Source of the DNA: a virus
Direction: 5' to 3' (one strand)
Virus record (IMG/VR): IMGVR_UViG_3300020465_000050
Coordinates: 1-36,284 of that record
Length of the DNA stretch: 36,284 nucleotides
Position numbers and translations under genes: made by a program. Shown here piece by piece: positions 1-36,284 of this stretch (its first letter is position 1; each line of letters begins with the position of its first letter). A model generated the notes under the pieces. The model had not been told where the DNA came from and ran no database searches. It was given only the letters and a program-made list of their open reading frames with translations.

Positions 1-801
1 GGAGAACTCGGCGTGATAGTGGCACCTGCTGGTATTGGTAAGAGTTGGACATTGCAGGCCTTGGGTACGGAAGCAATCAAACAAGGTAAAACAGTAATAT
101 ACTATACTTTAGAATTAAATGCACAATATGTTGGTTTGAGATATGATACAATCATTAGTGGACAACCAACAGGTAACTTACAATATTACAAAGAAGAAGT
201 AATGAAGGCCATTGGCCAATTGAAAGGTAATTTGATTATCAAATATTACCCAACAAGAACTGCTAGTGTAAATACATTGATAGGTCATTTACAACAATGT
301 GAAATGCAAGGTGTTAAACCTGATATGGTATTAGTGGACTATGCTGACATTATGAAATCAACATCTAAGTTTACAGAAAAGAGACATCAAATAGGTCATG
401 TGTATGAAGAATTAAGAGGTATGGCTGGTGAGTTTGATATTCCAATATGGACAGCCTCACAGGCAAATAGGTCAGCATTAGAAGAGGATGTAATCGGTGC
501 TGAAAAAGTTAGTGAAGATTATTCAAAGGTTATGACGGCAGACTTTGTAATGAGTATGAGTAGAAAAGTAGAAGATAAGATTGCAAACACAGGTAGGTTT
601 CATGTAATTAAAAATAGGTTTGGTCCTGATGGTATCACATTCCCTGCTACCATTAATACTAATACAGGAACCATAGAAATATATGATACAAATACACAGG
701 GAGGACAAGAAGCACAAGGGAAAATGAATAATGCTGATGAATATATTAGAAAAACATTGGCACAAAAGAAGAAAGATTTTGATGGTGGTGGGTTTGAATA
801 A
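1..801 (+). CDS. Replicative DNA helicase, DnaB/T4 gp41 class (5' end missing)
   Basis: The frame is open from base 1, so the start lies outside the window and only the last 266 residues are present. This is the RecA-like motor domain of a hexameric replicative helicase. Visible residues 8-15 form a Walker A loop (APAGIGKS). A Walker B strand ends in VDYAD with the acidic D at visible residue 113. A further motif, ASQANRSA, is typical of the DnaB family. In T4-like phages this protein unwinds the fork ahead of the polymerase and recruits primase. The N-terminal domain that would separate gp41-type from DnaB-type is not visible. The GTG at position 13 lies inside the conserved domain and is not a plausible start. 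The family call is secure; the subtype is inferred from the T4-like surroundings. Confidence 0.9.
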   Translation, partial: GELGVIVAPAGIGKSWTLQALGTEAIKQGKTVIYYTLELNAQYVGLRYDTIISGQPTGNLQYYKEEVMKAIGQLKGNLIIKYYPTRTASVNTLIGHLQQCEMQGVKPDMVLVDYADIMKSTSKFTEKRHQIGHVYEELRGMAGEFDIPIWTASQANRSALEEDVIGAEKVSEDYSKVMTADFVMSMSRKVEDKIANTGRFHVIKNRFGPDGITFPATINTNTGTIEIYDTNTQGGQEAQGKMNNADEYIRKTLAQKKKDFDGGGFE

Positions 802-840
802 AACTATGAAGAAAATCTTTCATAAAACTTGAATAAAATA

Positions 841-869
841 TATATATTGGGTTTAGAACCACATATATA
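841..869. promoter_or_regulatory. AT-rich hairpin upstream of nrdJ
   Basis: In the 105-bp gap between helicase and reductase, TATATAT (841-847) plus TGG can pair with CCA (859-861) and ATATATA (863-869) around an eight-base loop, leaving one bulged C. It lacks a T-run, so it is a poor terminator. It may be part of a promoter or leader for nrdJ. Comparable TATATA tracts precede the clamp gene (about 9061-9081) and the gene at 16477. The function is inferred. Confidence 0.35.
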
Positions 870-906
870 TTATAGTTATTTATGGAATCAAAATTAAGGA
901 AAGAAT

Positions 907-2922
907 ATGTTGCACTCAAAATTTAAGTTGTCAGAAAATTTTATAAACAAATATAAAAGAAGGAAGGCACCATTTGGTTTTAATGGTTTAGGTGAATTAG
1001 TCTATATGAGAACCTACTCAAGAATTAAAGAAAATGGAAAAAATGAAAGATGGTGGGAAACTGTACAGAGAGTTGTAGAAGGAACTTACACCATGCAAAT
1101 GAATTGGATTGAATCACATCAGTTGGGTTGGAATCCTTGGCAAGCTCAAGCATCAGCTCAAGATATGTATGAAAGAATTTTTACAATGAAGTTCCTACCA
1201 CCAGGTAGAGGACTTTGGGCTATGGGAACACCAATAACAGAAGAAAAGGGGTTATACGCTGCACTCAATAATTGTGCATTTGTATCAACTAAAACACTCA
1301 AAGATGATTATGCTAAACCATTTTGTTTTTTAATGGATGCTAGTATGTTGGGTGTTGGTGTTGGTTTTGATACAAAAGGTGCTGGTGAAATAGTAGTTAA
1401 AGGTGTGGATAAGGATAGAGATGTACAGACTTTTGAAATACCTGATACAAGAGAAGGTTGGGTAGAATCATTAGGAATGTTATTGGAAAGTTATTTTCAT
1501 GGTCAAGCTAAAATAGAGTTTGACTATTCATTGATAAGACCAGCTGGAGAACCTATTAGCGGGTTTGGTGGTGTTGCAAGTGGTTATGAACCATTAGAAG
1601 AAGTACATGAAGAAATAAGAAAGGTATTGGAAAAGAATACAGGAGAACCAATCACAATAACAACAATTGTAGATATAATGAATATGATTGGTAAATGTGT
1701 TGTGGCTGGTAATGTAAGAAGAACTGCAGAGATTGTATTCGGAGATCCAGATTCGGAAGAGTACTTAGACTTAAAAAACTATAAAGTAAACAAACACAGA
1801 GAGACTTATGGATGGACAAGTAATAATAGTATATTCGCTGAATTGGGTATGGATTATACTGCCGCTGCCGAACGAATTGTGGATAATGGTGAGCCTGGTT
1901 TTGCCTGGTTAGAAAATATGAGAAAGTATTCAAGGATGAAAAATGGTGGAGACAATAAAGACCATAGAGTTGCAGGTGGTAATCCTTGTTTAGAACAATC
2001 ATTAGAAAGTTATGAATTATGTTGTTTGGTAGAAACATTTCCAAATAACCATGATTCATTTGAAGATTATGCAAGGACACTAAAATATGCATATCTATAT
2101 GCAAAAACAGTTACATTGGGTAGAACACATTGGGCTGATACAAATAGAGTTATGTTAAGAAACAGAAGAATCGGTTGTTCAGTAAGTGGTGTTGCTCAGT
2201 TTGTTACCAATAGAGGTTTGGATGAATTTAAGGAATGGTTAAATAATGGATATGATACTATACAAAAATGGGATAACCAATATAGTGATTGGTTTGCAGT
2301 ACCAAAGTCAATCAAAACTACAAGTGTAAAGCCATCAGGCACGGTTTCGTTACTTGCGGGTGCGACTCCTGGATTACATTATCCAGAGTCTCGGTTTTAT
2401 ATTAGAAGAGTAAGGTTATCAAAACACTCCGAATTGTTGGAGCCGTTACAGAAAGCAGGTTACAAAGTTGAACCAGCTTTTGGTTCAGAAGATACAACTA
2501 TGGTTGTTGAGGTCCCTGTTGATGTTGGAGAGGGTATAAGAACTGCGGCTGAACTATCTATTTGGGAACAATTCAGTTTAGCCGCGTTCTTACAGAGACA
2601 TTGGGCAGACAACCAAGTAAGCTGTACAGTTACATTTAATCCTGAAACAGAAGCAGACCAAATTGCTCCATGTTTAAATTACTATCAGTATCATTTGAAA
2701 GGTATTAGTTTATTACCAAGACATGATTATGGTGCTTACCAACAAATGCCTTATGAAGCTATTGATGAAGATACTTACAATAAAGAAGTAAAGAAGTTAG
2801 GTAAGTTATCTTTTGGTGTTATTAAAAATGAAGAAGCAGAAATAGATAAGTTCTGTAATAATGATTCTTGTGAAGTTATCCCAATGACTGGTGATAATGA
2901 TGACCAAGATTATGCGAGTTAA
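907..2922 (+). CDS. nrdJ: Adenosylcobalamin-dependent (class II) ribonucleoside-triphosphate reductase
   Basis: Reduces ribonucleoside triphosphates to dNTPs using adenosylcobalamin (coenzyme B12) to make the active-site thiyl radical. At 671 residues it resembles the monomeric Lactobacillus leichmannii type, which is about 740 residues. The expected cysteines are visible: C123 (NNCAF) and C372 as the reducing pair, C361 in NPCLE as the thiyl radical site with E363, and a C-terminal shuttle pair C650/C655 with the family's C-x4-C spacing. The spacing of 11 between C361 and C372 equals that of C408/C419 in the Lactobacillus enzyme. AAGGAAAG precedes the ATG. It lies downstream of the helicase and fits a dNTP-supply role for replication. 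T4 itself uses an oxygen-dependent class I enzyme; a class II enzyme needs no oxygen but needs B12. Confidence 0.93.
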   Translation: MLHSKFKLSENFINKYKRRKAPFGFNGLGELVYMRTYSRIKENGKNERWWETVQRVVEGTYTMQMNWIESHQLGWNPWQAQASAQDMYERIFTMKFLPPGRGLWAMGTPITEEKGLYAALNNCAFVSTKTLKDDYAKPFCFLMDASMLGVGVGFDTKGAGEIVVKGVDKDRDVQTFEIPDTREGWVESLGMLLESYFHGQAKIEFDYSLIRPAGEPISGFGGVASGYEPLEEVHEEIRKVLEKNTGEPITITTIVDIMNMIGKCVVAGNVRRTAEIVFGDPDSEEYLDLKNYKVNKHRETYGWTSNNSIFAELGMDYTAAAERIVDNGEPGFAWLENMRKYSRMKNGGDNKDHRVAGGNPCLEQSLESYELCCLVETFPNNHDSFEDYARTLKYAYLYAKTVTLGRTHWADTNRVMLRNRRIGCSVSGVAQFVTNRGLDEFKEWLNNGYDTIQKWDNQYSDWFAVPKSIKTTSVKPSGTVSLLAGATPGLHYPESRFYIRRVRLSKHSELLEPLQKAGYKVEPAFGSEDTTMVVEVPVDVGEGIRTAAELSIWEQFSLAAFLQRHWADNQVSCTVTFNPETEADQIAPCLNYYQYHLKGISLLPRHDYGAYQQMPYEAIDEDTYNKEVKKLGKLSFGVIKNEEAEIDKFCNNDSCEVIPMTGDNDDQDYAS

Positions 2923-3017
2923 TGATGAAAAAAGGTTATAACTATCAAGACATTAAAATACTTACAAAAAGCGGACAGGCAGACGACACACCTGTAGAAA
3001 AATGTGTCATTTCATGA
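2922..3017 (+). CDS. Possible 31-residue peptide or gene remnant
   Basis: The nrdJ stop overlaps an ATG-ATG start (TAATG), opening a 31-codon frame that begins MMKKGYNYQDIK and ends at TGA 3015-3017, just before the receptor gene. Coupled starts of this kind are the norm for real genes in this window, which favours translation. I recognise no family. It may be a genuine small protein or the beginning of a longer gene cut short when the receptor gene was acquired. No internal structure or signal peptide is apparent. Confidence 0.35.
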   Translation: MMKKGYNYQDIKILTKSGQADDTPVEKCVIS

Positions 3018-3038
3018 ATGAAATACAAGGAGATTACT

Positions 3039-5849
3039 ATGAGAAATCGTAATCTAATTCTTTCAGCAATAATGATGTGTGGTATTGTTTTCGGACAAAC
3101 CGTAACGGGATTTGTTGGTGAAGGAGAGAAACCACTTGTAGGAGCAAATGTTGTAGTAGAGGGTACTAAACTCGGCGGAGTTACAGATGAGACTGGAAAG
3201 TTCATCATTGAAACTGGGTCAGGTACTTTTGATATAACTACCTCTTACATTGGATACATAACCCAAACTAAAACAGTTAGTGTTGGGGATATTGTGTCTA
3301 GCGTTAGTTTCAATTTAGAAACTGATGTAGTCGCAATGTCAGCGTTGGAAGTTTTGGCTTCTCGTGCTGATGAAAAGACACCTGTTGCTTATACAACGGT
3401 GACTAAGGAAGAGATGGAAATCCGTCTTGGTTCACAAGATATTCCAATGTCTCTGAATATGACACCATCAGTATATGCTACTGGTCAAGGTGGTGGTGCG
3501 GGTGATGCTCGTATCAATGTTCGTGGATTCAACCAACGGAATGTAGCCGTCATGATAAATGGTGTTCCCCAAAATGATATGGAGAACGGATGGGTTTATT
3601 GGTCTAATTGGGATGGAGTAGGAGATGCTACTTCCTCAATACAGATGCAAAGAGGCCTGTCAGCTGTTAATCTTGCTACACCATCAATTGGTGGAACTAT
3701 GAACATAATCACAGATCCTACTGCTCTTGAAAAGGGTGGTAAGCTGAAACAAGAAATTGGTGCAGCTGGATTTGTGAAAACAACACTCAATTATAACACA
3801 GGTCTTATGATGGGAGACAAACTAGCTCTTAGCACAACTTTGGTTAAGAAAACTGGTGATGGTCTTATTGACGGAACTTGGACAGATGCTTATGCTTACT
3901 ACTTAGGTGGTTCATACGCTGTATCCAATGACCAAAGATTTGAGTTATATGCGATTGGTGCTCCACAAAGACATGGACAGAATCTATACAAACAAAATAT
4001 TGCTACCTACTCACAGAAGTTGGCTGGTGATATTGGGTTTGATGATGAAGGTAATGGCTATGATCCAACAGCATTTGCTGAAGGTGAGAAGTTTGAACAT
4101 GAAGCTGGTAGGTTCTTTAATCAGAATTGGGCTCCTGTTGATGAATCATACAAAGGCCAACAATATTGGTATATGTATGGTGCAAGAACAACAGATAGGT
4201 ACAATTCTGGTATCCTAAATGAAAGAGAAAACTTCTTTCATAAACCATTGGTAAACCTAAATCATTTCTATGATGTAAATGACCAAGTTAGACTAAGTTC
4301 TATCGCATATTGGTCAGGTGGTTCTGGTGGTGGTACAGGTACTTACGGTAGTGTATCAAGACAACCTGCAGTTGAGGGTTCGCCTTGGTATGCAAGTTCA
4401 CCGTGGACATGGGATTGGAATGCTGAGATTGCTCAGAACTCTGCTAATGTAGATTCTGCGTGGTCAGATACCGAAAACCGTTCTACAGGTATCCTAAGAA
4501 ACTCTATCAATAGACAGAATACCTATGGATTGATTTCCAAACTAAATTATGATGTAAATGATGATTTAGAGGTACAAGTCGGTATTGATTGGAGAACTGC
4601 TGGTATTGAACATGCTAGAGAAGTTCGTGATTTACTTGGTGGAGACTACTATGTAGATTTCGCTGATGATAATGCAGCTGATGGTAAGAAAGTTGGTTTA
4701 GGTGATATAATTGCTTATCACAATGAAACAACTGTTGATTGGTTTGGTGCATTTGTACAAGGTAAATACGACATACAGAAGTTCAACCTATATGGTATGG
4801 GTGGTGTATCTACTATTGGATATTCTTACTTAGACCATTTTGCTACTGATGCTGATGATGCCACTAAGAAGAACACAACCGTAGTTGAAGCTCCATCTAT
4901 CACAACCTTTCAAGTAAAGGGTGGTGGTGTATTTAATCTTGATGACAGATTATCAGCTTTTGCTAATCTTGGGTATGTGGAAAAACCACCTATTCTTGAT
5001 AATGTGATTGACTATGATGGTAATGTTGCTACCAATCCTTCTAATGAGAAGTTCACATCAGCAGAGGTTGGTGGTTCTTACAGAAGTGGAGCAGTTGCTG
5101 TTAAGGGTAGTTACTACAATACACAATGGAAAGATAGAAACCTTACTAAATCTGTTGAAACAGGTGCTGGTGATTCAGGTGATACTGATATTATCTATCT
5201 TACAGGTGTAAACCAAAGTCATAGTGGTGTTGAGGTTGAAACTAAAATTGCCTTACACGAAATGGTGGAATTAGATTTCGCTTTCAGTAAAGGTAATTGG
5301 TTCTTTGATGGAGATGCCAAAGGTGATTATTTAGAACAAGAGTATAATGATGATAATCAAATCATTGGTCAAATGACTACTGAATATACCTATGCTCTTA
5401 ATAATCTAAAAGTTGGTGATATGCCACAGACAGCTTATGTTGGTGGTTTAACACTAAAGCCAATCAAAGGATTGAATATTCAAGGATTGTTAAAATTCTA
5501 TGATGACAATTATGCTGATTGGTCACCAGACGCTCGTGAAGTTGAAATGGGAGATCCAGATCCTATTACTGGTGAAACATTGTATGATGCTGATAGAGCT
5601 CAAGTTTGGAAAGCTCCTGGCTATAACAAACTCGACCTACACTTATCATACAATCTTCCAGAGATTGCTGGTTTGGACTTGACTATTCATGGTCATGTCT
5701 TTAATGCTCTTGATGCAGTTTATGTTCAAGACGCGACAGATAATTCTAAGTACAATGGGTACGGTGATAAACTTCACTTAGCTCATAATGCTGAAGTATT
5801 TCTTGGAACACCAAGATACTACAACTTAGGACTAACTGTTAATTTCTAA
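3039..5849 (+). CDS. TonB-dependent outer-membrane receptor with carboxypeptidase-regulatory-like N-terminal domain
   Basis: A complete 936-residue outer-membrane importer, not a structural phage protein. I chose ATG 3039 over the upstream in-frame ATG 3018 because AAGGAG sits six bases before it and a clean signal peptide follows (basic RNRN, hydrophobic LILSAIMMCGIVFG, likely cut before QTVTG). Residues about 20-98 form a CarboxypepD_reg-like beta domain (GANVVVEGT, GGVTDETGKF). Residues about 110-230 form the plug (RINVRGFNQRN, INGVPQND, GGTMNIIT). The rest is a beta-barrel ending in aromatic NLGLTVNF. Such proteins use TonB energy to import siderophores, cobalamin, glycans or peptides; the substrate cannot be read here. 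G+C is high in places (32 of 60 bases at 3481-3540), which suggests host origin. The gene has its own terminator. Confidence 0.93.
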   Translation: MRNRNLILSAIMMCGIVFGQTVTGFVGEGEKPLVGANVVVEGTKLGGVTDETGKFIIETGSGTFDITTSYIGYITQTKTVSVGDIVSSVSFNLETDVVAMSALEVLASRADEKTPVAYTTVTKEEMEIRLGSQDIPMSLNMTPSVYATGQGGGAGDARINVRGFNQRNVAVMINGVPQNDMENGWVYWSNWDGVGDATSSIQMQRGLSAVNLATPSIGGTMNIITDPTALEKGGKLKQEIGAAGFVKTTLNYNTGLMMGDKLALSTTLVKKTGDGLIDGTWTDAYAYYLGGSYAVSNDQRFELYAIGAPQRHGQNLYKQNIATYSQKLAGDIGFDDEGNGYDPTAFAEGEKFEHEAGRFFNQNWAPVDESYKGQQYWYMYGARTTDRYNSGILNERENFFHKPLVNLNHFYDVNDQVRLSSIAYWSGGSGGGTGTYGSVSRQPAVEGSPWYASSPWTWDWNAEIAQNSANVDSAWSDTENRSTGILRNSINRQNTYGLISKLNYDVNDDLEVQVGIDWRTAGIEHAREVRDLLGGDYYVDFADDNAADGKKVGLGDIIAYHNETTVDWFGAFVQGKYDIQKFNLYGMGGVSTIGYSYLDHFATDADDATKKNTTVVEAPSITTFQVKGGGVFNLDDRLSAFANLGYVEKPPILDNVIDYDGNVATNPSNEKFTSAEVGGSYRSGAVAVKGSYYNTQWKDRNLTKSVETGAGDSGDTDIIYLTGVNQSHSGVEVETKIALHEMVELDFAFSKGNWFFDGDAKGDYLEQEYNDDNQIIGQMTTEYTYALNNLKVGDMPQTAYVGGLTLKPIKGLNIQGLLKFYDDNYADWSPDAREVEMGDPDPITGETLYDADRAQVWKAPGYNKLDLHLSYNLPEIAGLDLTIHGHVFNALDAVYVQDATDNSKYNGYGDKLHLAHNAEVFLGTPRYYNLGLTVNF

Positions 5850-5860
5850 GATGGTGATTT

Positions 5861-5887
5861 GGGGGCTTGAAATATAGCCCCCTTTTT
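5861..5887 (+). terminator. Rho-independent terminator after the TonB-dependent receptor
   Basis: GGGGGCT (5861-5867) pairs perfectly with AGCCCCC (5876-5882) around an eight-base loop and is followed by TTTTT (5883-5887), 11 bases after the receptor stop. It is the strongest terminator in the window. It isolates the upstream unit from the nuclease and polymerase genes, which restart from the promoter at 5971. Confidence 0.92.
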
Positions 5888-5970
5888 ATCAAAATAACAT
5901 AATAAGGGTTTTATGAAAAAAGATATTTATTCTTTTGCTAAATTTATTTCTAATAATTCGCAAAAAAGAC

Positions 5971-6000
5971 TTGACTTATATGGTAAAAATGTTGTATATT
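5971..6000 (+). promoter_or_regulatory. Sigma70-like promoter, copy 1 of a recurrent family
   Basis: TTGACT (5971-5976), an 18-bp spacer and TATATT (5995-6000), preceded by an A-rich stretch and followed by the motif TAATATGAA shared with other copies. Transcription should begin near 6007, so the ATG at 6006 would lie at the RNA 5' end and the start at 6027 is preferred. It drives the PD-(D/E)XK gene and probably the polymerase. Confidence 0.8.
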
Positions 6001-6026
6001 CTAATATGAAAAAAAAGGATAATACA

Positions 6027-6539
6027 ATGAACAAAAAAATTACTGATTTATTGAATAATAATTTAACTGAAATAGATTCAAGGTTGAATAAAGGTTTTAG
6101 GGACTATAAAAATATTCCTGGTTATAAAAGACATTCTACTAAATTGAAATCAGAGATATTGTCTAATCTCATTGAAGATGTAGTTTCAGAGTTAATTACT
6201 GAAGCTGTGGCACCTGGTAAAGACCACATGGCGGACTTAATTATAGACGGAATACCATTAGAAATAAAGACAACAGCAACAAGTGATTCTTGGAGAGGTG
6301 GAGAGTTTTCTAAAAGACCTGGTGATTATATAATGGTTGGTTGGGAAGAGGTATCTGGTGTTTTAAAAACATTTATGTTACACACATTTTTAGAAAAAAG
6401 TCATTGGAAATCATCTGGTTCAGGTAATTATTATGCTACCTCAATTAGTCTAAGTGATATAATAAAAAAAGTACCCTACGGTATATTAAAAGGTAAAATG
6501 GAAAAGAAAAGAATTAAAACTCACATGGTAAAAGTCTAA
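6027..6539 (+). CDS. Predicted PD-(D/E)XK nuclease-fold protein
   Basis: A 170-residue protein if it starts at ATG 6027, which follows an AAGGAT site and the promoter at 5971. A longer frame from 5913 would span that promoter and is rejected. The central stretch has the arrangement of a restriction-type nuclease core: an acidic residue in HMADLIIDG, then LEIKTTA (E-x-K), then a hydrophobic strand in DYIMVGW. This resembles type II restriction endonucleases and other DNA-cleaving proteins of the fold. It could degrade host DNA, act as a mobile nuclease or process phage DNA. The gene stops three bases before the polymerase start, so the two are probably co-transcribed. The fold call is moderate and the function unknown. 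Confidence 0.55.
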   Translation: MNKKITDLLNNNLTEIDSRLNKGFRDYKNIPGYKRHSTKLKSEILSNLIEDVVSELITEAVAPGKDHMADLIIDGIPLEIKTTATSDSWRGGEFSKRPGDYIMVGWEEVSGVLKTFMLHTFLEKSHWKSSGSGNYYATSISLSDIIKKVPYGILKGKMEKKRIKTHMVKV

Positions 6540-6542
6540 ATA

Positions 6543-9047
6543 ATGTATCAAAACATTTACTTTGAAAATAGAAAACAGAAAGTTCATTTATGGGATGACA
6601 AGAAAGGTTATATAACTTTCCCTTATAAAAAGTATGCCTACATCAAACACCCACAAGGTATGAGTTATACCTTAGATGGTGAAAGGGTTAAAAAGATTTA
6701 CAAGTGGGAACCTGGTACTAAAGGTTTATATGAAAGTGATGTGCCACAAACCACAAGAGTATTGGTTGACCAATATACAGATAGTGATGAGCCGTCAGTA
6801 GGTCATAGAAAGTTATTCTTTGATATTGAGGTTGAGGTTACAGAGGGATTTCCTGATGTGATGCAGGCACACAATATGATAACTTCAATTGCGTTATATG
6901 ATGATATTACTTCTACTTATTTTACATTTGTAAATGACCCGAAAAAACAAATAGAAAATTATAAGAAAGATGATACTATAGTTGAGTTCTATGATACAGA
7001 ATATGCTATGTTGACTCGGTTCTTTCAAAAGTATAATGAAATCCAACCAACCATTATATCAGGTTGGAATAGTGAGTTTTTTGATATTCCTTATTTATAC
7101 AATCGTGCTGTAAGGATATTGGGTCCTGCAGTTGCCAACTCTCTTTCACCTATCAAGAATGTTTATTACAATGAATACAAAAAGAAACATCATATTGCTG
7201 GTGTTAGTAGTATGGATTATTTGATATTGTATAAGAAGTTTTCATTCATCCAACAGACAAGTTACAGATTAGACCACATTGGAGAGATTGAAGTTGGTAT
7301 GAAAAAGGTACAATATACTGGTACATTGAATGACTTGTATGAAAACCATCTACAAAAATTTATTGACTACAACATCCGAGATGTAAGAATTTTGGTTGAG
7401 TTAGATAAGAAGTTAGACTTCATTGATATTGCTCGTGGTATAGCTCATCTTGGTCACATACCTTATGATGATGTTATGATGAGTTCAAGATATTTAGAGG
7501 GTGCTATATTAGTTTATCTTAAAAAGATGAATGTTGTTGCACCTAACAAACCACCAAGACCAAAAAATATGGATGGTGGTGATAAATTTGCTGGTGCTTA
7601 TGTTCAACCACCACAACAAGGTAGGCACGAATGGGTATTTGATTTAGATATTACAAGTATGTATCCAAGTGTGATTAGGTCATTGAATATATCACCAGAG
7701 ACTAAAATTGGAACAGTTGAGGGTTGGGATGCTGAAGAATACTTGAAGAAAGGATTAAAGAAAACCTATACTATTTTGGATAGAGATGGTAAGGAAATGG
7801 GTAAAATGACCAATTCTGAATTAGAAGATTACTTTGAGAAAACCAAGGCCAGTATTGCTAGTAATGGTGTGATGTATAATACAGATAAACAAGGTTTAAT
7901 TCCTGCTCTACTTACAAAGTGGTTTAATGAAAGGGTGGAGTTTAGAAAGTTAGTTAAGAAGTTCAATGAAGAAGGTGATAAAGATAAAGAGGATTACTTT
8001 GATAGGAGACAATATTTACAGAAGATTTTATTAAACTCATTATATGGTGTATTGGGTTTACCAGTATTTAGATTTTATGATTTGGATAATGCAGAGGCTA
8101 CAACGGTAACAGGTCAAGCGTTGATTAAGTTCAGTAAGAAGATAACCAACCACTTTTATAATACGGAATTGGGTACTGATGATGACTATGTGATATACAT
8201 TGATACAGACTCTATTTTTGCCTCTGCTGTTCCATTGATTAAGAAGAGATTTCCAAATCAAGAACTTAGTGATGTGATGATGTCCGAAAGGATTATGGAA
8301 GTATGTGGAGAGGTTCAGGATTATTTGAACAAGAGTTATGATTATTTTGCCAAGAAGTTTCTTAGTATTGATGACCATGTATTTGATATTAAACAAGAAG
8401 TGATTGCTAAGACTGGTTTGTTTGTAACTAAGAAAAGGTATGGACTAAAGATTATTAATGATGCTGGTCGTAAGGTAAATAAGATTCATGTCAAAGGTTT
8501 AGATACAGTTAGAAGTAACTTTGCAGTTGCTATGAAAGATTTGTTGAGTAAAGTCTTGGAAGATATATTGGCCAATGTTCCAAAGGATAAGATTGATGAA
8601 CGGATTATGAAATTCAAGAGAAATATGCACATGCTACATTATGATGTTATGGCAAATCCAATCGGGGTAAAGGGTATTGGTAAATATGAAATAAAAGATG
8701 AAGATTCACCATTTAGTAGATTTCAAAAAGGTGCACCTGCTCATGTTAAGGCAGCTATTAATTACAATTCATTAATAGAATATTGGTTTGAGGGTAGGAA
8801 GTATGAAAAGATTACAAATGGTACTAAAATTAAATGGGTATATTTAAAAGATAATGAGTTTGGTTTTGATAGTATAGGGTTTAAGGGCTATGAGGATCCA
8901 CCACAATTATTAGATTTTATTAAAAATAATATTGATTCCAATAGAATGTATGAGCAGGCATTGACTAAAAAGATTGGTATGTTTTATGATTCTATGAAAT
9001 GGGAAGCTGTAGTAGATAAACAGCAAAGTATTGAAAGATTTTTTTGA
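6543..9047 (+). CDS. 43: Family B DNA polymerase, T4 gp43-like
   Basis: The replicative polymerase with built-in 3'-5' proofreading, 834 residues (T4 gp43 is about 900). The exonuclease motifs are present: FDIE with D94 and E96, SGWNSEFFDIPY, and YNIRD. The polymerase motifs follow in order: A at 367-376 (DLDITSMYPS), B around 494-502 (KILLNSLYG), C at 552-557 (YIDTDS with D554 and D556), then KKRYG. The last eight residues, QQSIERFF, match the clamp-binding PIP-box pattern Qxx(I/L/M)xxFF, consistent with docking on the clamp encoded next. The start lies two bases after the preceding stop without a strong ribosome site, suggesting translational coupling. Confidence 0.97.
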   Translation: MYQNIYFENRKQKVHLWDDKKGYITFPYKKYAYIKHPQGMSYTLDGERVKKIYKWEPGTKGLYESDVPQTTRVLVDQYTDSDEPSVGHRKLFFDIEVEVTEGFPDVMQAHNMITSIALYDDITSTYFTFVNDPKKQIENYKKDDTIVEFYDTEYAMLTRFFQKYNEIQPTIISGWNSEFFDIPYLYNRAVRILGPAVANSLSPIKNVYYNEYKKKHHIAGVSSMDYLILYKKFSFIQQTSYRLDHIGEIEVGMKKVQYTGTLNDLYENHLQKFIDYNIRDVRILVELDKKLDFIDIARGIAHLGHIPYDDVMMSSRYLEGAILVYLKKMNVVAPNKPPRPKNMDGGDKFAGAYVQPPQQGRHEWVFDLDITSMYPSVIRSLNISPETKIGTVEGWDAEEYLKKGLKKTYTILDRDGKEMGKMTNSELEDYFEKTKASIASNGVMYNTDKQGLIPALLTKWFNERVEFRKLVKKFNEEGDKDKEDYFDRRQYLQKILLNSLYGVLGLPVFRFYDLDNAEATTVTGQALIKFSKKITNHFYNTELGTDDDYVIYIDTDSIFASAVPLIKKRFPNQELSDVMMSERIMEVCGEVQDYLNKSYDYFAKKFLSIDDHVFDIKQEVIAKTGLFVTKKRYGLKIINDAGRKVNKIHVKGLDTVRSNFAVAMKDLLSKVLEDILANVPKDKIDERIMKFKRNMHMLHYDVMANPIGVKGIGKYEIKDEDSPFSRFQKGAPAHVKAAINYNSLIEYWFEGRKYEKITNGTKIKWVYLKDNEFGFDSIGFKGYEDPPQLLDFIKNNIDSNRMYEQALTKKIGMFYDSMKWEAVVDKQQSIERFF

Positions 9048-9060
9048 TTTTGAGATAACT

Positions 9061-9081
9061 GGTATATATGTATATATATAC
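9061..9081. promoter_or_regulatory. Alternating TA tract upstream of the clamp gene
   Basis: A 21-base tract of alternating T and A (GGTATATATG followed by TATATATATAC) fills most of the 56-bp gap before the clamp gene. It offers several possible -10 elements but no clear -35 box, so it may be a middle-type promoter needing an activator. The AAGGAC and AATAGG ahead of ATG 9104 are likely ribosome-binding bases. Confidence 0.3.
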
Positions 9082-9103
9082 ACAAATATAAGGACAATAG
9101 GTT

Positions 9104-9835
9104 ATGAATAGTTCGCAATTGAATCGCTTCATCAACAAGTATCATCTTGGTGGAGAGATTAAATCTGTAAAATGGGCTAGTGATGGAAACTCATTAGTTA
9201 CCCGTTTTATTAGTGGAGATAAATCTGTTTTGGGTGAAGTAAAACTTGATAATTTTGATGGAGTACAAGCATCAGAATTGGGAGTTTACAACACACCACA
9301 ACTTGCTTCACTTCTTAACATTCTAAGTGAGGATGTTGAGTTCAATCTAACCAATGCTGGTGATAAGTTTATCAGTATTGATATGAAGGACAAGAGATAT
9401 GGCACTACCTCAAAATATATGTTGAGTGATTTAAGTGTTATACCAACTGTACCTGATTTGAAAAATTTACCAAGTGAATATGAATTGGAAGTAAATGTAG
9501 ATAGTTACTTTATCAATACATTTATTGCTGGTAAAGGTGCATTACCTGAAACTGATACATTTACAGTTGTATCTAAAAATGACAAAGTTAATGTTGTCAT
9601 TGGTTATAGTAATCAGGCATCAAACAGAGTTACCATTCCTGTGGAAGTAAGTGAGTTCAAGGAAATAGAACCAGTATCATTCAATGCTAATATGTTTGCT
9701 AACATATTGACAGCAAATAAAGAATGTGAAACCGCAACATTAAAAATCAGTTCTGCAGGGTTAAGTAAAATTAACTTTAAGATTGATGATTACACTTCGG
9801 AGTACTACTTAGTAGCATCACAACAGGTAACTTAA
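9104..9835 (+). CDS. 45: DNA polymerase sliding clamp, T4 gp45-like
   Basis: A 243-residue protein, close to T4 gp45 (about 228). The clamp is a trimeric ring that tethers the polymerase to DNA and, in T4, also couples replication to late transcription. Evidence is the overall character, including the N-terminal NSSQLNRFINKYHLGGEIKSV and the repeated beta-strand-rich halves (residues about 1-115 and 120-240), plus its place between polymerase and clamp loader. It has no catalytic motif, as expected. The final TAA shares a base with the ATG of the following methyltransferase, so translation is probably coupled. Confidence 0.87.
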   Translation: MNSSQLNRFINKYHLGGEIKSVKWASDGNSLVTRFISGDKSVLGEVKLDNFDGVQASELGVYNTPQLASLLNILSEDVEFNLTNAGDKFISIDMKDKRYGTTSKYMLSDLSVIPTVPDLKNLPSEYELEVNVDSYFINTFIAGKGALPETDTFTVVSKNDKVNVVIGYSNQASNRVTIPVEVSEFKEIEPVSFNANMFANILTANKECETATLKISSAGLSKINFKIDDYTSEYYLVASQQVT

Positions 9836-11070
9836 TGTACTTAAAATACTTTGATAAATTCTTAAACCAAGAACCATATTTTCATATTGATCCAGAAGAG
9901 TGGGAACATATAAAATCCACTTTTGATAAAGATGATGTTAAGGAAAGTATGGCAAAAGTTGCAATGACATACCCGCCACCTTATCAAGAAATTGATGAGG
10001 GTAAGTGCATTACATCATTCAACAAACTGAAAGGTACTTGGGTTTATGATTTGTTAAAGGAAGGTGAGTGGTTTGCGAGAACCGAAACCGAATACAAATG
10101 GCCATTAACATTTAATGATTCACATTGGTATATCAAACGGATTAATACTGGTAATGAATCATCAAATTATTTTCAACAAGAAAATAGGTGGTCAGTAGAT
10201 GGTACAATCTCACCTGGTCCTTTGAGAACTTGGAGAACTGAAAAGTTCATGACTACCCTAATGGGTTGTGCATATACAATGAAGTTTCCAAAGATTGACA
10301 AAGGTACATTAAGAACAATGTTAGGTTTGAGAAAATACATTTGTAGTCAATTCAAACCTAATGCGGCTAAGGCGTTGTATGATTATTTTGATGTCAAGAA
10401 TGTATTGGATTTCAGTGCTGGTTGGGGGGATAGGTTGGCTGGTTTCTATGCGAGTTTGAATACCGAATTATATGTCGGACTAGATCCTCGTGTAGAAAAC
10501 CACCCAATCTACCACAAACAGGCTAGATATTATGATAAGTCTTTGACTATGTTTGAGAATGAAAAGAAGGCAGTCTTTCATGATTCACCAGCAGAGGACT
10601 TTGATTATAGTGAATATACTGATACATTTGATATCATATTTACATCACCACCTTATTTCAATGTGGAAAGATATAGTTATGATGATACTCAAAGTTGGGT
10701 AAGATATAAAACTATTACAGATTGGAATAAGGACTTTCTGCATAAGGCGATTGAAAGGATGTGGCCAACACTAAGAAGTGGTGGTAAGTTATGTGTTAAT
10801 ATATCTGATGTAAATGCTAGTAGTGGTGCTAAACAAAAAGGTATGAATGCTAAAGGTTGGCAGAAGATATGTGATCCTATGAATGATTTCATACAGACAT
10901 TTCCTGACTCAAAGTATTTAGGTGCGATTGGAATGGAGATGGCTTCAAGACCTAACTCAATAGGTGCAGGAACTGCAGTTGATTCAGGTGAGAGTAATAG
11001 AAAACCAGAGATGATAAAAACATTTGATGGTAAATTTTGTGAACCAGTTTGGATATGGGAAAAGTTATAA
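9835..11070 (+). CDS. DNA methyltransferase (N6-adenine or N4-cytosine type)
   Basis: A 411-residue AdoMet-dependent amino-methyltransferase. Motif I is at 190-198 (VLDFSAGWG), followed by an acidic strand end GLDPR. Catalytic motif IV is at 271-275 (SPPYF), characteristic of N4-C/N6-A enzymes. The order motif I before IV, only about 75 residues apart, leaves no room for a target-recognition domain between them, so recognition is probably in the roughly 180-residue N-terminal part or the C-terminus. It sits directly after the clamp and before a second methyltransferase, suggesting the phage methylates its DNA during replication, for example to evade restriction. Sequence specificity cannot be read. 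Confidence 0.83.
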   Translation: MYLKYFDKFLNQEPYFHIDPEEWEHIKSTFDKDDVKESMAKVAMTYPPPYQEIDEGKCITSFNKLKGTWVYDLLKEGEWFARTETEYKWPLTFNDSHWYIKRINTGNESSNYFQQENRWSVDGTISPGPLRTWRTEKFMTTLMGCAYTMKFPKIDKGTLRTMLGLRKYICSQFKPNAAKALYDYFDVKNVLDFSAGWGDRLAGFYASLNTELYVGLDPRVENHPIYHKQARYYDKSLTMFENEKKAVFHDSPAEDFDYSEYTDTFDIIFTSPPYFNVERYSYDDTQSWVRYKTITDWNKDFLHKAIERMWPTLRSGGKLCVNISDVNASSGAKQKGMNAKGWQKICDPMNDFIQTFPDSKYLGAIGMEMASRPNSIGAGTAVDSGESNRKPEMIKTFDGKFCEPVWIWEKL

Positions 11071-11964
11071 TTGAAAACACCAATAAGATATGCTGGTGGT
11101 AAGAGTAAGGCTTATAATGTAATAACCGAACATTTACCATTTTTCTTTCCTAAACCCAAAAGGATTATTAGCCCATTTATAGGTGGTGGTTCATTGGAAA
11201 TTGGGTGGGCATCCAATATGGGTATACCAATATTGGGATTTGATATATTTTGGTGTTTAACAAACTATTGGCAGAATCAGTTAAATAATCCAAGAGAGAT
11301 GTACGAGATTCTTCATAGTTTGGAATGTGATCTAGATACCTATAATGATATTAAAGAACAATTATTATGTTGGGAAAAAGTTCAAAGTTTATTTGAGAAT
11401 TGGACAACAGACCATTATGAAAGAGAACCTAAAGAGATTTCAGATTTACTTGGGGCGGTATATTATTTTTTTAGTCATAATTTATCTTATGGTCCTATGT
11501 TTTTGGGGTGGTTTAGTTCAATTTACGATGATAGGGAAAAGTATATAAAAATGATAGAAAGAGTGAGAGATTTTCACTGTCCTAATTTTAGTGTTGAGAA
11601 TAAATCATTTGATGAGGTTATACCAAACTTTCCTAATGATATGATTTATTTGGATCCACCATATTATATGAAGAAAGATTCTGATAATAAAATGTTTAAG
11701 GGGATATATCCTAATTCTAACTTTGCAGTTCATCATAATGAATTTGATCATGAGTTATTAAGAGATTTATTACATAATCATAAAGGTTCTTTTGTGTTAT
11801 CATATAATAATTGTGAAACTATAAGGGAATATTACAAAGATTTTAGACATCAATTTCCTGAATGGGAATATAGTTATGGACAAGGTGAAACTCGGATTGG
11901 TAAGAATAGAACTGATGGTAAAATTACTAAAGAAAGTCACGAAATATTAATAATCAAGGAATAG
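11071..11964 (+). CDS. dam: Dam-type adenine-N6 DNA methyltransferase (D12 class)
   Basis: A 297-residue protein with the D12-class signature order: N-terminal RYAGGK (6-11), AdoMet-binding motif PFIGGGS (35-41) and catalytic DPPY (195-198). T4 Dam and E. coli Dam belong to this class and methylate adenine in GATC, but specificity here is not visible. The start is TTG at 11071, directly abutting the previous TAA; conserved residues begin at R6, so a later start is unlikely. It lies two bases before the clamp-loader gene. Confidence 0.9.
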   Translation: MKTPIRYAGGKSKAYNVITEHLPFFFPKPKRIISPFIGGGSLEIGWASNMGIPILGFDIFWCLTNYWQNQLNNPREMYEILHSLECDLDTYNDIKEQLLCWEKVQSLFENWTTDHYEREPKEISDLLGAVYYFFSHNLSYGPMFLGWFSSIYDDREKYIKMIERVRDFHCPNFSVENKSFDEVIPNFPNDMIYLDPPYYMKKDSDNKMFKGIYPNSNFAVHHNEFDHELLRDLLHNHKGSFVLSYNNCETIREYYKDFRHQFPEWEYSYGQGETRIGKNRTDGKITKESHEILIIKE

Positions 11965-11966
11965 AA

Positions 11967-12890
11967 ATGAGTGATATAAAACATTCATTGTGGGTTGAGA
12001 AATACAGACCTACAACATTAGATACATATATTGGAAATGAACACCTGAAGAGTAAAGTAAAGGTGTATTTGGAAAGTGGGGATTTACCACATCTGTTATT
12101 ATTTGGTAAGGCAGGTACTGGTAAAACTACATTGGCTAAGTTATTAGTAAACAATATCAATTGTGATTATTTGTATATCAATGCCAGTGATGAAAATAGT
12201 GTTGATGTGGTTAGAGAAAAAGTAAAGAACTTTGCATCTACTATGGGATTTCAAGATATGAAAATCATTATCTTAGATGAGTGTGATTACATTACACCGA
12301 ATGCTCAGGCAGCTCTAAGAAATCTTATGGAGACTTTCTCTAAACATTGTAGGTTTATCTTGACTTGTAATTTTGTGGAAAGAATTATTGACCCGATTCA
12401 ATCAAGATGTCAATCATTTCAAATCATTCCACCAGATAGGAAACAAGTTGCTCAACACCTATCCAATATTTTAGGTGAAGAGAATACAGCGTTTGATGTA
12501 AAGGATATTGTTACATTAGTCAATGGTGGTTATCCTGATATCCGTAGAGTAATAAACTCTGCACAAAGACAAGTGGTAAATGGTAAGTTGGTTATTGATG
12601 AGGCCATGATTACTCAAAATGATTACAAGTTGTCATTGTTGGAAATACTAAAAACACAAGACAAGAAGAATGCATTTAAGAACATTAGACAATTGATTGC
12701 TGACTCTAAGGTTACAGATTTTAGTGATTTATTTAGGTTGTTGTTTGATACCATTGATGATTGGGGTAAAGGACATATTGCAGAAAGTATATTATTGTTG
12801 AGTCAATATCAACAAAGTGATGCCGTAGTGGTAGATAAAGAGATTAACATTATGGCTATGTTTACAGAAATTATAGGAGTTATAAAATGA
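11967..12890 (+). CDS. 44: Clamp loader large subunit, AAA+ ATPase, T4 gp44-like
   Basis: A 307-residue RFC-type ATPase that opens the sliding clamp and places it on primer-template. The N-terminus has WVEKYRPTTLDTYIGN, typical of RFC/gp44. Walker A is at 47-54 (GKAGTGKT), Walker B at 101-107 ending DECD, and the SRC motif at 146-148 with the arginine finger R147. It works with the gp62-like subunit encoded two genes on. Its last four bases overlap the ATG of the zinc-ribbon gene. Confidence 0.95.
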   Translation: MSDIKHSLWVEKYRPTTLDTYIGNEHLKSKVKVYLESGDLPHLLLFGKAGTGKTTLAKLLVNNINCDYLYINASDENSVDVVREKVKNFASTMGFQDMKIIILDECDYITPNAQAALRNLMETFSKHCRFILTCNFVERIIDPIQSRCQSFQIIPPDRKQVAQHLSNILGEENTAFDVKDIVTLVNGGYPDIRRVINSAQRQVVNGKLVIDEAMITQNDYKLSLLEILKTQDKKNAFKNIRQLIADSKVTDFSDLFRLLFDTIDDWGKGHIAESILLLSQYQQSDAVVVDKEINIMAMFTEIIGVIK

Positions 12891-13150
12891 ACATGAAACC
12901 AATGAAACCAATACCTGGTCAACAACAACAAGTAAAGGTAGATTTATCACAAGCCGAGACTACAAAGTGTGAACATTGTGGTAATTACTTGTTTATAAAA
13001 AGTTCTATCATTAAGAGGTTATCTGCATTAGTATCACCAACTGGTGAAGAGGCATTGATACCAATTGAGGTATATAGTTGTGGTAATTGTGGTAGAGTAC
13101 CAAAGTCTATGCTAGAGGGTTCAGGTATTGAAGAAGAAATCAACAAGTAA
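12887..13150 (+). CDS. Small zinc-ribbon protein between the clamp-loader genes
   Basis: An 87-residue protein with two cysteine pairs, C28/C31 (CEHC) and C65/C68 (CGNC), separated by 33 residues: a classic zinc-ribbon layout. The first 22 residues are rich in M, P and Q and probably unstructured. The position, overlapping both clamp-loader genes, suggests a partner in replication or late transcription, but no function is known to me. The gene overlaps gp44 by four bases and the gp62-like gene by 23. Confidence 0.75.
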   Translation: MNMKPMKPIPGQQQQVKVDLSQAETTKCEHCGNYLFIKSSIIKRLSALVSPTGEEALIPIEVYSCGNCGRVPKSMLEGSGIEEEINK

Positions 13151-13586
13151 ACCAAAAGTCAAAGGTCTATTTGACCACATCAAACAAATCACAATGTTTC
13201 AAAATCCTAAGTATTGGGATACATTGAGTGATGGAGACAAAAAGACTTGGAACAATTATATGGTTCATCGCTTTCTATCAATGAACCCAGATTGGATTGA
13301 TTTGGTAAATGGGATACAAGAATATTGGAAACTAGATCCAGAGATTGTGTATAAGTTTTACATATCAGTAATACCAAAGAGTCGGACATTCTTACGGTAT
13401 GTAAAATCTAAAAAGAAATCAAAAGTAGAGAAGTGGGCTATGGAACATCTAAGAGATTACTTCCAAACCAGTTCTCGTGAGATAGAAGAGTATTTAGAAA
13501 TGATGACTAAACAACAAGTTGAAACAATCATCATGAAATATGGAGTTACAGATAAAGAACTAAAACAAGTTTGGAAAAAGGCTTGA
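13128..13586 (+). CDS. 62: Clamp loader small subunit, T4 gp62-like
   Basis: A 152-residue helical protein recognisable by its N-terminal half (LFDHIKQITMFQNPKYW, then LSDGDKKTWNNYMVHRFLSMN), which is characteristic of gp62 homologues in marine T4-like phages. T4 gp62 is about 187 residues. It forms the loader with gp44. The start is a TTG inside the upstream zinc-ribbon gene, supported by GAGG nine bases earlier; no ATG occurs before the conserved block. The stop TGA is embedded in the -35 box (TTGACT) of the next promoter. Confidence 0.85.
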   Translation: MKKKSTSKPKVKGLFDHIKQITMFQNPKYWDTLSDGDKKTWNNYMVHRFLSMNPDWIDLVNGIQEYWKLDPEIVYKFYISVIPKSRTFLRYVKSKKKSKVEKWAMEHLRDYFQTSSREIEEYLEMMTKQQVETIIMKYGVTDKELKQVWKKA

Positions 13587-13612
13587 CTTATATAGGTTTT
13601 TATGTGTATATT
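13583..13612 (+). promoter_or_regulatory. Sigma70-like promoter, copy 2
   Basis: TTGACT (13583-13588), 18 bp, TATATT (13607-13612). The -35 box contains the stop codon of the gp62-like gene, so the units are packed with no spare DNA. It drives the Nmad1-like gene at 13636, which has AGGAG six bases before its ATG. Confidence 0.8.
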
Positions 13613-13635
13613 CGGTTATAAATTAGGAGTAGTAT

Positions 13636-14016
13636 ATGGAAGTTATAAGAGATACTAAGAGTGGTATCAATAAAAACGAAACTATTGTAGAGCAAATGGA
13701 ACGCGAGTGGCCAAAGATGACCACCGAGTTCAAGAAGTTACAAAGAGAACAATATGAGTTGTTCTGTCATAAACAACATGATTATGGTCCTGGTAATATA
13801 TCAGTTGGTTCACCATTAATAACAGATGAGGATGTTAAATTATCTTTAACTGGTTTATGGTTTAGAATGAATGATAAGATACAAAGACTAAAAACATTAT
13901 TGATGAGTGGTAAGACCAATGCCGTTCAAGATGAACCAATGGAAGATGCTTATCTTGATGTTAGTAATTATGGTATTATGGCCACAATAGTTAAAAGAGG
14001 ATTGTGGGGTAAATAA
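13636..14016 (+). CDS. Nmad1/DUF1599-like protein (nucleotide-modification associated)
   Basis: A 126-residue all-helical protein with the signature of the family once called DUF1599: K46-x-H48-D49-Y50-G51 with N54, then R77-x-N79-D80-K81-x2-R84-L85, and a C-terminal acidic helix ending in DVSNYGIMA. Members occur in phages near DNA or nucleotide modification genes and are predicted to act on nucleotides; no reaction is firmly established to my knowledge. The gene has its own promoter, is one of the first after the replication block, and overlaps the next start by one base. Confidence 0.75.
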   Translation: MEVIRDTKSGINKNETIVEQMEREWPKMTTEFKKLQREQYELFCHKQHDYGPGNISVGSPLITDEDVKLSLTGLWFRMNDKIQRLKTLLMSGKTNAVQDEPMEDAYLDVSNYGIMATIVKRGLWGK

Positions 14017-14162
14017 TGAAACAACCAATACAAATAATTAGAGAGTTAGTTAATAAGTATCCAAATGATATGCAGTTAGGTGAGAAAGTTAGGGCATACA
14101 TTAGGTGGTTATTTGATTGGAGAGATACAGAAAGAGAAGATAAAGATAGTTACGATGGATAA
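14016..14162 (+). CDS. Small hypothetical protein, 48 residues
   Basis: The ATG overlaps the preceding TAA (TAATG) and the frame runs 48 codons to TAA 14160-14162, overlapping the next gene by eight bases. The product begins MKQPIQIIRELVNKYPNDM and ends in a charged tail (RDTEREDKDSYDG). The central part looks like one amphipathic helix with RWLFDW. The tight couplings on both sides make it likely to be translated. No family is recognised. Confidence 0.6.
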   Translation: MKQPIQIIRELVNKYPNDMQLGEKVRAYIRWLFDWRDTEREDKDSYDG

Positions 14163-14790
14163 GATTGCAATCTGTATTCCAACACATACAAGCGTATCTG
14201 CCGTATTGTTTGACCAATGGATAGGTTTGTCAGCTTGGTGTGCTAAGAACAACATACCAATAATAACCATAGCCAATAGAACACATAATGATGCTAGGAA
14301 TTGGTTGGCTACTGCTGGTGGTGGGTTTTCAAATCCAAATCAATTGATTGACCAAGTGGATTATATAGTATGGATTGATTCAGACCAGGCATTTACATTA
14401 GAAGATTTACAAACATTAATTGCTTGTGATGATAAGTTTTGTACTGGTTGGTATTTAAAAGGTGATACTCCAATGGTTGCTAGATGGGATGAGAAAGTAT
14501 TTTTAAAAACTGGTAGTATGAATTTTGTACCAGTAAAAGAATTAGAACAATCAAAAGACAAATTGATTGAGGTATCATACTGTGGATTTGGATTTACAAA
14601 AACACATACAGATTTATTCAAAGGATTAACATATCCATTTTTTAGAAATGAAGTTGTACAGATTGGTGATTATCAAGAGAATGTATCCGAAGATGCTACA
14701 TTTTGTTTATATGTTGATAGGTATCTTGGTATTAGACCAAGAGTGATTGCAGACTTAAAGATAGGTCATTTAAAGGAACAAATAATATGA
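14155..14790 (+). CDS. Glycosyltransferase-like protein, GT-A fold
   Basis: I place the start at ATG 14155, giving 211 residues. The longer frame from 14080 lies over the small upstream gene and lacks conserved sequence. The N-terminus KIAICIPTHTS is the first strand of a GT-A fold. WIDSDQAF carries the D75-S-D77 metal/nucleotide-sugar motif, and the later VSEDATFC has an acidic pair at the usual acceptor-side position. It probably transfers a sugar from a nucleotide donor; donor and acceptor are unknown. It overlaps the nuclease gene by four bases (ATGA) and is separated from the main sugar island by four genes. Confidence 0.65.
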   Translation: MDKIAICIPTHTSVSAVLFDQWIGLSAWCAKNNIPIITIANRTHNDARNWLATAGGGFSNPNQLIDQVDYIVWIDSDQAFTLEDLQTLIACDDKFCTGWYLKGDTPMVARWDEKVFLKTGSMNFVPVKELEQSKDKLIEVSYCGFGFTKTHTDLFKGLTYPFFRNEVVQIGDYQENVSEDATFCLYVDRYLGIRPRVIADLKIGHLKEQII

Positions 14791-15620
14791 GTAAAATAAG
14801 TTATAGTCAGTTTGCCAAGTGGGATAAATGTCCTTATACTTGGAAGTTGGATTATGTGGATAAGTTGAATACATTCAAAGGTAATATTTACACATTGTTT
14901 GGAACTGCAATCCATGAAACAATACAGGCATATTTAGTATGTTATTATGAAAGGACTATTAAGGAAGCAGATGATTTACCATTAATAGATATATTTCAAT
15001 ATAGATTAAAAGAGAATTACAAAATATCAAAAGCACAACATGGTGATGAGTTTCCTGTTACAAAGGAGGAAATGATTTCATTCTATGATGATGGTGTGAC
15101 TATTATTAATGAGTTTCTCAAAAGAAAATCAAGTCACTTTCCAAAGAAAAATACAGAGTTGGTTGGTATTGAGGTTAAGTTAAATTCTAAATTACCTCGT
15201 GATATGAAATTCAATGGTTATATGGATGTAGTTTTACATAATAATAAAACAGGCCGTATTAAGATTATTGATATTAAGACTGCAACTCACGGTTGGAACA
15301 AATATATGAAGGCTGATAAGAACAAAACCAACCAGTTATTGTTATACAAGAAGTTTTTCTCAAAAGAAAGAGATATTCCTATTGATAAAATAGAAGTTGA
15401 ATATTTAATATTAAAGAGGAAACTTTATGAAAATATTCAGTATCCTCAAAAAAGAATACAAGTGTTTTCACCAGCGAGTGGTAAACCAAGTATCAATAGA
15501 GTTATGACAAGATTACAAGAATTTATAGATGAGTGTTATGATGAAGATGGTAATATCATTGCTCATGATTATCAAAAGTGTGAAAAGTTTAAAAAATGTA
15601 GGTTGTGTAAGGATTTATAG
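14787..15620 (+). CDS. Cas4/RecB-like PD-(D/E)XK nuclease with predicted Fe-S cluster
   Basis: A 277-residue protein with all hallmarks of the PDDEXK_1/Cas4-AddB group: H43 in GTAIHET, D147 in GYMDVVL, D162-x-K164 in IIDIKT and the Q183-x3-Y187 motif. C15 near the N-terminus together with C265, C271 and C274 at the C-terminus matches the four-cysteine 4Fe-4S arrangement of Cas4 and AddB. These enzymes are DNA exonucleases acting in recombination or end processing. No CRISPR array or cas1/cas2 is present, so a role in phage recombination or host-DNA degradation is more likely than adaptation. Confidence 0.85.
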   Translation: MSKISYSQFAKWDKCPYTWKLDYVDKLNTFKGNIYTLFGTAIHETIQAYLVCYYERTIKEADDLPLIDIFQYRLKENYKISKAQHGDEFPVTKEEMISFYDDGVTIINEFLKRKSSHFPKKNTELVGIEVKLNSKLPRDMKFNGYMDVVLHNNKTGRIKIIDIKTATHGWNKYMKADKNKTNQLLLYKKFFSKERDIPIDKIEVEYLILKRKLYENIQYPQKRIQVFSPASGKPSINRVMTRLQEFIDECYDEDGNIIAHDYQKCEKFKKCRLCKDL

Positions 15621-15629
15621 GAAAATATT

Positions 15630-16049
15630 ATGAATGTAAGTTTACGATTAAAATTAATTGATTTTTTAGAACATGAAGAAATATTAATTCCAATGATTAG
15701 TGATATTTCTAAAACAACCCAACCATTTCCAATTTATTTTTGGTATGAAGATAGTGCTGATATCAATTCCCCAACATTCCAAAAGTTTTTAACAGATTGG
15801 GAAGGAAAAAGTGGTGCTAGATATAAAACTGTAATTAAAATTTTAGATGATTGGAAAAATTTTGCGTGGTTTGATATACTACCACATGGTTTAGGATTAC
15901 ATTCAAGGTTTCAGTATAGATATAAAAACTCGGGTGGTATAATATTAGGATTAAAAACATTTAAGGAATGTTATGATTTCGTTACAAAAGATAAGACAGT
16001 TAAAAAACAAAAACGCAATGATTATGAAGATAGCAATAGTAGGGAGTAG
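15630..16049 (+). CDS. Hypothetical protein, 139 residues
   Basis: An unrecognised protein starting at ATG 15630 behind TAGGAAAATATT. It is mixed helical and aromatic, with IYFWYEDSAD and WFDILPHGLGLHSRF, and a lysine-rich C-terminus (KDKTVKKQKRNDYED). The 3' end overlaps the next gene by 32 bases. There is no signal peptide, membrane segment or metal motif. Context suggests nucleic acid metabolism, but nothing in the sequence fixes a function. Confidence 0.65.
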   Translation: MNVSLRLKLIDFLEHEEILIPMISDISKTTQPFPIYFWYEDSADINSPTFQKFLTDWEGKSGARYKTVIKILDDWKNFAWFDILPHGLGLHSRFQYRYKNSGGIILGLKTFKECYDFVTKDKTVKKQKRNDYEDSNSRE

Positions 16050-16425
16050 AAGTTATACTAATACAAGAAAAGTAAAAGATTTTATTTTCAATTTAAAAGA
16101 ACAATTTGGGGATAAATTAGAAATAGTAAGTGGTGGACAAAAACATGGTGCAGATGGTTATGCTAAGAAATTTGCATTAGAATTTGATGTAAAATATAGT
16201 GAATTTCCACCAACACATTACAAACATAATATTCATTGTGTAGAACCAGCTTACAAATATGGTAAGGCATATTATAAAAACAATTACCACAAGAGAAATG
16301 AACAGATTGCTAAGTATTCAGATAAAGTAGTAGCCTTTTGTCCTGGTGGTAAAGTAAGTAGTGGTACTAAGTCGGCATTGAAATATTGTGAAGAAAACAA
16401 AAAAAAGTACATTATTATTAATTAA
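16018..16425 (+). CDS. SLOG-fold (YspA/DUF2493-like) nucleotide-binding protein
   Basis: About 135 residues from ATG 16018 (or 133 from ATG 16024). The frame extends upstream to 15973, but the conserved domain begins KIAIVGSR. The fold shows as a Rossmann-like first strand with G9-S10-R11 and the SLOG signature SGG (38-40) followed by HGAD (43-46). Later features are VAFCPGG and a GT-K helix. DprA, LOG and YspA proteins share this fold and bind nucleotides or ssDNA; phage versions are uncharacterised. No cysteine cluster or transmembrane segment suggests a SLOG immune effector. Confidence 0.75.
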   Translation: MIMKIAIVGSRSYTNTRKVKDFIFNLKEQFGDKLEIVSGGQKHGADGYAKKFALEFDVKYSEFPPTHYKHNIHCVEPAYKYGKAYYKNNYHKRNEQIAKYSDKVVAFCPGGKVSSGTKSALKYCEENKKKYIIIN

Positions 16426-16426
16426 G

Positions 16427-16461
16427 TATATATTTATATATAGAATATATATTTATATATA
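16427..16461. repeat. Two perfect 16-bp AT direct repeats upstream of the small RHH-like gene
   Basis: TATATATTTATATATA occurs at 16427-16442 and again at 16446-16461, three bases apart, giving a 19-bp period (nearly two helical turns). Each is almost palindromic. They end 15 bp before the start of the gene at 16477, whose GAGG lies between. Candidate operator for a dimeric repressor or a promoter -10 region; the minus strand reads TATAAATA, the T4 late -10 word, but no minus-strand gene follows. Confidence 0.6.
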
Positions 16462-16476
16462 CAAAGAGGTTATCCT

Positions 16477-16671
16477 ATGAGTGAAACAAAACTAACTTCG
16501 GTTAAAGTTATAAATGAGTTATATAAGAAGTTTAAAAACAAAACTATAGAAGAAGAATTTTCATTACAAAAATTAGTAAATCGTTCGCTTGATTTATTTG
16601 TCCATGATGAAAAATTTAGAAAAGAAGTATTAAAATATACTGAATTACATAAAAGCGGCAGTAAATTCTAA
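16477..16671 (+). CDS. Small ribbon-helix-helix-like protein
   Basis: A 64-residue protein: SETKLTSVKVINELYKKFKN, then helices with LQKLVNRSLDLFVHDEKFRKEV. A short beta strand (TSVKV) followed by two helices is the layout of Arc/MetJ ribbon-helix-helix DNA-binding proteins, whose N-terminal strands pair in a dimer and read the major groove. The direct repeats just upstream would suit an autoregulated repressor, which is inference. GAGG precedes the ATG at a good distance. Confidence 0.55.
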   Translation: MSETKLTSVKVINELYKKFKNKTIEEEFSLQKLVNRSLDLFVHDEKFRKEVLKYTELHKSGSKF

Positions 16672-16681
16672 GGGGTTATAA

Positions 16682-18106
16682 ATGCAATTACCAAAGTTAC
16701 AATCAGTAGATTTAAACGCAAAAAAGAAAAAGAAGATACTATTATTATCTGATGATTTGAGAATGTCAAGTGGTGTTGGTACTATGTCAAGAGAGTTTGT
16801 TATGGGTTCAGTACATCATTTTGACTGGGTTCAAGTTGGTGGGGCAATAAAACATCCTGAACAGGGTAAAGTTGTAGATATGAAACAAGCTGTCAAAGAT
16901 GAGCTAGGTATTAATGGTTATCTAAAAATCTATCCTATTAGTGGATATGGTAATGAACAGATATTACGAGAAATAATGAAAATAGAAAAACCAGATGCTA
17001 TTTTACACTATACCGATCCAAGATTTTGGGGATGGTTATATCAGATGGAGCATGAGTTAAGACAAGAGATTCCAATCTTCTATTATAATATATGGGATGA
17101 TTGGCCAGCACCACAATATAATGAGTTTTATTATGAATGTAGTGACTTGATTATGAATATTAGTAAACAAACAGTTGCTATTGTTGATGAAGTGGCTAAG
17201 AAGAAACCAAGAACCAAAACAGATTCTACATATATTCCACATGGTATTAATGAAGATTTTTTCTATCCAATTACAGATAAGAAAGAATTAGCAGAGATGA
17301 AGAAATTTAAACAAGAATTGGTTGGTAATAAACCAATAGAGTTTATCTTGTTGTATGTAAATAGAAATATCAGAAGAAAACTACCTGGTGATTGTATCTT
17401 GGCATTTAAACATTTTGTTGATATGTTACCTGAAGATAAAAGGGATAAGGTAGCATACATTATGCATACTCAACCAAGAGATGAAAATGGTACAGATTTA
17501 CCAGAGGTCGCTAGAGTAATTGCACCAGATTGTAATATCATATTTAGTGATAAGAAGTTAGAAAATAAACAAATGAATTTCCTATATAATATTTCAGATG
17601 TAACAATGAATCTTGCAAGTAATGAGGGATTTGGTTTAGGAACTTGTGAATCACTAATGTGTGGAACACCAATCATAGTAAATGTTACAGGTGGGTTACA
17701 AGACCAATGTGGATTTGAAGTTGAAGGACATAAACTTACTGCAGAAGATTACAAGGAAATCAAATCACTACACAATTGGAAAGAGTGGGAACACGATAGT
17801 AGATTGAGTTGGGGAAGTTGGGTAAAACCAGTATGGCCTAAGACTCGTTCATTAATGGGTTCAATACCAACACCATACATTTTTGATGATAGACCAGACT
17901 TTGAAGATGCTTCTGAAAAGATAAAAGAATGGTATGAAGTTGGTAAAGAAAACAGAGACAAGTGTGGATTAAAAGGACATGAATTTGTTATGAGTGATGA
18001 GGCTATGATGAGTGCTAAACACATGAGTCAAAACTTTATAGACCACATGGATAAAGGTTTTGAAGAGTTTAAACCAAGAAAGAAATTTGATATATTTGAG
18101 GCGTAA
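16682..18106 (+). CDS. GT-B glycosyltransferase, GT4-like
   Basis: A 474-residue enzyme. The N-terminal domain carries ILLLSDDLRMSSGVGTMSREF, a glycine-rich GT-B strand-loop. The C-terminal donor-binding domain has the GT4 E-x7-E motif at E315-E323 (EGFGLGTCE), followed by CGTPIIVNVTGG. The YVNRNIRRK stretch is a family-typical donor loop. It should transfer a sugar from a nucleotide donor with retention. The first ten residues, MQLPKLQSVD, precede the catalytic fold and recur at the C-terminus of the next protein. It opens the main sugar island and is followed after three bases by another GT4 gene. Confidence 0.88.
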   Translation: MQLPKLQSVDLNAKKKKKILLLSDDLRMSSGVGTMSREFVMGSVHHFDWVQVGGAIKHPEQGKVVDMKQAVKDELGINGYLKIYPISGYGNEQILREIMKIEKPDAILHYTDPRFWGWLYQMEHELRQEIPIFYYNIWDDWPAPQYNEFYYECSDLIMNISKQTVAIVDEVAKKKPRTKTDSTYIPHGINEDFFYPITDKKELAEMKKFKQELVGNKPIEFILLYVNRNIRRKLPGDCILAFKHFVDMLPEDKRDKVAYIMHTQPRDENGTDLPEVARVIAPDCNIIFSDKKLENKQMNFLYNISDVTMNLASNEGFGLGTCESLMCGTPIIVNVTGGLQDQCGFEVEGHKLTAEDYKEIKSLHNWKEWEHDSRLSWGSWVKPVWPKTRSLMGSIPTPYIFDDRPDFEDASEKIKEWYEVGKENRDKCGLKGHEFVMSDEAMMSAKHMSQNFIDHMDKGFEEFKPRKKFDIFEA

Positions 18107-18109
18107 GAT

Positions 18110-19429
18110 ATGAAACAAACAGTATTAGTTACAGGACCAGTCAAGACTCGTAGTGGATATGGAAACCATGCTAGAGATATTTGTAGGGCATTGATTGAAT
18201 TGGATAAGTATGATGTAGTTATTAATTCAGTTCGTTGGGGTAATACACCAATGAATGCATTGGAAGAGGGTAATGAACACCATGAAGCTATAAAAGCTAG
18301 GATATTGCAATCACCACAACTACCAAAACAACCAGAATTACATTTACATATTGTAGTACCAAATGAATTTACACCAATAGCTAAAAAGAATATTGGTGTA
18401 ACTGCTGGTATAGAAACAACTGTTCCTGTACCAGAATGGATTGATGGTATGAATAGAATGGATATGAATATTGTAACATCACAATTTACTAAAGATGGAT
18501 TTGATAGAGCAAGATTTGAGTTTCAAGATGAAAAGACAGGACAAAAGGGTGAAGTTAAAACAGTAAAACCAATGGAGATATTATTTGAAGGTGTTGATAC
18601 AGATGAGTATTTTGAAACCAAAGATATGGATGAAGATATTACAGAGGCATTTGGTAAGATAGATACAAATTGGAATTTTTTATTTACAGGTCATTGGTTG
18701 CAAGGCAAGGTGGGTGAAGATAGAAAAGATATTAGTATGTTGATTAAGGTTTTTTGTGAAACTTTCAAGAATCAAAAGAAACAACCAGGTTTGATATTAA
18801 AAACAAGTAGTGCATCTTTTTCTGTATTAGATAGGGAAGAGATGTTGAAAAAAATAAATAATGTTAAACAAACTATTGCTGGAGACTTACCTAAAATATA
18901 TTTATTACATGGAGAACTTACTGATAATCAGATGAACCAATTATACAATCATCCAAAAGTAAAAGCTCATATTTCTCTAACACATGGTGAGGGATTTGGT
19001 AGACCATTATTAGAAGCAACACAAAGTGGTAAACCAGTTATTGCAAGTGGTTGGAGTGGTCAAGTTGATTTTTTAAATAAAAACTATGCTGTATTATTAG
19101 GTGGTTCATTAACAAAAGTTCCAAAGAGTGCATTTCCAAAAGAGATGTTGTTTGAGGAATCACAATGGTTTACTGCAAATTATCAACAAGTAAGTCAGGT
19201 GATGGTGGATGTTTTCAAGAACTATACTAAATATTTAGTAAAGGCTAAACAATTACAATTATATTGTAAAAATACTTTTAATTTTGAAAAGATGAAAGAA
19301 AAATTAGAGGGTATAGTAAGTGATGCGTTATCTGATATACCACAAGAAGTTGGATTAAAATTACCAAAGTTACAAAAAGTAGATTCCAAAAAATCAGAAG
19401 TAAAATTACCAACATTAAAAAAGGCGTGA
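18110..19429 (+). CDS. GT-B glycosyltransferase, GT4-like
   Basis: A 439-residue enzyme beginning TVLVTGPVKTRSGYGNHARDI, the GT-B N-terminal loop. The GT4 donor motif is at E294-E302 (EGFGRPLLE), followed by SGKPVIASGWSGQVDF. It is related in architecture to its upstream neighbour but clearly diverged. The C-terminal tail (KLPKLQKVDSKKSEVKLPTLKKA region) is lysine-rich, lies outside the fold and contains LPKLQ-x-VD, also present at the N-terminus of the preceding protein. Probably acts in the same glycan pathway. Confidence 0.88.
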   Translation: MKQTVLVTGPVKTRSGYGNHARDICRALIELDKYDVVINSVRWGNTPMNALEEGNEHHEAIKARILQSPQLPKQPELHLHIVVPNEFTPIAKKNIGVTAGIETTVPVPEWIDGMNRMDMNIVTSQFTKDGFDRARFEFQDEKTGQKGEVKTVKPMEILFEGVDTDEYFETKDMDEDITEAFGKIDTNWNFLFTGHWLQGKVGEDRKDISMLIKVFCETFKNQKKQPGLILKTSSASFSVLDREEMLKKINNVKQTIAGDLPKIYLLHGELTDNQMNQLYNHPKVKAHISLTHGEGFGRPLLEATQSGKPVIASGWSGQVDFLNKNYAVLLGGSLTKVPKSAFPKEMLFEESQWFTANYQQVSQVMVDVFKNYTKYLVKAKQLQLYCKNTFNFEKMKEKLEGIVSDALSDIPQEVGLKLPKLQKVDSKKSEVKLPTLKKA

Positions 19430-19430
19430 T

Positions 19431-19916
19431 ATGGCAGAAGTAAAAATAGATTGTCCAATATGTTTTGATACACATCAATGTTTTGAAGATACAGTTACAC
19501 AAGAACAAGATGATTTAGCAAGGGCAGATGTACCAAAAGAGTTTAAGTCTTATATGTGTTTTAATTGTGGATTTACAAGTAATAGTGCTTACACTTGGGA
19601 TTCACCAGACTTAAAGAAAGCACAATTAGGTGCAACTCAATTAATGAATGATGTATGTTTTTATGATGAAGATAGAAAGATAATGTGGTTTCCATCAATA
19701 GTGAATATGGGAAAGTTGGGAATGATTTATCCAGAAGGTACAGCAACTAATTGGACATATAAAATGGCACAAGTTAGACAACTTACAGAATCGGAATTAA
19801 AAGAAGAAAGGTATCAAGGTCATACAGAAATATTAGATGTAGAAAATGCTAAAGAATATGGCCAGTATGAATTTTTAGATGCTTGTAGAGAAATGGGAAT
19901 TATTAAGGATTTATAA
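19431..19916 (+). CDS. Hypothetical protein with N-terminal zinc ribbon
   Basis: A 161-residue protein with cysteine pairs C8/C11 (CPIC) and C43/C46 (CFNC), forming a likely zinc ribbon. The remainder is aromatic-rich (IMWFPSIVNMGKLGMIYPEG, then NWTYKMAQV). It starts directly after the GT4 gene and shares a base with the next gene, so belongs to the same transcript. I do not know a function; a metal-binding accessory protein of the sugar island or a general phage protein are both possible. Confidence 0.7.
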   Translation: MAEVKIDCPICFDTHQCFEDTVTQEQDDLARADVPKEFKSYMCFNCGFTSNSAYTWDSPDLKKAQLGATQLMNDVCFYDEDRKIMWFPSIVNMGKLGMIYPEGTATNWTYKMAQVRQLTESELKEERYQGHTEILDVENAKEYGQYEFLDACREMGIIKDL

Positions 19917-20383
19917 TGGCTATTAGAAATACCACTTGGTCTAAAATAGAACCTGGTCAAATAGTAACTTTTACTTATAAGGGTGAGAATAATCCAAGAC
20001 CAATTAGAAGAACTGTATTGTGTATTAATCCAGAATATAGATATAGAAAGAAAAATGGAAGAACTACAAAGTTTTTTATTGGACTACAAATAAATACCCA
20101 AACTTCTAAGGCTGTACTACCAGCAACTTTACAACGAATATTAAATAGACTTGGTGGATTAGAAAAAGAAGATGGTGCTCTTGGTATTGATATGAAAGAA
20201 GATATTAATAAAATAGAGACAACTAAAATAGTACAACAACTTAGAGGACTTACCAATTTATATAGAACATTCAATCTTAGAGAATGTAAAAGAAAACGGG
20301 TAGTATTGGAATTGGATTATGCACAGATACCCAAAAAAGAAATTAAATTACTTGAAGGTATGGCAGAGATAAATGAAGATTAG
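19916..20383 (+). CDS. Hypothetical protein with SH3-like N-terminus, 155 residues
   Basis: Begins with WSKIEPGQIVTFTYKG, a beta-rich stretch reminiscent of SH3-like or KOW barrels, continues with a basic segment (EYRYRKKNGRTTKF) and ends with helices (ETTKIVQQLRGLTNLYRTF). Marine T4-like phages carry similar-looking proteins, but I cannot attach a role. The start overlaps the previous stop by one base; the end overlaps the next glycosyltransferase by 11 bases. Confidence 0.65.
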   Translation: MAIRNTTWSKIEPGQIVTFTYKGENNPRPIRRTVLCINPEYRYRKKNGRTTKFFIGLQINTQTSKAVLPATLQRILNRLGGLEKEDGALGIDMKEDINKIETTKIVQQLRGLTNLYRTFNLRECKRKRVVLELDYAQIPKKEIKLLEGMAEINED

Positions 20384-21020
20384 TTATGGTATTACAGTTC
20401 ATAATGAATCAATAGAATTAGAAAGGTTATTGAATAGATTAATTACACATATTGATGAAGAAGATGAAATAGTAATTTGTGTTGATGGTAATGATGAAGG
20501 TGTAAGAAATATCATAGATGATTATTCCATTGATGGTATGAACCTAGTTGATTACAAAAGAAAACTTGATGGTGATTTCTCTGCACAAAAAAATTCAGTT
20601 ATAGAAAAGTCTACTGGTGATTATGTATTCCACATAGATGCTGATGAATATCCACATGAAATACTACTACAACAATTAAAACAGATATTAGAAATCAATG
20701 ATGTAGATTTGATATGGATACCCAGAGTCAATACTGTTGATGGGTTTACACAAGAAGATGTTAAGAGATGGGGCTGGAATATATCTGAACAAGGTTGGGT
20801 AAATTATCCTGACTACCAATCAAGGGTATTCCGCCGTGATAGTGAAATCCGTTGGGAAAGACCACTACATGAATTAATTAGAGGGGCAAAAACTTATTCA
20901 CATTTGCCACCACAAGAGGAATTAAGTTTGTATCATCCAAAGACAAAAGAAAAACAAGAACAACAAAATAAATTCTATATGGATAATTTTCATAGAAACC
21001 TGTTGGCTAGAAATGGTTAA
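20373..21020 (+). CDS. GT2 family glycosyltransferase
   Basis: A 215-residue inverting-type transferase. The N-terminal strand KISYGITVHNES leads into the GT-A fold. VICVDGND binds the nucleotide, and HIDADE at 87-92 holds the DxD motif (D89, D91) that coordinates metal and nucleotide-sugar. The later YQSRVFRR and WERPLHELI match the acceptor side of small GT2 proteins. It is short relative to many GT2 enzymes but complete. Both ends overlap neighbours (11 and 8 bases). Confidence 0.87.
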   Translation: MKISYGITVHNESIELERLLNRLITHIDEEDEIVICVDGNDEGVRNIIDDYSIDGMNLVDYKRKLDGDFSAQKNSVIEKSTGDYVFHIDADEYPHEILLQQLKQILEINDVDLIWIPRVNTVDGFTQEDVKRWGWNISEQGWVNYPDYQSRVFRRDSEIRWERPLHELIRGAKTYSHLPPQEELSLYHPKTKEKQEQQNKFYMDNFHRNLLARNG

Positions 21021-21708
21021 TGTAGGATTAATTGGTTACGGTTATTGGGGTAAGATAATACACTCTAAATTAGAACAAGTGTCTAATGTAAAATTTATAT
21101 GTAGAAGTAAAGATACTTACATTGATAAATTAGATTCTGTTGATTGGGTTTTTGTAGTAACACCAGATAATACTCATTATGAAATAGTAAAAACTTGTAT
21201 TCTAAATGGTAAGAATGTATTTTGTGAAAAACCATTTACTGCAAACTTTCAAGATTCATTGGCACTATACGGTTTGGCAGAGATACATGGTGTTAAATTA
21301 TATGTTGATGATGTATTTAATTATAGAGAGGAATTGAAAGAATTACATCATTCCATTGATTCGGAAAAAGAAATTAAGGTAGTTTGGAATACATTAAAAA
21401 GTGAAAATTATTTAAACAGATTAACCTATCATGATTTGTATATGTTATATCCTATTCTAAATTCATCAGTAGATATAGATTGGCCAAGGATAAATAATAT
21501 AACATTTGAATATGGCGTGGTAGATAAAAAATATCATGAGGTAAATGGTATTGATTTTACACATAACTCTGGTAATAACGATGCCTTACTTGATATGGTT
21601 AATGGTGTATTAAATGATGATAGCATTATTGATTGGGATTATAATAAAGAAATAACCCTAAATTCTGAAAAGATTTTAGAGAGGATTAAGAGAAATATTG
21701 ATGATTAA
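21013..21708 (+). CDS. Gfo/Idh/MocA-type NAD(P)-dependent sugar oxidoreductase
   Basis: A 231-residue protein with the Rossmann signature G8-Y-G10-Y-W-G13 and the family motif EKPF with catalytic-type lysine K73. Family members oxidise or reduce hydroxyl/keto groups on sugars and sugar nucleotides. The usual length is 320-370, so the C-terminal substrate domain is short here; HDLYMLYPIL may supply the histidine/tyrosine region. Located between a glycosyltransferase and a radical SAM gene, it probably works on a nucleotide sugar. The substrate is not visible. Confidence 0.83.
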   Translation: MVNVGLIGYGYWGKIIHSKLEQVSNVKFICRSKDTYIDKLDSVDWVFVVTPDNTHYEIVKTCILNGKNVFCEKPFTANFQDSLALYGLAEIHGVKLYVDDVFNYREELKELHHSIDSEKEIKVVWNTLKSENYLNRLTYHDLYMLYPILNSSVDIDWPRINNITFEYGVVDKKYHEVNGIDFTHNSGNNDALLDMVNGVLNDDSIIDWDYNKEITLNSEKILERIKRNIDD

Positions 21709-23227
21709 AGATTGGTTATATAATGAATATAGTAATAATTTACCGAGTGAATTAGAAGATATTTTTAAGAATTCTCATATAGATAAAAAATGGTATAATC
21801 AGGCCTCGTTAGTAGTTCATAGATTATCTGAAATGCCATGGACTACACAAAGAGAATTGTCAAAAGAAACTTCAATGAGCGTTGCAGAATTAATGACATT
21901 AAATTCTTTTATAAGAGAGTCAGAAGATTTACAGAATATAATTTTACATCAAGGCTTGGGTAGGAAATATTGGAACACCATGATACCTTATGTTAAGAGT
22001 GGGAAGATAGATAAGGTTATAAATTATGAATATGATTTTCCATTAAGACTAGCTTTGTTTCCTGGTATGTCTTGTATGTACTATTGTGGTTTTTGTGGTA
22101 GAAATCAAAGTGCTGCGTATGAACCAAAGGAAGTATTGAAGAGTGGTGCTGAAAGATATAAAAAGATAATTTCAGAATTACCTAAAAATTCTACTATCTC
22201 TATCTCTGGTGGTTTAGAACCATTGACTAATTTTAAATTAGGTGAAATAATATCTCATGCTAAATCTTTAGGACATAGAGTACCACTAATTACTAATGCT
22301 CACATGCTAACTCCAACATATCTAAAAAAACAACCAGGTATATGGGATTTAGATTCACTAAGAGTCTCTTTATATGGTGTAGATGAAGAGTCTACTTATT
22401 TTGTTACAAGACATCCAAAGGCATACAAGTTAGTAAAAGATAATATAATAAAGTTTTTACAAGAAAGAAATAGAAAGAAGTCAAATGTAAAGGTTGGATT
22501 AAATTATATTATTATACCTGAAATCATTGATACTATTTTACCATTATTAGATTATATAGTTGATATTAATAATCAAGTAGATGGTCCTGGTATAGATTTT
22601 TTAACCATAAGAGAGGACTTCGGAAGTGTTACTGAAATAACAGATAACATTGATAAGGATATTGATGGTAGAAAATATCATTTAGATGGGTTTTTAAATA
22701 AAGAACAAAGGACACAACTGATAAATATATTTAAAAAATTTAATGAGAGGTTAGATGTTGAGTGTCCAAATCTTCATGTTGATTTTGGATATGCTATGGT
22801 GGCCTTGGGTGATGGCGTGTTAGGTAAACCATTGGCCAGAGTTAACGGTAAATCAATGAGAAAATCTGGTTTTCCGCAATTATCGGTTGCTATAGATAGT
22901 GTAGGTGATATATTTTTATATAGAGAGGCGGGGTTTAAAGATAGACCTGGTAATGATAAGTTTATTGCTGGTCGGATTGAAGATAATAAACCATTAGATT
23001 CAGTATTGAAGAACTTTGTAGAATCAAAACATATTGCAAATTTAGAAATAGATGATTCAAGATTTATGGATTCTTATGACCACTTAATAACAATGTTAGT
23101 TAATCAAGCAGAAGATGATAAGAATTTTAAACTACCTTTTGATTTAGGTCCTGTTAAAGTTAGAGTTTCTAATCCAAGTGAATTGAATGTGAATCTTAGT
23201 AATAATTGGTATAGAGATGAAAGGTAA
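21701..23227 (+). CDS. Radical SAM enzyme, possibly a DesII-like sugar-modifying enzyme
   Basis: 508 residues from ATG 21701; a TTG one codon earlier is less likely. C125-x3-C129-x2-C132 binds the 4Fe-4S cluster that cleaves S-adenosylmethionine, and SGGLEP (169-174) is the glycine-rich SAM-contact strand. The roughly 120-residue helical N-terminal part and the LFPGMSC and GGLEPLT stretches remind me of DesII, which deaminates a TDP-amino-deoxysugar, but I cannot align them. Neighbouring sugar oxidoreductase, FAD enzyme and GDP-mannose dehydratase support a sugar-nucleotide substrate. The radical SAM call is firm; DesII-like is tentative. Confidence 0.85.
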   Translation: MIKDWLYNEYSNNLPSELEDIFKNSHIDKKWYNQASLVVHRLSEMPWTTQRELSKETSMSVAELMTLNSFIRESEDLQNIILHQGLGRKYWNTMIPYVKSGKIDKVINYEYDFPLRLALFPGMSCMYYCGFCGRNQSAAYEPKEVLKSGAERYKKIISELPKNSTISISGGLEPLTNFKLGEIISHAKSLGHRVPLITNAHMLTPTYLKKQPGIWDLDSLRVSLYGVDEESTYFVTRHPKAYKLVKDNIIKFLQERNRKKSNVKVGLNYIIIPEIIDTILPLLDYIVDINNQVDGPGIDFLTIREDFGSVTEITDNIDKDIDGRKYHLDGFLNKEQRTQLINIFKKFNERLDVECPNLHVDFGYAMVALGDGVLGKPLARVNGKSMRKSGFPQLSVAIDSVGDIFLYREAGFKDRPGNDKFIAGRIEDNKPLDSVLKNFVESKHIANLEIDDSRFMDSYDHLITMLVNQAEDDKNFKLPFDLGPVKVRVSNPSELNVNLSNNWYRDER

Positions 23228-24251
23228 AGTTTTAGTAGTTGGTGCTGGTATATTTGGTATGACCACATCAGTTGAGTTAGCAAAGTTAGGTTATCAAGTT
23301 ACTCTTCATGAAGAATTAGACGATGTGATGGAATGTGCTTCTGGTATAAATCAGTATAGATTACATAGTGGATACCACTACCCAAGAAGTAAAGTTACTG
23401 CACTTGAATGTTTACAATCAATACAAGAGTTTAAGTCAAAATATCAATATTGTGTTATTAATGGTAGTATGGAACATTACTATTCAATATCAAGTGAAAA
23501 TTCTTTGATAAGTTGTAATGAATACATTCAATTCTTAAATGATATTGGATTGCCCTTTAAAAAAGTTAAACCATTTAAAGGTTGTGACCTAACCATCACT
23601 GTTGAAGAAGAGTTATTTGATCCTAAGATACTAAAAAGATTTTTAATTGATGACCTTAGTTTATATAATGTTGAACTTAAATTAAATCATAAGACAAATA
23701 AAAATGAATTTTCAGATTTTGACTATATAGTTATTAGTACATATTCAAAGATAAATGAGTTAGTGGATAATAAAAGAGAGTATCAATTTGAAGTTTGTGA
23801 AAAACCTGTTGTAAAACTACCAGATGAATATAAAAATAAAAGTATAGTTGTCATGGATGGTCCTTTCATGTGTTTAGATCCTTATGGTAATACAGATTAT
23901 CATGTATTGGGTAATGTAGTTCATGCCATACACAGTACTAATATTGGTTATGAACCTATTGTTGGTGATAAGTTTAAAAATTATTTAAATAAGGGAATAA
24001 TAGAAAATCCAAAGGTAACTAACATTGATAAATTCATTGATACAGGAAAGAACTACTTTGATGGATTTGAGGACTTGAAACATATTGGTTCTATGTACAC
24101 AATAAGAACTGTATTATCAAATAGAGAACATGATGATGCCAGACCAACAATTGTTAATAGAGAAAGTGATAATATATTTTCAATATTTTCTGGTAAGATA
24201 GTTACTTGTGTAGATGCAACAAAACAATTAATAGAGGTTATTGATGAGTAA
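23217..24251 (+). CDS. FAD-dependent oxidoreductase (DAO-like)
   Basis: A 344-residue flavoprotein. KVLVVGAGIFGMTTSVELAK carries the dinucleotide-binding loop G9-x-G11-x2-G14, followed by an acidic residue after the second strand (TLHEE). RLHSGYHYPRS resembles the FAD-contacting region of DAO-family proteins and UDP-galactopyranose-mutase-like enzymes, and the C-terminal IFSGKIVTCVDA closes the FAD domain. It probably oxidises an amino or hydroxyl group of a sugar or acts as a mutase; the choice cannot be made here. It overlaps the radical SAM gene by 11 bases. Confidence 0.78.
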   Translation: MKGKVLVVGAGIFGMTTSVELAKLGYQVTLHEELDDVMECASGINQYRLHSGYHYPRSKVTALECLQSIQEFKSKYQYCVINGSMEHYYSISSENSLISCNEYIQFLNDIGLPFKKVKPFKGCDLTITVEEELFDPKILKRFLIDDLSLYNVELKLNHKTNKNEFSDFDYIVISTYSKINELVDNKREYQFEVCEKPVVKLPDEYKNKSIVVMDGPFMCLDPYGNTDYHVLGNVVHAIHSTNIGYEPIVGDKFKNYLNKGIIENPKVTNIDKFIDTGKNYFDGFEDLKHIGSMYTIRTVLSNREHDDARPTIVNRESDNIFSIFSGKIVTCVDATKQLIEVIDE

Positions 24252-25032
24252 AAATGTTATAGTTATGCCAATGGTTATACCTAAAGATAAAACATTAGAT
24301 AAATTTGGTGGTTGGAAATGGATGGAAATTAGTCATAAGGCATGGGAGTTTTGGTGTGATAAAAATGATTGTGAGTTGGTTATATATGATAAACCAAATA
24401 TTGAGGATACCAATAAATATAGAATTACAGTTCAGAGGTGGTTTGATTTATTTGAGTTTGTGGATAATAAAGGTATTGAATATGACAAGATAGCTATGAT
24501 AGATGCTTCTTCTATTCCACGGTGGGATTGTCCTAACTTTTTTGATTTATCAGATGGTAAATTTACTGCTGGTATTGAAAATGATAATTTAAGATGGGTA
24601 TATGAAAGTATAATAGGTTATAAGAAATTATTTAATGATTATGAATTAGATATTACTAAGTATTTCAATACATCATTTATAATATTAGAAAAACAATTCA
24701 GATATGTACTTGATGAATTTAAAAAGACATATATGAGTAAGGATTATGCCATAAGGAAAACTCAAAATGAAGTCAAGAGAGGTACTTGTCAAACACCACT
24801 AAATTATATAGTACAGAAATTGGGAATTGATATAAACTTTTTACCAATAGAATATAGAATGTCTCATTTACCAAGAAAAGATTTACTACATTATAATTGG
24901 CAATTAGATGAGGACAAGACACCACATTTTATAAAGTATGGTAAGGTTTGGTTTTTTAGTGGGTTTGATAAGGCTACAAGAAATAATCTCATGGAACAAA
25001 CTTGGGAAGCAGTAAAGGATAATTACAAATGA
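24244..25032 (+). CDS. GT-A-like glycosyltransferase homologue with altered DxD motif
   Basis: 262 residues from ATG 24244. It is clearly paralogous to the next gene: both have an N-terminal W-WC/ADK pattern, then D87-A-S (MIDASSIPRWDCPNFF) versus DAD in the neighbour, then D-TKY-NTSFI versus D-TKYINTGFM, then QTPLN versus QTPVN. The second aspartate of the metal-binding DxD is serine here (S89), so catalysis may be weak, metal-independent or lost. It may be a partner subunit of its paralogue. Overlaps the next gene by ATGA. Confidence 0.72.
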   Translation: MSKNVIVMPMVIPKDKTLDKFGGWKWMEISHKAWEFWCDKNDCELVIYDKPNIEDTNKYRITVQRWFDLFEFVDNKGIEYDKIAMIDASSIPRWDCPNFFDLSDGKFTAGIENDNLRWVYESIIGYKKLFNDYELDITKYFNTSFIILEKQFRYVLDEFKKTYMSKDYAIRKTQNEVKRGTCQTPLNYIVQKLGIDINFLPIEYRMSHLPRKDLLHYNWQLDEDKTPHFIKYGKVWFFSGFDKATRNNLMEQTWEAVKDNYK

Positions 25033-25796
25033 AGAATGTTATTTTTATGATGAATGTTGATTGTAAAGGTGAGGGTAGATACGCTACTGAACGGACTCAT
25101 GGTTATCAATATTGTGAAAAGAGTTGGAGAGCGTGGGCTGATAAACATGGATTTGAAGTATTGGTAATGCACGACCCGATACATGACAATGATGAAATGT
25201 CTATTGGGTGGCAAAGATATTACATTCATGATATATTAGAATCAAATGGAATAGACTATGACCAAATACTAATGGTTGATGCAGACACAATAGTACATCC
25301 TGATTGTCCTAATGTATTTGAATTATCAGACCATAAATTTTGTGGAGTGTTTAATGATGGTAGTTATGATTGGTTGTATAGAAGTATAGAAAATTATTCA
25401 AGATATATATTCAAAGATATTAAATTTGATTGGACTAAATATATTAATACTGGTTTTATGATTGCTAATAAATCACATAAAAAAATATTTAAAACTATTG
25501 TTGATTTGTTTTGGGAAAATAATGAAAGTTTTATGAAAGTACAGAATCATTTTTTGGTTGGTTCAGATCAAACACCAGTAAATTTTATGTTACAGATGCA
25601 AAATGTAGATATGAAATTGTTACCATATCAATTTAATATGGTTGATATGTTTAGAAAAGAAATTTTAACTGGTGATATGTTATTTACAAAAATTGGTTGG
25701 GTTTATCATTTCAATGCCATACCACAGGAAGTAAAAGACCACTATGGTGGCATGGAACAATTAATGAAAAGGACTTATGAGGAATTATGGAAATAA
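25029..25796 (+). CDS. GT-A-like glycosyltransferase, paralogue of the preceding gene
   Basis: A 255-residue protein with an intact DxD (D84-A85-D86 in LMVDADTIVHPDCPNVFEL) and NTGFMI, a combination seen in GT8-like and GT34-like transferases. The C-terminal HFNAIPQEVKDHYGG may supply the histidine that helps bind the metal. It is likely an active nucleotide-sugar transferase. Tandem duplication with the gene upstream is evident from shared motifs and order. Confidence 0.78.
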   Translation: MKNVIFMMNVDCKGEGRYATERTHGYQYCEKSWRAWADKHGFEVLVMHDPIHDNDEMSIGWQRYYIHDILESNGIDYDQILMVDADTIVHPDCPNVFELSDHKFCGVFNDGSYDWLYRSIENYSRYIFKDIKFDWTKYINTGFMIANKSHKKIFKTIVDLFWENNESFMKVQNHFLVGSDQTPVNFMLQMQNVDMKLLPYQFNMVDMFRKEILTGDMLFTKIGWVYHFNAIPQEVKDHYGGMEQLMKRTYEELWK

Positions 25797-26794
25797 AAAA
25801 TAGATATGTTATAGGTACTCATGTAATGTGGTATGAGATAGAAATGTATGCTGATTTTGTAGATGGTTTAGTAAATTTATTAGAACCAGTTACTAATAAA
25901 GAAAATGTTATAATTGACTTGTGTTTTAATGCCTCACAAAAATTTGAACAAATAGTTGATACCGAAGATATTTACAAATTAAAAGAAAAGTTCTTAAAGG
26001 GTGTTTCTAAAATAAAGGACTTGGATGTTAAGGTTGTAGTACAGGTTAAGGGTATGCCACATCAAGAAGATGAGTTTTACTTCCATGCTGATTATAGAAG
26101 AGATTTAAATTACAATTATTGTAAGAAAGTAGATTTTGTTATGTGGGGTGAAACTGATAGTTTTTTTCCAAGAGAAGCTTTTCAGGCAATAGATTCACTA
26201 AAAGAATATACTGATGGTATAGGAGAACACAAATACATTGCTTGTTTTTCTGATAGAAAGATGTGGGATTCAAGTTGGGATGCTACAGTTCATAAGGACT
26301 ATGTGGATATAAAATTTGTAGATGATGATGAAGGTCATTTAAATCCTAATCAAGCAAAATCACCATTACCAATAGAAACAATGAATGAGATAAATTCTAA
26401 GATAGAACAATTTGATTTGAATGTAATTAATTATCCTAAGATTGATGGTAGTTGTTTAGTAATGAGTGCAGACTTAATTAAATCTGGTGTAAATGTTCCA
26501 TTGTGTTTGATATATAATGATGATGATGGTTTGGGTATAATGGCAGAGAAACTATTACAGAAAGATTATAAACAATTTATAATTAAAAACTTACTAAAGG
26601 TTCATGCCAGAAGGCATCCACAAAAAAGACTATATGTTAAACATGAAGATAATCCACATTCATTTGGTGGAGATAAAAACAATGACTTTCAGAAATTTCT
26701 AAAGTTATCACAAGAGAACATTTACAAATTGAGAACAGGTAAAGGTAAGTTTAAAGAGTATGATGATTTGAAAAAGATATTGGAGTCAAAATGA
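25787..26794 (+). CDS. Putative GT-A-like glycosyltransferase
   Basis: A 335-residue protein. A strand VDFVMWGETDSFFPREAF has acidic residues E122 and D124 at a position comparable to a DxD motif. DGSCLVMSADLI and YNDDDGLGIMAEKLL look like the acceptor side of GT-A proteins found in phage sugar islands. No exact family is recognised. It begins inside the end of the preceding gene and ends with an ATGA overlap with gmd, so it is firmly in the operon. Confidence 0.55.
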   Translation: MEIKNRYVIGTHVMWYEIEMYADFVDGLVNLLEPVTNKENVIIDLCFNASQKFEQIVDTEDIYKLKEKFLKGVSKIKDLDVKVVVQVKGMPHQEDEFYFHADYRRDLNYNYCKKVDFVMWGETDSFFPREAFQAIDSLKEYTDGIGEHKYIACFSDRKMWDSSWDATVHKDYVDIKFVDDDEGHLNPNQAKSPLPIETMNEINSKIEQFDLNVINYPKIDGSCLVMSADLIKSGVNVPLCLIYNDDDGLGIMAEKLLQKDYKQFIIKNLLKVHARRHPQKRLYVKHEDNPHSFGGDKNNDFQKFLKLSQENIYKLRTGKGKFKEYDDLKKILESK

Positions 26795-27762
26795 AGAAAG
26801 CATTAATTACAGGTATAAATGGAATGGATGGTAGTCATCTTGCAGATTTCCTATTAACAAAAGATTATGAAGTATTTGGTATGGAGAGAAGAACCTCATA
26901 TCCAAATAGATTAAATACAAAACATTTAGAAGGTAAGATAACATTTATCAATGGTGATTTGTCAGACCAAAATTCTATAAGTAGGTGTATAAAGGAATGT
27001 GATCCTGATGAAATTTATCATTTGGCAGCTCAATCATTTGTGGGAGAGAGTTGGAATACACCAGAACAAACAGGTGATGTAACTGGATTGGGTGTCTTGA
27101 GAGTATTGGAGGCAATAAGAGAGTATGGTAAACCAATTAAATTTTATCAGGCATCAACTTCAGAAATGTTTGGTAGGATGGTAGAGAATCCTGCAAAAGA
27201 AACTACACCATTTTATCCAAGATCACCTTATGGAGTAGCCAAGTTATATGGCCATTGGATAACTAAAAATTACAGAGAATCTTATGATATGTTTAATGTT
27301 AGTGGGATATTATTTAATCATGAATCAGAGAGAAGAGGTATTGAATTTGTTACAAGAAAAATTACAGATGGTGTTGCTAAGATTAAATTAGGATTAGAAG
27401 AACATCTTTTATTAGGTAATTTAGATAGTAAAAGAGATTGGGGATATTCACCTGATTATGTAGAGTCAATGTGGATGATGTTGCAACAAGATAATCCAGA
27501 AGATTATGTAATAGCCACTGGTAAAGACCACACCATTAGAGAATTTTTAGACATAGCATTTAATCATGTAGGTATTGGTGATTGGTCAAAATATGTAAAA
27601 CAAGATGAAAGATATATGAGGCCAGCAGAAGTTGCTGTCTTATGTGGTGACTCTACTAAGGCTCGTGAACAATTAGGATGGAAACCAAAGACATCATTTG
27701 AACAGATGGTCGCAAATATGGTAGATAATGATTTAAAATTATCAAAAGTGTGGTTAAGTTGA
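26791..27762 (+). CDS. gmd: GDP-mannose 4,6-dehydratase
   Basis: Converts GDP-D-mannose to GDP-4-keto-6-deoxy-D-mannose, the branch point to GDP-fucose, GDP-rhamnose and GDP-perosamine. The 323-residue protein is an extended short-chain dehydrogenase: NAD(P) loop T7-G8-x2-G11-x2-G14, substrate region STSEMFG, catalytic Y147-x3-K151 in YGVAK, and FNHES-x-RRG, which is diagnostic for GMD. It is slightly shorter than typical (340-370). The phage would draw GDP-mannose from the host. No GDP-fucose synthase or perosamine aminotransferase is in this window, so the final sugar is unknown. Confidence 0.93.
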   Translation: MKKALITGINGMDGSHLADFLLTKDYEVFGMERRTSYPNRLNTKHLEGKITFINGDLSDQNSISRCIKECDPDEIYHLAAQSFVGESWNTPEQTGDVTGLGVLRVLEAIREYGKPIKFYQASTSEMFGRMVENPAKETTPFYPRSPYGVAKLYGHWITKNYRESYDMFNVSGILFNHESERRGIEFVTRKITDGVAKIKLGLEEHLLLGNLDSKRDWGYSPDYVESMWMMLQQDNPEDYVIATGKDHTIREFLDIAFNHVGIGDWSKYVKQDERYMRPAEVAVLCGDSTKAREQLGWKPKTSFEQMVANMVDNDLKLSKVWLS

Positions 27763-28670
27763 AAATAGGATTTTTTTCGGAAACAGGTACTAATCAAAAG
27801 TATCCAAGAGACTTTCCAAATGCTCGTACAGAAGTAGGTTGGTGTTTGGCGTTAGATTCGCCAATGTGTAGTTTAACTCAATTACCTAATGAGAAATTTG
27901 ATTTGGGTATTGTTATTGTACCAAAGACTAATCCCAATGTAGATTTAAATCACATAAGAAAAGTATGTGATAAGGTGGCAGTTATGCAAGAAGGACCACA
28001 TTGGTATTTCCAAGACTATACTATTGATAAACAATTTCATTACTATAATACATTGATGAGTGCCGATTGGGTTTATTGTCATAATGAAAGTGATGTAAAT
28101 TATTACAAAGGATTAGGTTGTACAGATGTTAGAGTGATGCAAAGTCTAATGATACCAGAGGGTTTGGTTTCAAGAAGTGAGTGGGGTAATGGAACAATTA
28201 TTGGTGGTAATTTTGTAAGTTGGTATGGTGGATTTGATTCCTATATGGTTGCAAGAGAAATAGGAAATCCAATAGTCGCTCCATCAATGGGTAGGAAACA
28301 AGAATTAGAAAGTCAAATAGAAGATATTCAGTATTTACCTTATATGAGTTGGAGAGATTGGATTAGTAATTTAGGACAATATAATATAGGGATACATTTA
28401 ATGAGAACTCATGCCGCTGGAACATTTGCTATGAATTGTGGGTTTCATGGTATACCTTGTATTGGGTATAAAGGATTAGATACACAACAAATAATTCATC
28501 CCAACACAACAATAACAGTAGGTGATTTGGATAGAGCCAAAGAAATTGCACTAAGACTAAATAATGATGAAGAGTTTTATAAGTATTGTAGTAAAGAAGC
28601 ACTGTATAAATTTAGTGAATACTATACAGAAGAAAAATGGTTAAAAAAATGGAAAAGGACAAATAAATGA
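27759..28670 (+). CDS. Putative GT-B glycosyltransferase
   Basis: Start uncertain: TTG 27759 overlaps the gmd stop (TTGA) and gives KIGFFSETG as N-terminus; GTG 27750 would add three residues. The product of about 303 residues ends with MRTHAAGTFAMNCGFHGIPCIGYKGLDTQ, a C-terminal donor-domain pattern seen in GT-B proteins, then DRAKEIALRLNNDEEFYKYC, like the end helices of GT4 enzymes. The E-x7-E motif is not obvious. MQEGPHWYFQDY is a distinctive aromatic patch in the N-terminal domain. It lies between gmd and a GT2 gene. Confidence 0.62.
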   Translation: MKIGFFSETGTNQKYPRDFPNARTEVGWCLALDSPMCSLTQLPNEKFDLGIVIVPKTNPNVDLNHIRKVCDKVAVMQEGPHWYFQDYTIDKQFHYYNTLMSADWVYCHNESDVNYYKGLGCTDVRVMQSLMIPEGLVSRSEWGNGTIIGGNFVSWYGGFDSYMVAREIGNPIVAPSMGRKQELESQIEDIQYLPYMSWRDWISNLGQYNIGIHLMRTHAAGTFAMNCGFHGIPCIGYKGLDTQQIIHPNTTITVGDLDRAKEIALRLNNDEEFYKYCSKEALYKFSEYYTEEKWLKKWKRTNK

Positions 28671-29905
28671 AAACAATAAGTTTTGTAGTACCAAGTAGAA
28701 ATAATTTATCTTACTTGAAGTGGAGTTATAATTCCATCAGAAAGAATCTTGGATATACACATGAAATTTTATTGGGTGATGATTTTTCAAGTGATGGAAC
28801 TTGGGAATGGTTACAAAAAATAAAAGAAAAGGATATAAATGTACAGATTTTTAAGAATGAAGGACCAGAAAGAAAAGGTATAGTATATTGGTATGATTTT
28901 CTATGTGAGAAAGCAACTAATGATATAGTTATGTTCTTTCACGCAGATATGTATGCTTGTCCTAATATGGATGAGGAAATATTAAAACACTTAGAACCAG
29001 GTAAAGTAGTTACGGCGACTCGTATAGAACCACCACTACATCCCGATGGACCAGAAAAGATATTACAAGATTTTGGTATAGAACCAGAAGAATTTAAAGA
29101 ACAAGAACTATTAAATTTTGTTGATGATATACAAACTGGTAATGACGGTCTTTTATATGGTCCTATGGCAATTGGTGGAGAAACTACCTGTGGTATCTTT
29201 GCCCCTTGGGCAATATATAAAGAGGACTATTGGAAAACTGGTGGACATGATAAGTTATTTGCCCCACAATCAAAAGAGGACTCGGATATATTTAATAGAT
29301 TCCATCTCTTAGGACTTGAGTTTATACAGACTTGGAAGGGGTTGGTATATCACATGACCAGTAGAGGTAGTAGGTTCAATCCATTATCAGGTGGTGCACC
29401 AGGTAAAGATTCACCTGAATGGTTACATACCACTACAAAAAATATGAGAAACTTCATCAGAAAATGGGGAACACCTGTATTACATGATGAAAAAATGAAA
29501 CCAATAGTCAGACCAAAGTATAATGTGGGTTTTGTAGTGGAGAATTGTGGTTATGAAATGATTAAGGCATTAGAACCGTGGTGTAATGACATCTATGGTG
29601 ATTGGGTAGGACATAAGGGTTATCATGTAAACAAATACATAGAAGAGGAACAACCTAATACAGACTATAAGTTAAGTAAGAAGATACACACACAACACAC
29701 CAACCCGACCAATGACATCATTATTAGATTTGATTGTGAAAAGGCAACACAAGATAGTTGGAATATACTCCAAAATATCGCCGTGATAGTGGCGGACTCT
29801 GGCGAAATTGGTGTTATGAGTTTGGATATTTTTGAGTTTGAAATCAGAAATTTAAAAACTTATGAAAAAGAATTGATTTTGACCAAGCGAGATAATACTT
29901 ATTAA
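28667..29905 (+). CDS. GT2-like glycosyltransferase with C-terminal extension
   Basis: A 412-residue protein. ISFVVPSRNN starts the GT-A domain; LLGDDFSSDGTWEWL is the nucleotide-binding strand; FFHADMY (D94) is the DxD-equivalent position, here H-A-D-M; and APQSKEDSDIFNRF resembles the ED catalytic-base region. Residues about 280-412 form an extra domain of unknown role (YNVGFVVENCGYEMIKAL). It is the last gene of the sugar island, overlapping the previous by ATGA and leaving one base before the next ORF. Confidence 0.8.
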   Translation: MKTISFVVPSRNNLSYLKWSYNSIRKNLGYTHEILLGDDFSSDGTWEWLQKIKEKDINVQIFKNEGPERKGIVYWYDFLCEKATNDIVMFFHADMYACPNMDEEILKHLEPGKVVTATRIEPPLHPDGPEKILQDFGIEPEEFKEQELLNFVDDIQTGNDGLLYGPMAIGGETTCGIFAPWAIYKEDYWKTGGHDKLFAPQSKEDSDIFNRFHLLGLEFIQTWKGLVYHMTSRGSRFNPLSGGAPGKDSPEWLHTTTKNMRNFIRKWGTPVLHDEKMKPIVRPKYNVGFVVENCGYEMIKALEPWCNDIYGDWVGHKGYHVNKYIEEEQPNTDYKLSKKIHTQHTNPTNDIIIRFDCEKATQDSWNILQNIAVIVADSGEIGVMSLDIFEFEIRNLKTYEKELILTKRDNTY

Positions 29906-29906
29906 T

Positions 29907-30146
29907 ATGATGTACTATGTGTTTTTCAACAATGAGAAACCTGGTGATTTGTGGGATGACAATATGTTAGGTGATGAATCATTTGGTAAGTTTTATACAG
30001 GAAATGGTTTTGTTGCACTTAATAACATAATCAATAATGAACCAGAGTTACTTGAGAAGATTAAGATAATAGATGAACAAGGTAAATCTTATTCTATTAC
30101 AGAGTTTTTGGATAAGATAAAAAAGTTAAAAATAGTTCTTGACTAA
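29907..30146 (+). CDS. Hypothetical protein, 79 residues
   Basis: A small acidic protein starting MMYYVFFNNEKPGDLWDDNM at ATG 29907 (or 29910), one base after the GT2 gene. The C-terminal half is helical (PELLEKIKIIDEQG, then EFLDKIKKLK). Its last codons overlap the -35 box of the promoter at 30139, because the stop TAA follows TTGAC directly. No family recognised. Confidence 0.6.
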   Translation: MMYYVFFNNEKPGDLWDDNMLGDESFGKFYTGNGFVALNNIINNEPELLEKIKIIDEQGKSYSITEFLDKIKKLKIVLD

Positions 30147-30167
30147 TTGATATTTTAGTTGTAAATT
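30139..30167 (+). promoter_or_regulatory. Sigma70-like promoter, copy 3
   Basis: TTGACT (30139-30144), 17 bp, TAAATT (30162-30167). The -35 box overlaps the stop codon of the preceding gene. It drives the basic peptide at 30182 and the overlapping lipoprotein gene. Confidence 0.7.
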
Positions 30168-30181
30168 AAAGGATAGATAAA

Positions 30182-30349
30182 ATGACGAAAATCGCGAATT
30201 GGGAAGAGTACGAGGATGAACTCGTAGAAACTCAAATCAAAGAAAAAACTAAAAGAAAAAAGAAAAGGAAAAGTTATCATGAACTTAGTGAAAAGAAATC
30301 TCATAAAAGAGACAAAAAGAACTCTTGGAGTAATACTAAGCGGACTTAG
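30182..30349 (+). CDS. Small basic protein, 55 residues
   Basis: ATG 30182 behind AAAGGATAGATAA, 15 bases after a -10 box. The N-terminus is acidic and aromatic (MTKIANWEEYEDELVETQ) and the rest strongly basic, including KRKKKRK and KRDKK, so it could bind nucleic acid. The final 71 bases overlap the lipoprotein gene in another frame. The good promoter, ribosome site and codon-full frame support it as real. Function unknown. Confidence 0.65.
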   Translation: MTKIANWEEYEDELVETQIKEKTKRKKKRKSYHELSEKKSHKRDKKNSWSNTKRT

Positions 30350-30866
30350 TTTATTATTAATTGGATGTGAAGATGTTCAAGAATATCATGACATAGATTT
30401 TGAATATGTTTTGGCATTAGAACAAGATGTAAATGGTTACTACCGTATGACATTGGGAGATAATTGGCAAACTACTCAAAGATTAACTGGTAAATTAACA
30501 TCTAACCATTCAGATACAAGGGAAGATTACCAAAGAGATTTAGTTGAAATGACTATGGTTTATTGGGAATCATCACATTCTTGGTACTTAAATGATACAT
30601 TAGGATATGTAGTAAAAAGAGGATTAACAGATGACTTAGAATATGTTAATTATGATACTACTTTTATAGTTGGATTTGATGGACACCAAGTACCAACAAT
30701 TAACTTTCAGAGTTATCCACTAAAAACTAATGACTATGAGTATGAAGTAAATCAAATGTTCGGACCAGTACAATCAATGATTGGAGATACCATTACAGTT
30801 TGGACTTATTTTTGGGATTTAAATGAAAATTACATGGAGTATAGTGCAGAAATCATAATTGAATAG
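30279..30866 (+). CDS. Predicted lipoprotein, possible surface or superinfection-exclusion factor
   Basis: A 195-residue exported protein. The N-terminus is basic (KRNLIKETKR), then hydrophobic (TLGVILSGLSLLLIG), ending in a lipobox with C30 (LLIGC), so signal peptidase II would cut before C30 and lipid would anchor it. E31-D32 after the cysteine argues for export. The mature part is beta-rich and aromatic, without a known domain. A phage-encoded lipoprotein often alters the host envelope during infection, for example T5 Llp, which blocks the receptor FhuA; a similar role here is inference. The start lies inside the preceding gene behind AAGGAAAAG. Confidence 0.75.
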   Translation: MNLVKRNLIKETKRTLGVILSGLSLLLIGCEDVQEYHDIDFEYVLALEQDVNGYYRMTLGDNWQTTQRLTGKLTSNHSDTREDYQRDLVEMTMVYWESSHSWYLNDTLGYVVKRGLTDDLEYVNYDTTFIVGFDGHQVPTINFQSYPLKTNDYEYEVNQMFGPVQSMIGDTITVWTYFWDLNENYMEYSAEIIIE

Positions 30867-30876
30867 GAGAGATAAA

Positions 30877-31137
30877 TTGAAATATTTGTTAGTAGATAAA
30901 TATGATGAAATAGTAACCAAAGTAGATTTGGGAGATGATATAGGAATAAGTGGAGCAAGAACTTATTTTATTGGAACAAAACAAATTGATGAAAAGTCTT
31001 TTGATAATTTATGGAAAGTAATGACAGAAGAACAATATGACTTACATTTTAAAAACAATCTGTATGATAGACAAATGGGTAAAAGAAAATATGAATGGTG
31101 GAAAGATGATGAAAGTTACTTGGATATTGATAAATAA
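30877..31137 (+). CDS. Hypothetical protein, 86 residues
   Basis: TTG 30877 is chosen as start because AGGAGA lies six bases before it; an in-frame TTG at 30859 lacks a ribosome site. The product begins KYLLVDKYDEIVTKVDLGDD and ends with a charged, aromatic tail (KRKYEWWKDDESYLDIDK). It looks like a compact alpha/beta protein of the kind common among phage early genes. No family recognised. Confidence 0.6.
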   Translation: MKYLLVDKYDEIVTKVDLGDDIGISGARTYFIGTKQIDEKSFDNLWKVMTEEQYDLHFKNNLYDRQMGKRKYEWWKDDESYLDIDK

Positions 31138-31183
31138 TTTTATATATACACTATTTATTATCAAATAACTTTGGAGAGATTTC

Positions 31184-31462
31184 GTGAATGCTGCGGACAG
31201 AAAAGAATTTGATTTAATACACAACAAGATAGATAATATTACCAAATCTATTGATGATTTAAAACAAGAAATGACTATGGCTCATGGTAAAACTGATGAG
31301 TCTCTAAGGTTCTTAAAAGAAAATCTATTTAATCCACATGAAGGATTATGGACAGAAACAAAACAAAACACCCAATATAGAGAAGATGCCAAGAAGTGGA
31401 GATATGGAGTAGGTATTTTGGTACTTGGAGCATGGTTAAAAAATATTTGGGAAATGTTCTAG
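31184..31462 (+). CDS. Small coiled-coil protein with C-terminal membrane segment
   Basis: 92 residues from GTG 31184, preceded by GGAGAG. Residues about 8-50 have a heptad-like helix (FDLIHNKIDNITKSIDDLKQ). The C-terminus, YGVGILVLGAWLKNIW, is a single hydrophobic segment ending three residues before the stop. This tail-anchored layout could serve membrane attachment, lysis control or an envelope function. The C-terminal helix is rather short and has K85, so the membrane call is tentative. Confidence 0.6.
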   Translation: MNAADRKEFDLIHNKIDNITKSIDDLKQEMTMAHGKTDESLRFLKENLFNPHEGLWTETKQNTQYREDAKKWRYGVGILVLGAWLKNIWEMF

Positions 31463-31469
31463 AAAAGAC

Positions 31470-31498
31470 TTGACTTTAATAAAAATCCTTTGTATATT
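31470..31498 (+). promoter_or_regulatory. Sigma70-like promoter, copy 4
   Basis: TTGACT (31470-31475), 17 bp, TATATT (31493-31498), followed by CTAATATGAA, the same motif as at 6001. It drives the Pnk-like phosphatase at 31522, whose ATG follows AAGAGG. Confidence 0.82.
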
Positions 31499-31521
31499 CT
31501 AATATGAATTAAGAGGAAAAA

Positions 31522-32028
31522 ATGAACAAAAACACAGTTATATTTGATTTAGATGGAACACTCGCTGACATCGAAATCCGTAGAAAAAAATCAATCAAAC
31601 CTAATGGTAAAATGGATTGGGATGTATTCTTTCATCCTGATAATATTCAATATGATAAACCAATACCTGCCATAGTAAATCTAATACAAACCTATGAGGA
31701 TAAAGCATATAAGATTGTTATATTTTCTGGTAGAAATGATAGGTCTTGGAATGAAACTAAGTTATGGTTAAAGCGATATGAAATACCATTTGACCTATTG
31801 GTGATGAGACCAGATAAATTTAAGAGTAAATCTTTTCCAGTCGCCGATGGTAATCCTGCCACATCTGATATGAGATATATGCCAGATGAAATTCTCAAAA
31901 AGAAAATGTTAGATACTTTTGTTGATATTGATGATGTCTTATTTGTAGTAGATGATAGGCAAAAGGTTGTTGATATGTGGAGAGATTTGGGATTGGTAGT
32001 ATTACAACCTGCCCCTGGCAATTTCTAA
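31522..32028 (+). CDS. HAD-superfamily phosphatase, T4 Pnk 3'-phosphatase-like
   Basis: A 168-residue protein equivalent to the C-terminal domain of T4 polynucleotide kinase, which removes 3' phosphates from RNA or DNA ends. HAD motif I is D9-L-D11-G12-T13, motif II is in IFSGRND, and VDDRQKVVDMWR (D144-D145-R146) is the hallmark C-terminal motif. The 5' kinase domain is absent, and no RNA ligase is next to it. In T4 the enzyme repairs host-cleaved tRNA; a stand-alone phosphatase may act with a separate kinase or in DNA repair. Confidence 0.87.
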   Translation: MNKNTVIFDLDGTLADIEIRRKKSIKPNGKMDWDVFFHPDNIQYDKPIPAIVNLIQTYEDKAYKIVIFSGRNDRSWNETKLWLKRYEIPFDLLVMRPDKFKSKSFPVADGNPATSDMRYMPDEILKKKMLDTFVDIDDVLFVVDDRQKVVDMWRDLGLVVLQPAPGNF

Positions 32029-32198
32029 TGATTAGGTGGTTGATTAATTTATGGTATAGACATAATCCAAAATGTAATTGTGGTTGGAATATGAAATACA
32101 AAGAAAATCAATACCAAGAGGAATGGGAATGTATCTGGACTAAATGTGGTTGGGGTACATTCCAAGATAAGAACGGCAAACTTCACTGGTGGAAATAA
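32028..32198 (+). CDS. Small four-cysteine protein, 56 residues
   Basis: ATG 32028 overlaps the preceding TAA (TAATG). The protein begins MIRWLINLWYRHNPKCNCGW and has cysteines in PKCNCGW, EWECIW and KCGWGTF, consistent with a small zinc-binding fold or W-rich metal site. It ends with KLHWWK. It is tryptophan-rich for its size. An upstream frame from 31977 lies inside the phosphatase gene and is not used. Function unknown. Confidence 0.6.
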   Translation: MIRWLINLWYRHNPKCNCGWNMKYKENQYQEEWECIWTKCGWGTFQDKNGKLHWWK

Positions 32199-32617
32199 TG
32201 AAACATAGTAATTACACAAAATATAAAGATGAAATAAGAGATATTCGTAAACTACTCAATGATGAAGATTATTGTAGTGGGTTAGGAGATTACCATACTT
32301 TCTTATCTGATATGCATATGAAACTTGTATCTAATGGTAGAATAACATCCAATATGCATCAGAAGATTATAAACGGTATTGACAAATGGAAATCATTCTA
32401 TGATGAGAATGAAGTGTGGAAAAGGGAAAAGTTATTAAAGAAAGTTATGAAGTTGGCAGCCAATTGTGAAGTACATTATGTTAAGCAAGATAAGAACTAT
32501 AAGTTAAGAATGATATATAGTATAATGGAACAAGTCAAATCAAGAGGTTTTATATCCAAAAAACAAATGGAATGGTGTAATGATATGTATAAAATAATTC
32601 CAAAAAGATCAAAATAA
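32198..32617 (+). CDS. Helical hypothetical protein, 139 residues
   Basis: ATG 32198 overlaps the preceding stop (TAATG). The protein is almost entirely helical: KDEIRDIRKLLND, NMHQKIINGIDKWKSF, KLLKKVMKLAANC, and KLRMIYSIMEQVKSRG. It ends in IPKRSK; the same KRSK end is coded by two later genes through a shared DNA block. No family recognised. It could be a nucleic acid binding or host-takeover protein. Confidence 0.65.
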   Translation: MKHSNYTKYKDEIRDIRKLLNDEDYCSGLGDYHTFLSDMHMKLVSNGRITSNMHQKIINGIDKWKSFYDENEVWKREKLLKKVMKLAANCEVHYVKQDKNYKLRMIYSIMEQVKSRGFISKKQMEWCNDMYKIIPKRSK

Positions 32618-32656
32618 GGCTTGACTTTCTCATTTATTCTTTGTATATTAAGGTAT
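32602..32656 (+). repeat. 55-bp gene-end plus promoter repeat, copy A
   Basis: Starts AAAAAGATCAAAATAA, which codes the last residues KRSK and the stop of the upstream gene, then carries CTTGACTTT and ends TGTATATTAAGGTAT. Two more copies of exactly the same length are at 33196 and 33433. Differences from copy B lie mainly in the promoter spacer. Confidence 0.85.
32621..32649 (+). promoter_or_regulatory. Sigma70-like promoter, copy 5
   Basis: TTGACT (32621-32626), 17 bp, TATATT (32644-32649). It lies within the 55-bp repeat and drives the gene at 32676. The ATG at 32655 falls at the expected transcription start and is not the translation start. Confidence 0.83.
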
Positions 32657-32675
32657 GAATAAACAAGGAAATATA

Positions 32676-33023
32676 ATGAAAACAAACAAAACACCAGTAG
32701 ATTTCTGGAATCAAATTGATAATTTACTTGATAACATTGGTAATGATTATGCAACTTGGACTAATAACCAAGATGATGAAAGAACCCAAAATTTTAGAGA
32801 TGGTTTAAGATATAAGATTGGTAGAAAATTCACCAAAGTTATTGAGAAGAATAGAGTTTGGGGATTTATTGCAAATGCCGATGGAACTCATAAAGGAATA
32901 CCTCATAAAAAAGGTGATGTATTTAAGGCCGCTGGTTGGAGTGCTCCAGCTAAATGGGCTAGAGGAAGTATATTCCTAAAGAATACCGATTGGTTTACTT
33001 GGACAGGACCCAACTACCTATAA
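32676..33023 (+). CDS. Hypothetical protein, 115 residues
   Basis: ATG 32676 is used because AAGGAA lies five bases before it, downstream of the promoter. The product (MKTNKTPVDFWNQIDNLLDN, then YKIGRKFTKVIEKNR) has a C-terminal half with HKKGDVFKAAGWSAPAKWARG and ends WTGPNYL. The aromatic, basic C-terminal half may be a nucleic acid-binding beta fold. No family recognised. The stop overlaps the next ATG by one base. Confidence 0.65.
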   Translation: MKTNKTPVDFWNQIDNLLDNIGNDYATWTNNQDDERTQNFRDGLRYKIGRKFTKVIEKNRVWGFIANADGTHKGIPHKKGDVFKAAGWSAPAKWARGSIFLKNTDWFTWTGPNYL

Positions 33024-33211
33024 TGGATAAGTGTACAAAATGTAATTCAGAGTTAAATGGGAAGATGATTTTCTTCCCTGAACTTTGTTTATCTTGTGTT
33101 GTAGATTTACATTGTAATAATAAATTAGATGAATCACCAAGTGAGGTGGAAAAGGCCTTCAAAAAACAAAAGGACTTTTTAAATCATAAAGTTGAAAAAA
33201 GATCAAAATAA
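33023..33211 (+). CDS. Small zinc-finger protein, 62 residues
   Basis: ATG 33023 overlaps the preceding TAA. Two cysteine pairs, CTKC at residues 4-7 and CLSC further on, form a treble-clef or ribbon-like zinc site. A helical lysine-rich tail ends VEKRSK. Such small zinc proteins in phages are often host-takeover factors. The terminal codons lie inside the second 55-bp repeat. An upstream frame from 32990 overlaps the previous gene and is not used. Confidence 0.65.
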   Translation: MDKCTKCNSELNGKMIFFPELCLSCVVDLHCNNKLDESPSEVEKAFKKQKDFLNHKVEKRSK

Positions 33212-33250
33212 TACTTGACTTTGGCGATTATTATGTGTATATTAAGGTAT
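33196..33250 (+). repeat. 55-bp gene-end plus promoter repeat, copy B
   Basis: Same layout as copy A: the KRSK-stop codons, then CTTGACTTTGGCGATTATTA and TGTATATTAAGGTAT. Compared with copy C at 33433 it matches at 51 of 55 positions by my count. Confidence 0.88.
33215..33243 (+). promoter_or_regulatory. Sigma70-like promoter, copy 6
   Basis: TTGACT (33215-33220), 17 bp, TATATT (33238-33243), within repeat copy B. It drives the 55-residue gene at 33281. Confidence 0.83.
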
Positions 33251-33280
33251 AGAAATTAACTAATAAATAAAGGATTTGAA

Positions 33281-33448
33281 ATGAGAAAAGTAATTAAATT
33301 TGTAAACAAAAAGAAACCAGTTGTCATCACTAAAAATGGTGTACAATATAATAGAGTTGATTTAGGTGGTCATACTATGGACATCAGAATTAAGAGTGAG
33401 AAAGAGTTTAAAAATGATGTCAAATTATTTGCAAAAAGATCAAAATAA
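33281..33448 (+). CDS. Small basic protein, 55 residues
   Basis: ATG 33281, preceded by AAAGGATTTGAA, in a separate promoter unit. The protein starts MRKVIKFVNKKKPVVITKNG, looks beta-rich with alternating strands (VQYNRVDLGG, TMDIRIKSE) and ends FAKRSK. The terminal codons are part of repeat copy C. It is flanked by near-identical promoters on both sides, so it forms a discrete cassette. Function unknown. Confidence 0.65.
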   Translation: MRKVIKFVNKKKPVVITKNGVQYNRVDLGGHTMDIRIKSEKEFKNDVKLFAKRSK

Positions 33449-33487
33449 CACTTGACTTTGGCGATTATTATTTGTATATTATAGTAT
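33433..33487 (+). repeat. 55-bp gene-end plus promoter repeat, copy C
   Basis: Third copy, again exactly 55 bp from AAAAAGATC to the TAT after the -10 box. It encloses the end of the gene at 33281 and the promoter for the gene at 33507. Copies B and C bracket one small gene like a cassette. Confidence 0.88.
33452..33480 (+). promoter_or_regulatory. Sigma70-like promoter, copy 7
   Basis: TTGACT (33452-33457), 17 bp, TATATT (33475-33480), in repeat copy C. It drives the acidic gene at 33507 and probably the four overlapping genes after it. Confidence 0.83.
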
Positions 33488-33506
33488 GATAAAAAAGGAA
33501 AAAACA

Positions 33507-33905
33507 ATGAACTTAGAAACTTATTTAGAAACAAACAACTTTAACAAAAATGACCTCACTATATTATTTAGTGTTGGTTGTGTATTGAATACCAAAACTG
33601 GTGATACATTTCCTATGATGGCTGATGACACTTTTGATTTTGAAGATGGAATGAATGTGGTTACTGATGAATTTGATGTATACTGGTGGGAAAATTTAGG
33701 TAAATGGAAACCTGAAGAAAGACTTGTGTTGGAAACCATTGAGAATATAAATGATGAACCTTATGACCATTCAATAGACACTATTGATCCTGATGAATCT
33801 GAACTACCAGGTCCTAATCCAAATACTTATGGTTATAATGATACTATCTCTGATGAAGAAGTGGATTGGTTAGAGTCTAAAGTTGAACTATCTTTGGGGA
33901 TATAA
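33507..33905 (+). CDS. Acidic hypothetical protein, 132 residues
   Basis: ATG 33507 follows AAAAAAGGAAAAAACA; the in-frame ATG at 33486 sits at the likely transcription start. The protein is very acidic, with DDTFDFEDG, TDEFDVYWWEN, ENINDEPYDHS and DPDESELPGP, ending with a helix (SDEEVDWLESKVELSLGI). Such DNA-mimic-like acidity appears in anti-restriction and host-inhibitor proteins, but also in ordinary small phage proteins; I infer nothing firm. It heads a four- or five-gene unit. Confidence 0.65.
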   Translation: MNLETYLETNNFNKNDLTILFSVGCVLNTKTGDTFPMMADDTFDFEDGMNVVTDEFDVYWWENLGKWKPEERLVLETIENINDEPYDHSIDTIDPDESELPGPNPNTYGYNDTISDEEVDWLESKVELSLGI

Positions 33906-33907
33906 TC

Positions 33908-34132
33908 ATGGAAAAAATTACTAAAAGAGAAATATTAGAATACTTGGAAACTATACAAGGTGAGATTACTGATATTCAACATAGGTCAGATTCTATTGGA
34001 GATTCTGAAAATAGATGTTCATCAGATACACTTGAAGAATTGGTCAATGAGTTAAGATTCAATATAGAATATCAAGGTATTAAAGAGGCTCAATCAGATT
34101 TACAAGAAATACAACCTATTGGAGTCGGTTAA
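33908..34132 (+). CDS. Helical hypothetical protein, 74 residues
   Basis: Starts at ATG 33908, two bases after the previous stop. It has a coiled-coil-like N-terminal helix (REILEYLETIQGEITDIQH), a polar linker with SIGDSENRCSS, then a second helix (LEELVNELRFNIEY). The layout resembles the 69-residue C-terminal part of the gene at 34442 (IL-x2-L-x2-I-x2-E pattern, polar linker, second helix), so the two may be distant paralogues. Its stop shares a base with the next start. Confidence 0.62.
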   Translation: MEKITKREILEYLETIQGEITDIQHRSDSIGDSENRCSSDTLEELVNELRFNIEYQGIKEAQSDLQEIQPIGVG

Positions 34133-34449
34133 TGTACGAAAAGGTATTTTTAACAAGTTACTTAATAGGAGTGGAAGATGGTTCTACTCCTTTGAGAAAC
34201 ATCACATTATTGGCATTGATTAATGAATGTGGTTACTTAAAAGATTACACCAAAGAAGAAATAGATTTGATTAAAACTATTGAAGTGGAATGGAATTATG
34301 TTGGAGATGAAATTGAAGTATATGGTTTCAGTATAGATGGTAAAGTAATCAGAGAATATAATGATTTACCAGAGAATAGAATGTTTACAGAAAGAGATGA
34401 GATTTTAGTAAGTTCCCTATTGATGTGGGGAGAATTAGATAATGATTGA
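34132..34449 (+). CDS. Hypothetical protein, 105 residues
   Basis: ATG 34132 overlaps the previous TAA. Acidic alpha/beta protein starting MYEKVFLTSYLIGVEDGSTP, with TLLALINECGYLKDYTKEE and IKTIEVEWNYVGDEIEVYGF, a helix followed by strands. No motif or membrane segment. It overlaps the next gene by eight bases in a translationally coupled series. Confidence 0.62.
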   Translation: MYEKVFLTSYLIGVEDGSTPLRNITLLALINECGYLKDYTKEEIDLIKTIEVEWNYVGDEIEVYGFSIDGKVIREYNDLPENRMFTERDEILVSSLLMWGELDND

Positions 34450-34747
34450 TTTAAAATCACAAAAGTTATTAGATGAATGTACTGATGGTAAATGGAGAAA
34501 ATTTGTCAGTAAAGATAAAATAGAAAAGGAAAATAAAATGACATTAAAGAACATATTAGATAAACTAATAGACATTGAAAATGAGTTAGATAATGCCACC
34601 AATACACTACCAGATTGGAACGGTAATTCAGAATCTCGGTCTAATATAGATGGTGCAAAATGTGAACTATACCATTTGAAAGATGAGATAGAAAGGTCTA
34701 TCTTAGATGGAAATAAAGAAATTGAATGGCTTAAAAAATGGGGTTAG
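34442..34747 (+). CDS. Helical hypothetical protein with two possible starts
   Basis: 101 residues from ATG 34442, which overlaps the previous stop, or 69 residues from ATG 34538, which has AAAAGGAAAATAAA before it, like other starts here. Both products may be made. The shorter form, MTLKNILDKLIDIENELDN followed by a polar linker and the helix CELYHLKDEIERSI, parallels the gene at 33908. The last ten bases overlap a tiny hydrophobic frame. Confidence 0.6.
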   Translation: MIDLKSQKLLDECTDGKWRKFVSKDKIEKENKMTLKNILDKLIDIENELDNATNTLPDWNGNSESRSNIDGAKCELYHLKDEIERSILDGNKEIEWLKKWG

Positions 34748-34818
34748 TAAAACTTTTAGGTTTTTTTATAATAGTACTTCTTGTGGTTATGGTATACTTG
34801 ATGATTTCACAAGATTAA
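34738..34818 (+). CDS. Possible 26-residue transmembrane peptide
   Basis: ATG 34738 inside the end of the previous gene opens a frame coding MGLVKLLGFFIIVLLVVMVY and ending LMISQD. Nearly the whole peptide is a single membrane helix with one lysine near the N-terminus. Overlap with the upstream gene supports coupled translation, but a ribosome site is weak and hydrophobic frames arise by chance in T-rich DNA. It could be a small holin-like or envelope peptide. Confidence 0.4.
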   Translation: MGLVKLLGFFIIVLLVVMVYLMISQD

Positions 34819-34822
34819 AACA

Positions 34823-34902
34823 AAGTAAACGCCAGTCAAAGTTCCCGATAATTTATAAAGTAAAACGCCACTAAAACGGAACATAATCAACAAAGTTACG
34901 CC
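34823..34902. repeat. Three iteron-like AAAGT-ACGCC repeats
   Basis: AAAGTAAACGCC, AAAGTAAAACGCC and AAAGTTACGCC have their ACGCC cores at 34829, 34865 and 34898, 36 and 33 bp apart (about three helical turns). A fourth ACGCC at 34965 has a different left flank. Such repeats commonly bind an initiator or regulator. Confidence 0.6.
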
Positions 34903-34917
34903 GATAAGTTCAAAGGA

Positions 34918-34934
34918 TAATCTCTCCGAGATTA
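34918..34934. other. Seven-base-pair hairpin with three-base loop
   Basis: TAATCTC (34918-34924) is the exact reverse complement of GAGATTA (34928-34934), with loop TCC. Beyond a bulged A, GG and CC can extend the stem. Without a T-run it is more likely a structural or binding site than a terminator. Confidence 0.6.
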
Positions 34935-35056
34935 CCCAACTTGAGCCTTTCTCGGTATATCTTGACGCCATCATCACGGTAATCAAATAATCAATGATAA
35001 TCAATCTTAGATAATGTTCAGCTTTCGGTTAGGTTAATTGAGAAAATGCATCAAGT

Positions 35057-35094
35057 TATGGATAAACACACCAAGATACAATCCCTGCGGATAA
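35057..35094. promoter_or_regulatory. Two DnaA-box-like sites
   Basis: TATGGATAA (35057-35065) and TGCGGATAA (35086-35094) each differ at one position from TGTGGATAA, the complement of the classical DnaA box. Further GGATAA words occur at about 34915 and 35487. Single mismatches are common by chance in AT-rich DNA, and T4-like phages do not normally need DnaA, so this is suggestive only. Confidence 0.3.
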
Positions 35095-35138
35095 ATATCT
35101 TATAGTGTTAATTCATAGTATAGGTTAAAAGGTAAAAT

Positions 35139-35185
35139 GGTGAGCAATGTGTATAGGTAATGCTTGATTACCATTCACCCTATAC
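35139..35185. other. Nested inverted repeats
   Basis: GTATAGG (35151-35157) is the exact complement of CCTATAC (35179-35185). Inside, GGTAAT (35156-35161) pairs with ATTACC (35167-35172), and GGTGA (35139-35143) can pair with TCACC (about 35175-35179). The arms share bases, so the structures are alternatives, as in a switch or a cruciform. Confidence 0.55.
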
Positions 35186-35294
35186 CCAATAACCCAAATG
35201 ATGAAATCTCATAATGCAATATAATAAAGTGCTATAATTCCCCAATACCCCTATTACCCAATACTCTCAACTTCCCTAATTCCCCTATATCCCC
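35178..35294 (-). repeat. Phased C-runs (G-runs on the minus strand), possible G-quadruplex/iteron tract
   Basis: Runs of three or four C begin at 35178, 35185, 35193, 35240, 35248, 35257, 35274, 35282 and 35291, mostly 7-9 bp apart, in alternating CCCAAT and CCCTAT words. More CCCTAT words follow near 35348 and 35369. The minus strand therefore has G-runs that could stack into quadruplexes. No gene explains the pattern. Confidence 0.55.
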
Positions 35295-35350
35295 AATTGA
35301 ATCTGTTAAAAAAATCTTTAAACTTTGTAAAAGCATCTCTATAATACCCC

Positions 35351-35407
35351 TATTTCAGGCATAATCAACCCTATATGGAGGCTGAAATACTATACACCTA
35401 AAGGTGT
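35351..35407. other. Two adjacent hairpins
   Basis: TATTTCAG (35351-35358) pairs with CTGAAATA (35382-35389) around a 23-base loop. Immediately downstream ACACC (35394-35398) pairs with GGTGT (35403-35407) around TAAA. No T-run follows either. They could be part of a structured RNA or an origin. Confidence 0.5.
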
Positions 35408-35559
35408 GGCTATTACATAAAGAGTTCTGTATTGGATTGATTTACCGAAATTCTTATACCACCATTCCCCACCGTTACCCCTTTTTAGGATAAACCACTA
35501 CTTATTTATATAGATAAGTGTATATTTAATTCAGGATACAAATTGAATAATATAAGTGT

Positions 35560-35586
35560 GTATGTCTTTGTGTCATACTTTTTTTT
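35560..35586 (+). terminator. Weak terminator-like hairpin with T8 tail
   Basis: GTATG (35560-35564) pairs with CATAC (35574-35578) and is followed directly by eight T (35579-35586); a second T8 run follows at 35594-35601. The stem is short and AT-rich, so efficiency would be low. Confidence 0.35.
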
Positions 35587-35649
35587 ATAGCACTTTTTTT
35601 TACACCTATCACTTAAAATATGTCATTATGTCACAATATAGGAGTTTAT

Positions 35650-36246
35650 ATGGCACGAACTGGTAGACCTGGTCTTAATTTCACACCTCAACGGATTAGA
35701 TGGGCAATTAAATCCACACAAAGTATGAAACAGGCAGCAGATTATTTAAATACTTCATTTCCTACCTTTAAAAAGTATGCAATACAATTTGATTTGTGGG
35801 ATCCCAAGAAATCCTCTAAGGGTATTAGGAGAAGTAGTACTGGTACGATACAGTATGATATAAATAAAATACTTAACGGAGAGAACCCTAATCCTTATAG
35901 GGAAGATACTTTATTAAAGAAAGCTATAAGAGAAGGCTTGATGAAATGTGAATGTGGTAATTGTGGTACGGATTTCAGTATAGATAATAAGATACCGCCT
36001 TTAATGTTGGACTTCTTAGATAAGAATACACAGAACACCAAGATAGATAATTTACGAGCCTTGTGTTTTAATTGTATGTATGTATTAAGTAAGACCAATA
36101 GAGGGTGGTATAGACATAGGAAGTCACCTATTCAGTTAGCCTTAAATGATGTACCAGCAGAAGTAGATGTCAATATGACAGAGTTACCGAGTGAGGAGCC
36201 TGAAGTGGACTATATGCCATTTGAAGAGTTCCAAAAATTGTTATAA
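35650..36246 (+). CDS. HNH/endonuclease-like protein with degenerate catalytic positions
   Basis: 198 residues from ATG 35650, preceded by TAGGAG; an in-frame ATG at 35620 lacks such a site. An N-terminal helix-turn-helix-like stretch (SMKQAADYLNTSFPTFKKYA) precedes a zinc HNH-like core: C102/C105 (CGNC), LDFLDKN at 120-126, and C139/C142 (LCFNCM). In active HNH enzymes LDF would be LDH and the CxxC would be followed by H; here they are F122 and M143. It is therefore probably a DNA-binding relative rather than an efficient nuclease, a variant seen in other phages. The acidic C-terminal tail (SEEPEVDYMPFEEF) is unusual. It is followed by a promoter. Confidence 0.7.
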   Translation: MARTGRPGLNFTPQRIRWAIKSTQSMKQAADYLNTSFPTFKKYAIQFDLWDPKKSSKGIRRSSTGTIQYDINKILNGENPNPYREDTLLKKAIREGLMKCECGNCGTDFSIDNKIPPLMLDFLDKNTQNTKIDNLRALCFNCMYVLSKTNRGWYRHRKSPIQLALNDVPAEVDVNMTELPSEEPEVDYMPFEEFQKLL

Positions 36247-36253
36247 AAAGTAC

Positions 36254-36282
36254 TTGACTTTCTCCCCAAACTTTTGTAAATT
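36254..36282 (+). promoter_or_regulatory. Sigma70-like promoter, copy 8
   Basis: TTGACT (36254-36259), 17 bp, TAAATT (36277-36282), eight bases after the stop of the HNH-like gene. The unit it drives lies beyond the window. Confidence 0.75.
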
Positions 36283-36284
36283 AG

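Follow-up and report, generated by a model that had tools for sequence, protein, structure and literature searches.

The three 55-bp blocks repeated at the ends of small genes in this phage DNA are probably (roughly 75%) copies of a compact promoter joint, spread by recombination that moves small genes between joints. The joint is standard for a marine T4-like phage clade. The window, meaning the whole stretch of DNA analyzed here, is the complete virus record IMGVR_UViG_3300020465_000050 (36,284 bp), itself a fragment.

Three blocks and their genes

The blocks and the genes around them are as follows.

32602..32656, plus strand: copy A, with a KRSK-TAA gene end (32602-32617), -35 box TTGACT (32621-32626), 17-bp spacer, -10 box TATATT (32644-32649), and start region AAGGTAT
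33196..33250, plus strand: copy B, with its gene end at 33196-33211, -35 box at 33215-33220, and -10 box at 33238-33243
33433..33487, plus strand: copy C, with its gene end at 33433-33448, -35 box at 33452-33457, and -10 box at 33475-33480
32198..32617, plus strand: gene ending in copy A (139 aa, family c6)
32679..33023, plus strand: gene predicted to be expressed from copy A (114 aa, DUF7717-like, PF24835, E 2e-6), used as the anchor gene c0
33023..33211, plus strand: gene ending in copy B (62 aa, Cys-rich, family c53)
33281..33448, plus strand: gene between copies B and C, ending in copy C (55 aa, family c28)
33507..33905, plus strand: gene predicted to be expressed from copy C (132 aa); a related gene follows a module in the relatives L059-L062, L022, and L035

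The original prediction described three 55-bp blocks starting at 32602, 33196, and 33433, each coding KRSK and a stop and then carrying a promoter. Both points hold, the promoter being of the sigma-70 type as judged by consensus. The ungapped, colinear blocks match at 51/55 positions for B and C, 47/55 for A and B, and 46/55 for A and C, with a 55-bp extent that is soft at the 3' end, where the leader up to the start codon is also partly alike between A and C. In the 30 bp 5' of each block, identity is at background (9-16/30). The first 16 bp, AAAAAGATCAAAATAA, are the same in all three copies and read in one frame as K-R-S-K-stop, ending three unrelated genes of 139, 62, and 55 aa. The longest exact run common to any pair is 22 bp.

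The original prediction proposed looking for further copies in the full genome. With up to 3 mismatches tolerated in the 26-bp core, the 36,284-bp record still contains only these three, and no exact copy of the block core occurs in 2.9 million viral contigs (IMG/VR). Weaker promoter relatives lie within the window at 5971, 13583, 30139, 31470, and 36254. The following weaker modules can be described.

13564..13619, plus strand: module of the replication region, whose -35 TGA (13583) serves as the stop codon of the upstream gene (..KQVWKKA*)
30120..30174, plus strand: weaker module E; the stop of gene 29907-30146 falls within its promoter
31451..31505, plus strand: weaker module D, preceding a PNKP-phosphatase-like HAD gene (31522-32028)
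36235..36284, plus strand: module F at the contig end, following an HNH-endonuclease-like gene (35620-36246)

A promoter module shared by a clade

Relatives were found through the DUF7717-like gene downstream of copy A and through alignments of two neighboring gene families. After duplicate removal, the set comprised 74 sequences (~1.0 Mb, window included); 8 contigs matching a looser 24-bp pattern were left out of the analysis. Except for two cultured comparisons, the genomes used are metagenomic contigs, and these are non-independent. Modules were defined by the pattern TTGAC-N16-18-GTANNTT or close variants. The 74 contigs carry 227 modules on the same strand as the genes, compared with 9 on the other. 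The consensus has A-rich tracts at about -20 to -14 and -10 to -4 before the -35 box, a C at -1 (96%), and TTGACTT, followed by a T-rich spacer, TTTGTATATT, a weak start region, and AAAGGA before the ATG.

A generic E. coli-type sigma-70 scan of the region returned 32 sites against 34 in shuffles, which is no excess, so the evidence is limited to the TTGACT-17-TATATT-type class. By their consensus, the modules are predicted to be active sigma-70-type promoters, and the genes at them would be early-timed. UP elements are promoter sequences bound by the RNA polymerase alpha subunit. The two A-tracts, ~10 bp apart and directly upstream of the -35 box, have the look of such an element, and binding by the alpha-CTD is predicted.

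Of the nearest cultured phages, Microcystis phage Mel-JY01 lacks modules in the examined stretch, and the Pelagibacter phage Mosig has no repeated module family. Within Mosig EXVC030M (L103, 44829-45047), the stop of the annotated gene Mosig_00121 is the TGA of a promoter-like TTGACA -35 box.

Exchange of genes at the modules

The original prediction proposed that gene content between the copies be compared among related phages. The relatives carry the same small gene families between modules, among them the families of the genes upstream of copies A, B, and C, in widely different orders around c0. Among the relatives, 11 different downstream families come after modules that follow c6, the family whose window member ends in copy A. 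The c28 gene (33281-33448 in the window) lies directly before c0 in L036-L044 and after c0 in the window, as expected if the gene was moved.

Breaks in similarity were mapped from alignments of at least 85% identity and at least 200 bp. Modules contain 82 of the 500 distinct break sites against 15.8 +- 4.2 expected, ~5x. Of 159 gene junctions with a module, 51 bear a break, compared to 183/1345 of those without one (p=2.5e-8; the odds ratio is 3.0, or 2.2 if the comparison is restricted to neighboring junctions). These counts include non-independent contigs, with 37 distinct module groups bearing breaks, and many breaks also fall at the junctions that lack a module. Around modules, similarity on the upstream side stops at +30 to +70, and similarity on the downstream side starts at -30 to -10; the module is thus the shared patch where partners change.

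There are 22 candidate chimeric modules. In L058, the sequence bounded by modules 5913 and 6405 is of the L059-L062 type (518 bp, 88%). The sequence before 5913 is L036-like (1163 bp, 91%), and that after 6405 matches L036, L038, L043, and L044. Going by these matches, it is one clean replacement of a ~0.5-kb module-bounded cassette at a place where L036 carries others. At L038:9332, an L036-type gene end, tail, and promoter are joined to an L037-type leader and gene from just past the -10 box, and L015:8979 and L035:1327 are common up to the -35 box and different beyond it. Cassette shuffling at the modules is supported by these alignments. The breaks, the chimeras, and the whole-cassette replacement support the suggestion that the small genes are bracketed by blocks at which recombination takes place. 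The same gene order with unrelated ends and no exchange at the blocks, which had been named as the opposing pattern, is not what the relatives show.

Crossovers also appear to have occurred inside the blocks of the window. The gene end of copy A is of the B/C type (16/16), whereas its promoter matches the L051 promoter of the same downstream gene at 34/36 positions and copy B at 30/36. The leader of copy C matches the leader of a related gene in L062 at 24/25. These comparisons of 25-36 bp, on which the mosaic calls rest, suggest that copy A crossed over at the -35 box and copy C close to the start site. The gene end and promoter had been said to travel together. They do so as a shared repeat, but not always as one unit, since crossovers fall within the module. 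The search yielded no near-identical relative of the window phage in which the events that made A, B, and C could be read directly.

The same evidence bears on local duplication with gene conversion. In that account, a promoter was duplicated within the genome and its copies were homogenized while the genes stayed unmoved. The copies are restricted to one 0.9-kb stretch and private to the window lineage, and promoters of the class have a genome-specific dialect (spacer identity 0.56 within genomes and 0.45 between distant ones). Local duplication is nevertheless unlikely as the sole process, since it is at odds with the varied orders around the same gene families, the breaks at modules, and the resemblance of the A and C leaders to leaders of the same downstream genes elsewhere.

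Copying beyond promoter constraint

Each block contains a promoter, and the likeness of the copies could therefore stem from shared constraint. For this reason, a position-specific model was built from distinct modules of related phages as a test of promoter constraint alone. Two random modules under this model match at ~31/55 positions. The probability of a match is 6e-11 for at least 51/55, 3e-7 for at least 47, and 1.5e-6 for at least 46, and the identity of all three copies over the 16 gene-end bases has P=4e-7. The 16-mer of the window is unlike that of any relative, with a best match of 13/16. Since 51/55 is so improbable under promoter constraint, the copies are derived from one another, and by this comparison of their letters A, B, and C must have a recent common origin.

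The opposing account holds that the copies are alike only because all early promoters, including the UP-like A-tract, are under the same selection, with no exchange. A strong consensus does extend across ~90 bp of the class in all relatives, and even unrelated modules agree at the level given above. This account is improbable and largely refuted by the 51/55 match, by the 16-mer that relatives do not share, and by the chimeric modules and cassette replacement found in them.

Assembly artefact, in which contigs misjoined at short repeats yield both copies and chimeras, is a very small risk. The genomes were assembled from metagenomes, and assemblers can go wrong at repeats of 20-75 bp. The 22-bp longest exact run is shorter than the k-mers usual in assembly, which makes misassembly at A, B, and C unlikely. 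The donors at the L038 and L058 switch zones have only short exact runs in common, and the L059-L062 arrangement is seen in four contigs with different sample prefixes.

The gene end as translated promoter

The upstream gene's stop is the TGA within the -35 box TTGACT in 57 of the 227 modules, and lies between that TGA and 20 bp upstream (-3 to +20) in 142/227. When similar modules are collapsed and those with a nearby ORF end are kept, the stop is the -35 TGA in 30/99 groups and falls between 3 bp inside the -35 box and 20 bp before it in 87/99. Coding of the upstream C-terminus, described earlier as unusual, is by this count the rule in the clade. Upstream genes enter modules in all three reading frames, and all three frames are closed within 53 bp in 79/181 distinct modules, compared to 9% of random stretches.

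The A-rich upstream promoter element overlies the gene end, and the last codons and stop of the preceding gene are therefore coded by the module. Lys and Asn make up 37% of the last 8 residues in genes ending in modules and 20% elsewhere (p=2e-23). Module-end tails in relatives include KKNEKNT*, KKIQKST*, and KSENNA*. One DNA stretch, GAAAAAAACACTTGACTTTATCAAATATTCTTTGTATATT, serves as an EKNT-stop tail and promoter in L036 and is untranslated behind a different gene in L058. Homologues of the window's three genes end in KKNEKNT, KKIQKST, KYKEKT, and NYKKK, not KRSK, so KRSK is no protein signal. By its sequence, it is the window lineage's form of the promoter upstream tract, read in one frame. 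The idea that selection favored KRSK as a functional tag at the C-terminus of three proteins, with the DNA match a consequence, has an identical tetrapeptide in three unrelated proteins in its favor and was rejected as barely credible, because the homologues end otherwise, 16/16 bases are identical beyond the residues, and the match continues into the non-coding promoter.

Proposed mechanism

In the proposed mechanism, the joint consists of an A-rich UP-like tract, the -35 box, 17 bp, the -10 box, the start region, and an AAAGGA ribosome-binding leader. It lies across the gene boundary such that the upstream A-rich tract is read as the preceding gene's last 4-9 codons and stop. Recombination at joints, homologous or by annealing over ~20-55 bp, would insert, remove, and reorder the small genes between them, with joints in one genome or in co-infecting phages as partners. 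T4-like phages have efficient recombination and annealing functions. Joints are alike within and between related phages, which makes recombination at them possible. With two or three frames closed at each joint, and a promoter and ribosome-binding leader supplied, genes would stay expressed in the products. In the window, such exchange would have spread the 16-bp gene end to three genes, with crossovers inside the joint.

A broader version of this reading has slightly better than even odds. One promoter may be the universal gene joint of the clade, its UP element and -35 box doubling as the final codons and stop of any gene placed before it. Whichever gene is spliced in, and whichever joint receives it, termination and expression would then be preserved, and its tail would be rewritten with each exchange.

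The proposed joint offers a concrete, testable way for marine T4-like phages to gain, lose, and reorder small accessory genes with expression intact. It also accounts for the Lys/Asn-rich C-termini of many orphan phage proteins, which would be translated promoter and not a product of protein function. A TTGACT box that contains a stop codon is a simple signature of cassette borders in uncultured phages.

Comparison with known systems

At gene junctions of lambdoid phages, short stretches of homology known as boundary sequences direct recombination and leave the genes able to be expressed. They have mainly been described at gene boundaries and translation starts, with each patch tied to one kind of junction. 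The modules likewise form a homologous patch across the junction where mosaics switch, as the break positions and candidate chimeras indicate. Unlike the lambdoid sequences, one promoter patch recurs at several unrelated junctions within one genome. The short conserved boundary sequences of lambdoid phages are mentioned in PMC3029335.

The same paper describes mycobacteriophage Island3, where a ~50-bp repeat codes the C-terminal 18 residues of the two adjacent unrelated genes 67 and 68. The repeat was read as a joint at which recombination adds or removes genes (PMC3029335). It is a published precedent for C-terminus coding within a recombination repeat, and like the modules it uses a coding gene end as the joint. 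In contrast to the blocks, it is a single case, not genome-wide, and the passages on it mention no promoter in the repeat.

T4-type phages carry mobile regulatory cassettes termed promoter early stem-loops, or PeSLs (Arbiol et al. 2010 and Comeau et al. 2014, as summarized in PMC4503421). As described there, host-like early promoter units occur repeatedly between the small genes of plastic T4-like regions, and genes are shuffled at them. The blocks are similar in that multiple copies lie between small genes with shuffling. They may also carry a host-type early promoter: their class is TTGACT-17-TATATT with a strong bias to the gene strand, and the generic scan gave no excess. According to that summary, PeSLs lie between genes, whereas the present unit covers the end of the upstream gene, whose last residues and stop it codes. 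No terminator-like stem-loop was found on the gene strand near A, B, or C, and the 60 nt upstream of modules have a mean folding z of -0.57. Without a terminator stem-loop, the blocks are not PeSLs. The likeness to promoter-containing repeats between phage early genes, drawn in the original prediction, extends to PeSL-like copies with shuffling but not to the stem-loop, and PeSL cassettes can be taken as the closest working analogue.

Start-associated sequences of cluster K mycobacteriophages are many short regulatory repeats, nearly all in one orientation, adjoining small genes (PMC3203893). The modules resemble them as a multi-copy regulatory repeat in one orientation beside small genes. The start-associated sequences sit at gene starts, and the passages on them in PMC3203893 report no gene-end coding; the modules run from the upstream gene to the leader and span the junction. 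A promoter and gene end repeated clade-wide, with the -35 box as stop codon, is a combination not found in the literature searched, the coverage of which was incomplete.

Other features of the window and its relatives

A conserved stretch, aaataggttatcgttctcaaagaattg, follows a module at L015:12511, L021:6311, L024:8901, and L035:5057. It has no Rfam match in the loci tested (L015 and L024) and is possibly an RNA of a new type. No Rfam element was found in the block region of the window at E<=1. Genes for tmRNA were identified in relatives by ARAGORN or Rfam at L021:456-877, L045:102-538, L047:7794-8225, L048:242-667, L049:172-588, and L073:9378-9797. Those of L045, L047, L048, and L049 come directly after the same promoter class. 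A manA RNA motif (RF01745, 65.5 bits) lies at L043:11107-11308, downstream of the cassette region; the window has no such match.

The 55-aa protein (33281-33448) matched no relative when used as a single-protein query, whereas an alignment of seven proteins of its family did. Between the small-gene region and the HNH gene, positions 34790-35620 form ~830 bp without a convincing gene and with many short C-runs on the plus strand. Amid the T4-like replication genes, positions 3018-5849 encode a 943-aa TonB-dependent-receptor-like protein with carboxypeptidase-regulatory and Plug domains, which may be an outer-membrane receptor carried by the phage, an unusual cargo.
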